From Roseospira marina (GTDB lineage: Bacteria > Pseudomonadota > Alphaproteobacteria > Rhodospirillales > Rhodospirillaceae): a stretch of 64,000 nt of DNA. The position numbers and the translations under genes are program-made. Positions 1 through 64,000 of the stretch are shown piece by piece (position 1 is the stretch's first letter; the number at the start of each line of letters is the position of its first letter). The stretch covers positions 116,989-180,988 of the forward strand of contig NZ_JACIGJ010000009.1 of NCBI RefSeq assembly GCF_014197855.1. The letters run 5' to 3'. The notes under the pieces are model-generated. The model was not told the origin of the DNA. It saw only the letters and a list, made by a program, of their open reading frames with translations, and did not search any database.

Positions 1-962
1 GTGACCCGGCACCCCATGCGCTCCAGCACATCGATGAAGCGCAGATCCGGCTGGCGGGTGGCGGTGCCCACGTTGGTGACCGTCACCGTGCCGCCGGTCA
101 CGGCCGCCAGCGCGAAGAAATAGGTGGCCGTCGATGCGTCGGCCTCCAGTGTGACGTCGGCCGGCCGATAGCCGCCGGTCTCCACCCGCATCTCGGACAG
201 GTCGGCGTCGGCTTCCACGACCGCGCCGAACTGCTCCATCATGTCCAGCGTCATGGCCACGTAGTCCCGCTGCACCACGTGATCGTCGATGATGACGTGC
301 ACCCCGTTCAGGGCCATCGGACCGGCCATCAGAACGCCGCTGATGAACTGGCTGGACAAGGCCCCCGATAGCCGCACCGGCCCGCCCAGCAACGAGACGC
401 CGCGTACCGTGAAGGGCGGCGCGTCCGGGGTCTCCGGGCAGTCGATGTCGGCGCCGAGCTGGCGCAGCGCCAGCAGCAGCGGCGCCATCGGGCGGCCGCG
501 CATCTGCCGGCTGGCGTCCACGGTGAACGCGCCCGGCCCGCCGGCGGCCAGCAGGCCGGGCAGGAAGCGCGCGGTCGTCCCGGCGGAGCCGATGTATAGC
601 CGAGCCTCCGGGCGTGGCCGACGCCGACCGAGGCCGTCGATGGTGACCGTGGTGCCGTCCACGCTGGCGCCGGCGCCCAGGCGGCGCAGGCTGTCGAGGC
701 ACCAGAAGCTGTCGTCCGAGCGCAACAGGCCCGTGAGGACGGAGCGCCCCTCGGCCATGCCTGCGCACAGCAGGGCGCGGTTGGTGTAGCTTTTGGAGCC
801 GGGCAGGGCGATCTCCGCCGTGATCGGCTGCCGGTGCGGCGCGATGTCGACATGCGGCACCCCGACCAGCGCCGACCAGGGGGACAGGCCGGAGCCCTCT
901 GCTTCCGCCATGGCCGCGTCCACGCCTTCCGTGGGGCGCCCGCCAATGTCCGCTGTCGTCAT
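1..962 (-). CDS. aroA: 3-phosphoshikimate 1-carboxyvinyltransferase (EPSP synthase), 3' end beyond the window
   Basis: The minus strand reads an open frame from an ATG at 960-962 to the window edge without a stop, giving about 320 residues of the roughly 430-450 expected. The motif LPGSKSYTNRALL (about residues 47-59) is the substrate-binding signature of EPSP synthase, and GSAGTTARFLPGLLAAGG further on matches the second conserved block. The enzyme transfers enolpyruvate from PEP to shikimate 3-phosphate in cytoplasmic aromatic amino acid synthesis. The C-terminal part is missing only because of the window edge. A paralogue (UDP-GlcNAc enolpyruvyl transferase) is less likely given the GSKS motif. 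The nearest upstream gene on the same strand is the Crp/Fnr gene, about 200 bp away. Confidence 0.85.
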   Translation of the reverse strand, partial: MTTADIGGRPTEGVDAAMAEAEGSGLSPWSALVGVPHVDIAPHRQPITAEIALPGSKSYTNRALLCAGMAEGRSVLTGLLRSDDSFWCLDSLRRLGAGASVDGTTVTIDGLGRRRPRPEARLYIGSAGTTARFLPGLLAAGGPGAFTVDASRQMRGRPMAPLLLALRQLGADIDCPETPDAPPFTVRGVSLLGGPVRLSGALSSQFISGVLMAGPMALNGVHVIIDDHVVQRDYVAMTLDMMEQFGAVVEADADLSEMRVETGGYRPADVTLEADASTATYFFALAAVTGGTVTVTNVGTATRQPDLRFIDVLERMGCRV

Positions 963-1083
963 GGTTTTTCCCGCCTGCGTTCGGTCGGGCGGTCTGGCCG
1001 CCGCTGTCTCAATCCGGGCCGGAGTGTGGCGGCGCCGCGCGGCGGTGGCAAGCGCGTCATGGTGCGCACCAGGGCCTGGGCCC

Positions 1084-1123
1084 GGGGGCATGCTTACGGG
1101 GGCATGCTCAGGGGGGGCATGCT
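1084..1123. repeat. Three tandem copies of GGGGGCATGCT, 14-15 bp apart
   Basis: GGGGGCATGCT occurs at 1084-1094, 1098-1108 and 1113-1123, each holding the palindrome GCATGC. The copies face the same side of the helix only approximately. They lie between the end of the Crp/Fnr gene and the start of aroA, so they could be binding sites upstream of aroA or a small minisatellite. No known regulator is recognised. Confidence 0.6.
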
Positions 1124-1160
1124 CACAGAGGCGCGCCTGGGGGACCTGGTGCGCCCGGCC

Positions 1161-1889
1161 TCAACTGTCGGCGAGGCGGGTTAGGGCCTCAACGTCGCAG
1201 TCGTAGCGGTTCTGCCCCACTTCGGTGAGGATGCCGGTGCGTCGGAACTCGGCCACGATGCGGCTGGCGGTTTCGGTGGTCACGCCCAGCATCGCACCCA
1301 TGTCCTCGCGCCCGAACAGCATGCACTGCTCGCCGCCCTGTCCCTCGCGCAGCAGCAGGAGCAGGCGGGCCACGCGCGCCTTGGCGTTGCCGGTGGACAG
1401 CCGGGTGAGCCAAGCGTCGGCCTGCTGCACCGAGCGTTGCCAGCGCTGCATGAGCTGGGCGTGCATGCGCGGCGTGTTCTCCGACAGGCGGGTGACCACC
1501 TCGCGCGGAATGCGGCAGGTGGCGGTCTGGCGCAGGGCGATGGCGGTGTGCTCGTACTCCAGGCCGAGCAGCGCTTCCAGCCCGGCGGTATCCCCGGCGC
1601 GCAGCAGGCGGACGATGCGTTGGCCGCCGTCGGCGAGATAGCTGACGAGCTTCACCAGACCGGAGCGGATCGTATAGACGGCCTGCCCCGGGTCGCCGAC
1701 GTGGTAGAGCGCCGTGCCGACCTCGAAATCGATCTCGTCGATGGGCAGGTGGATCAGCGCGAAGTCCTGCTCCCGCAAATCCGCGAACAGCGCGGTTTCA
1801 CGGATCCCACACCCAAGACATTCCGCCTGACCGCGCCAAGCCGCTTCGATCGCTTTCCCACGCACCAGAGACTCCCGTCCGTCCGACAT
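1161..1889 (-). CDS. Crp/Fnr-family transcriptional regulator
   Basis: A 242-residue regulator with a cyclic-nucleotide-binding-type sensor fold (about residues 35-150) and a Crp-type winged helix near the C-terminus (GREDMGAMLGVTTETASRIV). An N-terminal CLGCGIRETALF and an internal TATCRIPREVV resemble the FNR cysteine positions, but only two N-terminal cysteines are present and the third FNR ligand position appears to be alanine. The start at 1889 is preferred because the frame upstream (to 2030) only translates the GGGGCCCC repeat array. The role is probably control of respiratory or redox genes. Which signal it senses is not visible. Confidence 0.85.
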   Translation of the reverse strand: MSDGRESLVRGKAIEAAWRGQAECLGCGIRETALFADLREQDFALIHLPIDEIDFEVGTALYHVGDPGQAVYTIRSGLVKLVSYLADGGQRIVRLLRAGDTAGLEALLGLEYEHTAIALRQTATCRIPREVVTRLSENTPRMHAQLMQRWQRSVQQADAWLTRLSTGNAKARVARLLLLLREGQGGEQCMLFGREDMGAMLGVTTETASRIVAEFRRTGILTEVGQNRYDCDVEALTRLADS

Positions 1890-1921
1890 CGCGTTCGCCC
1901 CAAGACACGCGCCCTGTACGT

Positions 1922-1986
1922 GGGGCCCCATAAATTGGGGCCCCATAAATTGGGCCCCATGAGTCGGGTCCCAAGAGTTGGGCAGG
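1922..1986. repeat. Array of GGGGCCCC-type palindromes at 14-15 bp spacing
   Basis: GGGGCCCC occurs at 1922-1929 and 1937-1944, GGGCCCC at 1952-1958 and GGGTCCC at 1966-1972, with a degenerate copy at about 1980. The first two copies are separated by the identical spacer ATAAATT. The array sits 33-97 bp upstream of the preferred start of the Crp/Fnr gene, where an operator would lie. The spacing matches the array at 1084-1123 on the other side of the same gene, although the repeated words differ. Confidence 0.7.
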
Positions 1987-2134
1987 GCGAGACGGATCGG
2001 AGGACCAACCGCCTGTCCGCAATGGTTCAACGTGAAAGACTAGCGCAGGACGCAATCAGCGTCCAACCATCGCGGGGGCATAGGTGTGGGGACCGGACGG
2101 GGCTCGGATGGAGGGCAGGCGGGGCTGGGCCAGC

Positions 2135-2233
2135 CTATCCGATCAGGGCATGGCCCAGGATCGACCACAGAATCAGCATGACGAAAAGGGCGGAGAGGGC
2201 GAGGCCCTCGCGGATCATGGCGGTCAGGGACAT
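2135..2233 (-). CDS. Possible 32-residue single-helix membrane protein
   Basis: A short ORF (ATG at 2231-2233, stop TAG at 2135-2137) encodes a peptide starting MSLTAMIREGLALS. It is followed by an uninterrupted hydrophobic stretch (roughly residues 11-31) that would span the membrane once. A GGAAG sequence lies about 8 bases before the ATG. It stands alone between the Crp/Fnr gene and a periplasmic binding protein gene. Such tiny membrane proteins often stabilise transporters or oxidases, but nothing here points to a partner. It may be a chance ORF. Conservation would decide. Confidence 0.4.
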   Translation of the reverse strand: MSLTAMIREGLALSALFVMLILWSILGHALIG

Positions 2234-2350
2234 GGTGCTGTCTTCCGCTCGGCGGCACGCCCCATGCGTTCCGCTTTCGTTCTCTGAAGCGGAAGAGAAC
2301 ACAAAGAGAACGATGCGTCAAGCCGTGCGGATGGACGCGGGATGGCCCGC

Positions 2351-3115
2351 TCAGCGGCCGAGATAGCCCGCCACGATATCCTCCAGGGTGCCGTCCGCGC
2401 GTGCGGACTCGATCGCCGCGTCGATGCGCGCCATGGTGTCGGCATCAACCGAGGCCTTGCTCAGCAGCAGGTGCACGGGCGTTTCCAGCACCGTCAGGCC
2501 ATGCACCGCCACTTTATCGCCGATGCCGAGGTCCCGGGCCGAGCGCACGTCGGCCACCGGATCGCCCAACGTGGCGTCGAACCGCCCTCGCGACAGCATG
2601 ACCAGCATGGTCCGGCCGTGGTCGACCACGTGGAACCCGGTGTTGAGCGCCGGATCGGCGCGCAGGGCCTCGACGGTCTCCCCATAGTAATAGTCGTTCC
2701 ACAGGCCGATGACCTTACCGTCCCGCAGCATCGCCTCAAGGGAGTCGGCGCCCCGGATCCCGGCATCGTCGGCGCGCACCATCAGGCCGACCGTTTCGTG
2801 CCGGTACGGGGCGCTGTAGTGCGCGTAGGCCGCGCGCTCATCGGTGTATGCGGCAGCCATCGCCCCGTCCACCGCGCCGATCTCGATGCTCATGAGCAGG
2901 CGCGCCCAGGGCACGGTCTTGAACGTGACGGTGCAGCCGGCGCGGTCCATGATGGTCGTGACGAGGTCGATGTCCAGGCCCTTGGGTCCGTCCTCCCCCT
3001 CCATCTGATAGGGCGCCCAAGGCTCCCAGCCGATCGTCAAGGCGCACGCCCGGACGGCGCCCGATCCGACGGTCAGGGCCACGGTCAGGCATGAGACGGC
3101 AACACACCACCGCAT
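2351..3115 (-). CDS. Periplasmic solute-binding protein, family 3 (amino-acid-type)
   Basis: A 254-residue protein with a signal peptide (MRWCVAVSCLTVALTVGSGAV, cleavage near residue 24). The bacterial family 3 extracellular binding fold follows: LTIGWEPWAPYQMEG near the start, GLDIDLVTTIMDRAG and a two-lobe pattern. It should bind a small polar ligand such as an amino acid in the periplasm. The start at 3115 is chosen for the signal peptide and the GAGGGGG ribosome site. The frame runs on to 3235 without support. No permease or ATPase gene is adjacent, so it may be an orphan subunit or a sensor-type binding protein. Confidence 0.75.
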   Translation of the reverse strand: MRWCVAVSCLTVALTVGSGAVRACALTIGWEPWAPYQMEGEDGPKGLDIDLVTTIMDRAGCTVTFKTVPWARLLMSIEIGAVDGAMAAAYTDERAAYAHYSAPYRHETVGLMVRADDAGIRGADSLEAMLRDGKVIGLWNDYYYGETVEALRADPALNTGFHVVDHGRTMLVMLSRGRFDATLGDPVADVRSARDLGIGDKVAVHGLTVLETPVHLLLSKASVDADTMARIDAAIESARADGTLEDIVAGYLGR

Positions 3116-3291
3116 GACATCATCCCCCTCTGTGTCTGGCGTCTCCCTTGGAACGGGGCTCTTGGCGCGGCCCTTTTTGTCACGGGGCCGATGATGACAC
3201 GCCGACCTATGGCGCGCTACAGTCTCCCCCTCCACATCTCCACCCCACTATTTTTATTTTACCTCCACGTCACGGCAGGGAACGCGAGTCC

Positions 3292-4407
3292 ATGAGCGGG
3301 GTCATTCATCTGGGCGGACCGGCGACCGACGCCATCGAAACCCTTGGCACCGAGGGCGTGCGCCCGCCCGATCCGGCCGACGCCGCCACGGCACGGCGCA
3401 TCGACGAGATCATGGCCGAGATGGACGGCATGGATCCGGACCGGTTCGCGGTTGGGCCGTCGCGGCTGGCCGCCGACTACAGCGACCGGGTGCTCGCGCA
3501 CGTCACCGCCTCGGAGCTGGACGGGGTGCACGACAAGCTGGTCGAGCTGCAACTGCTCTACAAAGGCCTCGGCGCAGACCGGCTGCGCAAGGACAACCAC
3601 GGCCTGCTCGGCAAGATGATGTTCAGCTTCCAGAAGGAGCTGGAGCAGTTCCGCCAACGCTTCGAGACCGCCAAGACGACCGTCGACCGGGTCGTGGCGC
3701 AGTTGGAGAAGGACCAGCGGGAAAGCGCCATCGCCATCCAGACCCTGGCCACCATGGGCACCGAGGTCACGGGCGCGTTCCGCGAGCTGGCTCTGCACGT
3801 CGAGGCCGGCCAGCGCAAGCTGGAGGACTGGCGCGCGCAGGGGCCGGCCAATGCCGGCACGCCCGATGCGTCGGGCAGCGAGACCGACCAGCTCATGGAC
3901 GCCATGAAGCAGCGGGAGTGGCAGGAGCGCCTGGACCACTGGGACCGGGTGGTGACCAACCTGACCAAAACGCGCTCGATTATGGGAACGACCATCCCGA
4001 CCGTTTATCAGACCCTGAAAATGGAACGGGTGGTGATGGAGGAACTGGGCACCGCCCTGACCCAGTTCATACCGGCGATCCGCCAGCAGATCGCGTTGTT
4101 CGTCCAGCAGGCCCGCCAAGGCCGCCGCCTGGAGAACCTCAAGGCGACGCGGGAGATGACCGACGAGATTCTGCGGCAGGTGGCCGGCCAGTTGGAGGAG
4201 AACGCCGACCTGCTGAACGAACAGATGCGCGAGGGCGGGGTCTCGACCGACGTGCTGCTGACCATGATGGACAGCGTGGCGGGCTCGATCGAGCGCCTGG
4301 ACCAGCAGGCCCGCGAGGCGATGGACTACCGCCGCGAAAGCCGCGCCAAGCTGGAGGACGCGACCCGCGCGTTCGCGGACCGGGTCGCCAAGGTGGCCAC
4401 CCGGTAA
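3292..4407 (+). CDS. TelA/KlaA-like toxic anion resistance family protein
   Basis: A 371-residue, largely alpha-helical cytoplasmic protein. The region from about residue 60 to the end (with KLVELQLLYKGLGADRLRKD, MMFSFQKELEQFRQRFETAK, then IPTVYQTLKMERVVMEEL and LFVQQARQGRRLENLKATRE) matches the TelA family found in tellurite-resistance and stress operons. Many glutamine- and glutamate-rich helices suggest coiled coil. The start at 3292 follows a GGGA site. The upstream frame from 3148 is proline- and histidine-rich and not family-like. The family's biochemical role is unresolved, so tellurite resistance here is only a family label. No ter genes are nearby. Confidence 0.8.
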   Translation: MSGVIHLGGPATDAIETLGTEGVRPPDPADAATARRIDEIMAEMDGMDPDRFAVGPSRLAADYSDRVLAHVTASELDGVHDKLVELQLLYKGLGADRLRKDNHGLLGKMMFSFQKELEQFRQRFETAKTTVDRVVAQLEKDQRESAIAIQTLATMGTEVTGAFRELALHVEAGQRKLEDWRAQGPANAGTPDASGSETDQLMDAMKQREWQERLDHWDRVVTNLTKTRSIMGTTIPTVYQTLKMERVVMEELGTALTQFIPAIRQQIALFVQQARQGRRLENLKATREMTDEILRQVAGQLEENADLLNEQMREGGVSTDVLLTMMDSVAGSIERLDQQAREAMDYRRESRAKLEDATRAFADRVAKVATR

Positions 4408-4433
4408 GACGCGCCGGATTGGGCCGCACCCCG

Positions 4434-5132
4434 TTACGCGATCCAGAACACCTGGGCGGCCTCGTCCTTGGAGATCGACGCCTTGTCGTGGCGGGCGGTG
4501 ATGCGGCCGCGCTCCATGAACACCAGCTCGTCGGCGAGGTCATAGGCGAAGTCCAGGTACTGCTCGACCAGAACAATGGCCATGGTGCCGCGATCGCGCA
4601 GCAGGGCGATGACCCGGCCGATCTGCTGGATGATGTTCGGCTGGATGCCCTCGGTCGGCTCGTCGAGCAGCAGGAGCTTGGGCTTCAGGATCAGCGCGCG
4701 GGCGATCGCCAGTTGCTGCTGCTGCCCGCCGGAGAGGTCGCCGCCCCGGCGGTGCAGGAAGTCCTTCAGGATCGGAAACAGGTCGAAGATCTCGTCCGGG
4801 ATGACCCGCTCGGCGCGGGGCAGGCAGGCGAAGCCGGTCTCCAGGTTCTCCTTGACCGTCAGAAGCGGAAAGATCATGCGCCCCTGGGGGACGACCCCGA
4901 CCCCCTTCTTCGCGAGGTCATGGGCGCTGGCGCGACCTACATCCTCCCCGTCGAGCATGAGGGTGCCGCCGGAGCGTGGATGGCTCCCGCTGATGGCCTT
5001 CAGCAGCGAGGTCTTGCCCACCCCATTGGTGCCCATAACACAGGTCACCGTGCCCGCCGCGGCCGTGAGATCAACATCATACAGGATCTGCGAGCCGCCG
5101 TAGTGCAGCGAGAGATTGCGGACATCCAGCAT
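4434..5132 (-). CDS. urtE: Urea ABC transporter ATP-binding protein UrtE
   Basis: A 232-residue ABC ATPase of the branched-chain amino acid/urea type. Walker A (GTNGVGKTSL), the signature LSGGQQQQLAIAR and Walker B (LLLLDEPTEGI) are intact. The sequence EGIQPNIIQQIG after Walker B is typical of UrtE and separates it from LivF. It powers urea import together with UrtD. It is the last gene of the minus-strand urtABCDE run, 16 bp after urtD. Confidence 0.93.
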   Translation of the reverse strand: MLDVRNLSLHYGGSQILYDVDLTAAAGTVTCVMGTNGVGKTSLLKAISGSHPRSGGTLMLDGEDVGRASAHDLAKKGVGVVPQGRMIFPLLTVKENLETGFACLPRAERVIPDEIFDLFPILKDFLHRRGGDLSGGQQQQLAIARALILKPKLLLLDEPTEGIQPNIIQQIGRVIALLRDRGTMAIVLVEQYLDFAYDLADELVFMERGRITARHDKASISKDEAAQVFWIA

Positions 5133-5148
5133 GGCGGATCGGGCTCCT

Positions 5149-5892
5149 TCAGCGTCCCAGGTAGACGTCGATGACGTCCTGATTGCGGGTGACGTGGTCG
5201 AGGGAGCCTTCCGCGAGCACCGACCCTTCGTGGAAGACCGTCACCTTGCAGTCCAGGCGGCGCACGAACTCCATGTCGTGCTCGACCACCACCACGGCCC
5301 GGGTCTTGGCGGCCTCCCTTAGCAGGTCGGCGGTGTGCTCGCGCTCGCCCAAGGTCATGCCCGCCGCCGGCTCGTCGACCAGCAGCAGCTTGGGGTCCTG
5401 CGCCAAAAGCATGCCGATCTCCAGCCACTGCTTCTGGCCGTGGGACAGCTCGCCCGCCTTGCGCCGGATCTGCTCGGCCAGGCCGATTTCACCGGCCAGG
5501 TCCTCGACCCGTGCGACGTCCCGGCGTTTCGGGGTGTAGAACAGAACGGCCAGCGGCGCGCGGGTGTTCTTGAGCGCCATCAGCAGGTTCGCGAACACCG
5601 TCTGATCCTCGAACACCGTCGGACGCTGGAATTTGCGGCCGATGCCGGCGCGGGCGATCCTGGCCTCGTTCATGCCGATCAGATTGCGGCTGACTTCGCC
5701 CCACAGAACCTGCCCTTCGTCGGGCTTGGTCTTGCCGGTGACGATGTCCATGAACGTCGTCTTGCCCGCGCCGTTCGGCCCGATGATCGCCCGCAGTTCG
5801 GCCGGCCCGATGGAAAAGGACAACCGGTTGATCGCCTTGAAGCCGTCGAAGGTGACGGAGATGGCGGCGACTTCCAGCAGGGCGCCGTTCAT
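5149..5892 (-). CDS. urtD: Urea ABC transporter ATP-binding protein UrtD
   Basis: A 247-residue LivG-type ATPase with Walker A GPNGAGKTTF, the signature LSHGQKQWLEIGMLL and Walker B LLLVDEPAAGMT. The signature SHGQKQWLEIG is characteristic of UrtD rather than LivG. It pairs with UrtE on the cytoplasmic face of the UrtBC permease. Its ATG overlaps the end of urtC by four bases, indicating translational coupling. Confidence 0.93.
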   Translation of the reverse strand: MNGALLEVAAISVTFDGFKAINRLSFSIGPAELRAIIGPNGAGKTTFMDIVTGKTKPDEGQVLWGEVSRNLIGMNEARIARAGIGRKFQRPTVFEDQTVFANLLMALKNTRAPLAVLFYTPKRRDVARVEDLAGEIGLAEQIRRKAGELSHGQKQWLEIGMLLAQDPKLLLVDEPAAGMTLGEREHTADLLREAAKTRAVVVVEHDMEFVRRLDCKVTVFHEGSVLAEGSLDHVTRNQDVIDVYLGR

Positions 5893-7118
5893 TGCTCGGC
5901 CTCCTTTTCACGCAAGGCGCCCGTGTCGGGGCCGAGGGCGGCGCCATGGCGGTTCGGCGACAGGCGGTGGCTGACGAGGTCCACGAGGCCGCCGAGGCCC
6001 TTGGGCGCGAACAGCGTCACCAGCACGAAGGAGAACCCGAGACCCACCTGCCACCAGTCGACCCATTTGACGGTGTAAAAGCCGAGGGGGAGGTCCGGGG
6101 CCTGACCACCGGTGAACCATGTGGACAGCAGCGAGACCACGCAGGCCCCGATCACCGCGCCGTACAGGCGCCCGCGCCCACCGATGGCCACCCAGACCGC
6201 GAGATAGATCGAGGCGATGGGCGCGATTTCGGCCGGGTTGATGATGCCCGCCTGCGGGTAATAGAGCGCGCCGCCCAGGGCCGCGATCACCGCCGTCAGG
6301 ACGAAGACGAACAGCTTGAAGCCTTCGACCGGGTAGCCGAGGAACCGCACCCGGGCCTCGTCGTCGCGAATGCCGCGAATGACGGATCCGAACGTGCCGG
6401 AGACGACGAAGGCGGCGACGACATAGGTCAGCAGCAGGGCCAGGGCCGAGGCCCAGAAGAACCAGATGGAGACGGTGGCCTGCGGGATGGCGTCGGCGCC
6501 GGGCAGGTTCTGCAAACCGGACAGCCCGTTGTTGCCGCGCAGACCGCTGTCGTTCTGGAACAGGTACAGCGACAGCGCCAGCGTCATCGCCTGGGTCAGG
6601 ATCGACAGATAGACGCCGGTGACGCGGGAGCGGAAGGCCAGCCACCCGAACACCAGAGCCAGCAGCCCCGGCACCAGCACCACCAGCGCCATCTGCGCCC
6701 AAAAGCTATGGGCGAACATCCACACCATGGGCAGGTCGGCGGCGCCGACGACGCCGAAGATCTGGCCGGCGATGGCGTCGGAGATCTCCCCCGGGGTCGG
6801 GGGCAGGGGGGCGGCGGCCAGACTGTCGAGAACGATCAACTCGGTGCGCGCGTACATCAGCCACATCCCGATCATGTAGCCGCCCAGCCCGAAGAAGGCG
6901 AAATGGCCGAGGGACAGAATGCCGGTGTAGCCCCAGACCAGATCCATGGCGATGGCCACCAGGGCGAGGCACGCCGTCTTGCCCAGGGTTTTGATGAAGG
7001 AGGTCGAGAGCGCGCCGATCCCATAGGCCTCCGACAGCACGGTGACGCCCAAGGTGAAGACCACCAGCACGGCGAGGAAGACCGGCAGCGACGGGGTGGT
7101 TCGGAATAGAGTGCGCAT
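5889..7118 (-). CDS. urtC: Urea ABC transporter permease UrtC
   Basis: A 409-residue inner-membrane permease of the LivM type with about 9-10 hydrophobic helices. Conserved permease blocks are VWGYTGILSLGHFAFFGLGGY and the coupling region RGIRDDEARVRFLGYPVEGFK. The insertion between the early helices (about residues 90-130) is common in UrtC. It forms the urea channel with UrtB. It starts three bases after urtB ends and overlaps urtD by four bases, so urtBCD are clearly co-translated. Confidence 0.93.
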   Translation of the reverse strand: MRTLFRTTPSLPVFLAVLVVFTLGVTVLSEAYGIGALSTSFIKTLGKTACLALVAIAMDLVWGYTGILSLGHFAFFGLGGYMIGMWLMYARTELIVLDSLAAAPLPPTPGEISDAIAGQIFGVVGAADLPMVWMFAHSFWAQMALVVLVPGLLALVFGWLAFRSRVTGVYLSILTQAMTLALSLYLFQNDSGLRGNNGLSGLQNLPGADAIPQATVSIWFFWASALALLLTYVVAAFVVSGTFGSVIRGIRDDEARVRFLGYPVEGFKLFVFVLTAVIAALGGALYYPQAGIINPAEIAPIASIYLAVWVAIGGRGRLYGAVIGACVVSLLSTWFTGGQAPDLPLGFYTVKWVDWWQVGLGFSFVLVTLFAPKGLGGLVDLVSHRLSPNRHGAALGPDTGALREKEAEQ

Positions 7119-7121
7119 GGC

Positions 7122-9077
7122 TCAATCCCCCGCCGCCCGGCCCTTGAGGGCGATGATGCCCTTGGGACGGAACTGAATGAAAATGATGATGAAAATGATC
7201 ATGTAGGTCTGCGCCGCCAGGGTGTTCGAGGGGTTGAACCACTCGATGCCCTTTTGCAGGAAGCCGATCAGGCCCGCGCCCAGCAGGGTGCCCCAGATGT
7301 TGCCGACACCGCCCACGACCACGGTCATGAAGCTCTGAACGATGTAGTCCTGGCCGAGTTCGGAGGTCACCTTGGCGTACAGACCGATCGCCACCCCGGC
7401 GATGCCGGCGATACCGGAGCCGAACCCGAACGTCAGCATGTTGACCCGGCCGGGGTTGATCCCCATCGAGGCCGCCATGCGGGGGTTCTGCGTCACCGCG
7501 CGGGTTTCCAGCCCCAGGCGGGTCTTCTGCATGATGAACAGGAAGATCCCCAGGAAGATCAGCGCCAGCACGAAGATGGCGATGCGGATGTAGGAGATGC
7601 CGACCACGTCGTTCAGCACCAGCGCGCCGTCCAGCCAGTCCGGCGCGGTCAGCGGCCGGACCTGGGTGCCGAAGACGTTTTTGGCGATCTGCTGCAGGGC
7701 GATGGAGACGCCGAAGGTCGCCAGCAGCGTCTCCAGCGGGCGGTGGTACAGGCGCCGGATGATCAGCCGTTCCATCGCCACACCGGCGCCGAAGGTGACG
7801 GCGAAGGCCAGCGGGATCGCCACCAAGATCGAGACCGTGTAGTCGGGAATGACCTGCTGGACCACGTACCCGGTGTAGGCGCCCATCATGATGAACTCGC
7901 CGTGGGCCATATTGATGACCCCCATCACGCCGAAGGTGATGGCGAGGCCGATGGCGGCCAGGAAGTAGATGGAGGCCAGGGACAGGCCGTCGAGGGACAG
8001 GTCCAGCACCTGATTCCAGGCCACGGTGTGGTTGATGGACCGCAGCGTCTCCTCGGCGGCCGTGGTCACGGCGGCGGAGGGCTCGGTGTAGACCTCGGCG
8101 AACGGGGTCTCTTCCACAGCCCGGGCCTCGGAGAACTGGGGATCCCAGGCCGGCACGTCCCCCTGAGCCGCCAACGTGGCGTAGGCCCGGTCGCGGGCCT
8201 CCTGGGTGTCGAGCGCGGCCACCGGGATCCCGGCCACCTGACCGTTTTCGATCCGGGCGACCAGGGCGCTCTTGCGCTCGTCGGCGGTCGGCGGCGGCGT
8301 GGCGAGCCCGGCCTCGACCAGCAGGGCGAAGGCCTCGGCGACCGGAAGGTCCGCGCTGCCGGCCCGCAGCCGTCTCTTGACGTTGGCGTCCGGCGGCAGG
8401 TCCGCCGCGTAGACGGTGGTGGTGGCGATCAGCGGATTGAGGGCGGCGCGCACATCAAGGAAGAGGGAGCCGCGGAAGTGTTCGATCGCCGCCACCCGCT
8501 CGGCGTCGGCCGCGCCGAAGGTGATGGTCAGCAGCCGCTCGGTGCGTTCCTTCTCGGCGCGGAGAACGGGGTCCGTCTCCTTGGTGATCGACCGCCGCAA
8601 GGGCGCGAGATGCGACGCCTCGCCACTGCGGGCGATGGCCTCCAGGGCGGTGCGGCGCTGCGCCGGATCGGGATCGTCCAACTGGAACGTCACCAGGGCC
8701 GCCGCGATCATCGCCTGAATGCCGGAGTTGGGCTTCAGTTGGTCGAGGTCCCGGGTGCTGTAGACGCCGACGTCGGCGCCGGTCTCGAAGTCAAACAGGC
8801 GTTCGGTCGACCGATCCACCGGCTCGCCGTAGAAGAACAGGCCGTCCTCCTCGCGCTGCCACATCTCGCGGTCGCGCCAGCGTTCCAGCACCAGACGCGC
8901 GGCGGGCAGATCCGAATCCGCGATCGCGTCGATGACGGGGCCGATGGTGCGGCGGGAGGATTTCTCCAGGGCCTCGCGATGCTCTTGCAAGACGTCCTGG
9001 ATAGTCATGTCCTGTGCCTGCGCCGTCGCGGAGCAGAGAACGAGCAAAAGGGCGGCGGTGATCAGTCGGCGGATCAT
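7122..9077 (-). CDS. urtB: Urea ABC transporter permease UrtB with a long N-terminal periplasmic domain
   Basis: A 651-residue protein with a signal-like N-terminus (MIRRLITAALLLVLCSATAQA). About 320 residues of hydrophilic, helical, HEAT-like sequence follow. The C-terminal half (from about residue 355) is a LivH-type permease containing GVMGVINMAHGEFIMMGAYT, PLETLLATFGVSIALQQIA and the coupling loop TRAVTQNPRMAASMGINPGRVN. The permease half is typical of UrtB. The N-terminal domain is a known UrtB feature but long here. It is separated from urtA by 64 bp. Confidence 0.92.
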   Translation of the reverse strand: MIRRLITAALLLVLCSATAQAQDMTIQDVLQEHREALEKSSRRTIGPVIDAIADSDLPAARLVLERWRDREMWQREEDGLFFYGEPVDRSTERLFDFETGADVGVYSTRDLDQLKPNSGIQAMIAAALVTFQLDDPDPAQRRTALEAIARSGEASHLAPLRRSITKETDPVLRAEKERTERLLTITFGAADAERVAAIEHFRGSLFLDVRAALNPLIATTTVYAADLPPDANVKRRLRAGSADLPVAEAFALLVEAGLATPPPTADERKSALVARIENGQVAGIPVAALDTQEARDRAYATLAAQGDVPAWDPQFSEARAVEETPFAEVYTEPSAAVTTAAEETLRSINHTVAWNQVLDLSLDGLSLASIYFLAAIGLAITFGVMGVINMAHGEFIMMGAYTGYVVQQVIPDYTVSILVAIPLAFAVTFGAGVAMERLIIRRLYHRPLETLLATFGVSIALQQIAKNVFGTQVRPLTAPDWLDGALVLNDVVGISYIRIAIFVLALIFLGIFLFIMQKTRLGLETRAVTQNPRMAASMGINPGRVNMLTFGFGSGIAGIAGVAIGLYAKVTSELGQDYIVQSFMTVVVGGVGNIWGTLLGAGLIGFLQKGIEWFNPSNTLAAQTYMIIFIIIFIQFRPKGIIALKGRAAGD

Positions 9078-9141
9078 GGATCACCTTTCAAGAGTCTGGA
9101 AAGAGGGGCGGAAAGCCCGCCCCCCTCACGTCTGGATCCGA

Positions 9142-10437
9142 TCAGTAGTTGGATTTGATCTGCACGCAGGTTTCCGTCTTGGTGTTGTACATACCGCAGC
9201 CCAGGTTCTTCCAATCGGACGTCAGAACCGCGCTTTCGGGCAGGTAGTCGGTCCAGGCATCGCCCGGCACCGGGTCGGTCTCGGACACGATGTCGAACTG
9301 TCCATCCGCCTGGATCTCACCGATCAGGACCGGCTTGGTCAGGTGGTGGTTCGGCAGCATCTCGGCGGTGGAGCCGGTCAGGTTGGGGAAGGTCTGCCCG
9401 ACCATGGCGTCGGTCACGGCGTCGACGTCGGTGGTGCCGGCTTCCGTGACCGCGTTCACCCACATGTTGAAGCCGATGTAATGGGCCTCCATCGGGTCGT
9501 TGGTCACCCGCGAGTCATCGCCGATGAAGGCGTGCCAGGCGTCGATGAAGGCCTCGTTCTCGGCCGTGTCGGCGGACATGAAGTAATTCCAGGCCGCCAG
9601 ATGGCCGACGAGATTGGTGGTGTCGAGGCCGGACAGCTCTTCCTCGCCGACCGAGAAGGCCACCACCGGAATGTCGGCGGCGGACACGCCCTGCGCCGCC
9701 AGCTCCTTGTAGAAGCCGATGTTGGCGTCGCCGTTGATGGTGGAGATCACGCCGACCTTCTTGCCATCGGCGCCGAGGGCCACGACGTCCGAGATGATCT
9801 TGGACCAGTCGGAATGGCCGAACGGGGTGTAGTTGACGAAGATGTCGTCCTTGGCGATGCCCTTGGAGGTCAGATAGGACTCCAGGATGTTGTTGGTGGT
9901 GCGCGGGTAGACATAATCAGTGCCAAGAAGCGCGAACTTCTCAACGCCCAGCTCTTCGAGGAAGTAGTCCGTCGCCGGAATGGCCTGCTGGTTCGGCGCG
10001 GCGCCGGTGTAGAAGACGTTCTTGGATGACTCTTCGCCCTCGTACTGCACCGGATAGAACAGCAGGCCGTTCAGTTCCTCGATGACCGGCAGGATCGACT
10101 TGCGCGACACCGAGGTCCAGGCGCCGAAGATCACATCGACGTCCTGGACGGTCAGCAGCTCGCGCGCCTTCTCCGCGAACAGCGGCCAGTCGGAGGCGGG
10201 GTCGACGACCACCGGCTCGATCTCACAGCCAAGCAGGCCGCCCTTCTTGTTCTGCTCGTCGATGAGCATGAGCATGACGTCCTTGAGCGTGGTCTCGGAA
10301 ATCGCCATGGAGCCGGACAGAGAATGCAGAACGCCAACCTTGATCGGACAGGTTTGATCCTGGGCCATCGCCGAGGACGTCATCACCGTCGACGCCAGTA
10401 AACCGGTACAGAACGCGATCTTCAGAGCGTGTTTCAT
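9142..10437 (-). CDS. urtA: Urea ABC transporter substrate-binding protein UrtA
   Basis: A 431-residue periplasmic type I binding protein with a clear signal peptide ending in SSAMA-QD. The mature part begins with IKVGVLHSLSGSMAISETTLKD, the UrtA/FmdD hallmark, and contains NGLLFYPVQYEGEESSKNVFYTGAAPNQQ and GDANIGFYKELAAQG. It captures urea (or short amides in the FmdD branch) and delivers it to UrtBC. The location directly downstream of allophanate hydrolase and urea carboxylase argues for urea. The high level needed for a binding protein may be why it is separated from its neighbours by 64 and 94 bp. Confidence 0.93.
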   Translation of the reverse strand: MKHALKIAFCTGLLASTVMTSSAMAQDQTCPIKVGVLHSLSGSMAISETTLKDVMLMLIDEQNKKGGLLGCEIEPVVVDPASDWPLFAEKARELLTVQDVDVIFGAWTSVSRKSILPVIEELNGLLFYPVQYEGEESSKNVFYTGAAPNQQAIPATDYFLEELGVEKFALLGTDYVYPRTTNNILESYLTSKGIAKDDIFVNYTPFGHSDWSKIISDVVALGADGKKVGVISTINGDANIGFYKELAAQGVSAADIPVVAFSVGEEELSGLDTTNLVGHLAAWNYFMSADTAENEAFIDAWHAFIGDDSRVTNDPMEAHYIGFNMWVNAVTEAGTTDVDAVTDAMVGQTFPNLTGSTAEMLPNHHLTKPVLIGEIQADGQFDIVSETDPVPGDAWTDYLPESAVLTSDWKNLGCGMYNTKTETCVQIKSNY

Positions 10438-10531
10438 GTCTGGTCTCCGTTTTGTGAAACCGCGTGTTCGAGGCCGCCGCTTTGTGATGTGCGACGGCCG
10501 GGGTCGGTTTGCCAGATGGGCGGGACGACCT

Positions 10532-12352
10532 TCACGACGGCGAGGATGGGGTTCGGCTGGCCTGATAGGCGCGCCAGCACCCGAACCGGGAAATGTCCAC
10601 GGCGCCTTTCAGACCTTCGGCTTCCACGATGAAGCCCCGGGGGGTCGTGCCATCGGCCAGGAAACAGGTGCCGATCCCCAGGGGCGCGGGTATGCCGGCG
10701 ACGAACCGGGCGAAGGATTCGACCGGGACGGCCCAGACCTCGGTGTCGATGGCCACACCCTCGCCCTCGGCCACCCGCAGCAGGCCGGGGCGCTCAGGCG
10801 GGCCGCCGGCCAGGGCGTACAGCCGGTAGTCGGGCGTGGTGGTCCCTGCCCGCAGGAAGCGGGCCCCGTGTCCGGTCAGTTCGGGATTGAGCGCCATGCC
10901 GGACAGATGCGCGCCCACCACGACCAGCTCGATCTCGTCGTCGGTGGCCCGCTCCGGGGCGGCGCCGGGCGCGGGCACCGGGGTCTGGCTGTGGCCGATG
11001 GGGATGTCCGCCGCGGCCTGGAGGCGGGCTGCCAGGGCCGACAGCAGGCCGTCCCGTCCGCGCGGCGCGATCAGGGTGAGGCCCGCCGGAAAGCCGTCGG
11101 CGCGAAACCGGGACGGGACCGCGATGGCGCACAGATCGAGGAGATTGACGAAGTTGGTATAGGTGCCGAGTTCGCTGTTCGGGCCGATGGGATCCGCCGC
11201 CAGATCGGCGACCGAGCGCGGGCGCGGATAGGTCGGCACCGCGAGCACGTCGACCGCGTTCCACAGGGCCTCGGTCTGGCGGGCCAGATCTTTCAACTGA
11301 TAGAGACCGGCGAAGGCATCGGCCGCCGAATAGGCCGAGGCGCCTTGGACGATCTGGCGTGTGGTCGGGTGCAGCACCTCGGGCCGCTGTTCCACGATCG
11401 CGCGGATGGCCTGATAGCGCTCGGCGATCCAGGGGCCGGTGTAGAGCAGGCTGGCGACCGCGAAAAAGGGCGCCATGTCGACTGGTGTCGGCGCGGTCGC
11501 GAGCTGCCCTTGAAGGTCCTCCAGCGCGGCGTCGAAGGCCGCTTCGGAGAGGGCATCGCCGCCGAACTGGCGGCCGGCGGCATCGGGCACGCCGACGCGC
11601 AGGCCCGGGGGCACCGCCGAGGGCCTGCGCGACGCCGACGGGTCGCGCGACCAGGGGTCGGCGGGGTTGAAGACGCTCATGACGCGGTAAACCGCCTCGG
11701 CATCCGCCACGGTTCCCGCGAACACCGAGATGGTGTCCAACGTCTGGCAGGCCGGGACCACGCCGTGCGAGGACAGCGTCCCCAACGAGGGTTTCAGGCC
11801 GACCACGTTGTTGAGACCGGCCGGCACCCGACCCGAACCGGCGGTATCGGTGCCCAGCGCGAAGGGCACCACCCCTTGGGCAACACAGACGGCCGATCCG
11901 GAGCTTGACCCGCCGGGGACGATCGCCGGGTCGAAGGCGTTGCGCGGCGGCGGATACGGGCTCCGCACCCCCACCAGCCCCATGGCGAACTGATCGAGGT
12001 TGGTTTTGCCGATCAGGATGGCGCCGGCGTCCAGCAGCCGCTGTACGGCGAACGCCGTCTCCTCCGCCGTGTGTTCGAAGGCCGGACAGGCGGCGGTGGT
12101 GGGCAGGCCGGCGACGTCGATGTTGTCCTTGACCGCGAAGGGCACGCCCCACAGCGGCTTGGTGTCGGGGTCATAGGGACCCAGCGCGGCGGCGGCTGCC
12201 TTGGCCTCCGCCTCGGGCACCAGGGTGATGAAGATGCCCGGATCGTCCACGACGGCGAGGCGGCCATAGACACCGGCCACGATCTCTTCGGGGGTCGCAC
12301 CGGCCGCGTACGCGGCATGCAGCCGGGCGATGGTTGGAAAGTCCGTCACCAT
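10532..12352 (-). CDS. atzF: Allophanate hydrolase
   Basis: A 606-residue cytoplasmic enzyme hydrolysing allophanate (N-carboxyurea) to CO2 and ammonia. The N-terminal 450 residues are an amidase-signature domain with the catalytic Ser-cisSer-Lys triad visible as Lys75 (PFAVKDN), Ser149 (PGGSSSGSA) and Ser173 (DTAGSGR). The C-terminal domain (about 465-606) carries the family motif VGAHLSGMALNPEL. The start ATG at 12350-12352 has a GAGGTGG site. The reading frame continues upstream into the urea carboxylase gene only by chance. The gene lies 11 bp after urea carboxylase, so the two are coupled. Confidence 0.93.
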   Translation of the reverse strand: MVTDFPTIARLHAAYAAGATPEEIVAGVYGRLAVVDDPGIFITLVPEAEAKAAAAALGPYDPDTKPLWGVPFAVKDNIDVAGLPTTAACPAFEHTAEETAFAVQRLLDAGAILIGKTNLDQFAMGLVGVRSPYPPPRNAFDPAIVPGGSSSGSAVCVAQGVVPFALGTDTAGSGRVPAGLNNVVGLKPSLGTLSSHGVVPACQTLDTISVFAGTVADAEAVYRVMSVFNPADPWSRDPSASRRPSAVPPGLRVGVPDAAGRQFGGDALSEAAFDAALEDLQGQLATAPTPVDMAPFFAVASLLYTGPWIAERYQAIRAIVEQRPEVLHPTTRQIVQGASAYSAADAFAGLYQLKDLARQTEALWNAVDVLAVPTYPRPRSVADLAADPIGPNSELGTYTNFVNLLDLCAIAVPSRFRADGFPAGLTLIAPRGRDGLLSALAARLQAAADIPIGHSQTPVPAPGAAPERATDDEIELVVVGAHLSGMALNPELTGHGARFLRAGTTTPDYRLYALAGGPPERPGLLRVAEGEGVAIDTEVWAVPVESFARFVAGIPAPLGIGTCFLADGTTPRGFIVEAEGLKGAVDISRFGCWRAYQASRTPSSPS

Positions 12353-12363
12353 CCTGGTCCACC

Positions 12364-15300
12364 TCAAACGGTTTCGATCACGATCAACCGGTCGCCGGTC
12401 ACCATGGGGCGGCCCGGCTTGGCGTGAACCTTGCCGACCCGGCCCGCCACGGGCGCAACAACGGTGATTTCGGTTTTCATGGCTTCGAGGATGACGACCG
12501 GCTGCCCTTCGGTGACGGTTTGCCCTTCCTCGACCAGCACCTTCCAGACGGAGCTGTGCAGCTCCGCCAGCACCGCCTCGCCGTCGACCTCCTCCAGGTC
12601 CTCGGGCGCCTCCTCGGCCATGGCGACGGTGGTCTCGTCCTCCTGCCAGCGGGCGACCTCGGCGGTGAACGCCGTGAGCTGCGCGGCGCGGAAGGCGGCG
12701 ATGCTCTCCTTCTCGGCCTCCAGAAAGGCGTGGTAGGCGCCCAGGTCGAAGACCTCTTCGTCGATCCGGATGGTGCCGCGCCCCTCGCGGAAGTCGTCGC
12801 GCAAGCGGTCCAGCTCGGCCTCCTCGACCGGGTAGAACCGGACCTGATCGAAGAAGCGCAGCAGCCAGGGCTCGCCCTTGGTGAAGACCGGGTTTTTCTG
12901 GAACTTGTTCCAGATCGGCAGGGTGCGGCCGACGAGCTGGTAGCCGCCCGGGCTGTCCATGCCGTAGATGCACATGTAGACGCCGCCGATGCCCACGGTG
13001 CCCTCGGCCGTATAGGTGCGGGCGGGGTTGTATTTCGAGGTCACCAGTCGGTGGCGCGGGTCGATCGGCACCGCGCAGGGCGCGCCCAGGTACACGTCGC
13101 CCAACCCCAGCACCAGATAGCTGGCGCTGAAGAGGATCTCCGCGACCTGCTCGCGGCGCTCCAGGCCGTTGATGCGCTGGATGAAGTCGACGTTGTTCGG
13201 CATCCAGGGGGCGGACGGCCGCACCGTTTCCCGGTAGCGGGCCTGGGCGTCGAGCGTCGCGGAATCCTCGAAGGCCACCGGCAGATGAAGGACGCGGGTC
13301 TTGACCTTCATCGTGTCGATGTCGGGCAACTGGTCTTCGATCGTCAGCAGGGTGGCGATCAGGTCCTGCTGGTGCAGGCGGCGGCTGTCGTAGTTGATTT
13401 GCAGCGACCGCACCCCGGGCGACAGCTCCAGAATGCCGGGGATGGCGCGGGCCGTCAGCGCCTCCATCAGGGCGTGGACGCGGAACCGCACCCGCAAATC
13501 CAACTCGTTCGGGCCGTATTCCAGCAGGATGTATTTGTCCCCGGCCTGGCGGTAGGCGACGGCCGGGACCGCGCCCTCCGCCGGCCGTTCGGCCAGGATG
13601 GCGGCCGACGCCGTCGTGTTCGACGTCAGGGCGGGTACGGTGGGCGCGGGCCGCGCGGCCAGGGGGCTCAGGGTGGCGATGGCGTCATCCTGCGCGCGTT
13701 CCAGCGCCAGCGCGTCGTCGAACGTCATCGGGGTGAAGCGGATGGTGTCGCCCGGCTTGGCCTGCCCGATCTTCCACAGTTCGGCCTTGGCGATCGTCGC
13801 CGGGCAGACGAAGCCGCCCAGAGACGGCCCGTCGCGGGTCAGGATCACCGGCATGTCGCCGGTGAAGTTGATCGAGCCGATGGCGTATTCGGTGTCGTGA
13901 ATATTGGACGGGTGCAGACCCGCCTCGCCGCCGTCGCTGCGCGCCCAGGTCGGCTTGGGGCCGAGCAGGCGGATGCCCAAGCGGTTGGAGTTGTAATGCA
14001 CCTCCCAATCGGTGCCGAAAAACATGTCCACGGCGGCGTCGGTGAAGAAATCCGGCGCCCCATGCGGCCCATAGAGGACTCCCACCTCCCAGTGCGTGCC
14101 GTAGGTGGGGACCAGATCGGCCGGCGCGGGGGCTGGGGATGGGGCGTCATCGGGGCGGCGACCCAGCTCGATCAGGTCGCCGCGCAGCAGGGTGCGGCCC
14201 CCATGTCCGCCGAACTTGCCAAGAACGAAGGTCGACCGGCTGCCGAGATACAGCGGCACGTCCAGCCCGCCGGCGAAGGCTACGTAGGTCCGGCAGCCGG
14301 TCAGCGCCTTGCCGATGGCCAGCACCTGCCCGGCGGTCACCGCAATCGGCGCCCACATGGCGACGGGTTTGCCGTCCAGGGTGGCCTCGGCCTGCGCCCC
14401 GGTGAGGGCGATCACGGTGTCGGTGTGAAACTTCAGCGTCGGCCCGACCAGGGTGCACTCCAGGCTGGCGGCCCGGTCGTCGTTGCCGACGATGCGGTTG
14501 CCCAGCCGGAAGGCGTAGTCGTCCATCGGTCCCGACGGCGGAACCCCGATATCCCAATAGCCGACGCGGCCCGGGTCATCCTGAACGGTGGTGTAGGTGC
14601 CGGGCTGGAGCACCTCGACCGCCTGCGGGTGATAGGTCAGCCGGGACAGGCTTTGCGTGGACACCTGTCCGGAGACGAACACGTCAGAGGCCGCGATCTC
14701 ACGCAGATAGCCCAGATTGGTGGCAATGCCGGCGATGCGGGAGGCGACGAGCGCGGCCTGAAGGCGTTCGATCGCCGCCGCGCGGGTCTCTCCATGCACG
14801 ATCAGCTTGGCGATCATGGGATCGTAGTACGGCGAGACCGTATCGCCGGTCGCCACGGAATTGTCGACGCGGATGTTGTCCGGAAAGGCGACCTCGGTCA
14901 GTTCACCGGCCGAGGGCTGAAAGCCGTGCGCCGGGTCCTCGGCATAGATCCGGACCTCGATCGAATGTCCGTTGGGTGTGGGCAGGGCGGACAGATCGGG
15001 GGGCGTGCCGGCGGCGGTCTGGATCATCCAGGCCACCAGATCGATGCCGAGCACCGCCTCGGTGACCGGGTGCTCGACCTGAAGGCGGGTGTTGACCTCC
15101 AGGAAATAGAACGCGTCCCGGCCGAAATCGTAGATGAACTCGACCGTGCCCGCCGACTGGTAGCCGACGCTCCGCCCCAGGCGTTCGGCGGCGGCCAGCA
15201 TGGCGGCGCGGGTTGCCGTCGGCAGGTTCGGGGCGGGCGTTTCCTCGATGACCTTCTGGTTGCGGCGCTGCAAGGAGCAGTCCCGCTCGCCCAGGGATAC

Positions 15301-15960
15301 GACCTGACCCTGGCCATCGCCGAAGATCTGGACCTCCACATGGCGGCCGCTGTCCACGCAGCGTTCCAGGAAGACGCCGGCATCCTTGAAGAAGTGGAGC
15401 GCCTGCCGCTGCACGACCTCGAAGGTCTCCGCCAGGGCGTCGGCATCGGCGCACCGCGTCATGCCGATGCCACCGCCGCCCGCGGTCGATTTCAGCATGA
15501 CGGGATAGCCGATCCGCGCGGCGGCGGCCTGCGCGTCCTCCAGGCTGTCCAGCAGGCCTGTGCCGGGCACCAGCGGGACACCGGCCGCCTCGGCCAGCTC
15601 GCGCGCGGTGTGTTTCAGGCCGAACTGGCGGATTTGCTCCGGCGTTGGGCCGACGAACGCGAGGCCGGCCTTGGCGCAGTCCTCGGCGAAGGCCGCGTTC
15701 TCCGACAGGAACCCGTAGCCGGGGATGATGGCCTCGGCCCCTTCCGCCAGGGCGGCCGCCAGGATCAGGTCCCCGCGCAGGTAGGTGTCGGCCGCTTTGT
15801 CGCCCGGCAACCGGACGGCGGCATCGGCCAGCGCGACATGCGGACTGGCGTGATCGGGATCCGAATAGACCGCGACGCTGCGAATCCCCATGGTCCGCAG
15901 GGTGCGGAGGATCCGAGCGGCGATTTCCCCCCGGTTGGCGACCAGGACCGTTTTGAACAT
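12364..15960 (-). CDS. Urea carboxylase (biotin-dependent, ATP)
   Basis: A 1198-residue multidomain enzyme. In order it has a biotin carboxylase N-domain (MFKTVLVANRGEIAARI), an ATP-grasp domain (KSTAGGGGIGM), a biotin carboxylase C-domain (to about 450), KipA/KipI-like carboxyltransferase domains (about 475-1080) and a biotinyl domain. The biotin lysine is Lys1162 in EAMKTE. It carboxylates urea to allophanate for AtzF. The length equals that of known bacterial enzymes. Bacterial homologues can instead be guanidine carboxylases, but no carboxyguanidine deiminase subunits are adjacent and the urea transporter is, so urea is favoured. The start at 15960 is the conserved MFKTVL methionine. Confidence 0.92.
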   Translation of the reverse strand: MFKTVLVANRGEIAARILRTLRTMGIRSVAVYSDPDHASPHVALADAAVRLPGDKAADTYLRGDLILAAALAEGAEAIIPGYGFLSENAAFAEDCAKAGLAFVGPTPEQIRQFGLKHTARELAEAAGVPLVPGTGLLDSLEDAQAAAARIGYPVMLKSTAGGGGIGMTRCADADALAETFEVVQRQALHFFKDAGVFLERCVDSGRHVEVQIFGDGQGQVVSLGERDCSLQRRNQKVIEETPAPNLPTATRAAMLAAAERLGRSVGYQSAGTVEFIYDFGRDAFYFLEVNTRLQVEHPVTEAVLGIDLVAWMIQTAAGTPPDLSALPTPNGHSIEVRIYAEDPAHGFQPSAGELTEVAFPDNIRVDNSVATGDTVSPYYDPMIAKLIVHGETRAAAIERLQAALVASRIAGIATNLGYLREIAASDVFVSGQVSTQSLSRLTYHPQAVEVLQPGTYTTVQDDPGRVGYWDIGVPPSGPMDDYAFRLGNRIVGNDDRAASLECTLVGPTLKFHTDTVIALTGAQAEATLDGKPVAMWAPIAVTAGQVLAIGKALTGCRTYVAFAGGLDVPLYLGSRSTFVLGKFGGHGGRTLLRGDLIELGRRPDDAPSPAPAPADLVPTYGTHWEVGVLYGPHGAPDFFTDAAVDMFFGTDWEVHYNSNRLGIRLLGPKPTWARSDGGEAGLHPSNIHDTEYAIGSINFTGDMPVILTRDGPSLGGFVCPATIAKAELWKIGQAKPGDTIRFTPMTFDDALALERAQDDAIATLSPLAARPAPTVPALTSNTTASAAILAERPAEGAVPAVAYRQAGDKYILLEYGPNELDLRVRFRVHALMEALTARAIPGILELSPGVRSLQINYDSRRLHQQDLIATLLTIEDQLPDIDTMKVKTRVLHLPVAFEDSATLDAQARYRETVRPSAPWMPNNVDFIQRINGLERREQVAEILFSASYLVLGLGDVYLGAPCAVPIDPRHRLVTSKYNPARTYTAEGTVGIGGVYMCIYGMDSPGGYQLVGRTLPIWNKFQKNPVFTKGEPWLLRFFDQVRFYPVEEAELDRLRDDFREGRGTIRIDEEVFDLGAYHAFLEAEKESIAAFRAAQLTAFTAEVARWQEDETTVAMAEEAPEDLEEVDGEAVLAELHSSVWKVLVEEGQTVTEGQPVVILEAMKTEITVVAPVAGRVGKVHAKPGRPMVTGDRLIVIETV

Positions 15961-16129
15961 GGCAGATGCCCCTCGAATGCTCTGACGCCCCGGCTCTTTT
16001 TTGCGCGGACGTCCGATCCGCGCGAACCGAGACGGATGACGCCGATTCCGCACAAAAGCGATGCGCTCAGCCTTTCAGGTTGCCGTGTTCAATCAAACTG
16101 CTATTAATTCAGCCAGGCGGTTCCGAAAA

Positions 16130-16155
16130 TGCACCACCCGCTGTGAAGGTGTGCA
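16130..16155. promoter_or_regulatory. Candidate LysR-type operator between urea carboxylase and its divergent regulator
   Basis: TGCAC at 16130-16134 and GTGCA at 16151-16155 form an inverted repeat ending next to the ATG of the LysR gene. Divergent LysR genes normally bind a dyad in this position to control both genes. The repeat is short and could be fortuitous. The rest of the 197-bp gap shows no riboswitch-like structure that I recognise. Confidence 0.3.
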
Positions 16156-16157
16156 AA

Positions 16158-17057
16158 ATGAAGCACTTATACACGTTCGAGCTGATCGAGGCCGTGGCGC
16201 GCTGCGGATCTATGCGGCGGGCGGCGGAGGACATGAACCTCACCGGCTCGGCCCTGAACCGGCGGATCCGACGCTTTGAGGCCGAGTTCGGTGCCGAGAT
16301 CTTCGAGCGGCTGCCCAGCGGAGTCCGGCTCAACAGCGCGGGCGAGATGGTGCTGTACCACTACCGCACCACGCGGTCGGATCTGGCCCGGGTCAAGGGC
16401 CAGGTCGCCGATCTGGCGGGGGAGCGGCGCGGCCATGTGTCCATCGCCTGTTCCCAGGCGGTGACGCCGTACTTCCTGCCCGAGCAGATCGCGCAGTACC
16501 GCAAACAGCACCCGGGCGTGACCTTCGCGGTCAAGGTGGGCGATCGCACCCAGGCTGAGCACCAACTCATGAGCTTCGCCGCGGATTTGGCTCTGGTGTT
16601 CGAGCCCGCCTATCTGGTGGAGTTCGAGGTGATTCAAAGCCTGCCGCAGCGCGTCCATGCGGTGCTGGCGGCGGACGATCCGTTGGCCACGAAGACCGAG
16701 GTGCGCCTGAGCGAGGTTCTGGACCGGCCCTGCGTCATCCCCTCGACGCAATACGGTGTGCGGCACTTGCTGGACATGGCGGGGCGCAAACGCCGCCGGC
16801 CGCTTGAGCCCGTGGTGGAATCCGACAGCTTCGATCTGATCCGCCACTACGCCCTGCACGAGCGCGCCATCGGCTTTCAGATTCCGATCGGGCTGAAGGC
16901 GCCGCAGGACGGGGCTGTGGTGTTTCGCCCTCTGGACGAACGCGACGTCCCGGCCGGCACCCTGTTCCTGGGGCAGAAACAGGGCCGCACGCTGCCGGTG
17001 GCCTCGGCGCGGTTCGGGATGCAGGTGGCGGAGAGGATGGCCCGCCTGGGCGGATAA
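16158..17057 (+). CDS. LysR-family transcriptional regulator, probable regulator of the urea genes
   Basis: A 299-residue LysR protein. The N-terminal winged helix reads FELIEAVARCGSMRRAAEDMNLTGSALNRRIRRFEAEFG, followed by a type 2 periplasmic-like effector domain (about 90-295). The start at 16158 gives the normal LysR N-terminus. The frame extends upstream to 15966 without family similarity. It is transcribed away from urea carboxylase, the usual arrangement for a LysR regulator and its target. The helix sequence NLTGSALNRRI is somewhat unusual for LysR, where AVS or SVS is more common than GSALN. Confidence 0.85.
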   Translation: MKHLYTFELIEAVARCGSMRRAAEDMNLTGSALNRRIRRFEAEFGAEIFERLPSGVRLNSAGEMVLYHYRTTRSDLARVKGQVADLAGERRGHVSIACSQAVTPYFLPEQIAQYRKQHPGVTFAVKVGDRTQAEHQLMSFAADLALVFEPAYLVEFEVIQSLPQRVHAVLAADDPLATKTEVRLSEVLDRPCVIPSTQYGVRHLLDMAGRKRRRPLEPVVESDSFDLIRHYALHERAIGFQIPIGLKAPQDGAVVFRPLDERDVPAGTLFLGQKQGRTLPVASARFGMQVAERMARLGG

Positions 17058-17075
17058 CGCGACAGGCCCGGTTGG

Positions 17076-18464
17076 TCACGAAATATCGTAGTCGTGCAGC
17101 TTATACAGCAGCGCGCGGCGGCTGATGCCGAGTTGCGCGGCCGTGCGCGCCCGGTTGTCGTCGTTCTCCGCCAGCGCCCGCTGAATGACGTGGGACTCGA
17201 ACGTGCGCACCATCTCGCGCAGCGGCCGGATGGGGTTGTCCGCGCCGAGCGGGTGGGCCTCGAACACCGGCGTCGAGCCGCACGCGATGCTCTCCGGCAG
17301 GTCCTCGGGCTGGATGGCGCTGGTGGTGCTCATCACGACCGCCCGTTCCACCGCGTTGGCCAGTTCGCGCACGTTGCCCGGCCAGGGATACGCCTCCAGG
17401 CACTCCAGCGCGGCCGGATCGAAGCCGCGCAGTTTCACGCCGTTGTCGGCCGCGAAGCGTTCCAGGAAGTGGTCTGCGAGCAGGCGGATATCCTCGCGCC
17501 GGTCGCGCAGGGGAATGGTCTTCAGCGCCACGACGTTGAGCCGGAAGTACAGGTCCTGGCGGAACGTACCCTCCCGCACCATGGCCTCAAGGTCGCGGTT
17601 GGTGGCCACGATCACGCGCACATCGGTGCGGATCGGTTCCGTGCCGCCGACCCGTTCGAACTCGCGCTCCTGCAACACGCGCAGCAGCTTGACCTGAAGC
17701 CCTGGCGACATCTCCCCGATCTCGTCCAGGAACAGCGATCCGCCGTCGGCCTGTTCGAAGCGGCCGCGCCGTCGGGTCGCGGCGCCCGTGAAGGCGCCCT
17801 TCTCGTGACCGAAGAACTCGCTTTCCAGCAGGCCTTCGGGGATGGCGGCGCAGTTCACGCGCACGAACGGTCCCGTGGCGCGGGGGCTGCCATAGTGCAC
17901 GGCGGCGGCCACCAGTTCCTTGCCCGTGCCGCTTTCCCCGTGGATCAGCACCGTGGCCTGACTGCGCGCCACCTTGGCGATGGTCTGGCGGAGGTCCTTC
18001 ATGGCCGGGTTGGCGGTCAGGATGCCCTCGGCGCCGTAGCGGTCCGACAGCTCCCGGCGCAGCGACGCGATGTCGGCGCGCATGGCGCTGATCTCCAGCG
18101 CGCGGCGGACCAGCAACCGGATTTCGTCCAGGTCGAACGGCTTGATGACATAGTCGAAGGCGCCGTCCTTGACCGCCTGCACGGCGGTGGCGATCTCGGC
18201 GAAGGCGGTCATCAGGATGACCGCGCTGCTGCGGTTGATCTCCAGAATGGCCTTCATGGCCTGAAGACCGTTCATCTTCGGCATGCGGATGTCCATCAGC
18301 ACCACATCGGCGTGGTGCTGGCGGAAGGCCTCCACGGCGTCCTGGCCGTTGGCGGCGGTCGTCACGGTCAGGCTCTCGTTGGAGAGCACCGCCGTCAGCA
18401 TGGACCGGATGGCCTCGTCGTCGTCGACCACAAGGGCCGTGGCGGGTGTTTCGGCGGCGGTCAT
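17076..18464 (-). CDS. atoC: NtrC-family response regulator, AtoC-like
   Basis: A 462-residue sigma-54 activator. The receiver domain (1-120) has VVDDDEA, phospho-acceptor Asp58 (LMDIRMP) and Lys108. The AAA+ domain (about 145-385) has Walker A GESGTGKE, the sigma-54-contacting GAFTGA loop and Walker B GGSLFLDEIGEM. A Fis-type helix-turn-helix ends the protein (RTAAQLGISRRALLYKL). It should activate the divergent atoDAEB promoter, which has an excellent sigma-54 site. It overlaps the sensor kinase gene by four bases. The assignment as AtoC rests on this context, since the family is large. Confidence 0.88.
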   Translation of the reverse strand: MTAAETPATALVVDDDEAIRSMLTAVLSNESLTVTTAANGQDAVEAFRQHHADVVLMDIRMPKMNGLQAMKAILEINRSSAVILMTAFAEIATAVQAVKDGAFDYVIKPFDLDEIRLLVRRALEISAMRADIASLRRELSDRYGAEGILTANPAMKDLRQTIAKVARSQATVLIHGESGTGKELVAAAVHYGSPRATGPFVRVNCAAIPEGLLESEFFGHEKGAFTGAATRRRGRFEQADGGSLFLDEIGEMSPGLQVKLLRVLQEREFERVGGTEPIRTDVRVIVATNRDLEAMVREGTFRQDLYFRLNVVALKTIPLRDRREDIRLLADHFLERFAADNGVKLRGFDPAALECLEAYPWPGNVRELANAVERAVVMSTTSAIQPEDLPESIACGSTPVFEAHPLGADNPIRPLREMVRTFESHVIQRALAENDDNRARTAAQLGISRRALLYKLHDYDIS

Positions 18465-20317
18465 TCCGGTTTCTCCTGCGCGTTCGGCGCCGTTATCGGC
18501 AAGACGATGGTCACCACGGTTCCCTTGCCCTCCGTGCTGTCCAAGCGGATCGACCCGTCGTGACTGGCGATGATGCGATGGACCATGGCCAGACCGAGCC
18601 CGGTGCCTTCGGGTTTGGTGGAAAAGAAGGGGTCGAAGACCTTTTCCAGGTTCTGCGGGGACAGCCCGACCCCATCGTCGCGCACGGTGATCGTCACCCG
18701 ATCCGCGCCCTGGCGGCGGGTCGTGATGGTGACGCTGCCTTCGGCGTCGATGGCCTGCAGGGCGTTGATGATCAGATTGAGCAGGGCCTGCTTCAGCGCC
18801 TCGCCGTCCGCGTCGATCTCCGGCATGTCGTCGGCCAGATCCAGCTCGATGCGGGCCTCCGACCGGCCCTGGGCCAGGAACACCATCTCCTTGGCGATCT
18901 GGTTGAGCCGGACGCGACCGATGCGGGGCGGCCGGGGGCGCCCGAACGCCAGCAGTTCGGAGATGATGTGGTTCAGGCTGTCCACCTGCCGGATGATGAG
19001 CGGCCCGTACTCCTGCCAGTCCTGGGTGCTCTTGCTTTCCGCCAGATACTGCATGAAGCCGCGGATCGACGTCAGCGGGTTGCGGATCTCGTGGGCGATC
19101 CCGGCGGTCAGCTCGCCCAGCGCGGCGAGGCGGTCGGCCTGCATGACCTGCACCATCAGGCGGTCGCGCTCGCTCACGTCCTTCAGGACCACCACGGCGC
19201 CGATGCGGTGGCCGTCGCCGTCCCGCAGCACGCTGGAGGAGGCGGTGATCTTCAGGCTCGGGTCGCTATGGGGCATGCGCAGGGTCACGCCGATATGGGT
19301 GCGTCCCGTTTCCAGGGTGTCCAGCAGCACGCTGTTCATGTCGGTGCCGTCCACGAACAGTTCGTGGTACGGGCGCCCGATGACCCTGTCCGCCGAGACC
19401 GAATAGAGCGCCTCCGCCGCCGGGTTGAAGGCGGTGACCCGCCCCTCGACATCGATGGCGACGATGCCGTCGGCCACGCTGACCAGGATGTTCTCGGTCA
19501 GCGAGCGGGCATCGAGCAGGTCCTTGGCCATCGCGTTGATGGCGTCGACGATGGCGCCCAGTTCGTCGCGCAGGGGCGGGATCGGCCGACGCAGGTCCCG
19601 CTTCAGGTGCTGCAAACCGTTGACGATGACCCCCACGTCGTTCGACAGGCTGCGCGAGGTTGCCTGGATGATCAGCAGCGCCACCAGCAGGCCCCCGAGC
19701 GCGCTGAACAGGACCGCGCGGTCGATGACGCTTTGCTGGCGTTCGACCGCCTCGGTGAACTCGTTGGCCCAGATGTAGCCGTGGACCTCGCCGTTGCGGA
19801 CGATCGGCCACATGGCGTTGAGCACTTGCCCGCGCACCAGACTGCCGAACGCAATGTCCGGGGTTCCCGTCGCCATGACCTGCCGCCCGGGATGGTCGGG
19901 GGCGATCGACTGGCCGATGGTGGTGTCGTACAGCGGGCTTGGCCCGTAGGTGACGATCACGTCCAGGCGTTTCGAATAATAGCCGACGCCGATGCCGGCC
20001 TCTGCCTGCGCCACCAGATCCGTCACGGCCTCCAGCCGGGTGTTCAGATACGCGATGGCGGCGTCCCGGTCGTCCCAGCCGGACGGCAGAGCCGCGATCA
20101 GGGCATCGAACCCGCCCGCCCCCAGCTCGAAATCGAGGATGCGGGCCAGGGTGAACAGCTTGTTCTGCTTTTCCTCGATCAGGGCCTGCCGGCCCTGATG
20201 CTCCAGGACCCCGCCCACGATCAGGATCGGCAGCAGAACCACCACCAGGGACGTCAGAATCAGGCGGTGCCGCAGGCTGCGCACCGAGAACCGCCGCAGG
20301 ACCTTCCAAGGACGCAC
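18461..20317 (-). CDS. atoS: Membrane sensor histidine kinase, AtoS-like
   Basis: A 618-residue inner-membrane kinase. TM1 lies at about 19-36, a periplasmic sensor at about 37-200 and TM2 at about 201-219. A HAMP-like linker, a PAS domain (about 275-380), a HisKA domain with His409 in GELTAGIAHEIRNPLTSIRG and a HATPase domain (NLIINALQA, VRDDGVGL, KPEGTGLGL) follow. It is expected to sense acetoacetate or a related short-chain acid and phosphorylate the overlapping AtoC-like regulator. The gene starts 427 bp from the divergent atoD. Confidence 0.88.
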   Translation of the reverse strand: MRPWKVLRRFSVRSLRHRLILTSLVVVLLPILIVGGVLEHQGRQALIEEKQNKLFTLARILDFELGAGGFDALIAALPSGWDDRDAAIAYLNTRLEAVTDLVAQAEAGIGVGYYSKRLDVIVTYGPSPLYDTTIGQSIAPDHPGRQVMATGTPDIAFGSLVRGQVLNAMWPIVRNGEVHGYIWANEFTEAVERQQSVIDRAVLFSALGGLLVALLIIQATSRSLSNDVGVIVNGLQHLKRDLRRPIPPLRDELGAIVDAINAMAKDLLDARSLTENILVSVADGIVAIDVEGRVTAFNPAAEALYSVSADRVIGRPYHELFVDGTDMNSVLLDTLETGRTHIGVTLRMPHSDPSLKITASSSVLRDGDGHRIGAVVVLKDVSERDRLMVQVMQADRLAALGELTAGIAHEIRNPLTSIRGFMQYLAESKSTQDWQEYGPLIIRQVDSLNHIISELLAFGRPRPPRIGRVRLNQIAKEMVFLAQGRSEARIELDLADDMPEIDADGEALKQALLNLIINALQAIDAEGSVTITTRRQGADRVTITVRDDGVGLSPQNLEKVFDPFFSTKPEGTGLGLAMVHRIIASHDGSIRLDSTEGKGTVVTIVLPITAPNAQEKPE

Positions 20318-20411
20318 GTCAGACCTCTGTCGAAAGACCTAATCCTTTGGATCTGGAAACCTCCAAAGGAACCAAGTACACTATAGGGCAGAGATAAGCA
20401 TACGTAAACTA

Positions 20412-20451
20412 GTGCACAAAAAATTGCGCAGGTGCGCAAAAATTTTCACAC
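20412..20451. promoter_or_regulatory. Candidate enhancer for the AtoC-like activator
   Basis: A perfect core TTGCGCA-GG-TGCGCAA (20424-20439) sits inside a longer imperfect dyad of two 19-base arms (13 of 19 matching). The centre is about 180 bp upstream of the sigma-54 -24 element, a normal distance for an NtrC-type activator that loops DNA. E. coli AtoC also uses an inverted palindrome upstream of atoD. Binding here is inferred. Confidence 0.6.
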
Positions 20452-20613
20452 GACTCCAGGTTTAATTCCCGAACATATAAAGTCACCACTGCGAATTTTT
20501 CTTCACACCCGCGCAGATAACTTCGCGTTTTCTGCCCTTCATTCTGAGTCCGCAACGCCGCGAAATCCCCGTAATCCATTGTTTCAGAACGATAAATATG
20601 GGGTTGCGTATTC

Positions 20614-20628
20614 TGGCACGTCGTTTGC
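20614..20628 (+). promoter_or_regulatory. Sigma-54 promoter (-24/-12) of atoDAEB
   Basis: TGGCACG-N4-TTGC is an exact match to the sigma-54 consensus, pointing toward atoD. Transcription would begin near 20640, leaving a leader of about 105 bases. The divergent AtoC-like protein has the GAFTGA loop needed to activate such a promoter. Confidence 0.88.
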
Positions 20629-20634
20629 GGATGT

Positions 20635-20667
20635 GGGCCCATCACTTCATCCCGGGGTGATGGGTCC
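20635..20667 (+). other. Hairpin at the predicted 5' end of the ato mRNA
   Basis: GGGCCCATCAC (20635-20645) can pair with GTGATGGGTCC (20657-20667), an 8-bp core stem CCCATCAC/GTGATGGG plus flanking pairs. It begins within a few bases of the expected start of transcription, so it could protect the mRNA 5' end or act as an operator. No T-run follows, so it is not a terminator. Confidence 0.5.
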
Positions 20668-20744
20668 GACGAACCAGGCGACGCTTGCGAACGCCCGGCA
20701 GCCGACCCACCGCCCCGTTGTCTCCCTCGAAGCGAGGAAACGTC

Positions 20745-21398
20745 ATGTGCAAGGTCTGCTCACTGTCCAGGGCCGTGGATCAGATCCCCAACGGGGCTTC
20801 ACTGTTGATCGGTGGGTTCATGGGCGTCGGGTCGCCGCATCGCCTGATCGATGAACTGGTGAAACAGGGCAAACGGGACCTGACCGTCATCATCAACGAC
20901 ACCGCCCGTCCGGACTTCGGTGTCGGCAAGCTGGTGGATGCGAAGGCCATCCGGCGCCTCGTCACCTCTCACATCGGCCTGAACCCGGAAACCCAGCGCC
21001 AGATGCTGGCCGGCGAGATGGAGGTTGATCTGGTTCCGCAGGGCACCCTGGCCGAGCGTATCCGCGCCGGCGGCACCGGCCTGGGCGGCGTGCTGACCCG
21101 CACCGGCGTCGGCACCGTGGTTGCCGAGGGCAAGTCGACCGTGGACGTCGACGGCGAGACCTTCCTGCTCGAACGCCCCTTGGTCGCCGACTTTTCGCTG
21201 ATCCGGGCGTGGCGCGCCGACCACCTGGGCAACCTTCAGTACGAACTGACGGCGCGGAACTTCAACCCGGCGATGGCCATGGCCGGCGCCACCGTGATCG
21301 CGGAGGCCGGCGAGATCGTCCCGGTCGGCATGATCGCGCCCGATCAGGTCGAAACCGTCAGCGTCGTTGTCGATACCCTCGTCTCCCGGGAGGACTGA
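20745..21398 (+). CDS. atoD: Acetate/acetoacetate CoA-transferase, alpha subunit
   Basis: A 217-residue subunit of a family I CoA-transferase that moves CoA from acetyl-CoA to acetoacetate or short fatty acids. The glycine-rich CoA-binding segment LIGGFMGVGSP lies near residue 21, and GGTGLGGVLTRTGVGTVVAEGK and DFSLIRAWRADHLGNL are typical of AtoD. The start at 20745 has a GAGGAA ribosome site, whereas an upstream in-frame ATG has none. It is the first gene of atoDAEB, four bases before atoA. Confidence 0.92.
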   Translation: MCKVCSLSRAVDQIPNGASLLIGGFMGVGSPHRLIDELVKQGKRDLTVIINDTARPDFGVGKLVDAKAIRRLVTSHIGLNPETQRQMLAGEMEVDLVPQGTLAERIRAGGTGLGGVLTRTGVGTVVAEGKSTVDVDGETFLLERPLVADFSLIRAWRADHLGNLQYELTARNFNPAMAMAGATVIAEAGEIVPVGMIAPDQVETVSVVVDTLVSRED

Positions 21399-21402
21399 TC
21401 CC

Positions 21403-22059
21403 ATGGATACCAAGAACCTGATCGCCCAGCGCGTGGCCCAGGAACTCAAGGCCGGTGACCTCGTCAATCTCGGCATCGGCTTGCCGACCCTGGTCGCCAA
21501 CTACGTCCCCGCCGGAACGCAGATCTTCTTCCAGTCCGAGAATGGCGTCATCGGCATGAAGCCGCTGGACATCCCCAACACGTCCTCCGACTCCCTGACC
21601 GACGCCGGCGGCATGCCGACCAGCGTGATCCCGGGCGCGGCCGCGTTCGACAGCGTGGCGTCGTTCGGCTTCATCCGCGGCGGGCATCTGGCGGTGACCG
21701 TGCTCGGCGGCTTGCAGGTCGACGAGGCCGGACAGCTCGCCAACTGGATGGTGCCCGGCAAGATGGTACCCGGTATGGGCGGCGCCATGGACCTCGTCTC
21801 CGGCGCCAAGCGCGTGATCGTGGCCATGACCCACACCGCCAAGGGCGCTCCCAAGATCCTCAAGGCCTGCACCCTGCCCCTCACCTCCGTGCGCCGCGTG
21901 GCGCTGATCGTCACGGAGATGGCCGTGATCGAGCCGACCGAGGATGGCCTGATGCTGCGTGAGGTCGCCCCCGGCGTGACCGTCGACGACGTTTTGGCTG
22001 CGACCGAGGCGCGCCTGATCGTCGGTGAGTCCACCCCCACCATGGCGGTCGCCGCCTGA
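21403..22059 (+). CDS. atoA: Acetate/acetoacetate CoA-transferase, beta subunit
   Basis: A 218-residue partner of AtoD. The catalytic glutamate that forms the thioester intermediate is Glu46 in QSENGVIG, and GIGLPTLVANY and KMVPGMGGAMDLVSGAK are conserved. The complex activates acetoacetate in the cytoplasm using acetyl-CoA as donor. The start at 21403 is taken because the homologous N-terminus (MDTKNLIAQRVAQEL) begins there. Upstream residues in the same frame overlap atoD only by chance. Confidence 0.93.
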   Translation: MDTKNLIAQRVAQELKAGDLVNLGIGLPTLVANYVPAGTQIFFQSENGVIGMKPLDIPNTSSDSLTDAGGMPTSVIPGAAAFDSVASFGFIRGGHLAVTVLGGLQVDEAGQLANWMVPGKMVPGMGGAMDLVSGAKRVIVAMTHTAKGAPKILKACTLPLTSVRRVALIVTEMAVIEPTEDGLMLREVAPGVTVDDVLAATEARLIVGESTPTMAVAA

Positions 22060-22106
22060 GGTCCCTCCATCCGTCCTGCACGGATGTCGCGTACGGAGCC
22101 GAGTCA

Positions 22107-23558
22107 ATGTCAAAGCATGTCGCAGCCGCGACGGCCGGAACCGCGTCCCTCGACGCGGACGACGAAACCCCGAGCCAGGGCGGTCTCGCCCGGCTGGCCT
22201 ATGCCTTCACGCAATGGGCCGAGAAGTGGTTCCCCGATGCCTTCATCTTCGTGATCCTGACCACCCTGGTGGTCACGGTCGCCGACCTCGCCATCGGCGC
22301 GGGTCCGCTGGAGATCGCCGAGGGTTTCGGGTCCGGCTTCTGGTCGCTGATCCCCTTCACCATGCAGATGGCCATGGTGGCGATCACCGGTTACGTGGTC
22401 GCGTCCTCCCCGCCCTGCACGCGCCTGATCGCCAAGCTGGCCAGCGTGCCCGGCACCGGCCCGCAGGCGGTGGCCTGGGTGGCGTTTGTCTCCATGGCGT
22501 CGTCCTACCTGAACTGGGCGTTGAGCCTGGTGCTGGGCGGCCTGCTGGTGCGGGCCCTGGCGCGGCGTGGCGAACTCCACATGGACTACCGCGCGGCCAG
22601 CGCGGCGGCCTACCTCGGTCTCGGCTCCACCTGGGCGCTGGGTCTCAGCTCCTCCTCGGCCATGTTGCAGGCGAACGCGCTGTCGCTGCCGAAGTCGATC
22701 TCCGAGATCAGCGGCGTCATTCCCCTCAGCGAAACCATTTTCCTGTGGCAGTCGGTGGTCCTGTATTTCGTCCTCATGATCATGTCGATCCTGGTGTTCT
22801 ACTTCGCGTCGCCGCGTGGCCATCACGTGAAGACCGCCGAGGACATGGGCGTGGACGTCCGCAGCGAGATGGCCACCGAACAGGCGCCGAGCCGCCCCGG
22901 TGACTGGTTCGAATTCACCCCCGTGCTGCCGATCCTGATCGTTCTGCTGGCCGTGGGCTACTTCTGGGGTCAGTTCTCCGAGAAGGGTCTGTTGGCCACC
23001 GTCTCCAGCCTGAACAACTACAACTTCTTCTTCCTGATGCTCGGCCTGCTGCTGCACCGGAACATCCGCAGCTTCCTGGTCGCCGTCACCAAGGCCGTGC
23101 CGACCGCCGCGGGCGTGATCATCCAGTTCCCGTTCTATGGCGCCATCGCCGCCATGCTGACCCATGTGGTCGGCTCGGACGGGGCCTCCATCTCGCACCA
23201 CCTGTCGCACCTGTTCGTCAGCATCGCCAATGGCGACACCTTCCCGGTCATCATCGGCATCTACTCGTCGGTGCTGGGCTTCCTGGTGCCCTCGGGCGGC
23301 GGTAAGTGGATCATCGAGGCGCCCTATGTGCTCCAGGCCGCCAAGGACATGCACGCCCACATGGGCTGGGCCGTCCAGATCTACAACGCGGCCGAGGCCC
23401 TGCCGAACCTGATCAACCCGTTCTGGATGCTGCCCCTTCTCGGCATCGTGAAGCTTCAGGCCCGCGACATCGTCGGCTTCACCTTCACCCAGCTCCTGAT
23501 CAGCGCGCCGGTGGTCATGTTCCTGCTGTGGCTGTTCGCGGAAACGCTCGCCACCTGA
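22107..23558 (+). CDS. atoE: Short-chain fatty acid transporter AtoE
   Basis: A 483-residue inner-membrane protein with about 10-12 hydrophobic helices and the AtoE-family start RLAYAFTQWAEKWFPDAFIFVILTT (begins near residue 30). Further blocks are SLVLGGLLVRALARRGELHMDYRAASAAAYLG, and VPSGGGKWIIEAPYVLQAAK near the end. The family imports acetoacetate or short fatty acids. The N-terminal 25 residues are polar and variable. It is the third gene of the ato operon, 47 bp after atoA. Confidence 0.92.
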   Translation: MSKHVAAATAGTASLDADDETPSQGGLARLAYAFTQWAEKWFPDAFIFVILTTLVVTVADLAIGAGPLEIAEGFGSGFWSLIPFTMQMAMVAITGYVVASSPPCTRLIAKLASVPGTGPQAVAWVAFVSMASSYLNWALSLVLGGLLVRALARRGELHMDYRAASAAAYLGLGSTWALGLSSSSAMLQANALSLPKSISEISGVIPLSETIFLWQSVVLYFVLMIMSILVFYFASPRGHHVKTAEDMGVDVRSEMATEQAPSRPGDWFEFTPVLPILIVLLAVGYFWGQFSEKGLLATVSSLNNYNFFFLMLGLLLHRNIRSFLVAVTKAVPTAAGVIIQFPFYGAIAAMLTHVVGSDGASISHHLSHLFVSIANGDTFPVIIGIYSSVLGFLVPSGGGKWIIEAPYVLQAAKDMHAHMGWAVQIYNAAEALPNLINPFWMLPLLGIVKLQARDIVGFTFTQLLISAPVVMFLLWLFAETLAT

Positions 23559-23573
23559 GCCGAGCGCCCGACC

Positions 23574-23635
23574 GGGGGAGGGGACGGCCACCGCGTCCAC
23601 CCCTCCCTCCTGGCCCTCCCGTTTTTTTCGTTTTT
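23574..23635 (+). terminator. Terminator-like hairpins with T-run between atoE and atoB
   Basis: GGGAGGGG (23576-23583) can pair with CCCCTCCC (23600-23607), and an alternative stem uses TGGCCCTCCC (23611-23620) directly before two T-runs. This could attenuate transcription so that atoB, ackA and pta are made at a lower level than atoDAE, or it could end the first operon. The two stems compete for the same G-rich strand. Confidence 0.55.
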
Positions 23636-23723
23636 CCCGTCGTCCGTCTGCTGCCCGGGTGCGCACCCCGTGCCGGCCTCGGCCCCGTGTGTGCCCGCTT
23701 CAGCCCTGTCAGTGAGGTCTTCC

Positions 23724-24896
23724 ATGAATTCGATCGTGATCGCCAGCGCCGCCCGCACGGCCGTCGGAACGTTCAACGGCGCGCTGGCCTCGGTCCCGGC
23801 CCATGTTCTGGGCGAAACCGCGATCCGCGCCGCCCTGACCCGCGCCAAGACCGAGGCCGCCGAGGTCGACGAGGTGATCCTGGGCCAGATCCTGTCCGCC
23901 GGTCAGGGCCAGAACCCGGCCCGTCAGGCCGCCCTCAACGCCGGCATCCCGCAGGAAAAGACCGCCTACGGCATCAACCAGCTCTGTGGCTCCGGTCTGC
24001 GCGCCGTCACCCTGGGCCTGCAGGCGATCCTGTGCGGCGACGCCAAGGTCGTGGTGGCCGGCGGCCAGGAGAGCATGAGCCGCGCCCCGCACTGCATGCA
24101 CCTCCGCGATGGTGTCAAGATGGGCGGCCGCGAGGTCGTCGATACCATGATCCAAGACGCCCTGACCGACGCCTTTCACGGCTATCACATGGGCGTGACG
24201 GCGGAGAACATCGCCACCCGCTGGGGTCTGACCCGCGAGGCGCAGGACGCCTTCGCCGCCGGCTCGCAGCAGAAGGCGGAAGCCGCGCAGAAGGCGGGCC
24301 GCTTCGCCGACGAGATCGTTCCCGTGACCATCAAGACCCGCAAGGGCGAGATCGTCGTCGACACCGATGAGCATCCGAAGGCGGGCGTGACCGCCGAGGG
24401 CCTCGCCAAGCTGCGGCCGGCGTTCGCCAAGGACGGCACGGTGACGGCCGGCAACGCCTCCGGCATCAACGACGGCGCCGCCGCCGTCGTGCTGATGACC
24501 GAAGAGGCCGCGGTCGCGCGTGGTGCGACTCCGCTGGCGCGCATCGTCTCCTGGGCCACCCGGGGCGTTGACCCCGCCATCATGGGCACCGGCCCGATCC
24601 CGGCTTCGCGCGCCGCGCTGGACAAGGCCGGCTGGACCGTGGGCGACCTGGATCTGATCGAGGCCAACGAAGCCTTCGCCGCCCAGGCGCTCGCCGTCAA
24701 CCACGACCTCGGCTGGGATCCGGCCAAGGTGAACGTCAACGGCGGCGCCATCGCGCTCGGCCACCCGGTCGGGGCCTCCGGCGCCCGCGTCCTGGTGACC
24801 CTGTTGCACGAGATGCAGAAGCGCGACGTCCACAAGGGTCTCGCCACCCTGTGCATCGGCGGCGGCATGGGCATCGCCGTCTGCGTCGAACGCTGA
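23724..24896 (+). CDS. atoB: Acetyl-CoA C-acetyltransferase (thiolase)
   Basis: A 390-residue thiolase with nucleophile Cys88 ([11 protein letters not shown]), His347 ([10 protein letters not shown]) and Cys377 (TLCIGGGMG). It splits acetoacetyl-CoA into two acetyl-CoA, the third step after AtoE uptake and AtoDA activation. In other settings the same enzyme starts polyhydroxybutyrate synthesis, but no phaB or phaC is nearby. The start at 23724 gives the family N-terminus [15 protein letters not shown] and has a GAGG ribosome site. Confidence 0.93.
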
Positions 24897-24909
24897 TCGG
24901 CCCTCTCCC

Positions 24910-24940
24910 GGGCGTCGCCTCCTTCCTGGGGGCGGCGCCC
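24910..24940 (+). terminator. Hairpin between atoB and ackA
   Basis: GGGCGTCGCC (24910-24919) pairs with GGCGGCGCCC (24931-24940) with one mismatch and an 11-base loop. Only a short T-run follows, so it is a weak terminator, pause site or RNA-processing signal between the thiolase and acetate kinase genes. Confidence 0.4.
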
Positions 24941-25006
24941 TTTCCTACGCCGGTTTCCCCGCCCTTCCGCGCTCCGTCTCCCCCTGTCGTTCGAGGAAGC
25001 ATCCCG

Positions 25007-26248
25007 ATGCGGTCTGACCTGATTCTGGTGATCAACTGCGGCTCGTCGTCGCTGAAAAGCGCGCTCTTCACGACGACGCGCGCCGAACCCTTGATGCGCG
25101 GCCTCGCCGAGTGCCTCGGGACGCCCGAGGCGCGGTTGCGGCTCGTTGAGAACGGCGACCGCATCGACATCCCGCTTGCCCCCCACGCGGACCACGCCGC
25201 GGCGCTCGATCCCCTGCTGGGTCACCTGTCGGATCGGCACATGCTGGCGCGGGTCGGTGCCGTGGGCCATCGGGTGGTGCACGGGGGCGAGACCTTTACC
25301 GAGTCCGCCCTGCTGACCGACGCGGTCCTCGCGGACATCGAGGCGTGCGCGGCCCTGGCGCCGCTGCACAACCCCGCCAACCTGAGCGGCATTCGCAGCG
25401 CGCGTGCCGCTCTGCCGCACCTGCCGCAGGTGGCGGTGTTCGACACCGCCTTTCACCAGACCATGCCGCCGTCGGCTTATCTGTACGCGCTGCCGCGCGA
25501 CCTGTACCGACGCTTCGGCGTGCGCCGCTACGGCTTCCACGGCACCTCGCACCGGTATGTGGCGGGGGAGGCGGTGCGCCTGCTCCGGCTGGCGCCGGAC
25601 GACCACGGCCTGATCGTCGCCCATCTGGGCAACGGCGCCTCGATCACCGCCGTGCGCGACGGCCGCAGCGTCGACACCACCATGGGCATGACTCCGCTTG
25701 AAGGGCTGGTGATGGGAACCCGGGCCGGTGACGTGGACGTGGGCGCGCTCGCCCATGTGGCCCGGCAGCGGGGCGACACCATCGCGGACCTGGAGCGGAT
25801 CCTGAACGCCGAAAGCGGCTTGTTGGGCCTGTCCGGCCTGTCGGGCGACTGCCGCGCGTTGCAGGCGGCCGCCGAGGCCGGGCATCGCGGCGCCATCGAG
25901 GCGCTGGACGTCTTCATTCACCGCATCGCCCGGCATATCGGCGCCCTGGCCATGTCGCTGGATCGGCTGGACGCTTTGGTGTTCACGGGTGGCATCGGTG
26001 AGAACTCCGCCTTCGTGCGCGGCGCCGTGCTCAATCGTCTGACGGTGCTGGGGTTCGAGCGCGATCCGTCGGATGACGGCGCGCCCCTGGACGGCGGCGC
26101 GCGGATCCTGTCGCGGGGGCGTGGTCCGGTGACCCTGGTCATTCCCACCAACGAGGAATGGATGATCGCCCAGGACACGGCGACCCTGGCCGGATTGACC
26201 CGCGGACCCGTTGTCTTGAAGACCGCCGAGGTGAGGGTCTCGGCATGA
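25007..26248 (+). CDS. ackA: Acetate kinase
   Basis: A 413-residue member of the acetokinase family. The phosphate-binding LVINCGSSSLKSALF is at residues 7-21, AVFDTAFHQTMPPSAYLYALP in the middle, and AHLGNGASITAVRDGRSVDTTMGMTPLEGLVMGTRAGDVD and FTGGIGENSAFVR follow. It interconverts acetyl phosphate plus ADP with acetate plus ATP. It directly follows the thiolase gene and overlaps pta by four bases, so acetyl-CoA from acetoacetate can be cashed in for ATP. The start at 25007 is the conserved one; the upstream frame is spurious. Confidence 0.94.
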   Translation: MRSDLILVINCGSSSLKSALFTTTRAEPLMRGLAECLGTPEARLRLVENGDRIDIPLAPHADHAAALDPLLGHLSDRHMLARVGAVGHRVVHGGETFTESALLTDAVLADIEACAALAPLHNPANLSGIRSARAALPHLPQVAVFDTAFHQTMPPSAYLYALPRDLYRRFGVRRYGFHGTSHRYVAGEAVRLLRLAPDDHGLIVAHLGNGASITAVRDGRSVDTTMGMTPLEGLVMGTRAGDVDVGALAHVARQRGDTIADLERILNAESGLLGLSGLSGDCRALQAAAEAGHRGAIEALDVFIHRIARHIGALAMSLDRLDALVFTGGIGENSAFVRGAVLNRLTVLGFERDPSDDGAPLDGGARILSRGRGPVTLVIPTNEEWMIAQDTATLAGLTRGPVVLKTAEVRVSA

Positions 26249-28062
26249 CGGCCCCGATGATGACCGGTCCCCGCACGCTATTCGTGGTGCCCACGACGCC
26301 GGACAGTCCGGCGACGGCGGTGGCGCTGGGTCTGGTGCGGGCGTTCGAGCGCGCCGGCCACGACGTCGGCTATGTCCGGCCGGTGGACAACCCGAACACC
26401 CCGGCCGGATCGCCCGACCCGGCCTTTCGTGTCGCGCGGGTTCACTGCGGCGCGGCGATTCCCGATCCGCTGCCGGCCCGTCAGGCGGAGGGCATGATCC
26501 GCGCCGGTGCGATGGCGGCCCTTCTGGACGCCGTCGTGCAGCGGGTCGAGCAGGCCCGGCGCGGTCATGCGCTGGTGGTCGTGGAGGGGCCGGCGCCGAT
26601 GCGCGGCCATCCCCTGATCGGCGATCTCGACCGGACCCTGGGCCGCAATCTGGCCGCCGAGGTGATCCCGGTGGTGCCGGGCGACCGGGGCCGCGTCGAG
26701 GAGGTGGTCAACGCCGTCGCCGATGCGATCTACCGTTTCGGCGGGGCGGATGCGCCGCCCCCGGCGCAGGTCATCGTGACACCGGCCCCGGGCGCGGGCC
26801 GGGCGGCGGCGCTGCGCGCGGCCCTGGACGCCGCCAGCCTGGCCAGCCCCTGTCTGGTGCTGCCGTCGCTGGACGAGGACCGCAACGGCCTGCCGATCAC
26901 CGACACCCTGAACGGGCTCGGCCTGGGCACCGGCCCGTCCATCCCCGCGGAGGTACGGGCGCGCGTGGCCCGTCACATGGATCACCTCGCCGACCTGATG
27001 GCGCCGGGCCTTGTGATGCAGAACCCCACGGTGCGACGGACGGCCGGGCTGACCCCGCCCATGTTCCGCTACCGCATGGTGGAGGCGGCGCGTGACGCCG
27101 ACCGGCGCATCGTGCTGCCGGAGGGCGAGGAGCTCCGAACCCTGAAGGCGGCCGTGCTCTGCGCCGAACAGGGCATCGCCCGCTGCGTGCTGCTGGGCGA
27201 TCCGGCGACGATCCGGGCCAACGCCCGCGCGGCCGGTCTGACCGTGCCCGACACGCTCGAGATCGTCGATCCCACCGCGATCCGGGCGCGCTACGTCGCG
27301 CCGCTGGTGGCCCTTCGCAAAAGTATGACCCCGGAGCGGGCGGAACAGGCCCTCCAGGACACCGTCGTGCTCGGCACCATGATGCTGGCCGAGGACGATG
27401 TCGATGGGCTGGTGTCGGGCGCGGTCCACACCACCGCCGACACCGTCCGGCCGGCGTTGCAGCTCATCCGCACCGCACCGGGGGCCAGCCTCGTCTCCAG
27501 CGTGTTCTTCATGCTGATGCCCGATCAGGTGCTGGTGTACGGCGATTGCGCCATCAATCCAGACCCGACGGCGGAGCAGTTGGCCGAGATCGCGATCCAG
27601 TCGGCGGACAGCGCCGCCACCTTCGGCATCGAACCCCGCGTGGCCATGATCTCCTACTCCACCGGCACGTCCGGCCAGGGCGATGATGTGGACAAGGTGC
27701 GGATCGCGACGGCGTTGGTGCGTCAGCGGCGACCCGACCTGCTGGTGGATGGCCCGTTGCAGTACGACGCCGCCACCGTCGCCAGCGTCGCCCGCAGCAA
27801 GGCCCCCGACAGTCCGGTGGCCGGGCGCGCGACGGTGTTCGTGTTCCCGGACCTCAACACCGGCAACTGCACCTACAAGGCCGTGCAGCGCGCTGCCCAT
27901 GTGGTCAGCGTGGGGCCCTTGTTGCAGGGCCTGCGCAAGCCGGTGAACGACCTGTCCCGGGGCGCGCTGGTGGACGACATCGTCTACACGATCGCCCTGA
28001 CCGCCCTTCAGGCCGGTGGCCCCCGGCGGGCCGAGACTCAGGATCTGGCCGCAACCGGCTGA
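26245..28062 (+). CDS. pta: Phosphate acetyltransferase (long form)
   Basis: A 605-residue enzyme converting acetyl-CoA plus phosphate to acetyl phosphate. The C-terminal catalytic PTA domain spans about 280-595, with RIVLPEGEELRTLKAAVLC, MMLAEDDVDGLVSGAVHTTADTVRPALQLI, NPDPTAEQLAEIAIQSADSA and FPDLNTGNCTYKAVQRAA. The N-terminal third is a dethiobiotin-synthetase-like P-loop domain as in long Pta proteins, but it lacks an obvious GKT P-loop, so its regulatory role may be reduced. It is somewhat shorter than the E. coli enzyme of just over 700 residues. It overlaps ackA by four bases. Confidence 0.92.
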   Translation: MTAPMMTGPRTLFVVPTTPDSPATAVALGLVRAFERAGHDVGYVRPVDNPNTPAGSPDPAFRVARVHCGAAIPDPLPARQAEGMIRAGAMAALLDAVVQRVEQARRGHALVVVEGPAPMRGHPLIGDLDRTLGRNLAAEVIPVVPGDRGRVEEVVNAVADAIYRFGGADAPPPAQVIVTPAPGAGRAAALRAALDAASLASPCLVLPSLDEDRNGLPITDTLNGLGLGTGPSIPAEVRARVARHMDHLADLMAPGLVMQNPTVRRTAGLTPPMFRYRMVEAARDADRRIVLPEGEELRTLKAAVLCAEQGIARCVLLGDPATIRANARAAGLTVPDTLEIVDPTAIRARYVAPLVALRKSMTPERAEQALQDTVVLGTMMLAEDDVDGLVSGAVHTTADTVRPALQLIRTAPGASLVSSVFFMLMPDQVLVYGDCAINPDPTAEQLAEIAIQSADSAATFGIEPRVAMISYSTGTSGQGDDVDKVRIATALVRQRRPDLLVDGPLQYDAATVASVARSKAPDSPVAGRATVFVFPDLNTGNCTYKAVQRAAHVVSVGPLLQGLRKPVNDLSRGALVDDIVYTIALTALQAGGPRRAETQDLAATG

Positions 28063-28127
28063 GCGCCCCACTCACCCCCGGATCCCGACGTGTGGGACGG
28101 TCGGCGCTTCCCCACCCCCATACGCAA

Positions 28128-28158
28128 AAACGGCGATGAGTCCTGCTCATCGCCGTTT
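28128..28158. terminator. Bidirectional terminator between pta and the TRAP genes
   Basis: AAACGGCGATGAG (28128-28140) pairs perfectly with CTCATCGCCGTTT (28146-28158) around a five-base loop. The arms begin with A and end with T, so the hairpin can stop transcription from both pta (plus) and the convergent TRAP operon (minus). Confidence 0.85.
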
Positions 28159-28223
28159 CACGACCGTCCGTCGCCGACGTTACACTGGCCGACGCATAGA
28201 CGGACTTCAATTGCGGACCCGAC

Positions 28224-29219
28224 CTACTGGGCGGCCAGGATCTTGGTGATCATGTCGTCGCCGAACTTCGCCTTGTAGCTGTCCCAGGTGGATGCGACGG
28301 CGGCCTGGAAGGCGGCCTTGTCCACGTCGGTGTTGATTTCCATGCCGCGCTCTTTCAGATCGGCGAGGATGCTGGCTTCCTTGTCGATGCTCATCTGGCG
28401 TTGGTATGCGGTGGCCTCCTGCGCCACGTCCACGATCACCTGCTGCTGCTCCGGGGTCAGCGCATTGAATTTCTTCAGATTCATGGCGATGAAAAGCATG
28501 GAATAGGAGTGCTCGGTCATCGACAGGTAGTCCTGGACCTCGTCGTAGTGGAACGAGTGGGTGATGGGGATCGGGTGCTCCTGGGCGTCCACCACGCCGG
28601 TCTCAAGCGCGGTGTACAGCTCCGACACCGGCAGCGGTTGGGGATTGGCGCCCAGCAGCGCGAACATCTCGTTCAGCGCGGCCGAGTTGTTGGTGCGGAT
28701 GTTCAGGCCCCGCACATCCTCGGGCTCGCGGATCGGGCCGCGCGAGTTGGTGATGTTCCGGTAGCCGTTTTCCGGGAAGCCAAGGCCCTTCATGCCGAAG
28801 TCCTCGAAGTCCGCCAGGAGGGACTGCCCCACCTCGCCGTCGAGGACCTTATAGGCGTGCTCCCGGCTGGTGAAGATGTACGGCAGCAGCAGCCCGCCGA
28901 CCTGCGGCATCAGACCGTCGACGTTGTTCAGGCCGGACATGACGATATCGACAATGCCGGACCGCGTGCCGGAGATCATCTGCTGATCGTTGCCGAGCTG
29001 GCCGTGCGGGAAGATCTTCACCGTCACCTCGCCGTCCGTGCGCTTCGCCACCTCGTCGGCGAAGTGCTCGGCCAGGGCCTGCTGCAGGTCGGTGTCCGGG
29101 GCCGCATGGGCGAACTTCAGTTCGGTCGCGGCCAAGGACACACTGGCGGAGGCCAACAAGACGGCGGCGACGAGGGGAGCGGCCAGGGGGGCGGCCAGCG
29201 GGGCAAACGGGAACCTCAT
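28224..29219 (-). CDS. dctP: TRAP transporter solute-binding subunit DctP
   Basis: A 331-residue periplasmic binding protein of the DctP family. A signal peptide rich in alanine and leucine ends near residue 30 (SVSLAATELKFAHA). Conserved segments are MISGTRSGIVDIVMSG and REPEDVRGLNIRTNNSAALNEMFALLGANPQPLPVSELYTALETGVVDAQEHP, containing the arginine (LNIRTN) that binds the ligand carboxylate. It captures a sugar acid, probably gluconate or a relative, for DctQM. The start at 29219 is preferred over in-frame upstream codons because the signal peptide begins there. Confidence 0.92.
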   Translation of the reverse strand: MRFPFAPLAAPLAAPLVAAVLLASASVSLAATELKFAHAAPDTDLQQALAEHFADEVAKRTDGEVTVKIFPHGQLGNDQQMISGTRSGIVDIVMSGLNNVDGLMPQVGGLLLPYIFTSREHAYKVLDGEVGQSLLADFEDFGMKGLGFPENGYRNITNSRGPIREPEDVRGLNIRTNNSAALNEMFALLGANPQPLPVSELYTALETGVVDAQEHPIPITHSFHYDEVQDYLSMTEHSYSMLFIAMNLKKFNALTPEQQQVIVDVAQEATAYQRQMSIDKEASILADLKERGMEINTDVDKAAFQAAVASTWDSYKAKFGDDMITKILAAQ

Positions 29220-29265
29220 GACGAATCCTCCAGATGTCGGTTGACGACTTGTCGTGTGTCCCCTG

Positions 29266-30546
29266 TCAGCCCGCAATGAGCCGCATGGGGACAATGATAA
29301 GCTCAGGGAAGATGATGAACAGGATGAGAAGGAGAGAGTACACGCCGACAAAGGGCAAAATACCCACGACCGCTTTTTCGACCCGTATTTTGCCGACGCC
29401 GCAGACGACGTTCAGCACGGTGCCGACGGGCGGGGTAATCAGTCCAATGCAGGTGTTCATGATGAACATCAGCCCGAAGTACACCGGATCGATACCGGCC
29501 GTCCGGACCACCGGCATCAGCAGCGGCACCAGGATCAGCACAGTCGGGCTCAGGTCCATCACCATGCCGATCGCCAGAACGAGCAGCATGATGGCGGCCA
29601 TCAGCAGGCGCGGGCTGTCGATCAGCGGCGCCAGCACCTGCGCCAGCTCCTGCGGCAACTGGGCGACGGTGATCAGCCACGAGGCGACCATGGCGCTCCC
29701 GACCAGGAACATGATCATGCCGGTGGACTTGCTGGCGGAGATCAGAACGTGGAAGAACTTCGCCCACGTCAGTTCGTGGTAGACCAGGGTCGAGACCAGC
29801 ACCGCGTACACGGCGGCCACCACGGCGGCCTCGGTCGGGGTGAAAATGCCGAAGCGGATGCCGATGATGATGATGAAGGGCAGGCACAGGGCCCAGATGC
29901 CGTCGCGCAGGGCCGCCCGCCGCTCCTGCTTGTCGGCCTTCGGCTTGGCGTCCATGGGTTCGTTGCGAACCAGGACGCTCCAGGTGATGAGCAGCGCGGC
30001 GCCCATCATCAGACCGGGCGCGATGCCGCCCATGAACAGCTTGGTGATCGAGATGTTGCCGGCCACGCCGATCAGGATCAGCGGCACGGACGGTGGAATG
30101 ACCGGCGCGATGATGCCGCCGGCGGCCAGCAGGCCGGCCGAGCGCCCCTCGGGATAGCCGGCCCCCTTCATCATGGGGAACAGGATGGCGACCAGGGCCG
30201 CGGCGTCGGCGGCGGCGGAGCCCGACAGGCCGGCCAGCACGACGGCGGTGAACACGGCCACGTAGCCCAGGCCGCCCTTGCGGTGGCCCACGTAGGCCAT
30301 GGCGAGGCGGACGATCCGCCGCGACAGCCCGCCCGAGGCCATGACCTCGCCGGCCACCAGGAAGAACGGAATCGCAAGAAGGGCGAAGCTGTCGACGCCG
30401 TTGACCAGGGACTGCGCCAGGATATCGGCGCTGAACAGGTCCATGTGCAGCATCAGGGCGACCGAGGCCAGCAGCAGGGCGAAGGCCACCGGGATGCCGA
30501 GCAGGATGCTGACGATCAGCACGGACAGAAAGATGACGAGGGTCAT
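29266..30546 (-). CDS. dctM: TRAP transporter large permease DctM
   Basis: A 426-residue membrane protein with about 12 helices. It begins MTLVIFLSVLIVSILLGIPV and contains the TRAP-M blocks PFFLVAGEVMASGGLS, GLSGSAAADAAALVAILFP, GIIAPVIPPSVPLILIG and NTCIGLITPPVGTVLNVVCG. It carries out sodium-driven import of the DctP-bound acid. Its ATG overlaps the end of dctQ by four bases. The same frame stays open far upstream, but only this start gives the family N-terminus. Confidence 0.93.
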   Translation of the reverse strand: MTLVIFLSVLIVSILLGIPVAFALLLASVALMLHMDLFSADILAQSLVNGVDSFALLAIPFFLVAGEVMASGGLSRRIVRLAMAYVGHRKGGLGYVAVFTAVVLAGLSGSAAADAAALVAILFPMMKGAGYPEGRSAGLLAAGGIIAPVIPPSVPLILIGVAGNISITKLFMGGIAPGLMMGAALLITWSVLVRNEPMDAKPKADKQERRAALRDGIWALCLPFIIIIGIRFGIFTPTEAAVVAAVYAVLVSTLVYHELTWAKFFHVLISASKSTGMIMFLVGSAMVASWLITVAQLPQELAQVLAPLIDSPRLLMAAIMLLVLAIGMVMDLSPTVLILVPLLMPVVRTAGIDPVYFGLMFIMNTCIGLITPPVGTVLNVVCGVGKIRVEKAVVGILPFVGVYSLLLILFIIFPELIIVPMRLIAG

Positions 30547-31043
30547 GGCGCGACCTCCTCGTCCCCCGACAGCAGGGTCCAGCCCACTATCAGGACCCGA
30601 AGGACGCCGATCACGGCCATCAGGGCGCCCGCCACGGCGCCGGCCAGATACATGGCGCCCACGGGAATGCCGCTCAGCGGCGAGATGTTGCCCCAGTTGT
30701 CGATGGTCTGACGGAACGCGCCTAGGAACAGCATGCCGCTGGTCAGGATCACGACGGCCCAGACGACCATGCGCAGGAGGGCGCGCGGGACGCGCGGCAG
30801 CGTTCGTTCGATCATGCGAAGGTCGAGGTGCGCCTCGTCGCGCAGGCACACGACCGCACCCAGCATGATGATCCAGACGAACAGGAAGCGTGATGCCTCG
30901 GCGGTGGCCAGAATGCCGCTGGAGAACCCGTAGCGCAGCACGACGTTGACGAACACGATCACGATCATCACGACCATGCTGGCGGCCATCGCCACATCGA
31001 TACCGCGCCAGGCCCACCACAGGGCGGTGCGAAGGAGGCTCAT
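30543..31043 (-). CDS. dctQ: TRAP transporter small permease DctQ
   Basis: A 166-residue membrane protein with four predicted helices. The DctQ signature is ASRFLFVWIIMLGAVVCLRDEAHLDLRMIE. It bridges DctP and DctM. The start at 31043 is chosen because GGGAGG lies seven bases upstream and the length fits the family. An alternative ATG at 31115 would add 24 polar residues. It is the first gene of dctQMP, reading away from the LacI/GntR-type regulator. Confidence 0.88.
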   Translation of the reverse strand: MSLLRTALWWAWRGIDVAMAASMVVMIVIVFVNVVLRYGFSSGILATAEASRFLFVWIIMLGAVVCLRDEAHLDLRMIERTLPRVPRALLRMVVWAVVILTSGMLFLGAFRQTIDNWGNISPLSGIPVGAMYLAGAVAGALMAVIGVLRVLIVGWTLLSGDEEVAP

Positions 31044-31252
31044 GACAGGCCTCCCGTGTCTTCGGTCGGCGGCGACAGCGGTCACCGGCTCGGGGCCGGA
31101 CCTGCGCGTGCTCATGGGTCGTCCCCCCAGGGTTTGCGCGGGTCCGTCTGCGGGGCCCTGCGCGGCCATCGTTCGGGCGACGGCTGGACCGCTTGGGGCC
31201 GCCGGGCGTGACCGGGGATCCCCATTGCGGTCTCTGTCGTAACGGTCGGAAT

Positions 31253-31264
31253 GGTATCGATAAC
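31253..31264. promoter_or_regulatory. LacI/GntR-type operator 1
   Basis: GGTATCGATAAC differs by one base from the perfect palindrome GTTATCGATAAC found at 31435 and 34756. It lies about 210 bp upstream of dctQ and should take part in repression of the TRAP operon by the adjacent regulator. A central CG palindrome is usual for LacI-family sites. Confidence 0.7.
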
Positions 31265-31434
31265 ATTTGATGCTGGCAAGTCAAATATGAAGCCAACGTT
31301 ACGGGCATGCGATCTGGTCCTTTGGTGCGCCCAAATAGCGCAGTCGCTTTGTATCAAAAGACTCAGTACCCTTCGCGCCTGCAATATGAACGCATTCAAT
31401 AGGGTCTTCGCGCCCAATGTGCCCTTCACGTTGC

Positions 31435-31446
31435 GTTATCGATAAC
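31435..31446. promoter_or_regulatory. LacI/GntR-type operator 2
   Basis: The perfect 12-base palindrome GTTATCGATAAC lies 67 bp before the start of the LacI-type regulator, suggesting autoregulation. Together with operator 1, 182 bp away, it could form a repression loop. Confidence 0.8.
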
Positions 31447-31470
31447 CCTTGACCACGGTCGCGTTCAGAG

Positions 31471-31497
31471 GCACACTGGACTCCGCAAACAGTGTGC
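31471..31497 (+). other. Inverted repeat in the leader of the LacI-type regulator
   Basis: GCACACTG (31471-31478) and CAGTGTGC (31490-31497) are perfect complements separated by 11 bases, ending 16 bases before the start codon. It may be an RNA hairpin affecting translation or a further protein site. Confidence 0.45.
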
Positions 31498-31513
31498 GCC
31501 GTGAAAGGTTGTC

Positions 31514-32614
31514 ATGTCCGAGCGCCCAACCGGACCGCGTAAATCGCGGGAGGCGCGTGCGCGCAAGATGCCGACCATGGCCGATGTTGCGCGGCGGGCC
31601 GGCGTTTCGGCCATGACCGTGTCCCGGGCCCTGAAGGACAAAAGCGCCGTCACACCTGAGACCCGCGACCGGATTTTCCAGGCGGTCCAAGATCTTGGCT
31701 ACGTTCTGGATATGTCGGCCGGGGCGCTGTCCTCGAAGAAGACCGGATTCGTCTCGGTTCTGATCCCGTCCCTGAACAACTCCAACTTCTCGGACACGGT
31801 CCAGGGCATCAGCGAGATCCTCGACACCGAGGGCATGCAGGTGCTGATCGGGACCACGAACTATTCCCGCGTGCGCGAGGAGCAGGTCATTGCGACCATG
31901 CTGCAACGGCGTCCCGAGGGGATCATCGTCACCGGCGGCACCCATACGGCCCGTGCCCGCTCCATGCTGGAAACGGCGGGCATTCCGGTGATCGAAACAT
32001 GGGACCTGCCGGTCGCGCCGATCGGGCATGTGGTGGGGTTCTCCAACGCCGCCACGATCGAGGACCTGATGGCCCGCCTCATGTTCTGGGGCTATCGCCG
32101 CGTCGCCTTCATCGAGGGCGAGCCCGGCGACGACACCCGGGGCCACGACCGCCGCACCGGCTATGAGCGGGCGGTGCGGGCGCTGGGGCTGGAGCGATCG
32201 TGCGTGATCTCCGTCGGGCGGCCGCCGGTCACGGTCGAGCATGGCGCCCAGGCCGTCGTGCGTCTTATCGAGACGTGGCCGGAGGTGGAGGCCGTCATCT
32301 GTGTGTCCGATCTGTCGGCGTTGGGCGCCATCATGGAATGCCATCGGCGCGGCTGGGATGTGCCGGGGCGTCTGGCCGTCGCCGGCTTCGGCGACTTCCA
32401 GGTGGCGCGCCACTGCTGGCCGTCGATCACCACGGTGTCGGTGGGCAGCCTTGCCATCGGCCAGGAGACCGGGACCCTGATGCTGCAGGCGATTGCCGCC
32501 ATGCGCGCCGGCACGCCGCTACCGCCCCGGCGTATCACCATCCCGCACACGGTGATCGAACGCGACAGCACCGCGCGCCAGCCCCACCCGGCCGAGACCG
32601 CCCCCGCCCCGTGA
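31514..32614 (+). CDS. gntR: LacI-family regulator, GntR (gluconate repressor)-like
   Basis: A 366-residue LacI-family protein. The helix-turn-helix with hinge helix spans residues 19-75 (MADVARRAGVSAMTVSRALKD), followed by a periplasmic-binding-type effector domain resembling the gluconate repressors GntR and IdnR (GFVSVLIPSLNNSNFSDTVQGISEIL). The first 18 residues are a basic extension. It lies between the TRAP operon and gluconate/idonate enzyme genes, with its likely operators at both promoters and its own. The effector is presumably gluconate, its 6-phosphate or a related acid. Confidence 0.85.
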   Translation: MSERPTGPRKSREARARKMPTMADVARRAGVSAMTVSRALKDKSAVTPETRDRIFQAVQDLGYVLDMSAGALSSKKTGFVSVLIPSLNNSNFSDTVQGISEILDTEGMQVLIGTTNYSRVREEQVIATMLQRRPEGIIVTGGTHTARARSMLETAGIPVIETWDLPVAPIGHVVGFSNAATIEDLMARLMFWGYRRVAFIEGEPGDDTRGHDRRTGYERAVRALGLERSCVISVGRPPVTVEHGAQAVVRLIETWPEVEAVICVSDLSALGAIMECHRRGWDVPGRLAVAGFGDFQVARHCWPSITTVSVGSLAIGQETGTLMLQAIAAMRAGTPLPPRRITIPHTVIERDSTARQPHPAETAPAP

Positions 32615-32655
32615 TCCGGGGGAGGGAGCGGCCCTGAAGGGCACGGTGTGCCGCG

Positions 32656-33690
32656 TCACCCGAAGGCGAGTTGCACCTTCATGGCGGTGTGGCGGTCGCC
32701 GGCGGATTGGAACGCGGCTACCGCGTCGGCGGCGGGGAAGGTCGCGGTCAGCAACGGCGCCAGCGGCACCCGGCGGGCGCCGATCAGCTTACCGGCCCAG
32801 GCGAACTCCTCGTGGAAGCGGAACGAGCCGCACAGCTCGATTTCCTTGGCGACGATCTGGTTCTGCGGCAGCGTGACCTCACCGCCGAGGCCAAGCTGGA
32901 TCAGGCGTCCGCGCGGCCGGATGACGTCCAGCGCCGACCGCATGCCGCTTTCGGTCCCGGAGGCCTCGATGACCGCGTCGAACGTTCCCTTGTTGGCCCC
33001 ATAGGCGGCCAGCGCGTCGGCGTCGGTTGCCACGTTGATGGTGCGGTCGGCGCCCACGGCGCGGGCGCGGGCCAGGGCCTCGTCGACCACGTCGGTGGCA
33101 ACGACCTCCAACGCACCATGCAGCTTGGCGGCGGCCACGACCAGCGCCCCGATGGGGCCGGTGCCCGTGACCAGGACGCGCTTGCCGATCAGGCTGCCGG
33201 CGCGGTTGACGGCGTGCAGGGCGACGGAGAATGGTTCGGCGAACGCGGCCTCACCGGCGGTCACATCGGCGGGCAGAACCTCGCACTGCCACGCCTTCGC
33301 GACCAGCAACTCGCTGAAGGCGCCCTGGATGTGCGGCATCCGCATGGCGCTGCCGTAGTAGCGCATGTCGAGGCACTGGTTGTACTGGGCGCGGCGGCAG
33401 TATTCGCAGGTGCCGCAGGGGCGGCTCGGGTTCACCGCGACCAGATCCCCCACGGACACGCCGGTGACGTCCGCGCCGACGGCGGCGATGCGGCCGGCGA
33501 CCTCGTGGCCCAGGATCATGGGCTCGGCGATCCGGACGGTGCCGAACCCGCCGTGATTGAAGTAGTGCAGGTCGGACCCGCAGATGCCCCCCGCCTCGAT
33601 GCGGATCAGCACATCATCGGGACCGGCGGTCGGCGTCTCGCGCTCCTCGATCCGCAGGTCCTTCGGGCCGTGACACACAATGGCTTTCAT
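32656..33690 (-). CDS. idnD: L-idonate 5-dehydrogenase-like zinc alcohol dehydrogenase
   Basis: A 344-residue medium-chain dehydrogenase. The catalytic zinc site is Cys37 and His62/Glu63 (GGICGSDLHYF, LGHEVAG). A structural zinc site is formed by Cys92, Cys95, Cys98 and Cys106, and the nucleotide motif is VLVTGTGPIGALVV. The stretch DLHYFNHGGFGTVRIAEPMI is characteristic of IdnD, which oxidises L-idonate to 5-ketogluconate. The gene converges on the LacI-type regulator and is followed in its operon direction by nothing else; the 2-hydroxyacid dehydrogenase gene is immediately upstream. Confidence 0.87.
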   Translation of the reverse strand: MKAIVCHGPKDLRIEERETPTAGPDDVLIRIEAGGICGSDLHYFNHGGFGTVRIAEPMILGHEVAGRIAAVGADVTGVSVGDLVAVNPSRPCGTCEYCRRAQYNQCLDMRYYGSAMRMPHIQGAFSELLVAKAWQCEVLPADVTAGEAAFAEPFSVALHAVNRAGSLIGKRVLVTGTGPIGALVVAAAKLHGALEVVATDVVDEALARARAVGADRTINVATDADALAAYGANKGTFDAVIEASGTESGMRSALDVIRPRGRLIQLGLGGEVTLPQNQIVAKEIELCGSFRFHEEFAWAGKLIGARRVPLAPLLTATFPAADAVAAFQSAGDRHTAMKVQLAFG

Positions 33691-33716
33691 GACAGCGACT
33701 CCTGTCCGACGCGGGA

Positions 33717-34667
33717 TCAGATGACCGGGGTGAGAAGGGGCTGGCCGGCGAAGTGCGCCGCCAGATTGTCGTGGACCAGCTTACCCATGGCCTTGCGGGT
33801 CTCGACGGTGCCGCTGGCCTGATGGGGTTGCAGCAGCACCGAATCCAGGGTCAGGAACCGGGGGTCCAGGTTCGGCTCGTTCTCGAACACGTCCAGGGCG
33901 GCAAAGCCGAGGGCCTTGGTCTCCAGCGCCTCCAGCAACGCCCCCTCGTCCACCGTCGAGGCGCGGGCGATGTTGACCAGCAGGCCCGACGGGCCCAGCG
34001 CGTGCAGCACGTCGCGGCCCACGATGCCACGGGTGGCCGCGCCGCCCGTCAGCGTGACGAACAGCACGTCCGCGCGCTGGGCCAGCGCCACCGGATCCGA
34101 CACGAACGTCCAGTCGGTGGGGAGGCCGTCGCGCGGGGCCAGATCGGTGTAGGCGATGTCCATGTCGAAGGCGGCGCAGCGGCGCGCGACCTCATGGCCG
34201 ATCCGGCCCATGCCCAGGATGCCGACGGCCTTGCCGTGCACGCGGGTCTTCAGCGGCAAGAGGCCCTGCGCGGCCCAGGATCCGGAGCGGACCCAGGCCT
34301 CGCCCGGGACGATGCCGCGCGACGCGGCCAGCATCATGGCGACGCCGAAGTCGGCCACGTCCTTGGTCAGCACGTCCGGCGTGTTTGTCACCCGGATGCC
34401 CCGGGCCTTGGCGGCGGCGATGTCCACGGCATCGTAGCCCACACCGTAGACCGCGATGACCTCCAGGTTCGGCAGCGCGTCGATCAGGTCGCGCCCGGCG
34501 CCCAACTCGCCGCGCGTGGCGATGCCCCGGATCCGATCCGCGCGCTCCCGCACGAAAGCGGCCTTATCGTCCGCTTCGAAGTACCGATGCATCGTGAAGC
34601 GCGCCTCCAGCGCCTCCACGTCCCACGCGGGATAGGGACCGATCTGGAGAATGTCAGGCTTGGACAC
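33717..34667 (-). CDS. D-isomer-specific 2-hydroxyacid dehydrogenase (GhrB-like)
   Basis: A 316-residue NAD(P)-dependent reductase. The Rossmann motif is [13 protein letters not shown] (149-161), and the catalytic set is Arg235, Glu264 and His282. It resembles glyoxylate/hydroxypyruvate/2-ketogluconate reductases. In this cluster, reduction of 2-ketogluconate to gluconate or of 2,5-diketogluconate is plausible. The exact substrate cannot be read from sequence. It starts 27 bp before idnD in the same direction, and its promoter region contains operator 3, shared with the divergent idnO. Confidence 0.82.
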
Positions 34668-34755
34668 GCCGCCCTCCGAGGGTTGGGGCCACGGCCTGTG
34701 GTCGGTGGGTGTGGCCGGTGTTTGTGACTTGACTCGTTTTATGACGGAGCCCTAT

Positions 34756-34767
34756 GTTATCGATAAC
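34756..34767. promoter_or_regulatory. LacI/GntR-type operator 3
   Basis: GTTATCGATAAC, extended to TGTTATCGATAACA, lies in the 180-bp gap between the divergent 2-hydroxyacid dehydrogenase and idnO genes. Being identical to operator 2, it ties both transcription units to the regulator at 31514-32614. Confidence 0.82.
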
Positions 34768-34847
34768 ACGCCGGCATGCAAGATCTGATTTGGAGCCCGG
34801 CAGCCCAACACGCCAGTTGGGGCACACCCGTTTCAGGAGGGACGACC

Positions 34848-35618
34848 GTGAGCGCATCCAACCTGTTCGACCTGACCGGCCGACGCGCGCTGGTGACTGG
34901 GTCGGGCCAAGGCATCGGGTTTTCGTTGGCCCGAGGGCTCGCCCAGGCCGGCGCCGAGATCATTCTGAACGATATCGACCCGTCGCGCCTGGAGGGCGCC
35001 GCCACGACTCTGCGCGACGCCGGTGTTATCGTTCACACGCTGCCCTTCGACGTGACGGCGCCGGAGGCGGTCGCGGCCGCCATCGATGGCTTCGAGGCCG
35101 AGACCGGGCCGATCGACATCCTGGTCAACAACGCCGGCATGCAAGTCCGCGCCCCGCTGGAGGCGTTCCCGGTCGAGCGGTTCGACGCGCTGATGCGGCT
35201 GAATCTGAACGCGGTGTTCTACTGCGGGCAGGCGGTGGCCCGGCACATGATCGGGCGTGGGGCCGGCAAGATCGTCAACATCTGCTCGGTGCAGACGGCG
35301 CTGGCGCGGCCCTCGATTGCGCCGTACACGGCCTCGAAGGGCGGGGTGGCCAACCTGACCAAGGGCATGGCGACCGACTGGGCCCGCCACGGCCTTCAGA
35401 TCAACGGGCTGGCCCCGGGGTACTTCAAGACCGAGCTGACCTCGGCCCTCGTGGCCGACGAGGCGTTCACCGTCTGGCTCAGCGCCCGCACCCCGGCCGG
35501 CCGCTGGGGCGACGTTGAGGAGTTGATCGGCGCCTGCGTCTTCCTGGCCTCGCCCGCCTCCAGTTTCGTGAACGGACACATTCTCTATGTCGACGGCGGC
35601 ATCACAAGTTCGGTTTGA
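34848..35618 (+). CDS. idnO: Gluconate 5-dehydrogenase-like SDR (5-ketogluconate reductase)
   Basis: A 256-residue short-chain dehydrogenase. The cofactor motif TGSGQGIG lies at about 17-24, NNAG at about 90, and the catalytic Tyr-Lys in YTASKGG. The length and the start NLFDLTGRRALVTG match IdnO, which reduces 5-ketogluconate to gluconate. The start is GTG at 34848 because GGAGG precedes it and the protein then has the family length. The in-frame ATG at 34776 lacks a ribosome site and lies just after operator 3. It overlaps the kinase gene by 32 bases. Confidence 0.87.
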   Translation: MSASNLFDLTGRRALVTGSGQGIGFSLARGLAQAGAEIILNDIDPSRLEGAATTLRDAGVIVHTLPFDVTAPEAVAAAIDGFEAETGPIDILVNNAGMQVRAPLEAFPVERFDALMRLNLNAVFYCGQAVARHMIGRGAGKIVNICSVQTALARPSIAPYTASKGGVANLTKGMATDWARHGLQINGLAPGYFKTELTSALVADEAFTVWLSARTPAGRWGDVEELIGACVFLASPASSFVNGHILYVDGGITSSV

Positions 35619-36150
35619 GCGGCGCCCCATCGTGGTCGTCATGGGCGTGTCGGGGTCCGGGAAGTCGACCATCGGCGCCGCCCTGGCGCAACGGCTGGGG
35701 GTTCCGTTCCTCGATGCGGACGATGTCCACCCGGCCGCGAACGTCCGGAAGATGGCCAGCGGCGTCCCGCTGACCGACGCGGACCGCTGGCCCTGGCTGG
35801 GCGCGCTCGGCGCGGCGATGCGGGAGCATGCCGACGCCGAGGGCGGCGTGGTCTCCGGATGCTCGGCGCTCAAGCGGGCATACCGCCAACGCCTGATGGA
35901 CACCATCGGCCGGCCGGTGCTGTTCCTGGTGCTGGACGGTTGCCGCGAGACCCTGTTTGCCCGCATGAGCGCGCGCGGGGACCACTACATGCCCCCGGGC
36001 CTGCTCGACAGCCAACTGGCGGACCTGGAACGCCCGGACGCGGCGGAGCCCGCCCTGACCCTGTCCATTGAACAGGACGTCGATACCCTGGTGGAGGAGG
36101 CGATGGCGGCGCTGGCCGTCCTGACGCCATCACCATCCCCCGCGTCCTGA
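35587..36150 (+). CDS. gntK: Gluconokinase
   Basis: A 187-residue kinase of the GntK/IdnK family. The P-loop MGVSGSGKST lies near residue 19, followed by LDADDVHPAANVRKMASGVPLTDADRWPWL, CSALKRAYRQRL and FARMSARGDHYMPPGLLDSQLADLE. It makes 6-phosphogluconate for the Entner-Doudoroff or pentose phosphate pathway. The start at 35587 lies inside the end of idnO, implying translational coupling. A later start near the P-loop is possible but would remove the first strand. Confidence 0.9.
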   Translation: MSTAASQVRFERRPIVVVMGVSGSGKSTIGAALAQRLGVPFLDADDVHPAANVRKMASGVPLTDADRWPWLGALGAAMREHADAEGGVVSGCSALKRAYRQRLMDTIGRPVLFLVLDGCRETLFARMSARGDHYMPPGLLDSQLADLERPDAAEPALTLSIEQDVDTLVEEAMAALAVLTPSPSPAS

Positions 36151-36185
36151 CACCCAATCGCCCAGCCCCCGTTCGGGAGGACTCC

Positions 36186-37076
36186 ATGGCAGACTCAGTG
36201 AACACCCGCGTCGGCGTCGTCGGCGTCGGCATCATGGGCACCGCGATCGCAACCCGCCTGCTGGACTGCGGCCTGACCGTCACCCTCTACGACCGCAGCG
36301 AAGAGAAGGTCGCCGCCATGGTCGCCAAGGGCGCCGTTGCGGCCGCCTCGGCGCGCGCGGTCGCCGCGGCGTCGGACGTCGTGATCCTGTCGCTCAACAA
36401 TGCCGCCATCGTCGAGACCGCCGTGTTCGGCCCCGACGGCGTGGCCGAGGCCGCGTCGCCGGACAAGCTGCTGGTCGATATGTCGTCCATCGATCCGGAG
36501 TCGACCAAGGTCCTGGCCGCGCGCCTGAAGGACGACTTTGGCATGGCGTGGCTCGACAGCCCCCTGTCCGGCGGCGCGCCGGGCGCGGTGTCGGGCACGC
36601 TGGCGGTGATGGCCGGCGGGACGGAGGAGGACTTCGCCCGCGCCCGCCCGGTCATGGATCACCTGTGCGCCAACTTCACCCTCATGGGCCCGTCGGGCGC
36701 CGGGCAAACCACCAAGCTGGTCAATCAAGTGCTGTGCGCCGTCGGCTTCCAGGCCATCGCCGAGGCCACCCAGTTGGCGCTCAACGGCGGCGTCGCCGTG
36801 GACCGCATTCCGGCCGCCCTGTCCGGCGGCCGCGCCGACTCCCGACTGTTGCAGGAGTTCATGGCCAAGATGGGCGCGCACGATTATTCGCCCACGGGCC
36901 GCCTGGACAACATGCTGAAGGATCTGGAGGCCGTGCAGGCCTTTGCGGCCAAGACCCGCACCGGCATGCCGCTCACCGCCCTGACCACGGAGATCCACCG
37001 CCTGTTCGTGGCCGCCGGCAAGGGCGGCGACGACAACGCGGCCCTGATGAAGCTGTTCAACGGCCCGGCCGACTAG
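36186..37076 (+). CDS. NAD(P)-dependent beta-hydroxyacid dehydrogenase (3-hydroxyisobutyrate dehydrogenase family)
   Basis: A 296-residue protein. The N-terminal Rossmann motif is GVVGVGIMGTAIATRLL, the substrate-binding DSPLSGGAPGAVSGTLAVMAGG lies near 122-143, and the catalytic-lysine segment GAGQTTKLVNQ near 170. Family members act on tartronate semialdehyde, 3-hydroxyisobutyrate, 6-phosphogluconate or glyoxylate. In this cluster a role with sugar-acid breakdown products such as tartronate semialdehyde is plausible, but the substrate is not decided by the sequence. It lies 35 bp after gluconokinase in the same direction. Confidence 0.83.
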   Translation: MADSVNTRVGVVGVGIMGTAIATRLLDCGLTVTLYDRSEEKVAAMVAKGAVAAASARAVAAASDVVILSLNNAAIVETAVFGPDGVAEAASPDKLLVDMSSIDPESTKVLAARLKDDFGMAWLDSPLSGGAPGAVSGTLAVMAGGTEEDFARARPVMDHLCANFTLMGPSGAGQTTKLVNQVLCAVGFQAIAEATQLALNGGVAVDRIPAALSGGRADSRLLQEFMAKMGAHDYSPTGRLDNMLKDLEAVQAFAAKTRTGMPLTALTTEIHRLFVAAGKGGDDNAALMKLFNGPAD

Positions 37077-37114
37077 CCCCGATCGCTCCCCAACAAACGC
37101 CTCATTCCAAAAGA

Positions 37115-37137
37115 CCGGTGTCGCGCGGCGACACCGG
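37115..37137 (+). other. Perfect hairpin between the dehydrogenase and the small gene
   Basis: CCGGTGTCGC (37115-37124) pairs with GCGACACCGG (37128-37137) across a three-base loop. No T-run follows, so it is more likely an mRNA-stabilising or pausing element than a full terminator. Confidence 0.6.
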
Positions 37138-37204
37138 GGGGACGGGTGCCCTCCTGCATGCGCCCCAACGGTTCCAGCCACCCCGGTTCCAGGAGACCGC
37201 ATCC

Positions 37205-37537
37205 ATGATTACCCGTTATGCCCTGTTCGAGGGCTCCGTCCATCCGTCGCGCGAGGCGGATTTCCGCACGGCTGTATTGGAGACCATCGTCCCGTGCTGG
37301 ACCGCGTTCCCGGGGGCGCTGGATGTCCGGGTGACCTTCACCGACGCCCGCGACGAGGGCGCGCCGATCTATCCGCTGATCCTGGCGATCAGCTATCCGG
37401 ACACAGAGGTTCTGGAGCGGGCGCTGGCCAGCGAGGCGCGGACGCACGCCATTGCCGCCACCAACGCCGTCATGGGCGAGTACTTCACGGGTCGCATCCA
37501 TCATCACGTGACGCAGGCCCACGTTTATCCGCTCTGA
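37205..37537 (+). CDS. Small ferredoxin-fold (Dabb/EthD-like) protein
   Basis: A 110-residue cytoplasmic protein starting MITRYALFEGSVHPSREADF, with a pattern of alternating strands and helices like the dimeric alpha-beta barrel superfamily. Conserved-looking features are HPSREADFR near the start and a histidine-rich C-terminus (GRIHHHVTQAHVYPL). Proteins like this often sit in sugar-acid catabolic operons without a known reaction. It is the last intact gene of the idn-type operon. The start ATG at 37205 follows CCAGGAGA. The function is unknown. Confidence 0.7.
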   Translation: MITRYALFEGSVHPSREADFRTAVLETIVPCWTAFPGALDVRVTFTDARDEGAPIYPLILAISYPDTEVLERALASEARTHAIAATNAVMGEYFTGRIHHHVTQAHVYPL

Positions 37538-37608
37538 CGCCTCTCCGCAGACGGGACCGGGCCGGCCTACCGCCGCCGCACAGATGGGCGAGCGCGCGCT
37601 GAGGCACG

Positions 37609-37777
37609 CGCATCGGCGTGGAACTGGGCGCGGACATCATCAAGACGGACTGGCCCGGCTCCGCCGAGGCGCTGCGCCACTTCCCCCATCGCCGTCATGA
37701 CGGCGGTCTGGGCTATCATTCACGAGGGCGCGAGCGTCGATGAGGCCGTGGGTGGCGTCGCCGTGTCCGCTGCGTGA
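37609..37777 (+). pseudogene. Remnant of a DeoC/LacD-family (LsrF-like, class I) aldolase
   Basis: Two reading-frame pieces match the end of a class I aldolase. IGVELGADIIKTDWPGSAEA (37612 onward) carries the Schiff-base-lysine type motif GADIIKT. In another frame, AVMTAVWAIIHEGASVDEAV (about 37691-37750) matches the family's C-terminus, ending at TGA 37775-37777. The roughly 60 residues that normally lie between them are missing, and a stop precedes the first piece at 37600-37602. The gene is therefore a deletion-damaged relic that probably belonged to the sugar-acid operon. Confidence 0.6.
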
Positions 37778-37803
37778 GGCCGGGTCGTATCAGCCGGGCC
37801 GTA

Positions 37804-38499
37804 TCAGAAGGTGGTCGGCGTGTTGACCCAGAGAATGCGGGTGACGCCCTCCGCTTTGTTGCGGTAACTGTGCGGCAGGTCCGAGTTGAAGTGGAAGGAA
37901 TCGCCCGCCGCGAAGGTGTACGTCCGGCCCCCGATCATCATCTCAACCACCCCTTCCAGCACATAGCCGATTTCCTCGCCGGCGTGGGTGATGTCGCCCC
38001 CGCTTTCGGCGCCGGGTTCGAGCACATGAATGTTGCCATCGACGATCTGCCCCGGTAGGGCCGGCGCGAGCCGCTCCAGGCGGATCGCCGGTCGGTCTTC
38101 CGCGCGCCGCACCAGGACGGCCGGCCGCTCCCCTTCCCGGTACACCGTGACGCCCGACGCCTCGGCGGCCGAAAACAGCTCGGCGATGGAGGTGTCCAGC
38201 GCCGCCGCGATCCGATGCAGGATGCGCAGCGAGGGCGTCGCGTGATCCGTTTCGATCTTCGACAGCATGGACATGGAGCAATTGGCCTTTTCGGCCACGT
38301 CGCGCAACCGCAGCTTCTTCTGGCGCCGGACCGCGCGCAGGCGGGCGCCCAGGTCCTGAAACTGCGATGGATCGTCCGTGCGGGGAGTCTGAGGGGGGGG
38401 TAACACCGGCGTCGAGTCCTTAACAGCCCATGGGGGTCCGCGCGCCGACGACGGTGGAACGGGCGTTGTTCCCCGTTCGTCCGGTGGTCGCGCCACCAA
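37804..38499 (-). CDS. XRE-family regulator with C-terminal cupin domain
   Basis: A protein of up to 231 residues. It has a proline-rich N-terminus (1-45), an XRE helix-turn-helix at about 50-105 (LRLRDVAEKANCSMSMLSKIETDHATPSLRILHRIAAAL) and a cupin_2 domain at about 150-220 (EIGYVLEGVVEMMIGGRTYTFAAGDSFHFNSDLPHSYRN). This architecture is typical of PuuR/SutR-type regulators of amine, amino acid or amide metabolism. The start is uncertain: the longest frame uses TTG at 38499, and shorter forms are possible. It is divergent from the Liv-type transporter cluster, which it probably controls. Confidence 0.83.
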   Translation of the reverse strand: MVARPPDERGTTPVPPSSARGPPWAVKDSTPVLPPPQTPRTDDPSQFQDLGARLRAVRRQKKLRLRDVAEKANCSMSMLSKIETDHATPSLRILHRIAAALDTSIAELFSAAEASGVTVYREGERPAVLVRRAEDRPAIRLERLAPALPGQIVDGNIHVLEPGAESGGDITHAGEEIGYVLEGVVEMMIGGRTYTFAAGDSFHFNSDLPHSYRNKAEGVTRILWVNTPTTF

Positions 38500-38859
38500 G
38501 TCCGAAGCCCCGCATCAGTTTCCCTTAATTCAAACTGGTTGAATAGTCAGGCCTTTTCAAGGCAGCATTTTTAAGTCGTGAAATATAATATAGCGACCAA
38601 AAATAGGCAAGGTGCCTGTGGCATAAGACAAGTTTTTATAATTTTTTCAGTACGTTAGCGTGTGCGCACAAAATTCGGTCATCGTCGTCCGCCTGTCTTC
38701 TTTTTCGGCAAAACCGTACATCCGACATTAAAACCGCTTGATCTGGGTGAAATCATCGGCCACCGTCGTTGGTGTTGATACGGGCCGGCCGCGGCGACGA
38801 CGCCGGGAACGATGCGGTTCGGATACGCTCTGCCACGCTTCGAACAGGACAGCCGATCG
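38500..38859. other. 360-bp AT-rich divergent control region upstream of the Liv-type operon
   Basis: No gene is seen. The centre (38520-38680) is strongly AT-rich in an otherwise GC-rich window. It holds an inverted repeat TTCAA-ACTGG-TTGAA (38531-38545), a small GCCTT/AAGGC hairpin (38553-38565), a TATAAT element (38637-38642) without a good -35, and the palindrome TGTGCGCACA (38661-38670). These are candidate binding sites for the XRE-cupin regulator or for global regulators. None can be assigned from sequence alone. Confidence 0.55.
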
Positions 38860-40026
38860 ATGAAGACTCCCCTTCGCAAGAGCATGGGCGCCGCCCTCGC
38901 GGTCGCCGTGGCGCTGACCACCGTTCCCGCCGTCGCCAAGGATACCGTGAAGATCGCCTTCATTGGGCCCCTGACGGGCGGCGTGTCCGCGCAAGGCCTG
39001 GGCGGCCGCAATTCCGCCGTCCTGGCGGTGGCGCTGCGAAATCAGGACGAGGATGCGGCCTACACGTACGACCTCGTCTCGCTGGATGACGAGTGCAAGC
39101 CGAATGTCGGGGTGCAGGTCGCCACCAAGACCGCCGCCGATCGCCATGTCATCGGGGCGATCACGCACTACTGTTCCGCCGTCGCCATGGGCGCGGTGGA
39201 CATCTACCACAAGTTCGGCCTGCCCGTGATCGTCTGGGGCGCCGTGCTGCCGGACATCACCTACGGCAACGACTATGCCGAGGTGCACCGCGTCAACGGG
39301 ACCATGATCAACCAGAACGAGGTCGCGGCCCAGTTCATGCTGGACCACGGCTACAAGACCTGGGCGGTCATCCACGACACGACCGACTACGGCAAGGGTC
39401 ACAACAAATACTTCTCGGAGTTCCTGACCAAGGGTGGTGGCGAAATTCTCGGAACGTTCGGCGTGACCGCCGATCAGCGTGACTTCACCGCTGAGTTGAC
39501 CAAGATCAAGGACCTGGACCCCGACGTCATCTACTTCGGTGGTCTGACCCCCCTCGGCGTCCGCATCCGCCAGCAGATGGACAAGCTGGGCATCGACGCG
39601 CAGTTCCAGGGCACCTCCGGCATCGTGTCGGAGTCCTTTGTCGAGGGCGTGGGCGATCTGGCCGAAGGCACGGTGGCCTTCCGCGAGGGCGCGCCGGCCG
39701 AGAAGCTGCCGGGCGGTCAGTTCTTCCTGAGCGAGTATGAAACGGCGGGCTATGACGAGCCGGCCGAGGCCTATGGCCCGTTCGCCTTCGCCGCCACCAA
39801 CCTCTTGATGGACGCCATCGAGGCGGTCGGTCCGGACCGCAAGGCCGTCACCGAGTATCTGGCCGACATCGAGAACCACGAGTCCATCACGGGGCCGATC
39901 TCGTTCGACGACCACGGCCAGAACACGGTCGCCGTCATCACCAAGTACGTGGTGCAGGACGGGACCTGGACCGTGTGGGAGGACAGCGCCTACGCCAGCG
40001 GCGACCGCGCCCTGGCCCGGCCGTGA
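38860..40026 (+). CDS. Liv-type ABC transporter substrate-binding protein
   Basis: A 388-residue periplasmic binding protein with a signal peptide (MKTPLRKSMGAALAVAVALT, cleavage near residue 27). The type I fold begins VKIAFIGPLTGGVSAQGLGGRNSAVLAV. Conserved segments are AITHYCSAVAMGAVDIYHKF and WAVIHDTTDYGKGHNKYFSEFL. It probably binds an amino acid derivative or amide rather than plain leucine, as suggested by the enzymes at the end of the operon. The start at 38860 gives the signal peptide. Confidence 0.9.
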   Translation: MKTPLRKSMGAALAVAVALTTVPAVAKDTVKIAFIGPLTGGVSAQGLGGRNSAVLAVALRNQDEDAAYTYDLVSLDDECKPNVGVQVATKTAADRHVIGAITHYCSAVAMGAVDIYHKFGLPVIVWGAVLPDITYGNDYAEVHRVNGTMINQNEVAAQFMLDHGYKTWAVIHDTTDYGKGHNKYFSEFLTKGGGEILGTFGVTADQRDFTAELTKIKDLDPDVIYFGGLTPLGVRIRQQMDKLGIDAQFQGTSGIVSESFVEGVGDLAEGTVAFREGAPAEKLPGGQFFLSEYETAGYDEPAEAYGPFAFAATNLLMDAIEAVGPDRKAVTEYLADIENHESITGPISFDDHGQNTVAVITKYVVQDGTWTVWEDSAYASGDRALARP

Positions 40027-40040
40027 CCCCGTAACCGGGG
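40027..40040 (+). other. Small hairpin after the binding-protein gene
   Basis: CCCCG-TAAC-CGGGG at 40027-40040 lies directly after the stop codon of the binding-protein gene. Such a hairpin can protect the upstream mRNA segment so that the binding protein is made in excess over the permeases. Confidence 0.4.
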
Positions 40041-40141
40041 GATCGCCAGATCCATCGCGGCGCGGGCACCTTGGTCCGTGCCGCGAAGCCCTTTGTGACT
40101 CCGCCCGCTACCTTCCGCCTTCAGACGACGGAGCGCCGTCC

Positions 40142-41062
40142 ATGGACATCGGCCTGCTGGGGCAGTACCTGGCCAACGGGATCATCCTTGGCACCATGTA
40201 CGCCCTGGTCGCCGTCGGGTTCACGCTGTTCTTCGGCGTGCTCGACGTCATCAAGTTCTCGCACGGCGATGTGCTGATGCTGGGGGCCTTCACCGGCTTC
40301 ACGGCCTTTCTGGGCCTGGAGTTCGTCGGGGTCACCGACCCCTGGGTGCAGGTTCTCGTGGTGACCCTGGTCGCCGTCGCCGGCACCGCCTTCATCGGCG
40401 CCGTCATCGCCCGCTACCTCGTGCTGCCGCTCAAGGCGGCGCCGCCGCTCAATATTCTGCTCATCACCCTGATGCTGGGCACGGCGATCCGCGAGGCGGT
40501 GCGGCTGTTCTACCCCAACGGCTCCAATCCCAAGCCGTTTCCCGCCTTGCTGCCGGACGCCTCCACCGACCTGGGCAACTTTACCCTGCGCGCGGACAGC
40601 GTGATCCTGGTGGCCGTTGGCCTCGCGGTCATCGTCGGCCTGCACCTGCTGATCAACCGCACCCGCCTGGGGCTGGCCATCCGCGCCGTGGCGCAGGACG
40701 AGGAAACCGCCCGGATCATGGGCATCAACTACACCATGATCGTGCTGGTCACCTTCGCCATCGGGTCGGGCGCCGCCGCCTTCGCCGGCATCATGAACGG
40801 CCTGTATTACAACGAGATCAATTTCGGCATGGGCCTCCTTTTGGGGCTGATCGGGTTCTCCGCCGCCATCGTCGGCGGCCTGGGCAACCTGTACGGCGCC
40901 ATTCTGGGCGGGTTCCTGTTCGCCGCCTTGCAGACCATCGGTGCCGTCGCCCTGCCGTTCGCCAGCGCCTACAAGGATGTGTTCGCCTTCGGGGTCGTCA
41001 TCGCCGTTATGGCTTGGAAGCCCACCGGCCTGATTGCCGAACGCACCAGTGATCGAGTGTGA
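40142..41062 (+). CDS. Branched-chain amino acid-type ABC permease, LivH family
   Basis: A 306-residue inner-membrane protein with about eight helices. LivH hallmarks are NGIILGTMYALVAVGFTLFFGVLDVIKFSHGDVLMLGAF at the start and the coupling loop TRLGLAIRAVAQDEETARIMGINYTMI. It forms the membrane channel with the LivM-type subunit. The following gene starts nine bases after its stop or overlaps it, depending on the start chosen. Confidence 0.93.
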   Translation: MDIGLLGQYLANGIILGTMYALVAVGFTLFFGVLDVIKFSHGDVLMLGAFTGFTAFLGLEFVGVTDPWVQVLVVTLVAVAGTAFIGAVIARYLVLPLKAAPPLNILLITLMLGTAIREAVRLFYPNGSNPKPFPALLPDASTDLGNFTLRADSVILVAVGLAVIVGLHLLINRTRLGLAIRAVAQDEETARIMGINYTMIVLVTFAIGSGAAAFAGIMNGLYYNEINFGMGLLLGLIGFSAAIVGGLGNLYGAILGGFLFAALQTIGAVALPFASAYKDVFAFGVVIAVMAWKPTGLIAERTSDRV

Positions 41063-41070
41063 GCCCCGCC

Positions 41071-42261
41071 ATGTCCACAGACACCCAGACTGCGCCGCGC
41101 CCGACCTGGCTGGGGTTGCCGCCCCTGGCCGTGGGCCTGCTGGTCGTCGTGCTCGCCAGCGCCTACGCCTGGCTGTTCCTCCATGCCGAATCCCAGGTCG
41201 TGGTGCTGGTGCTGCTGGCCGTGGCCGCCCTCGCCGCCGTCGTGGGCGGGCGCACCGGCGCCGACCGTGTGCTCGCCACCGCCATGAGCCAGCATTCGCG
41301 GGCCATGAACGGCGCCATCGTCGCCGGCCTGCTGGCGGTGATCGCCCTGTTCGCCACCGATCACTTCCCGCTGCTGATGCTGACCACGGTGCTGCTGTAC
41401 ATGACGGCGGCGCTGGGGCTGAACATCCAGTTCGGCTACGCGGGCATGGTGAACTTTGCCGGTGCGGCCTTCTTCGGCATCGGCGCCTACACCGCCGCCG
41501 TCATGACCACCCAGACGGGCCTGCCGCCGCTGCTGATCCTGATCCTGGGCGGGGTGATGGCGGCGCTGATCGGCTTCGTCCTGGTGATCCCGGTGGTGCG
41601 GACCCGCGGGCACTACGCCGCCGTGGTGACCATCGCCTTTTCGGTCCTGTTCAAGACGTTCCTGGAGGTCAACGACATCCTTGGCGGCCCGCAGGGCCTG
41701 ATGGTGGATTCCATGAAGATCCTCGGGTGGGACTTCAACGCCAGTCCGGTCCTGTTCGGGGTCGAGATGTCGTTCTACCTGAACTACGCGCTGCTCGGCG
41801 CGGCGTTGGCGGTCCTGGCCTTTGTGTTCACGCGGCGGCTGGAACGCTCCTGGGTGGGGCTGACGCTGGACGCCGTGCGGTTGGACGATACGGCCTCCGC
41901 CTGCTTCGGCATCGGCATCACCCGGGCCAAGGTGCTGGCCTTCACCCTCGGCAACGTCATGGTCGGAATGGCCGGCGCGCTGTACGGCATGATGATCAGC
42001 TTCATCGCGCCGACCAGCTTCACGTTCTCGGACAGCCTGCTGCTGGTCGCCATCGTTCTGTTGGGCGGCATGGGCAGCCCCTGGGGCACGGCGCTTGCCG
42101 CCTTCATCGTGATCGTGCTGCCGGAGAAGCTCCAGATCATCCAGGAGTACCGGTTCCTGCTGTTCTCCGTTCTGGTGATCGCGATGCTGCTGTTCCGTCC
42201 GGATGGTCTGCTGCCGCGCACGGTGCGGGCGTACATTCCGGGCTGGAGGGCCAAGCCATGA
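41071..42261 (+). CDS. Branched-chain amino acid-type ABC permease, LivM family
   Basis: A permease of about 396 residues and about 10 helices. Conserved blocks are YMTAALGLNIQFGYAGMVNFAGAAFFGIGAYT and the coupling region LTLDAVRLDDTASACFGIGITRAKVLAFTLG. The ATG at 41071 is used; a GTG at 41059 overlapping the livH stop would add four residues. It overlaps the following ATPase gene by four bases. Confidence 0.92.
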   Translation: MSTDTQTAPRPTWLGLPPLAVGLLVVVLASAYAWLFLHAESQVVVLVLLAVAALAAVVGGRTGADRVLATAMSQHSRAMNGAIVAGLLAVIALFATDHFPLLMLTTVLLYMTAALGLNIQFGYAGMVNFAGAAFFGIGAYTAAVMTTQTGLPPLLILILGGVMAALIGFVLVIPVVRTRGHYAAVVTIAFSVLFKTFLEVNDILGGPQGLMVDSMKILGWDFNASPVLFGVEMSFYLNYALLGAALAVLAFVFTRRLERSWVGLTLDAVRLDDTASACFGIGITRAKVLAFTLGNVMVGMAGALYGMMISFIAPTSFTFSDSLLLVAIVLLGGMGSPWGTALAAFIVIVLPEKLQIIQEYRFLLFSVLVIAMLLFRPDGLLPRTVRAYIPGWRAKP

Positions 42262-43046
42262 CCCGACCCACGACCGACGCGGTTCTGGAGATCGACGCCC
42301 TGTCCAAGACGTTCGGCGGCGTGACCGCGCTGGATGCCTTCACCATGAGCGTCCGCCGCGGCGACATCGTCGGCCTGCTCGGTCCCAACGGGTCGGGCAA
42401 GACCACCAGCTTCAACGCGGTGACCGGCATTTTCCCGCCCTCCGGCGGGACCGTGCGCTTCGACGGCGCGGACATCACCGGCCTGTCGCCGCAGAAGGTC
42501 TACGCCGCCGGCATCGCCCGCACCTTCCAGCGCTCGCGGCTGTGCCTGCCGCTGTCGATTTTCGACAACATCATGATCGGCAACCACGGCCGCCTGACGA
42601 AAGGCCTGTGGTTCAATCTGATGCGCCGCCGGGCCTTCCGCCGGGAGTTCGAGCAGGGCTACGAGGACGCCCGCGCCCTGGTGCGGACGTTCTCGACCGC
42701 CCTTGCGGATCGTCTGTTCGAGCCGGTCGGCGCGCTGCCCATGATCGAGCGTCGCCGCATCGAGATCTGCCGCGCGCTCATCAGCCGGCCCCGGCTTCTG
42801 CTGCTGGACGAGCCCTCCGCCGGGATGACGCACGACGAAACGACCCAGCTCATGGACGACATTCTCGACGTGCGCGGCCGCATCGAGGGGCTGTCGATCA
42901 TCATCATCGAGCACGAGATGGGCGTGATCGAGCGCATCACGGACCAGTGCGTGGTTCTCAACTACGGGCGCAAGATCTGCGAGGGGCCCTACGCCCACAT
43001 CGCGGCCGATCCCGAGGTTCAGCGGGCCTACCTGGGGGCGGAGTGA
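42258..43046 (+). CDS. ABC transporter ATP-binding protein, LivG family
   Basis: A 262-residue ATPase with Walker A GPNGSGKTTS, a LivG-type AGIARTFQRSRL segment and Walker B LLLLDEPSAGMT. The signature region reads LPMIERRRIEICRAL, where the usual LSGG is not canonical. A diverged signature is common in some LivG proteins, but here the Ser-Gly-Gly core is missing and may alter ATP hydrolysis. The start ATG overlaps the permease stop. Confidence 0.92.
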   Translation: MTRPTTDAVLEIDALSKTFGGVTALDAFTMSVRRGDIVGLLGPNGSGKTTSFNAVTGIFPPSGGTVRFDGADITGLSPQKVYAAGIARTFQRSRLCLPLSIFDNIMIGNHGRLTKGLWFNLMRRRAFRREFEQGYEDARALVRTFSTALADRLFEPVGALPMIERRRIEICRALISRPRLLLLDEPSAGMTHDETTQLMDDILDVRGRIEGLSIIIIEHEMGVIERITDQCVVLNYGRKICEGPYAHIAADPEVQRAYLGAE

Positions 43047-43051
43047 GCACC

Positions 43052-43759
43052 ATGACCGGCATCACCATCGAGAACCTCTCCACCGGTTACGACAAGGCCG
43101 ACGTCCTGCTCGACCTGTCGCTGACCGTGAAGCCCGGCACCATCACCTGCCTGCTCGGCTCCAACGGCGCGGGCAAGACCACGGTCATCCGCTCGATCCT
43201 GGGCCTGACGCCGCCGCGCCGGGGCACCATCCGCCTCGGGGACACCGACATCACCGGGATGGCCACCCATAAGGTCATAGCCCAGGGGCTGGCCTGCATC
43301 CCCGAGGGTCGGCGCATGTTCCCCAAGCTGACGGTGGAGGAGAACTTGCGGCTGGGGGCCTATCAGGTGTCCGACGAGGCCCTCATCCGCGCCCGCATGG
43401 AGACCGTGTTCGAGACCTTCCCGCGGCTGGCCGAACGCCGCGACCAGTTGGCCGGGACCATGTCCGGCGGCGAGCAGGCCATGGTGTCCATCGGACGCGG
43501 GCTGATGAGCGGGCCCAAGATCCTGCTGATCGACGAGCCGTCGCTGGGCCTGTCGCCGCTCTACGTAAAAGAGAACTTCAAGATCATCGACGGGATCCGT
43601 GACCAGGGGGTGACCGTGTTCCTGGTGGAGCAGAACGTCCGCCAGACCCTGGGCATCGCCGATTACGGCTATGTCCTGTCCGGCGGTCGGCTGATCGCGG
43701 AGGGCACGGCCGAGGCCCTGAAGGCCAGCCCCGAGGTTCACGCCGCCTATTTCGGCTGA
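43052..43759 (+). CDS. ABC transporter ATP-binding protein, LivF family
   Basis: A 235-residue ATPase with Walker A GSNGAGKTTV, the signature MSGGEQAMVSIGRGL and Walker B ILLIDEPSLGLSP. The ACIPEGRRMFPKLTVEENLRLGAY block is typical of LivF. Its canonical signature may compensate for the diverged one in the LivG partner, as in asymmetric ABC ATPase pairs. The start at 43052 has GGAG eight bases upstream. Confidence 0.93.
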   Translation: MTGITIENLSTGYDKADVLLDLSLTVKPGTITCLLGSNGAGKTTVIRSILGLTPPRRGTIRLGDTDITGMATHKVIAQGLACIPEGRRMFPKLTVEENLRLGAYQVSDEALIRARMETVFETFPRLAERRDQLAGTMSGGEQAMVSIGRGLMSGPKILLIDEPSLGLSPLYVKENFKIIDGIRDQGVTVFLVEQNVRQTLGIADYGYVLSGGRLIAEGTAEALKASPEVHAAYFG

Positions 43760-43801
43760 CGCGACCTCTTTCCTACCCGATTCCCCCCCTGGAGACCCTG
43801 A

Positions 43802-44944
43802 ATGGCAAACCCCCTCGACGTGGTGGACGTGACACGCCGACTGATCGCCTTCGAGACCATCAACCCGCCCGGGTCCGAGCGCCCCTGTGCCGAGTATCTG
43901 CGTGACCTGCTGGAGGACGCCGGTTTCCGCACCGAGCGGCACGATCTGGCCCCCGACCGCGCCAGCCTGATCGCCCGGCTGGGCGACGGCTCCGGCAAGC
44001 CCCTGTGCTTCACCGGGCATATCGACACGGTGCCCCTGGGGGCGCAGGCCTGGACCCGCGATCCCTTCGGCGGCGAGATCGTCGACGGCCGTCTGTACGG
44101 GCGCGGGGCCACCGACATGAAAAGCGGGGTCGCGGCCTTTGTCTGCGCCAGCATCGCCGAGGCCGACCGCCTGCGGGACGGCCCCGGCGTCGTTCTGGTC
44201 ATCACCGCCGGCGAGGAGACCGGCTGCGACGGCGCCGTAGCGTTGGCGCGCGACGGCCGGCTGGGCAAGGCCGGGGCCCTGGTGGTGGCGGAACCTACCG
44301 CGAACGCGCCGTTCGTCGGCCACAAGGGCGCCCTCTGGCTGACGGCGCGCACACGCGGCGTCACCGCCCACGGGTCGATGCCCGAACACGGCGACAACGC
44401 GATCTACAAGGCGGCCCGGGCCATTGCCCGCCTCGCGGACTTCGATTTCAACATCAAGCGGCACCCGGTGTTGGGCACCCCCACCCTGAACGTCGGCAGG
44501 GTGCAGGGCGGCATGAACGTCAACTCCGTCCCGGATCGGGCCGACATCGGCCTCGACATCCGCACCATACCCGGCATGGACCACGCGGCCCTGCGGGATA
44601 CGCTCGCGGGGTATATGGGCGAGGGGGCAGAGGTGGATGCGATGGTCGACCTGAACGGGGTCTGGACGGAGCCGGCCACCCCCTGGCTCGCTGCCGCCGC
44701 CGCCCGCGCCAACGCCGTGTCGGGCCATTCGGCCGAGCCCGCCACGGCCGCCTATTTCACCGACGCCTCCATCCTGACGCCAGCCTTCGGCGGCATTCCT
44801 ACGCTGATTTTGGGGCCCGGCGAGCCCGCCATGGCCCACCAGACCGACGAATACTGTCGCGTGGACCGGCTGACCGAGGCCGAAGAGATTTTCCGCGCGC
44901 TGATCGCCGATTGGCAGGCCGGCCCCACGGGAGCGCCATCATGA
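43802..44944 (+). CDS. M20-family zinc deacylase (ArgE/DapE/ACY1 type)
   Basis: A 380-residue metallohydrolase. Di-zinc ligands are His73 (FTGHIDTVP), Asp105 (GATDMKSG), Glu139, Glu164 and His346, with Asp75 and Glu138 as catalytic helpers. A lid/dimerisation domain spans about 180-290. Family members remove acyl or carbamoyl groups from amino acids. The start is read from a GGAGACC ribosome site. The gene follows the transporter by 42 bp and overlaps an amidase gene by four bases, which points to breakdown of an N-acylated amino acid or amide brought in by the transporter. Confidence 0.87.
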   Translation: MANPLDVVDVTRRLIAFETINPPGSERPCAEYLRDLLEDAGFRTERHDLAPDRASLIARLGDGSGKPLCFTGHIDTVPLGAQAWTRDPFGGEIVDGRLYGRGATDMKSGVAAFVCASIAEADRLRDGPGVVLVITAGEETGCDGAVALARDGRLGKAGALVVAEPTANAPFVGHKGALWLTARTRGVTAHGSMPEHGDNAIYKAARAIARLADFDFNIKRHPVLGTPTLNVGRVQGGMNVNSVPDRADIGLDIRTIPGMDHAALRDTLAGYMGEGAEVDAMVDLNGVWTEPATPWLAAAAARANAVSGHSAEPATAAYFTDASILTPAFGGIPTLILGPGEPAMAHQTDEYCRVDRLTEAEEIFRALIADWQAGPTGAPS

Positions 44945-46224
44945 CGGCGGGCGCTCCGGCGCCCTGCGACCTGACCGCGCGCGAGGCCGCCGCGCGCCTC
45001 GCCGACGGCCGCCTGACCGCCGAAACGCTGGTGCGGTCCTGCCTCGACCGCATCGCGGCCCGTGAGCCGGAGGTCCAGGCGTGGCAGGCGATGGATCCCG
45101 ATCGGGCGCTTGCGCAGGCGCGGGAGATGGACGCGCGCGGCCGGCCCGGGCCGCTGCACGGCCTGCCCATCGGGGTCAAGGACCTGATGGCGACCACCGA
45201 TCTGCCCACCACCTGCGGCTCGCCGATCTATGACGGCACCGTGCTGCCCTACGACGCCGCCTGCGTCGCGCTGGCGCGCATGGCGGGCGCTGTCGTGATG
45301 GGCAAAACCGTCACGACCGAGTTCGCCGCCTTCCACCCCGGCAAGACCCGGAACCCGCGCAACCCGGCCCACACGCCCGGCGGGTCCTCCAGCGGGTCGG
45401 CGGCGGCCGTGGCGGCCGGCATGGTGCCGTTGGCGTTCGGAACGCAGACCGCCGGCTCCGTCATCCGGCCGGCTGCCTTCTGTGGGGTCGTCGGCTACAA
45501 GCCGACCTTCGGCACCATCGAAACCGCGGGCGTGAAGGCGCTCGCGCCGGCTCTGGACACCATCGGGGTGTTCGCCCGCACCGTGTGCGATGCCGGGTTC
45601 CTGGTGGATGCCGTTACCGGTACGGATCGGCCAGTGACGGTGCCGGACACGCCGCCGACGGTCTGGCTGTGCCCGTCGCCGGTGTGGTCCGCCGCCGAGC
45701 CCGACCTGATTCAGGCGTGGGATGCCGTGGTCGAGGGCTTGGGGCGCGCCACCCGGGTCGAAACCCTGACCCTGCCCGACGCCTACGCCGAGGCCCCGGC
45801 GGCACAGGAACGCATCATGGCGTATCAGGCGTTTCGCGCGTTGGCCCACGAGTGGCGGGCGCACCGCGACCAGATCAGCCCCGCGCTGCGGGACCTGTTG
45901 GAGATGGGCCGCACGATGCGCCGTGAGAGCCACGAGGCGGACATGGCGCTGTTGCGGCGCCTGAGGGCCGGCTTTGCGGACGTTTTGCCGGAACACGCCG
46001 TTCTGTTGACCCCGAGCGCGCCGGGCCCGGCCCCCCACCGGGAGACCGGCACCGGCAGCCCCGTCTTCAACCGGCTGTGGACGCTGTTGGGGGCGCCCTG
46101 TGTGACCGTTCCCCTGCCGGGCGGGGTATCGGACCTGCCGCAGGGCCTTCAGGTCGTGGGGGCTCCGCACGACGATCATGCCGTGCTCGCCGCCGCCGCC
46201 TGGCTGGAACAGCGATTCCGATAA
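44941..46224 (+). CDS. Amidase-signature hydrolase
   Basis: A 427-residue cytoplasmic amidase. The triad is Lys80 (PIGVKDLM), cis-Ser149 (PGGSSSGSA) and nucleophile Ser173 (TQTAGSVIRPA). It is distinct from the allophanate hydrolase in this window, with no C-terminal allophanate domain. The length suits a simple amide hydrolase. Coupled translation with the M20 enzyme suggests that the two act in one pathway. The substrate is not readable from sequence. Confidence 0.87.
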   Translation: MTAGAPAPCDLTAREAAARLADGRLTAETLVRSCLDRIAAREPEVQAWQAMDPDRALAQAREMDARGRPGPLHGLPIGVKDLMATTDLPTTCGSPIYDGTVLPYDAACVALARMAGAVVMGKTVTTEFAAFHPGKTRNPRNPAHTPGGSSSGSAAAVAAGMVPLAFGTQTAGSVIRPAAFCGVVGYKPTFGTIETAGVKALAPALDTIGVFARTVCDAGFLVDAVTGTDRPVTVPDTPPTVWLCPSPVWSAAEPDLIQAWDAVVEGLGRATRVETLTLPDAYAEAPAAQERIMAYQAFRALAHEWRAHRDQISPALRDLLEMGRTMRRESHEADMALLRRLRAGFADVLPEHAVLLTPSAPGPAPHRETGTGSPVFNRLWTLLGAPCVTVPLPGGVSDLPQGLQVVGAPHDDHAVLAAAAWLEQRFR

Positions 46225-46248
46225 AGCCCACGGTGCCAAAACGGGGTC

Positions 46249-46290
46249 CGCCCCGCCTTCGACCGGTGCGGTCCGGTCCAAGGCGGGGCG
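46249..46290. terminator. Bidirectional terminator between amidase and metal exporter
   Basis: CGCCCCGCCTT (46249-46259) pairs perfectly with AAGGCGGGGCG (46280-46290) around a 20-base loop. It lies between two convergent genes and can serve both, though it lacks long T-runs. Confidence 0.65.
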
Positions 46291-46318
46291 TGTCACGCCA
46301 GACGGCCCAGGCTTTATT

Positions 46319-47533
46319 TTACCCCACGATCATGTAGCAGCCGTAGGCGACGATCACCGCCGGAATGGCGCTGTAGAGGGTGGCCACGGCCGCCGCCTTG
46401 GGGGCCACCGCAATGGCCGGGAACAAGGCGTCGCCGTCGTTGGAGATGGCGTTGCCCAACTGGGCGGAGAGCGGCACCGCCCCGGCGAGGTAGAGCGACG
46501 TCACGAGGATCTGCGGGCCGCAGCCGGGGATGAGCCCGATGAGCACGCCGACGAGCGGCACGATCGGCGCGGCGGCGGCGAACCAGGCCGCCAAATCGAG
46601 GTTGAAGCCCGACACCGCCAACTCGAACCCGGCGAAGGCGACGATGACCCAGGTGGTCACGAAGCTGGTGGTGTCCACCACGGCGCTGGCGCCGCCATCG
46701 GTCTCGACGTCCCCGCGACCGCGCAACACCCAGAGGGCGAGGGCGCCGACGGCACCCACGACACCCAAGGCGAACACCGGCGCCACACCAAGCGCGGGCT
46801 CCACCCAGGCGTCCGGGTCCATCTGGAACGACAAGGCCAAGCCGATCACTACGCCCGGCGCGAGGATCCACAACCACGCCCGCTCGATCACACGTGCCAC
46901 GGTGCCCACGCCCGCTACCGTTGCGGTGTCCGACCGGTCGCCGCCCGCCGCGCAGTCCATGGGCTCCGCCGAACCGGTGGGGGTGCGGGGCCGCATGAAG
47001 CCCTGGCCGTGCACGGCGTCGATGATCCAGCCGGAGAGGACGCCGACCACCATGCCGACCACGAGCACGAGGGCGGCGACCTCCGGAGCGCGGGCGAGGA
47101 GGAGGAACATCGCGTCGCCCATGGTGGCGGTGAGGGTCGCCACCACGCCGCCGAAGCTGAGGTGCCCGCGTGTGTACTGCGTCAACGCCACGATGGCGCC
47201 GCCGCAGCCCGGGAACGCGCCGAGAAGCGACGCGATGGGCACCTGCCAGCGGGCGTTGCGGCGCAAGAGCGTGCCCAACTCGGTGCCGAGCCCGCGTTCC
47301 GCCACGCCCACGAGCATGAGCGTGCCGGCCACGAACACGGCGACTGAAAGGTAGGCGTCGGACAAGGCCTGGAGCAGAATCCCGGCACCGCCCGGCACGG
47401 CGAGTGCAGCGGCGACAAGGCCAGCCGGCACGAGCGCGCGCTGAGCGATGGGCGAGAGGCGGCTCTGCGGCCCCGCCCCGCCCTGCGGAAGGGTGGACAC
47501 GCGGCGTCCGGCGGCGGCGATCCAGGCAGTCAT
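46319..47533 (-). CDS. Putative 10-TM heavy-metal (manganese) exporter
   Basis: A 404-residue integral membrane protein with about ten helices in two related halves. Each half contains a glycine-cysteine-glycine motif, GAFPGCGGAIVALTQYTRGH in the first and GLIPGCGPQILVTSLY in the second, typical of the putative 10TM heavy-metal exporter family (ArsP_2 type). A hydrophilic loop separates the halves. The start at 47533 has a GGGGTG site; an upstream frame to 47590 is unlikely. Family members are annotated as manganese or arsenic exporters, so the metal is inferred. Confidence 0.8.
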   Translation of the reverse strand: MTAWIAAAGRRVSTLPQGGAGPQSRLSPIAQRALVPAGLVAAALAVPGGAGILLQALSDAYLSVAVFVAGTLMLVGVAERGLGTELGTLLRRNARWQVPIASLLGAFPGCGGAIVALTQYTRGHLSFGGVVATLTATMGDAMFLLLARAPEVAALVLVVGMVVGVLSGWIIDAVHGQGFMRPRTPTGSAEPMDCAAGGDRSDTATVAGVGTVARVIERAWLWILAPGVVIGLALSFQMDPDAWVEPALGVAPVFALGVVGAVGALALWVLRGRGDVETDGGASAVVDTTSFVTTWVIVAFAGFELAVSGFNLDLAAWFAAAAPIVPLVGVLIGLIPGCGPQILVTSLYLAGAVPLSAQLGNAISNDGDALFPAIAVAPKAAAVATLYSAIPAVIVAYGCYMIVG

Positions 47534-47562
47534 GGTGGGCACCCCGTTGTTGAGAGTGACTT

Positions 47563-47576
47563 GCAATATTAATAGC
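47563..47576. promoter_or_regulatory. Candidate Fur/Mur-like dyad upstream of the metal exporter
   Basis: GCAATATTAATAGC is an AT-rich imperfect dyad about 30 bp upstream of the exporter start. It resembles the TGCAAT-type boxes bound by alphaproteobacterial Fur/Mur proteins. The match is loose. Confidence 0.3.
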
Positions 47577-47810
47577 GTGTCCACGGCCATCGATCCAATG
47601 GAATCAATCGTTCATCGCCTTCGAAAAAATCGATTAATTCCCGCCCGCGTTCCGGTCGCAACTTTCGGGGTGGGCAGCGCGACCCGTCCGCGGGTAGAGT
47701 TTACGGCAGCCGCAAACCTCTGGATTTCGGGTGTGTCCACAGGTGCGTCGGGCGTCACGGTCGGCCGTGACCCGGGTTCGGTGTCAGCGGCTTCGAAAGG
47801 GGAGAACGCA

Positions 47811-48527
47811 ATGATCGACACGGCAGCCGACCGGGCCGGATCGGATGGCCTGACGGTTCTGGCGGGCGTGGACGTCTGGACCGGGCAGGATGGTCTGCTG
47901 CCCCGCCTGCTGACGCCGCCCAATCGGGGGTTCCTGATGACCGGCGCCGTCGATCAGGCGCCTGCGATGGCGGAGCGCGCGCGGGCGGTGGCGCGAAACG
48001 GCGGCCTGGCGGCCCTGATGCGGGCGCACGTGGCGTGGCAGGTCGATCTCGCCGGTGCCATTGCGGCCGCGTGTACGGAGCACTGGTCCGGCCTTGAAAC
48101 GCGCCGCGACCGGGTGCGTCTGGCGCTGCACGAGGCCGTGGTCAACGCCTTGATGTACGGCTGCCTCCGGATTGTGTCGCGCCAGCGGGAAACGCGGGTC
48201 GGCTGGATGAACCAGACCTCGTCCATCATGGCGGCGCTGGCGGACCCGGCCCGCGGCGGGTTGCCTATCCTGGTCACGGTAGAGGCCGATCCGGATGCGT
48301 GGCGCTTTCGGGTCGAGGACCCCGGACCGGGTTTCGAGGTGCCCCCGCCCGATGACCGGGGGCCGTGCCTGTCGCCGGAGGGCCTCACGGCGGCCCACGG
48401 GCGCGGCATCGGACTGATGCGTGCCGTTTGCGACACGGTGGACTGGACCGAGGGCGGACGGGTCGTCACCCTGAGGATCCGTCGCGCCGAGGGTGGCGGC
48501 GGACCGGGTGCCTCCGGCGGTCCGTGA
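47811..48527 (+). CDS. RsbW-like histidine-kinase-type ATPase (anti-sigma/serine kinase fold)
   Basis: A 238-residue soluble protein. The N-terminal third (1-75) is of unknown type. The C-terminal two thirds form an ATPase of the HATPase_c_2 type: N-box LALHEAVVNALMYG with Glu108 and Asn112, G1 EDPGPGF (169-175) and G2 HGRGIGLMRAVCDTV. No phospho-accepting HisKA domain is present. Such domains usually act as anti-sigma factors or serine kinases in partner-switching. It precedes two potassium channel genes by 13 bp, an unusual partner. GGGGAG precedes the ATG. Confidence 0.78.
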   Translation: MIDTAADRAGSDGLTVLAGVDVWTGQDGLLPRLLTPPNRGFLMTGAVDQAPAMAERARAVARNGGLAALMRAHVAWQVDLAGAIAAACTEHWSGLETRRDRVRLALHEAVVNALMYGCLRIVSRQRETRVGWMNQTSSIMAALADPARGGLPILVTVEADPDAWRFRVEDPGPGFEVPPPDDRGPCLSPEGLTAAHGRGIGLMRAVCDTVDWTEGGRVVTLRIRRAEGGGGPGASGGP

Positions 48528-48540
48528 GCAGGGAGACGGC

Positions 48541-49440
48541 ATGGCTTGTTCCACCGCGCCTCCGGCGCCCCATGCGGAGCCCGCAACCGCGCCGTCCTGC
48601 GCGTCCCCACCGCCTCCCACGCCGACCCTGCGTCGTCGTGTGGCCCGGCAGCTTGACCCGGGTCTGCGGGCCGAGCCAGGGCTGTCCCGCACGAACATGG
48701 CGGTGTGCGGGCTGATCGTGCTGGCCGTCTTGGTGGCCGTTCTGGGCACGGAAAAGCCCCTGTACGCGCGCTATCAGACCACCTTTCTGGGCGTCGAGGT
48801 CGGGTTGACCGGTCTGCTGGCCCTGGAATACGTGGCCCGCGTCTGGTGCAGCGTGGAGAACCCGGCCTGGGGGGGCTCCCGGTTGCGATATATGTGCACG
48901 CCGGCCGCGTGTCTCGATCTCGCGGCCGTTCTGGTGATCCTGACCACGGCGTTCGCGTCCGAGGGCTTTCTGATGCGGCTCGCCATGCTGTTGCGGGTGT
49001 TGCGCATCGCGCGGATCGGGCGGTTTTCCTCGGCGTTCGACACCCTGGCCGAGGCGGTGTCGTCGCGGGCGATCGACTTGGTTCTGAGCGTCGGGGTGTC
49101 ACTCACGCTTCTCCTGCTGTCCTCGGCCGCGATGTATCTGGTGGAGGCGGACGTGCAGCCGGAGGCCTTCGGGTCGATTCCCCGCGCCATGTGGTGGTCG
49201 GTGGCCACCCTGACGACGGTGGGCTACGGCGACGTCTACCCCGTCACGGTGTTGGGCCGCCTGTTCGCCGCGGTGACGGCGATCACGGGCATCGGCCTGA
49301 TCGCCATGCCCACCGGCATCCTGGCCAGCGCCTTCAGCGACGCGTTCCAGCGCCAGCGTCAGCGCGAGGCGAAGGCCGAGGCCGAAGCCCGCGCGTCGTC
49401 TGGCGCGTCGTCTGGTCCGGCCGGGTCGTCCGGCCCATGA
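48541..49440 (+). CDS. Voltage-gated-like potassium channel (Kv type, six TM)
   Basis: A 299-residue membrane protein. It has a proline-rich N-terminus (1-50), S1-S3 at about 53-140 and a sensor-like S4 with arginines at every third position (Arg146, 152, 155, 158, 161). S5 lies at about 178-201, a pore helix with selectivity filter TVGYGD (226-231) follows, then S6 at about 242-265. The C-terminal tail is alanine/serine-rich and probably disordered. The filter is canonical for potassium. It overlaps the second channel gene by four bases. Confidence 0.9.
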   Translation: MACSTAPPAPHAEPATAPSCASPPPPTPTLRRRVARQLDPGLRAEPGLSRTNMAVCGLIVLAVLVAVLGTEKPLYARYQTTFLGVEVGLTGLLALEYVARVWCSVENPAWGGSRLRYMCTPAACLDLAAVLVILTTAFASEGFLMRLAMLLRVLRIARIGRFSSAFDTLAEAVSSRAIDLVLSVGVSLTLLLLSSAAMYLVEADVQPEAFGSIPRAMWWSVATLTTVGYGDVYPVTVLGRLFAAVTAITGIGLIAMPTGILASAFSDAFQRQRQREAKAEAEARASSGASSGPAGSSGP

Positions 49441-50231
49441 CCCAACCCCTGCCTTTGTCGGTTCGTCTCAAGACCCAGGTGAGCGGCCTGTACCGGGGCG
49501 CGGGCACGCGGGCGCGCCGCTTCCGCTATGGGCTGATGACCTTCGACATCGTCACGATCATGTTCATTGTGGCGACTCAGCCTCTGCCGGCGTCGCCGCT
49601 CATCCTGGTGTTGGATATTCTGATCGGCCTGATCGTGCTCGCCGACCTGATGGCGCGGCTGTGGATTTCTCCGCAGCCCGCCCGGCATCTGCTGCACGCG
49701 ACGACGCTGGCCGACATCGTCGTCGTGTTCTCGCTGCTGCTGGCGCCGCTGCTGGCGGGCAATCTGGCCTTTCTGCGCGTGCTGCGGTTGGTGCGGCTGC
49801 TGCATTCCTATCAGGTGCTGCGCGACCTGCGCCAGGAGACCCCGTTTTTCCGTCACAATGAAGAGGTGATCGTCAGCCTCATCAATCTCGTGACGTTCAT
49901 CTTCGTCTTCACGGCGCTGGTCTTCGAGCTTCAGAGCGAGGCCAACCCGGCGATCACGGGGTATGTCGACGCCCTGTATTTCACCGTGGCGACCCTGACC
50001 ACCACGGGCTTCGGCGATATTACCCTGACCGGGTCGTCCGGCCGGGTTCTGTCGGTCGTCATCATGGTGGTGGGGGTCGCGTTGTTTCTGCGTCTGGTGC
50101 AGACGGTGTTTCGACCGCGCAAGGTCCGGCACACCTGCCCGTCGTGCGGACTGTCTCGCCACGAGCTTGATGCCGTGCATTGCAAGCATTGCGGCGAGAC
50201 CCTGCGAATCAAGACCGAAGGCGACTCGTAA
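49437..50231 (+). CDS. Ion channel of Kv architecture with C-terminal zinc ribbon
   Basis: A 264-residue membrane protein. S1-S3 lie at about 33-108, a short S4 with Arg114, Arg117 and Arg120 follows, then the S5, pore and S6 helices (about 145-222) with filter TTTGFGD (188-194). The phenylalanine variant GFGD still occurs in potassium channels. The C-terminus holds a Cys4 zinc ribbon (CPSCGLSRH and HCKHCGETL; Cys234, 237, 249, 252), rare on such channels. Translation is coupled to the first channel, so a hetero-tetramer is possible. Confidence 0.88.
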   Translation: MTQPLPLSVRLKTQVSGLYRGAGTRARRFRYGLMTFDIVTIMFIVATQPLPASPLILVLDILIGLIVLADLMARLWISPQPARHLLHATTLADIVVVFSLLLAPLLAGNLAFLRVLRLVRLLHSYQVLRDLRQETPFFRHNEEVIVSLINLVTFIFVFTALVFELQSEANPAITGYVDALYFTVATLTTTGFGDITLTGSSGRVLSVVIMVVGVALFLRLVQTVFRPRKVRHTCPSCGLSRHELDAVHCKHCGETLRIKTEGDS

Positions 50232-50236
50232 ACCCA

Positions 50237-50273
50237 GGCGGCGATGAGCCTGACTCATAGCCGCCGTGTTTTT
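50237..50273 (+). terminator. Rho-independent terminator after the channel operon
   Basis: GGCGGCGATGAG (50237-50248) pairs with CTCATAGCCGCC (50254-50265) with one mismatch and a five-base loop, followed by GTGTTTTT. It lies six bases after the channel stop codon. Confidence 0.88.
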
Positions 50274-50318
50274 CACGCCATAAGGCGCGACGGCCGGTCG
50301 GCCTTGCCGCGCTGAGAT

Positions 50319-50354
50319 GAGGCCAAGCTGAGGCAGTTGGCCTCACCTCAGCTT
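50319..50354. other. Two interleaved inverted repeats
   Basis: GAGGCCAA (50319-50326) is complementary to TTGGCCTC (50337-50344), and AAGCTGAGG (50325-50333) to CCTCAGCTT (50346-50354). The arms alternate in order, so RNA could form either stem or a pseudoknot, and on DNA the region is a compound palindrome. It lies just after the channel-operon terminator. Confidence 0.7.
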
Positions 50355-50673
50355 GTTAGAATCCGGACCCGGGCCGACCGAGAAATCCGAGCGCCGCGGT
50401 CGGACAAAAACGCCTTTTGCGGGTGCGGCTGGCGGTCGACGGGCGGTCGACGGTCGGTTCTGGGCCGTCCGGCGACCAGAGGAAACGCGCCGTTTCTGGA
50501 CACGCGCCTCCGGTTCACGGGGCGGGGCGGCTCTCGGCACTCTTAATCCGAGAATGCCGCTGTGCCATAACCAATGGCGCGGTTGCAGCGTGGGGGCATC
50601 CGGCGCATACTTCCGCGTACGGTTCGATCCGGGCGCCATCCGAGCGGCCCTGCCGCCGACGTGGGGCGCTCCA
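50355..50673. other. Non-coding stretch upstream of the response regulator
   Basis: No convincing gene is visible; ORFs here lack family features and ribosome sites. Several short inverted repeats occur, for example GCCAT-AACCA-ATGGC (50566-50580) and GGCACTCT/AGAATGCC (50538-50560), plus an 11-bp tandem duplication. The stretch could hold a structured leader or a small RNA gene. I see no clear promoter or terminator for one. Confidence 0.45.
50431..50452. repeat. Tandem duplication of GGCGGTCGACG
   Basis: Two exact copies of the 11-mer lie at 50431-50441 and 50442-50452, followed by a partial GTCGG. The unit contains a SalI-like GTCGAC palindrome. Confidence 0.75.
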
Positions 50674-50738
50674 GTGAGAGGGACCGGTGAGAGTTGGCAA
50701 TGAGAGTGGCCGGAGAGAGTGGGCAGTGGGAGTGGATA
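50674..50738 (+). repeat. 13-bp minisatellite, five copies, at the start of the response regulator gene
   Basis: Units of consensus GTGAGAGTGGCCA begin at 50674, 50687, 50700, 50713 and 50726, with degenerate neighbours on both sides. Each unit carries a purine-rich GAGAG that resembles a ribosome site, and several begin with GTG or ATG. Because 13 is not a multiple of three, copy-number change would shift any frame reading through the array. Confidence 0.85.
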
Positions 50739-50755
50739 GAGTGCCCAATCGCGCG

Positions 50756-51286
50756 ATGTCCAAGAAACGGGACCAAGTTAAAGAACATCTTCAGGAGCTT
50801 ATGGAAAAGCTCCGGGTCCTTGTTATCGACGACAACAAGTTTTCGCGGTCCCTGCTGAGCACGCAGTTGGCCGGGTATGGCATTCGGGATGTTGTCGAGT
50901 GTGCGGATGGTGTTGAAGGACTCAAATACCTTCAGAACCAACCCATCCATCTGATCCTGCTGGATTACGAGATGACGCCGCTGAACGGGGCGGAGTTTTC
51001 GCGTCTGGTGCGGCGGGATCCGTCGATTCCCAATCCCGAGGTTCCGATCATCATGATCTCGGGGTATTCGGATCTCGCGCACGTGAAAGAGGCGCGGGAT
51101 TCCGGTATCAACGAGTTTCTCGGCAAGCCGGTGTCCGCCGATATCCTGTACCGTCGCATCGGCCACACGCTGCAGAACCCCCGGCCGTTCGTGCGGACCG
51201 ATCATTACGTCGGGCCGCAGCAGCGGGAGGAACGCTCGCTTCGGCCGGCGGACCCGTCCCACTCATCGGCCGGCAACGACGACTGA
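50756..51286 (+). CDS. Single-domain CheY-like response regulator
   Basis: A 176-residue cytoplasmic protein. The receiver domain (20-140) has Asp25, Asp26, phospho-acceptor Asp70 (LILLDYEMTPLNG), Ser102 and Lys124 (GKPV). A basic amphipathic N-terminus precedes it. The tail RPFVRTDHYVGPQQREE resembles the tail of many alphaproteobacterial stand-alone receivers. No output domain is present, so it probably acts by protein contact. The start is uncertain: ATG at 50756 has a weak ribosome site, whereas GTG at 50741 has GGGAG from the minisatellite upstream. No kinase gene is adjacent. Confidence 0.83.
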   Translation: MSKKRDQVKEHLQELMEKLRVLVIDDNKFSRSLLSTQLAGYGIRDVVECADGVEGLKYLQNQPIHLILLDYEMTPLNGAEFSRLVRRDPSIPNPEVPIIMISGYSDLAHVKEARDSGINEFLGKPVSADILYRRIGHTLQNPRPFVRTDHYVGPQQREERSLRPADPSHSSAGNDD

Positions 51287-51313
51287 TCGGATCGGACGAC
51301 TGGCCGGATCGGT

Positions 51314-51347
51314 CGGCCGGATGCGGCCGGTGTGGTGCATCCGGCCG
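51314..51347. terminator. Bidirectional hairpin between convergent genes
   Basis: CGGCCGGATG (51314-51323) pairs perfectly with CATCCGGCCG (51338-51347) across a 14-base loop, between the response regulator and the convergent phosphoesterase gene. T-runs are absent. Confidence 0.6.
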
Positions 51348-51358
51348 GGGGGAGCCGC

Positions 51359-52192
51359 TCAGGCGGCCTGCGTCCAGCGCCCGTCGTCGCGCGCGAAGGC
51401 GCGCATCGCCACCGACTCGAAGCCCGCGCCGGTCCAGGCCCGCGTGGCGACGGCGATGCGCGGCGGCTGCGTATCAAGCGTCACGACATTGTAGCCGTTG
51501 GACTCGTCGCGCAGCCGCGTCGACGTGGCACTGCCCGCCTGTGCCACCACCATGGGCCAGGGCGGCGAGGCGGAGCCCGGCGTGGGGACGGTGACGAGAT
51601 CGGCGTGGGTGCGGTGCAGGTGGCCGCTCAGCAACAGATCGACCCGCGCGGCGGCGAAGGCGCCCAACGCCCGCTCGGCGTGGAACAGCATCGGCCCGTC
51701 GCGGTGCGCGGGCGGCAGCACGGCCGGATGGTGGGTGACGATCACGCGCACGCGCCCCTCGCCGTGCGCCGCCAGATCCCGGGCCGCGCGGGCGAGCTGG
51801 CGCCGGTTGAGGCTGCCCAGCGCCCAGTTCCAGTGCCGGACCAGCCGGCGGGCGGAGTTGAGGCCGAGCACCGCCATGACATCGTCCGCGACCACAGGCG
51901 ACAAGTCCGACGAGATATGCCGGGAGAACCGCCCGTAGGGCCGCAGGAACCGGCTCATCAGGTTGAAGGCCGGCACATCATGGTTGCCCGGCACCACCAG
52001 CACCGGCCGGGCCAGCCGGTCCAGGAAGGCCCGGGCGGCCAGGAACTCGTGATGCCGGCCGCGCTGGGTCAGATCGCCGCTGACCACGACGAGGTCGGGG
52101 TCCTGGGCGATCAGGTCGGCCTCCAGCGCGGCGACCACATCCGGGTCGATGCGGCCGAAGTGCAGATCGGAAACATGGGCCAGGGTTCGCAC
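51359..52192 (-). CDS. Calcineurin-like metallophosphoesterase
   Basis: A 277-residue enzyme with the five metallophosphoesterase motifs: SDLHFG (Asp9, His11), GDLTQRG (Asp40), GNHD (Asn70, His71), THHP and SGHLHRTH. It resembles class III phosphodiesterases of the CpdA/lipid-A-type group, so cyclic nucleotides or phospholipid-like substrates are possible. The start ATG at 52190-52192 is the family N-terminus. It lies 19 bp after a lipid-kinase-like gene in the same direction, which suggests a related phosphate-ester substrate. Confidence 0.85.
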   Translation of the reverse strand: MRTLAHVSDLHFGRIDPDVVAALEADLIAQDPDLVVVSGDLTQRGRHHEFLAARAFLDRLARPVLVVPGNHDVPAFNLMSRFLRPYGRFSRHISSDLSPVVADDVMAVLGLNSARRLVRHWNWALGSLNRRQLARAARDLAAHGEGRVRVIVTHHPAVLPPAHRDGPMLFHAERALGAFAAARVDLLLSGHLHRTHADLVTVPTPGSASPPWPMVVAQAGSATSTRLRDESNGYNVVTLDTQPPRIAVATRAWTGAGFESVAMRAFARDDGRWTQAA

Positions 52193-52211
52193 GGCGCGAC
52201 CTCGTTCGCGG

Positions 52212-53339
52212 TTACGGATGCGGGGCGACGGACGGAGGGGGTTCCGAGGATGTGGGGTTCACCGTCCCGCGTGCCAACAGCGCGCGGGCGTCCCCGTCCA
52301 CCACGGCCAGCACGGCACGGGACTCGGCGGGCACCCAGACCCGCAGGGCCGCGGGCTCGATCCGGAAGGTGATCCGCCCCGGCAGCAGCACGACCTCGCC
52401 GTCCACCGTGGCGCGGAGCACCCGGCGGCGCACCGCCACCGTGAGGCGGCGGACGTTTTCGGTCAGAAGGTCGGCGTCGTCGCGCCATGTCCCGCCGACC
52501 ATCACCCCGGCCGCGAGCCGCAGCCACTGCCACGCCGAGCGGTGACGCGCGACATAGAGCGCCAGCGCCCCATGCCCGAGGCTGTCGCGCCGGACCAGCA
52601 GGCCGGGCCGGTCGGAGTAGGCGTTGTCGGCGATGACCATGGCGTGCGCCTTGACGCGGTGAACACCCTTTTCCGTTGCCAGCACCGCCCGCAGGCGGGG
52701 ATAGCGGCGCACCGCTGCGACGGTTCGCCAGATCAGGCGCCCCCACAGTACGGGAGTCATGGCGCCCCGGAACCGCTCGCGCTGGCGCGCCAGATTGGCG
52801 AACAGGCCGAGCACCACGTTGTTCAGGAACACCCGCTCGTTGACCCGGCCGATGTCGATGCGGCCCAACACGCCCTCGGCCAGCGCGGCCACGGCCTCGT
52901 CCGGATCCTCCGGCATGCCCAGGTCTCGGGCCAGCAGGTTCGCGGTGCCCAGGGGCAGGGCGGCCATCGGCGGCGCCGTCGCCGGATCGGGGCTGTCGCG
53001 CAGGGCCTGGGCCACCGCGGCCAGCGTGCCGTCGCCGCCGGCCACCAGAAGGGCGCGCGCGCCGTCCGAGACGGCCCGGCGGGCCGCCTCGGCCATACCG
53101 GCGCCCTGGGCGAGGCGGGCCACGGCCGGAATGCCCCGCGCCGCCAGACCGGCGACCAGACGCTCGGCCAGCGCCTCGGCGCTGCCCGGCTCACCGACGA
53201 ACGCGCCCGCGCCGCTGTTGATAAGCACCACGGCCCGGCCCCCGGCGGGGACCGGGGACCGCGCGGCGCTCCCGATGGGGGGCGTGTCGGGATCGGTGTC
53301 GTCGACGGTCTCCGCGACGGTCTCCGCATCAGGGTGCAT
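52212..53339 (-). CDS. Diacylglycerol/sphingosine kinase-like lipid kinase
   Basis: A 375-residue protein of the DAGK_cat family. The ATP-binding motif GGDGT lies at 101-105, PLGTANLLARDLG near 128-140, and a C-terminal beta-sandwich domain ends near residue 345. It may phosphorylate a lipid at the membrane inner face. The first 30 residues are acidic and variable. The start at 53339 overlaps the end of the LysR gene by 11 bases. The frame upstream to 53378 is inside the LysR gene and is rejected. Confidence 0.83.
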   Translation of the reverse strand: MHPDAETVAETVDDTDPDTPPIGSAARSPVPAGGRAVVLINSGAGAFVGEPGSAEALAERLVAGLAARGIPAVARLAQGAGMAEAARRAVSDGARALLVAGGDGTLAAVAQALRDSPDPATAPPMAALPLGTANLLARDLGMPEDPDEAVAALAEGVLGRIDIGRVNERVFLNNVVLGLFANLARQRERFRGAMTPVLWGRLIWRTVAAVRRYPRLRAVLATEKGVHRVKAHAMVIADNAYSDRPGLLVRRDSLGHGALALYVARHRSAWQWLRLAAGVMVGGTWRDDADLLTENVRRLTVAVRRRVLRATVDGEVVLLPGRITFRIEPAALRVWVPAESRAVLAVVDGDARALLARGTVNPTSSEPPPSVAPHP

Positions 53340-54321
53340 CCGGGCTCTCCTCGGGCGCTGGGGCGGACCCGCCGCCATTCAGGGTCGGATCCAGGCGGGC
53401 CTCGAACCCGGCCGCCTCTTCATCCAGCCAGTCAACGAACGCCTGAACCATCGGATTGTTCCGGTGTGCCTCCGGGGTCACGGCGAAATAGGTGAAATCT
53501 GCTGGCCGGGTGACGGCGAACGGCCGCACCAGCCGCCCGTCCGCCAGATGATCGAACACCAGCGCGCTGCGGCCGAGCATGACGCCCATGCCGTGCACGG
53601 CGGCGGTGATCTGCACATGCGTATCGGTGAAGCGCGGACCGCGCGTGGCGTCCACCTCCGGAAGGCCCAGCCATTGCAGCCAGGGCCGCCACTGGAGCCA
53701 CTGTTCGGTCGGCAGCACCGTGCTGTCATGCATGAGAATGTGGTGCCCCAGATCCGCCGGCGCACGCAGGGGCCGGGGGCCATGAACCAGGGTGGGCGCG
53801 CAGACCGGAAACACCGTCTCGCCCATCAGCCGCCGGACCGCCAGCCCCGGATACTCGCCCCGGCCGTAGCGCACGCCCACGTGGATGTCCCCCTGCGCGT
53901 CCTCGCCGCGGTCGAACCGGGACGGGTTGCGATCCATCACCAGATCCAGATCGATGTCAGGATGCCGGCGCTGGAATTCGGGCAGCCGCCGCGCCAGCCA
54001 CATCGTCGCCAGCGAAGGCAGCGCCGAGACCCGGAGCACGCCCGCCGGGCGCGTCTCGGCCAGACGCCCCACGGCGCGGGCCATATGGTCCAGGCCGCGG
54101 GTCAGATCGGGGGCGACGGCCCGGCCCGCGTCGGTCAGGCGCAGGCCGCGCGGCAGGCGGTCGAACAGGGTGGCGCCCAGGAGCTCCTCAAGCTGGCGCA
54201 CCTGATGGCTGACGGCGGTGGGCGTGACGGCCAGTTCGTCCGCCGCCTTGGCGAACGACCCGTGGCGGGCGGCCGCCTCGAAGGCGCGAAGCGCGTTGAG
54301 CGGTGGAAGGCGGCGAACCAT
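53329..54321 (-). CDS. LysR-family regulator, GcvA-like
   Basis: A 330-residue LysR protein. The winged helix reads LPPLNALRAFEAAARHGSFAKAADELAVTPTAVSHQVRQLEELLG (residues 5-49), followed by a substrate-binding domain (about 95-300) of the GcvA/AmpR branch. The start at 54321 gives the usual MVRRLPPLNALR N-terminus. The frame upstream to 54480 is rejected. It overlaps the lipid kinase gene by 11 bases and is divergent from a DUF1127 gene, a pairing seen often in alphaproteobacteria. Confidence 0.88.
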   Translation of the reverse strand: MVRRLPPLNALRAFEAAARHGSFAKAADELAVTPTAVSHQVRQLEELLGATLFDRLPRGLRLTDAGRAVAPDLTRGLDHMARAVGRLAETRPAGVLRVSALPSLATMWLARRLPEFQRRHPDIDLDLVMDRNPSRFDRGEDAQGDIHVGVRYGRGEYPGLAVRRLMGETVFPVCAPTLVHGPRPLRAPADLGHHILMHDSTVLPTEQWLQWRPWLQWLGLPEVDATRGPRFTDTHVQITAAVHGMGVMLGRSALVFDHLADGRLVRPFAVTRPADFTYFAVTPEAHRNNPMVQAFVDWLDEEAAGFEARLDPTLNGGGSAPAPEESPDAP

Positions 54322-54537
54322 GGCGATCTGGTCCGGGGGTGGGGCACGAGGAACGGGGCGGGCTGCGAGCCGCTCAATGATGGCGGGTTCCGGGACCGTT
54401 GGAAACGCCGGCAGGCCCAAATTCCGCTCATCCATCCACCGAGAAAGTCTCGTTTGTCGACGGGATCGGTTCGGGCCCATCTTTGGGGGGAAAGGCCGAC
54501 GCCCCTCGTCCGCCGTTGCCTGAAGGGAGATCGACCC

Positions 54538-54768
54538 ATGAACAGCGTCACGGGCTCCAGTTCACCCCTGTCCGTTTCGGTGCCCTATGCCGTGGCCCGC
54601 AGCCGCCATAGCGCAATGCAGGCCGTGGCGCATGTAATCAATCTGTGGCGCGTCCGGGCGCGTAGCCGCGCGCAACTGCGGACGCTGGACGACCGCATGT
54701 TGCGGGATATCGGCATGAGCCCAGACGCGGCCGACTCGGAAGTCAGAAAGCCGTTCTGGGTGGCCTGA
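54538..54768 (+). CDS. DUF1127 (YjiS-like) small protein
   Basis: A 76-residue basic protein. The C-terminal 45 residues carry the DUF1127 signature (INLWRVRARSRAQLRTLDDRMLRDIGMSPDAADSE), arginine-rich with the invariant LDDRxLRDIG. Some family members bind RNA and affect mRNA stability in alphaproteobacteria. That role is inferred here. A strong AAGGGAGA site precedes the ATG. It is divergent from the GcvA-like regulator, which may control it, and ends with its own terminator. Confidence 0.88.
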   Translation: MNSVTGSSSPLSVSVPYAVARSRHSAMQAVAHVINLWRVRARSRAQLRTLDDRMLRDIGMSPDAADSEVRKPFWVA

Positions 54769-54836
54769 TGCCATGGGATGCCGTGTGGATCGCCGACAGC
54801 GACGATCGGACTTCGGTCCCCGCCTCCCCCACGCAT

Positions 54837-54864
54837 AACCCCGCGTCCTGGTGGCGCGGGGTTT
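54837..54864 (+). terminator. Terminator of the DUF1127 gene
   Basis: AACCCCGCG (54837-54845) pairs perfectly with CGCGGGGTT (54855-54863), followed by T and a further T-rich stretch. It lies about 70 bases after the stop codon. Confidence 0.8.
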
Positions 54865-55014
54865 GTCGTTTCCGGCACGACGGCGGCGTCGTGCGTCCCG
54901 CGCCGGCCCGGCGAACGCGGGGCAGCGGCTGGTTGGCACCCGGCGACCATGGTAAAATGGGGAGGAGCACAGGGCGAATAGCCGCTCCCCTGGGAGGCAC
55001 CGGAAGGCGGAACC

Positions 55015-55476
55015 ATGGAACGGTTGCACTGGAAGCAGTGGTTCGAGGTTGGGCACGACACCATCGACTTCGAGCATAAAGTCTTCTTCAGCCTGATTCA
55101 CAAGCTGCAGAATCTGGTCGAGGAGGTTCACGATAAAGACGCGGCGCTTCGTGTTCTCGAGGAAATCTATAAATACGCCGATTTTCATTTTACAAGTGAA
55201 GAAAACGTCATGATAGAAGCCGGGTATGAGGGCTTGGATCGCCACCGCCGTCTTCATCAAAACCTTCTCGCGCTCTTGCGGCAGAACATCGACGACATGG
55301 AAGCCGGCGCGATTGCGGGGCCCGAGGTCGTGACCTTCATGTTCTGGTGGTTCGTCGAACACACCGTCGCCGAGGACCTGGCGATCGCGACCCACGTCAA
55401 GACGCGGATGCTGCGCCAGTTCTTCGAGGACGCCCATCCAAAGCGCGCCCGGCCGAACTTGGACGGTGTGGCCTGA
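55015..55476 (+). CDS. Bacteriohemerythrin
   Basis: A 153-residue four-helix-bundle di-iron oxygen-binding protein. The likely iron ligands are His21 (IDFEHKVFF), His58 and Glu62 (FHFTSEE), His77 and His81 (DRHRRLHQN), His116 and Asp121 (EHTVAED). It can store or sense oxygen, or deliver it to oxygenases, in the cytoplasm. GGAAGGCGGAACC provides the ribosome site. It is a single-gene unit convergent with the FGGY kinase gene. The adjoining genes give no partner. Confidence 0.9.
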   Translation: MERLHWKQWFEVGHDTIDFEHKVFFSLIHKLQNLVEEVHDKDAALRVLEEIYKYADFHFTSEENVMIEAGYEGLDRHRRLHQNLLALLRQNIDDMEAGAIAGPEVVTFMFWWFVEHTVAEDLAIATHVKTRMLRQFFEDAHPKRARPNLDGVA

Positions 55477-55499
55477 CCCGTCGGCGTGCCTGACGCGGG

Positions 55500-57002
55500 T
55501 TATCGGTGATGCGCGACCATGGCCTGCCACGCGGCATAGTCCCGCGCGGCCGCCGCGCGCCCGGTGCCGGCGGCGTAGGTCTGGCCGCCGCCCGTCAACT
55601 GGGCCAGGGAACCGAGGTCCGCATACAGGCCGCTGCCCAGGCCCGCCATGAAGGCCGCGCCCAGGGCGGAGACGTCCTCCACCCCGCTGGTGTGCGCGGG
55701 CGCGTCGAGCAGATCGGCGATGAACTGCACCACGAAGCGGTTGCCCGTAACCCCGCCGTTGAGGCGAAGGCCGTGCAGGGGCAGGGCGCTGTCGCGCTCC
55801 ATGGCGGCGATCACATCCTTGATCTGGTAGCCGATGGATTCCAGCGCGGCGCGCACGATATGGCGCCGGTCGGTGCCGAAAGTCAGGCCCATCAGGGCGC
55901 CGCGCGCCGCCATCTTCCAGTGCGGGGCGCCCAGTCCGGCGAATCCGGGGATCAGGACCACGCCGCCGGCGTCGGGAACGGCGGTCGCGAGGGCCTCCGT
56001 CTCGCGCGAGTCGGCGAACAGCCCGACCTGATCGCGCAGCCACGTCAGGGTCGCGCCGCAGGTGACGATGATGCCCTCCAGCGCGTACATGGTCTGGTCG
56101 GGCAGCGCCCAGCCGATGGTCGTGACCATGCCGGCCTGGGAGGGGATCGGGCGCTCTCCGGTCATCAGCAGCACGGAGGAGCCGGTGCCGAGGGTGGCCT
56201 TGGCCTCGCCCGGATGGAAACAGCCCTCGCCGAACGCGGCGGCGTGGGAGTCGCCGATCATCGCCGTGATCGGAACCGGCGCTTCCAGCAGGCCGTCCAG
56301 GTCGGTGGCGCCGAAGGGATGCACCGACGGATGCACGTCCGGCAGCCGCAGGCCCTCCAGCCCGAACGCGGCCAGAAGGTCCTGGTCCCAGCTCAGGCGG
56401 TGGATGTCGAACAGCAGGGTCCGGCAGGCGTTCGTGCGGTCGGCCGCATACGCGCGCCCGCCCGTCAACCGGTGCAGAAGCCAGGAGTCCACGGTGCCGA
56501 AGCGCACCCGCCCGGCGGCGATGGCGGCGCGCAGGTCGGGGTCCTGCTCCACCATCCAGGCGAGCTTGGTGGCCGAAAAATAGGGGTCGAGGATCAAGCC
56601 GGTGGTGGCGCGCAGGTGGCGCTCCACGTCGGAGCCGACAAGCCGGTCGCACAGCGGCACCGAGCGCTTGCACTGCCAGACGACGGCGTTGCCGACCGGG
56701 CGGCCGGCGTCGTCCCACAGCACGAAGGTTTCGCGCTGGTTCGAGATCCCGCAGGCGCGGATCGCCGCGTCCCGGCCGCCCCGGCCGCCCCGGTCGCGGA
56801 AGGCGCTCAGGCAGGCCTGGGCGGACCGCAGCACGCTGTCATAAATGGCGTCCGGGTCCTGCTCGACCCAGCCGGGCGCGGGATAGAGGGAGGGCAGGTC
56901 CGCTCGCCCCTGGGCGGCCACACGGCCGGCGCCGTCGACGATCAGGGTCTTTGTGCCGCTGGTGCCCTGGTCGATCGCCAGGACGAAGCCATCCGTCGCC
57001 AT
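55500..57002 (-). CDS. FGGY-family carbohydrate kinase (glycerol kinase-like)
   Basis: A 500-residue kinase. The N-terminal ATPase motif is LAIDQGTSGTKTLIVDGAG, followed by SNQRETFVLWDDAGRPVGNAVVWQCKRS. TLGTGSSVLLMTGE and GGVVLIPGFAGLGAPHWKMAARGALMGLTFGTDRRHIVRAALESIGYQ are FGGY signature blocks. Glycerol kinase is the closest textbook relative, but the cluster (two-subunit transketolase, sugar ABC importer) fits a ketose kinase, for example one acting on apulose, erythrulose or xylulose. It is third in the minus-strand order after the transketolase subunits, 150 bp downstream. Confidence 0.85.
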   Translation of the reverse strand: MATDGFVLAIDQGTSGTKTLIVDGAGRVAAQGRADLPSLYPAPGWVEQDPDAIYDSVLRSAQACLSAFRDRGGRGGRDAAIRACGISNQRETFVLWDDAGRPVGNAVVWQCKRSVPLCDRLVGSDVERHLRATTGLILDPYFSATKLAWMVEQDPDLRAAIAAGRVRFGTVDSWLLHRLTGGRAYAADRTNACRTLLFDIHRLSWDQDLLAAFGLEGLRLPDVHPSVHPFGATDLDGLLEAPVPITAMIGDSHAAAFGEGCFHPGEAKATLGTGSSVLLMTGERPIPSQAGMVTTIGWALPDQTMYALEGIIVTCGATLTWLRDQVGLFADSRETEALATAVPDAGGVVLIPGFAGLGAPHWKMAARGALMGLTFGTDRRHIVRAALESIGYQIKDVIAAMERDSALPLHGLRLNGGVTGNRFVVQFIADLLDAPAHTSGVEDVSALGAAFMAGLGSGLYADLGSLAQLTGGGQTYAAGTGRAAAARDYAAWQAMVAHHR

Positions 57003-57155
57003 CGTTACCGTCCGTTCGGCCGGCCGTGATGTGCGCGGGGTGTGCGGCCGGACGTTGATGCGGGCGCTCCGGGGGCCGGAGCATCTGCGGGGTGGGTGAG
57101 GTCAGGTGGTGGCGGGAGCCGGCCAGCGGGGAGGGGGGCCTGCCGACTCCCGCCG

Positions 57156-58151
57156 TCACGCGACCGTCGCCCGGGCGTTCTGAACCTCACGCAGGATTCC
57201 TGCGCTGTCGAGGCCATAATACGCCCGGATGGCGGCACGCGGTCCCGTTTTGGCGAACTGCCCGTCCGGAATTCCGATCCGGATCAGACGGCTCCCCAGT
57301 GCGTTCTCGGCCATGATCTCGGCGACCAGACTGCCCAGCCCGCCGTGCACGGAGTGCTCCTCCACCGTCACCACCAGCGGGGCGGCGCGCAGCATGTGCG
57401 CGAGGGCCGGCCGGTTCAGGGGGCGGATTGACGGCACACTGACCACCCCCGCGTCGACGCCTTTCGCGGCCAGCGCGTCGGCGGCGGCGACCGCCTCGTG
57501 GACCACCGAGCCCACGGCGACCAGCGTGACCGCCGCGCCCTCGCGCAGCCGGTCCGGCTCGCCCAGCGTGAAGCGGTACCCGTCCTCGTGCAGCACCGGC
57601 AGCTTGGCGTTGTCGAGGCGGATGTACACCGGCCCCTCGTGGGCGAAGGCATGGGCGAACATCCGTCGGGCTTCGACCGCGTCGCTGGGGGCGAGGATCT
57701 GGATGGTGCCGAAGCCCTGCATGATCGACAGGTCGTCGATGGCGTGGTGGGTGCTGCCCAACGGGCCATAGGCCACGCCGGCGTTCAGCCCGACCAGCTT
57801 GACGTTGGTGTTGGAGTAGCAGACGTCGTTCTTCACCTGCTCGTTGGCGCGGGCGACCAGAAACGGCGCGGCGTTGGCCGTCACCGGGACGTAGCCGCCC
57901 AGCGACAGGCCGGCGGCCACGCCCACCAGGGACTGTTCGGCGATGCCGACGTTGACCACACGCTCCGGGTGGGCGGCCTGGAACGGCGCCAGCTTGGCGG
58001 TGCTGGTCGAATCGCTGACCACGACCGCCAGATTGACGCCGTCGTCCACGGCCTGGAAAAACGCATCAATCATGCTCTGGCGCAGATCCTGCGCCGGGGT
58101 CTCGGTCGGGGCCGTAGTGGCATTCGTCGGGGCTGTGGGGGCCGCTGTCAT
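57156..58151 (-). CDS. Transketolase, C-terminal subunit
   Basis: A 331-residue protein corresponding to the pyrimidine-binding and C-terminal domains of transketolase. It has the conserved glutamate in NVGIAEQSLVGVAAGLSLGG, the FxxR-type ligand loop THHAIDDLSIMQGFGTIQILAPSDAVEA and a C-terminal Rossmann-like domain (about 205-331). With its partner it transfers two-carbon units from a ketose phosphate using thiamine diphosphate. An alanine/threonine-rich tail (1-23) precedes the domain. It overlaps the N-terminal subunit gene by four bases. Confidence 0.9.
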   Translation of the reverse strand: MTAAPTAPTNATTAPTETPAQDLRQSMIDAFFQAVDDGVNLAVVVSDSTSTAKLAPFQAAHPERVVNVGIAEQSLVGVAAGLSLGGYVPVTANAAPFLVARANEQVKNDVCYSNTNVKLVGLNAGVAYGPLGSTHHAIDDLSIMQGFGTIQILAPSDAVEARRMFAHAFAHEGPVYIRLDNAKLPVLHEDGYRFTLGEPDRLREGAAVTLVAVGSVVHEAVAAADALAAKGVDAGVVSVPSIRPLNRPALAHMLRAAPLVVTVEEHSVHGGLGSLVAEIMAENALGSRLIRIGIPDGQFAKTGPRAAIRAYYGLDSAGILREVQNARATVA

Positions 58152-58960
58152 GACTCCAACTCCGCGTAGGCGCGCTCCAGTTCCTCGGTGGTCGGGATCC
58201 GGTGATGCCATTCCGCCCGGTCCTCGATGAACGAGACTCCGGCGCCTTTGCGGGTGTGGGCGAGGATGACATGCGGTTTGCCGGCCACCGTCCGGGTCGC
58301 CTCGAACGCCCGGATCAGGTCGGGGATGTCGTTGCCGCGCGCCTCGTGCAGATCAAAGCCGAAGGCGCGCCACTTGTCGGCCAGGGGTTCCAGCCCGACG
58401 ATGGACTCGGTCCGATCCGCGAGCTGGAGCGTGTTGCGATCGACGATGACCGTCAGGTTGTCGAGATCGTAGTGCGCGGCGGTCATCGCCGATTCCCAGT
58501 TCGAGCCCTCCTGCAACTCGCCGTCGCCGACCAGCACGTACACCCGATAGGACCGGTTCTGCCGCTTGGCCGCGAGGGCGAGTCCGGTCGCCACCGGCAG
58601 GCCGTGACCGAGGGCGCCGGTGTTCAGCTCCACGAACGGGGTCTTCTGGCGCACCGGGTGGCCCGGGGTGTGGGAGTCGAAGGTCAGGTAGTCGTCGAGC
58701 CACGCCGCATCGATCAGGCCGGCGGTCGCGAGGGTGGAATACAGGCCGCACACGCCGTGGCCCTTGCTGAGGATGAAGCGGTCCCGGTCGGGATTCTGCG
58801 GGTCCCGCCCCGGCAGGTTCAGCACATGCAGGAAGAGCGTCACCAGAATGTCGGTTTCGGACAGGTCGCCGCCGGTGTGCCCCTGGCCGGCGCGTGCGTT
58901 GGTCCGAAGGATCGTCTTCCGGACGGTCCGCGCTGCGTTCTGAAGGCTGGCGATATCCAT
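58148..58960 (-). CDS. Transketolase, N-terminal (thiamine diphosphate-binding) subunit
   Basis: A 270-residue protein with the transketolase N-domain. GQGHTGGDLSETDILVTLF, SKGHGVCGLYSTLATAG, HPVRQKTPFVELNTGALGHGLPVATGLALA and the thiamine diphosphate motif VGDGELQEGSNWESAMTAAHYDLDNLTVIVDRN are present. Split transketolases of this size typically serve catabolic pathways rather than the Calvin or pentose phosphate cycle. The promoter region is shared with the divergent sugar transporter genes. It is the first gene of the minus-strand operon. Confidence 0.91.
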   Translation of the reverse strand: MDIASLQNAARTVRKTILRTNARAGQGHTGGDLSETDILVTLFLHVLNLPGRDPQNPDRDRFILSKGHGVCGLYSTLATAGLIDAAWLDDYLTFDSHTPGHPVRQKTPFVELNTGALGHGLPVATGLALAAKRQNRSYRVYVLVGDGELQEGSNWESAMTAAHYDLDNLTVIVDRNTLQLADRTESIVGLEPLADKWRAFGFDLHEARGNDIPDLIRAFEATRTVAGKPHVILAHTRKGAGVSFIEDRAEWHHRIPTTEELERAYAELES

Positions 58961-59509
58961 CGTCTCTCACAACCCGTCTGGTGGGGGCCTGTCCGGTGGG
59001 GCACCGGCCCTGGATGTTCCGAAATGGGTTTCGAAACAATTCGAAACGCGCCGGAGCACCGCCGTGGCGGCGATCATCATAGGCGGAACGTAGCATCGAA
59101 AGTCCCGGTTCGCAATCCATAACGAAAGTTTTTGCCTCCGGAAATTTTCGGTTTGTGTGGAGGGTACCGCGGACGGCGCCCGGTTTGCCCAGAAAGCCCT
59201 TCCTTAGGATGAGGGCTTATACGAAAGTCTATGTCGTGTTTCCGCAAGATATCGAAAACATTCTTGACACGTCAGGCGGCGCATGGGACAAAAAAGTGAC
59301 AACATCGCCCCAGGCTCCACCCTGGGTGGATCATGGTGTTGGTCGATGCGTTGGAATGAGGGCGACGTTGCTTCCTCAATCGGAAATTTCCGAAACCATG
59401 CTCGCACGGTACGGCACCGGCCGGGCGCCGAAGACCCGGCGGGTGTCCCCGGCGGGGCTCCTTGGGGCCGGTCGACGACAAAAGCCGTCCGAATAACCGG
59501 AGGAAAACC
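58961..59509. promoter_or_regulatory. 549-bp divergent control region with repeated CGAAA motifs
   Basis: No gene is supported. CGAAA occurs on the plus strand at 59020, 59032, 59042, 59097, 59123, 59222 and 59253, with TTTCG at 59029 and 59146. Several copies share a longer core (CGAAAGT at 59097, 59123 and 59222; CGAAAC at 59032 and 59042). DeoR-family repressors often bind such CGAAA/TTTCG words. A TTGACA element (59264-59269) faces the transporter genes, without a good -10. AAGCCC/GGGCTT (59194-59218) forms a further inverted repeat. The last 200 bases before the ATG at 59510 are featureless apart from GGAGGA. Confidence 0.6.
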
Positions 59510-60478
59510 ATGAAGTTCAAGCAGGTGTTGGCCGGCGCGGCGCTGGCCGCGACCGTGGCGGTCTCGGGGGGCGCCCAGGCGGCCGGGTTCGATCAGGCCG
59601 ACCTCATCAAAGAGATCGACCGCCCGTTGACGGTCGTTTTCGTTCCGAAAGTCGTGCACCCCTGGTACGAGGTCGTCGAGGCGGGCGCCCAGTTCGCCGC
59701 CGACGAGTTCAAGAAGGCCGGCATCGAGGTGAACGTCATCATGGACGCTCCGCCGGTGGCCGATATCAGCGAGCATATCCGCAAGATCGAAGCCAACATC
59801 AGCCGCCGCCCCGACGGCCTTGCCGTCGCCTGCCTTGATCCGGCGACCGACACCCAGGCCATCAACGACGGCATCGCCGCCGGCGTGAACGTGTCCACCT
59901 TCGACACCGATTGCCCGGACAGCGACCGCCTGATGTACGTCGGGCACAACAAGGATGAACAGGACGGCTACGACCTCGGCACGCTGATGGCGGAGCGCAT
60001 CGGCGGCGAAGGCAAGGTGGGTATCCTCAGCGGCTCGCTGTCGGCGCCGAACCACCGCAACCGCGTCATCGGCTTCAAGAAGGCGATGGACGAGTACCCC
60101 GACATCGAGATCGTGTTTGAACGCCCGGACAACGACGACCTGCAAAAGGCCGTGGAGCTGACCGAGAACGCGCTGCAGGCCAACCCGGACCTGGACGGCA
60201 TCTTCGGCTGCAACGCCTCCGCCCCGATCGGCGCCGCCCGTGCCGTGAAGACCGCCGGCAAGGCGGGCGAGGTCCACGTGGTCGGCACCGACGACCTGCC
60301 CGAGGCCGTGGATCTGGTCAAGGAGGGTGTCATCGACGCCCTGATGGCCCAGCGCCAGTGGGAAATCGGCTACTGGACGGTGAAGTACTTCGTCGCGATG
60401 GCCCAGGGCCATACGTACCCGAAGGAACACGCGACCGGCTCGCAGTTCCTGACCAAGGACATGGTTGAGGGCCAGTAG
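59510..60478 (+). CDS. Ribose-type sugar ABC transporter substrate-binding protein
   Basis: A 322-residue periplasmic protein of the RbsB-like Peripla_BP_4 family. The signal peptide MKFKQVLAGAALAATVAVSG ends near residue 25. Conserved parts are VFVPKVVHPWYEVVEAGAQFAADEFKKAG, GHNKDEQDGYDLGTLMAERIGGEGKVGILSG and VVGTDDLPEAVDLVKEGVIDALMAQRQWEIGYWTVKY. It should bind a pentose, tetritol or branched sugar. The ATG at 59510 follows CGGAGGA. A GC-rich hairpin follows the stop codon, as often after highly expressed binding proteins. Confidence 0.92.
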   Translation: MKFKQVLAGAALAATVAVSGGAQAAGFDQADLIKEIDRPLTVVFVPKVVHPWYEVVEAGAQFAADEFKKAGIEVNVIMDAPPVADISEHIRKIEANISRRPDGLAVACLDPATDTQAINDGIAAGVNVSTFDTDCPDSDRLMYVGHNKDEQDGYDLGTLMAERIGGEGKVGILSGSLSAPNHRNRVIGFKKAMDEYPDIEIVFERPDNDDLQKAVELTENALQANPDLDGIFGCNASAPIGAARAVKTAGKAGEVHVVGTDDLPEAVDLVKEGVIDALMAQRQWEIGYWTVKYFVAMAQGHTYPKEHATGSQFLTKDMVEGQ

Positions 60479-60490
60479 GCGGCCCCTCGG

Positions 60491-60527
60491 GCGGGGCGGT
60501 CTCGGGGTTCTGACCGGGCCGCCCCGC
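60491..60527 (+). other. GC-rich hairpin between binding protein and ATPase genes
   Basis: GCGGGGCGG (60491-60499) pairs with CCGCCCCGC (60519-60527). A pyrimidine-rich stretch with short T-runs follows. It can stabilise the upstream message or partly terminate transcription, lowering expression of the downstream ATPase and permease. Confidence 0.65.
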
Positions 60528-60617
60528 TTCCCGTTGCCCTCTTCTCCCGTGTTCTTCCGGGACCGGTCCGGCCGCGCCGGACCGACCCGTTCCGAGCCGC
60601 AACGCGAGATCCCCATC

Positions 60618-62156
60618 ATGGACGGTCCATCCCTTTCCTCCGTCGTCCTGTCGCCCGCACCCGTGTTCGAACTGCGGCACATCTCCAAGCAGTTTCCCGG
60701 GGTCAAGGCGCTCGACGATGTCAGCCTGACGTTCCGGGATCGCGAGATCCACGGCCTGGTCGGGGAGAACGGGGCCGGCAAAAGCACCCTGATGAGCATC
60801 ATGATGGGGCTTCAGCCGCCGGATACCGGCACGCTGGTGCGCCGGGGTGAGGCCGTCAGCTTCGCCGGGTCCACCGAGGCCCTGGCCGCCGGGCTGGGCA
60901 TGGTGCCCCAGGAACTGAACCTCGTGCCCCAGATGACGGTGATGGAAAACGTCCTGCTCGGCTTCGCGCCGGGCAAGATCGGCGGCGTCGTCGTGGACTG
61001 GAAGACGGTGCGTCACCGCGCCCGCGCGGTGCTGGACCGCATCGGCGCTGATGTGTCCACCGACGCCATCGCCGGGGACCTGAGCGCCGCCCAACAACAG
61101 CTTGTGCAGATCGCGCGTGCGCTGGCCCTGGGCGCCGAGATCCTGATCTTCGACGAGCCCACGGCCAGCCTGTCGCTGCGCGAGGCCGATCACCTGCTCG
61201 CCCTGATCCGCCAACTGCGCGAAGACGGCTGCTCGATCATCTACATTTCGCACCGGCTGGAGGAGATCCTCACCCTCTGCGACCGCATCACCGTGCTGCG
61301 CAACGGCTGCAAGGTGGTGGAGCTGGAGGCCGCGGGCACCACGGAAGCCGACCTGGTGCGCAACATGATCGGCCGCGAGGTGACGGCGGGCAAGCGGGTC
61401 GCGCCCACGGACCGCGCCACCCACGACGACACCGTGGCGCCTTTCCTCTCGGTCGAGAGCCTGTCCTGCGCGGGCCATTTCGAGGACATCAGCCTGACCG
61501 TCCGCCCCGGTGAGATCGTCGGCCTCGCCGGTCTGGTGGGCGCCGGACGCACCGAGTTGGCGCGCTGCATCTTCGGCGACCTGCGGCCCACGGGCGGGCG
61601 CATCCTGCGCGAAGGCCGCCCGATCCACCTCCGCCACCCGAGCGACGCCATCAAGGCCGGGCTGGCCTACGTGCCGGAGGAGCGCAAGCGCCTGGGCATC
61701 TTCCCGGTCCTCGGCGTGTCGGAAAACATGACGCTGCCGATCCTGCGCAGCCTGTGCGCCGCCGGGCGCATCAACCGCGCCACGCAGCGTGCCTACGTCG
61801 ACGACTATATCGCCAAGCTGGACATCAAGACGTCGGATCCCGACAAGCCGATCCGCGACCTGAGCGGCGGCAACCAGCAGAAGGTCATTCTGGCCCGCTG
61901 GCTGCTGACCGGCTGTCGGATGCTGATCCTGGACGAGCCGACACGCGGAATCGACGTCAACGCCAAGTTCGAGATTCACGCCCTGCTGCGTCGGCTGGTG
62001 GCCGACGGCATGGCGATTTTGCTGATCTCCTCGGAATTGGAGGAGGTCATTCAGTTGGCCGACCGCGTTCTGGTTATGAACAACGGCCGGCTGAAGGGCG
62101 AGATCCCCGCCTGGGACGCCACCCAGGAAGCGATCCTGAGCATGGCGGTCGGTTGA
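60618..62156 (+). CDS. Sugar ABC transporter ATP-binding protein (RbsA type, two ATPase domains)
   Basis: A 512-residue protein with two fused ATPase domains. Domain 1 (about 17-250) has Walker A GENGAGKSTL and Walker B ILIFDEPTASLS, but its signature is LSAAQQQLVQIARAL, not LSGGQ. Domain 2 (about 275-505) has LSGGNQQKVILARWL and LILDEPTRGIDVNAK, yet its Walker A region reads GLVGAGRTEL, with arginine in place of lysine as in RbsA/MglA. One competent site is therefore expected. The start at 60618 is preferred to upstream in-frame codons. Confidence 0.92.
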   Translation: MDGPSLSSVVLSPAPVFELRHISKQFPGVKALDDVSLTFRDREIHGLVGENGAGKSTLMSIMMGLQPPDTGTLVRRGEAVSFAGSTEALAAGLGMVPQELNLVPQMTVMENVLLGFAPGKIGGVVVDWKTVRHRARAVLDRIGADVSTDAIAGDLSAAQQQLVQIARALALGAEILIFDEPTASLSLREADHLLALIRQLREDGCSIIYISHRLEEILTLCDRITVLRNGCKVVELEAAGTTEADLVRNMIGREVTAGKRVAPTDRATHDDTVAPFLSVESLSCAGHFEDISLTVRPGEIVGLAGLVGAGRTELARCIFGDLRPTGGRILREGRPIHLRHPSDAIKAGLAYVPEERKRLGIFPVLGVSENMTLPILRSLCAAGRINRATQRAYVDDYIAKLDIKTSDPDKPIRDLSGGNQQKVILARWLLTGCRMLILDEPTRGIDVNAKFEIHALLRRLVADGMAILLISSELEEVIQLADRVLVMNNGRLKGEIPAWDATQEAILSMAVG

Positions 62157-62185
62157 GACCGCCCGGCCGGAGCGAACACCTCACC

Positions 62186-62238
62186 ATTCGTCCGGGCCTC
62201 CCATGCGTCCGGGACCCCCTATTTGTCCGGGACCGAGG
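62186..62238 (+). repeat. Three tandem 17-18-bp repeats upstream of the sugar permease gene
   Basis: Imperfect units begin at 62186 (ATTCGTCCGGGCCTCCC), 62203 (ATGCGTCCGGGACCCCCT) and 62221 (ATTTGTCCGGGACCGAGG), sharing the core GTCCGGG. They fill most of the 97-bp gap between ATPase and permease genes and end 15 bases before the permease ATG. Confidence 0.75.
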
Positions 62239-62253
62239 ACAGGAAGACAGACC

Positions 62254-63315
62254 ATGACGACGCAAACGAGGACCGTGGACAGCACGGTCCGGTCCGGAAA
62301 ACCGCGCCTTCAACGGCTTTTCGGGTTCAAGGAAAGCGGCATCCTGCTTGCCCTGATCGGCATGTGCGTGCTGATCAGCCTGATTACGCCGAACTTCCTG
62401 ACCCCCTACAACCTCGCCATCGTGATGCGGCAGGTGTCGTTCATCGGCATCGTCGCGGCCGGGCAGACGCTGGTCCTGCTGCTGGGCGGGATCGACCTGT
62501 CGGTCGGTGCCATCGCCGGGTTGTCGGCCGTGCTGGGCGCCATGCTGATGACGGCGGGCGGGCTCGATCCCTTCGTGGCGATGACCCTGGCCATCGCGCT
62601 CGGCTTCCTGTTCGGGCTCATCAACGGGGTCCTGATCGCCTACCTGAAGCTCAACGCCTTCATCGTCACGCTGGCCACGGGCGAGGTGTTCGCCGGCGCC
62701 ATCCTGGTGCTGACCCGGGGCTACGCCATCACCGGCCTGCCGCCGGAGTTCGCCGTGCTCGGTCAGGGCTCGATCGGGGTCGTGCCGGTGTCGGTGGTGT
62801 TCCTGTTCGCGATCTTCGCCGTGCTGGTCTACATGAGCCAGAACACCCCGTTCGGCCGTAGTATCTTCGCCATCGGCGGCAACCGGGTCGCGGCCCGCTT
62901 CGTCGGCCTGCGGGTGGAGCGCGTGGAGATGACCGTCTACGCCATCGCGGGCATGCTGGCGGCGACCGCCGGTATGCTGTTCGTCAGCCGCATGAGCGCC
63001 GGCCAGCCGACCATCGGGGCGAGCTGGCTGATGCCCTCCATCACCGCGGCCATCATCGGCGGCACGTCCTTGAGCGGCGGCGTCGGCACCGTGCTCGGCA
63101 CCCTGCTTGGGGCGACCTTCATGGGCGTGCTGGCCAACGGCATCGTGCTGACCAACGTCTCGTCCTACTGGGAACGTGTCATCATCGGCCTGTTCGTCAT
63201 CATCGCGGTGTTCGTGGACATGTTCCGCCGCCGCAGCCAGGGGCGCGCGCTCGTGCCGGCCTGGATGATGGCGCTGCGGCCGGGATCGCGGCGTGATGAT
63301 CGAAAACCCCTGTGA
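62254..63315 (+). CDS. Sugar ABC transporter permease (RbsC type)
   Basis: A 353-residue inner-membrane protein with about ten helices. RbsC-family blocks are FIGIVAAGQTLVLLLGGIDLSVGAIAGLSAVLGA, GLINGVLIAYLKLNAFIVTLAT and the coupling region GGNRVAARFVGLRVERVEMTVYAIAGMLAATAGM. Both N- and C-terminal tails are basic. The ATG at 62254 follows AGGAAG. An in-frame ATG at 62203 lies inside the tandem repeats and is less likely. Confidence 0.92.
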   Translation: MTTQTRTVDSTVRSGKPRLQRLFGFKESGILLALIGMCVLISLITPNFLTPYNLAIVMRQVSFIGIVAAGQTLVLLLGGIDLSVGAIAGLSAVLGAMLMTAGGLDPFVAMTLAIALGFLFGLINGVLIAYLKLNAFIVTLATGEVFAGAILVLTRGYAITGLPPEFAVLGQGSIGVVPVSVVFLFAIFAVLVYMSQNTPFGRSIFAIGGNRVAARFVGLRVERVEMTVYAIAGMLAATAGMLFVSRMSAGQPTIGASWLMPSITAAIIGGTSLSGGVGTVLGTLLGATFMGVLANGIVLTNVSSYWERVIIGLFVIIAVFVDMFRRRSQGRALVPAWMMALRPGSRRDDRKPL

Positions 63316-63463
63316 AGCCGGCGGGAGCCTGTTTCACGGCCGATGACTATGATACGGCTTGCGGCACGCATGCCGGGATGGGGCGCGCGCCGGGGCGGGA
63401 TTCGGAAGGATACGGACCATGCCCCGCCATGCGTCGGCCCAGGCTGGAACCATAGGGAAGCAC

Positions 63464-63769
63464 ATGTCTCCGGACGATCGGAAGATGCTCGGCGAACAGC
63501 GCCGCCGGAAAATCCTGGACCTGATCCAGGAAGAGGGGGCGGCGCGCGTCAGCGAACTGAGCCGGTCGTTCCAGGTGTCCGAGCCCACCATCCGCCAGGA
63601 CTTGGAAAAGCTGGAGGCCGAGGGGCTGGTGCTACGTCAGCGCGGCGGAGCCTTCCTGAAAAGCCTACCGCGACAGGTGCAGGAACTGGCCCTGCACCAT
63701 CTCGACCACATGGAAGAAAAAAGGTTCATGACGGAAAATCGGGGAGGGGCGGACAACGGGACGGCCTGA
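63464..63769 (+). pseudogene. DeoR-family regulator, truncated by an insertion sequence
   Basis: The intact part encodes the DeoR helix-turn-helix: RRRKILDLIQEEGAARVSELSRSFQVSEPTIRQDLEKLEAEGLVLRQRGGAFLKSLP. The frame then runs to HHLDHMEEKR (about 63716), after which a normal DeoR protein continues for about 170 residues into an effector domain. Here the frame enters IS-like sequence and stops at 63769 after 101 residues. The product keeps a DNA-binding domain but has no sugar-phosphate-sensing or oligomerisation domain. GGGAAG precedes the ATG. It was presumably the repressor of the adjacent sugar genes. Confidence 0.82.
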
Positions 63770-64000
63770 CACACTGGTAGTTGCGACACGACACAGACTG
63801 CCAGGGAGGCCCCGTTGTCCTTCGATGATCCTATGTCCTGGCTTGGGGGCTGGGAAGGCTACCGCGTTGAGACGGTCGAGCGGCGCGAGGGCGAGCAGCC
63901 GGAAATCTGGATTTTCCTGGGCTTCCAGCCGGGAGCGGCTTTGATCTGCGATGGCTGCGGCGAAGCGGCCGGCGCGGTGCATGACATTGAGTGTCGAGTG
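63723..64000 (+). mobile_element. Left end of an ISL3-like insertion sequence, right end beyond the window
   Basis: DeoR homology stops near 63722. The new sequence begins GGTTCATGACGGAAAATC, plausible as a terminal inverted repeat since ISL3-type ends start with GG and are A-rich inside. A transposase gene starts at 63815. The exact end and the expected 8-bp target duplication cannot be verified without the other end. Confidence 0.75.
63815..64000 (+). CDS. ISL3-family transposase, N-terminal part
   Basis: The frame is open from TTG at 63815 to the window edge (62 codons). GGGAGG lies six bases upstream, and an ATG at 63833 is an alternative start. The sequence GYRVETVERREGEQPEIWIF is followed by a zinc-finger-like CDGCGEAAGAVHDIECR. 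This matches the N-terminal zinc finger region (CxxCG...VHD) of ISL3-family transposases. The DDE catalytic domain lies outside the window. Confidence 0.8.
   Translation, partial: MSFDDPMSWLGGWEGYRVETVERREGEQPEIWIFLGFQPGAALICDGCGEAAGAVHDIECRV

Follow-up and report, generated by a model that had tools for sequence, protein, structure and literature searches.

The genome of Roseospira marina is a 4.6-Mb draft of 57 contigs, and the stretch of 64,000 nucleotides analysed here is referred to as the window. Three consecutive genes in this window encode an ATPase (P0001) and two predicted Kv-type potassium channels (P0002 and P0003), the second with a four-cysteine tail. The layout described in the first-pass annotation, with all three genes on the forward strand, a 13-bp gap after the ATPase gene and a 4-bp overlap between the channel genes, was confirmed (Table 1).

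Table 1. Features of the ATPase-channel locus and of its flanks, with their positions in the window
Feature	Position	Strand	Remarks
P0001 ATPase, 238 aa	47811..48527	+	RsbW/SpoIIAB fold, predicted STAS kinase
P0002 predicted Kv-type 6TM channel, 299 aa	48541..49440	+	Ion_trans, 87.8 bits
P0003 predicted Kv-type 6TM channel with Cys4 tail (ZnKv), 264 aa	49437..50231	+	Ion_trans_2, 53.8 bits
Cys4 tail of P0003, C234xxCGLxRHxxDAxHCKHCG, predicted zinc ribbon	50136..50195	+	
ATGA stop/start overlap, P0002/P0003	49437..49440	+	Likely translational coupling
Exporter gene of the ArsP_2 family, pointing away from the ATPase gene	46319..47590	-	PF11449, 385 bits
P0004 receiver-only protein, 3' of the channels, non-core	50687..51286	+	PF00072

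P0001 had been described as an RsbW-like HATPase protein without HisKA, and its Pfam score, motifs and modelled fold all agreed with this description. The HATPase_c_2 model (PF13581) scored 59.9 bits, compared with a cut-off of 27.4, and HisKA was absent in the Pfam analysis. The ATP-binding boxes were recognised as N (HEAVVNA), G1 (DPGPGF) and G2 (HGRGIG), and residues E108, N112, D170, G172, G174, G197 and G199 were invariant in 8/8 genus-type ATPase sequences. The predicted model corresponded to the GHKL fold of the SpoIIAB type, which was confidently modelled; a PDB sequence search with P0001 returned only two de novo designs (E-values of 0.04 and 0.5). From its sequence, P0001 is predicted to be a serine kinase acting on a STAS partner. 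Residues 1-62 (47811-47996) form an alpha/beta part, mostly confidently modelled, which lies outside the SpoIIAB match and has counterparts in other alphaproteobacterial relatives.

In addition to the scores given in Table 1, Pfam matches were obtained with Ion_trans_2 for P0002 (62.1 bits) and with Ion_trans for P0003 (46.0 bits). The translation and the Pfam matches of P0002 bore out its description as a six-transmembrane channel with a TVGYGD filter, and its S4 segment reads RVLRIARIGR; the filter of P0003 is TTTGFGD. Both proteins exhibited the features of the voltage-gated K+ channel superfamily, namely Pfam scores above the cut-offs, a K+ filter, and S4 arginines, which were judged by eye from the translations. 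The closest PDB sequences to P0002 were those of KCNQ5/KCNQ2 (1.5e-26), and the closest to P0003 was 1orq (3.7e-12), which we take to be KvAP, a prokaryotic voltage-gated K+ channel. The AlphaFold2 model of P0003 had a pLDDT of 87.5. Both proteins scored below the 300-bit equivalog cut-off of NF040645, a hyperpolarization-activated K+ channel model that presumably represents MVP (72.8 and 35.5 bits for P0003 and P0002, respectively).

As had been stated, no anti-sigma antagonist or sigma factor gene adjoined the ATPase gene: none of the 12 neighbour proteins scanned with Pfam within the window belonged to a STAS or sigma family. The locus thus departs from a classical rsbVW(-sig) operon in its sigma factor, as well as in its STAS gene, which adjoined the ATPase gene in 0/6 loci of the genus. 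Five STAS matches were found in the R. marina genome, all on contigs other than that of the window. Sigma-70-like promoter and terminator patterns were searched for between positions 47400 and 50800, with none found, and an Rfam scan of the window gave no match at the gathering score. Further downstream on the forward strand, the window contains a single-domain hemerythrin gene (54982-55473) and a gene for a DUF1127 protein of 68 residues (54562-54768), which makes up the 3' portion of a longer open reading frame.

Gene order within the genus

Six related genomes were compared, R. marina (G000) included, and their genus is likely to be Roseospira. The ATPase was present in all six, and the order ATPase-Kv-ZnKv was observed in four (G000, G143, G130 and G151). 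In G150, an assembly that is 88% complete and consists of 750 contigs, the ATPase gene was located on one contig and an overlapping Kv-ZnKv pair on another, beside genes resembling ychF and pth. In G152, the ATPase gene stood alone, a solo ZnKv gene was found about 46 kb away, again beside ychF/pth-like genes (both identities come from a reading of the translations), and a P0002-type Kv was absent. The ATPase thus did not adjoin the channels in two of the six genomes, which, by the refutation criterion of the first-pass annotation, weakens its reading; in these two, ArsP_2 was divergent upstream of the ATPase and a convergent AICARFT (purH-type) gene came next downstream.

The 4-bp overlap between Kv and ZnKv was identical in 5/5 genomes carrying both channels; the coupling of the two channel genes, as first described, and the gene set itself recur in relatives, to an extent that points to more than a chance arrangement. 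The spacing between the ATPase and Kv genes was 13 bp in G000, -4 bp in G143, 48 bp in G151, and 21 bp in G130. Compared with P0001, the ATPases of G143, G130 and G151 were just 41-45% identical, which indicates that the gene order has lasted while the outer flanks changed. Upstream, these flanks comprised an amidase gene (G000), F1-ATPase genes (G143; identified by reading of the translations), or a dehydrogenase gene (G151); downstream, they comprised a receiver gene (G000 and G143) or a DctM transporter gene (G151). The receiver protein P0004 was rejected as a core part, since it was found at that place in G000 and G143 only.

In the ATPase tree, which was midpoint-rooted for drawing only, a branch with 100/100 support separated G150, G152, P0132, P0134, and P0135 from G000, G143, G130, G151, P0006, P0007, P0129, P0133, and P0136. 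Four ATPase database clusters had a longest contig of equal length to that of a ZnKv cluster, namely P0006/P0016 (54,355), P0007/P0012 (152,786), P0129/P0019 (89,381), and P0133/P0015 (4,875), and so presumably share this contig, which suggests that these four pairs are linked. P0129/P0019 is not independent, because it is identical to the G130 proteins, and the pair P0131/P0023 (R. visakhapatnamensis), presumably also on a common contig, is the unlinked case G152.

The three genes were also considered as a widely conserved system, which was rejected, as the full set was seen in the genus only. All 19 P0002-type loci fetched outside the genus lacked both the ATPase and ZnKv within approximately 1.5 kb. 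Overall, the lineage-specific gene set is real, and it is built from known kinds of parts.

Candidate partners of the ATPase and the zinc-ribbon channel family

Outside the genus, ATPase loci were fetched from the best-scoring 22 of 45 matching genomes, one from each. A STAS match was found within approximately 1.5 kb of the ATPase in 21 of these 22 loci, and PP2C in 18; STAS or PP2C was present in 22/22, sometimes as one fused frame. Within the genus, neither adjoined the ATPase (0/6 loci), which indicates that the usual partner is gone from the ATPase locus.

Among the STAS genes of R. marina, one (C4:342741-343076; L187 2742-3404, minus strand) is an orphan, with no kinase gene recognised beside it. 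This orphan STAS was present in 6/6 genus genomes, the five other proteins being 48-71% identical to it (E ≤ 9.1e-26). Matches at E ≤ 1e-3 were found in 42 of 73 family genomes, the best one outside the genus at 7.2e-11. The motif FIDSSG was kept in all six genus proteins, and sits where RsbV-type proteins carry the phosphorylated serine, according to PMC3999984 and PMC8256260. By co-occurrence and elimination, the orphan STAS is likely to be the partner of the ATPase, with a co-occurrence sample of six related genomes in which many genes are common to the whole genus. Another STAS gene, on contig C1, lies just before a gene that encodes HATPase and PP2C domains, together with what was judged by eye to be a receiver domain; this STAS could serve P0001 instead. 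A membrane PP2C was rejected as a fixed phosphatase partner: full-length close copies were found in only 3/6 genomes, R. marina included, with a 43% partial match in G151, and we therefore assign no phosphatase to the system. In R. marina, this membrane PP2C gene (contig C16; L190 412-3479) is followed by a gene that looks, by eye, to be of the HD-GYP type.

The second channel had been described as having a TTTGFGD filter and a zinc ribbon on its tail. The filter and the four cysteines were both present in the translation, whereas the zinc-ribbon models of Pfam all scored below their cut-offs on this tail (best match Zn_ribbon_3, 14.1 versus 27.0 bits). The four cysteines, H242, D245, and H248 were found in 200/200 of the nearest relatives, a set that may include the same protein twice, as a locus and as a protein id. 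Moreover, ZnKv was found in 27 of the 289 alphaproteobacterial genomes drawn, and the CxxC...CxxC pattern in 28/28 of the copies. The tail is likely to bind zinc, and given its four conserved cysteines it may sense zinc or redox state, as the first-pass annotation had suggested.

The proposal of a two-channel assembly is weakened by the best 80 ZnKv loci: the other channel was missing from 79 of them, six of the 80 having less than 1 kb of upstream DNA and others little downstream. Recurring neighbours of solo ZnKv genes, excluding frames over the channel itself, covered at most 15 loci each, and their recurrence seems to reflect conserved gene order among closely related genomes. The family (P0003 and loci L026-L105, L212-L218, and L229-L248) is widespread among Alphaproteobacteria, and some Gammaproteobacteria also have it (e.g., Methylophaga and Glaciecola). 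No paper on it was found among the matches listed in our literature searches. This unnamed family is the most general yield of the analysis; its members are small bacterial channels in which the gating of potassium flux by a metal or redox site could be studied.

Proposed working and comparison with known systems

The reading that we prefer, to which we give about an even chance, is an operon-like unit in which a predicted STAS-kinase ATPase, with its STAS encoded elsewhere, precedes an overlapping, likely co-assembling Kv pair and most likely shares expression with it, without being a part of the channel. We infer that the ATPase and the channels are co-transcribed; common expression is the least demanding link between the channels and the kinase. 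In the proposed scheme, unphosphorylated STAS would bind the ATPase, and phosphorylated STAS would let go, leaving the ATPase free to act on some target, a release of the kind considered for RbaVW, a pair without an identified sigma factor. With both units in one operon, the levels of the partner switch and of the potassium pathway would change in step. ZnKv is usually a solo gene, and the P0002-type Kv gene appears to be an addition upstream of it. Start-stop overlaps are an established sign of translational coupling, and the 4-bp overlap, which would lead to matched amounts of both subunits, is our reason for proposing that the two channels may co-assemble. The tight spacing between the ATPase and Kv genes, which overlap in G143, also fits a physical complex.

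A physical complex would be formed if the ATPase regulated the channel by binding the tails of a Kv/ZnKv hetero-tetramer, with the ATP state or a STAS switch setting its opening, an idea that goes back to the first-pass annotation. In 4/6 genomes of the genus the ATPase and the channels are immediately adjacent, and in G143 the ATPase and Kv genes overlap by 4 bp, which is consistent with such regulation, as is the fact that this adjacency was kept while the examined outer flanks differed; moreover, since the usual adjoining STAS is missing, a different protein may have become the partner of the ATPase. However, the ATPase is apart from the channels in G150 and G152, with ZnKv elsewhere, and, in the DNA covered, there was no such ATPase at 79/80 ZnKv loci or at 19/19 P0002-type loci outside the genus; we regard channel regulation as quite unlikely. 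Direct control, in which the ATPase would dock on the hetero-tetramer, the unlinked STAS would free or block it, and the zinc ribbon would act as a docking or sensing plate, appears very unlikely, given an adjacency that is present in four of the six genomes and absent in two that carry both the ATPase and ZnKv. If it were true, a partner-switch kinase would have been recruited as a control subunit of a channel, and a stress switch would directly set potassium flux. The known targets of partner-switch kinases are sigma factors and a small number of others, a list that would be extended by a consistent genetic association with ion channels. No paper joining partner-switching with a potassium channel and an anti-sigma factor was found.

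The ATPase might also work with the divergent ArsP_2 exporter, the downstream channels being passengers of its promoter. ArsP_2 was the most constant neighbour of the ATPase, divergent from it in 5/6 genus genomes (all five in which ArsP_2 was found); it is rare in the order (4/150 genomes, R. marina's own included; E ≤ 1e-20), and it appears to be the older neighbour of the ATPase. Nevertheless, in G130 the ATPase and the channels are together but an aminotransferase gene takes the place of ArsP_2, the genome giving no ArsP_2 match at E ≤ 1e-20, and outside the genus the two loci with ArsP_2 that were found both lacked an adjoining ATPase; we consider this explanation unlikely. Finally, the arrangement could be due to neighbourhood inertia after one chance rearrangement in one clade, without a functional link. 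The full set was indeed seen in only one branch of one genus, and both channel types were found apart elsewhere, but the order has lasted despite the low identity of the linked ATPases and the changed outer flanks, and the channel overlap has remained identical in 5/5 genomes. Inertia is thus, in our view, decidedly improbable.

Among known systems, the closest in lacking a sigma factor is RbaVW/RbaY. RbaW of Rhodobacter capsulatus is described as an RsbW homologue without an adjacent or identified sigma factor, and its gene as overlapping the STAS gene rbaV (PMC3999984). P0001 resembles RbaW as an alphaproteobacterial RsbW-type ATPase without an adjoining sigma factor, but differs in having no adjoining STAS and in being followed by two channel genes. 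P0001 is similar to the anti-sigma kinases SpoIIAB and RsbW in its modelled fold and ATP-binding motifs, but has approximately 62 extra N-terminal residues and neither a sigma nor a STAS gene adjoining. For P0002, which is short, the nearest solved sequences are KCNQ-type Kv channels, whose calmodulin-binding tail it presumably lacks. For P0003, the nearest is KvAP, in which we know of no Cys4 tail, this being a feature of P0003. Eukaryotic Kv channels have a zinc site in their T1 domains, which is N-terminal and lies between subunits; both sites are cytoplasmic, whereas the ribbon of P0003 is predicted to be C-terminal and within one chain.
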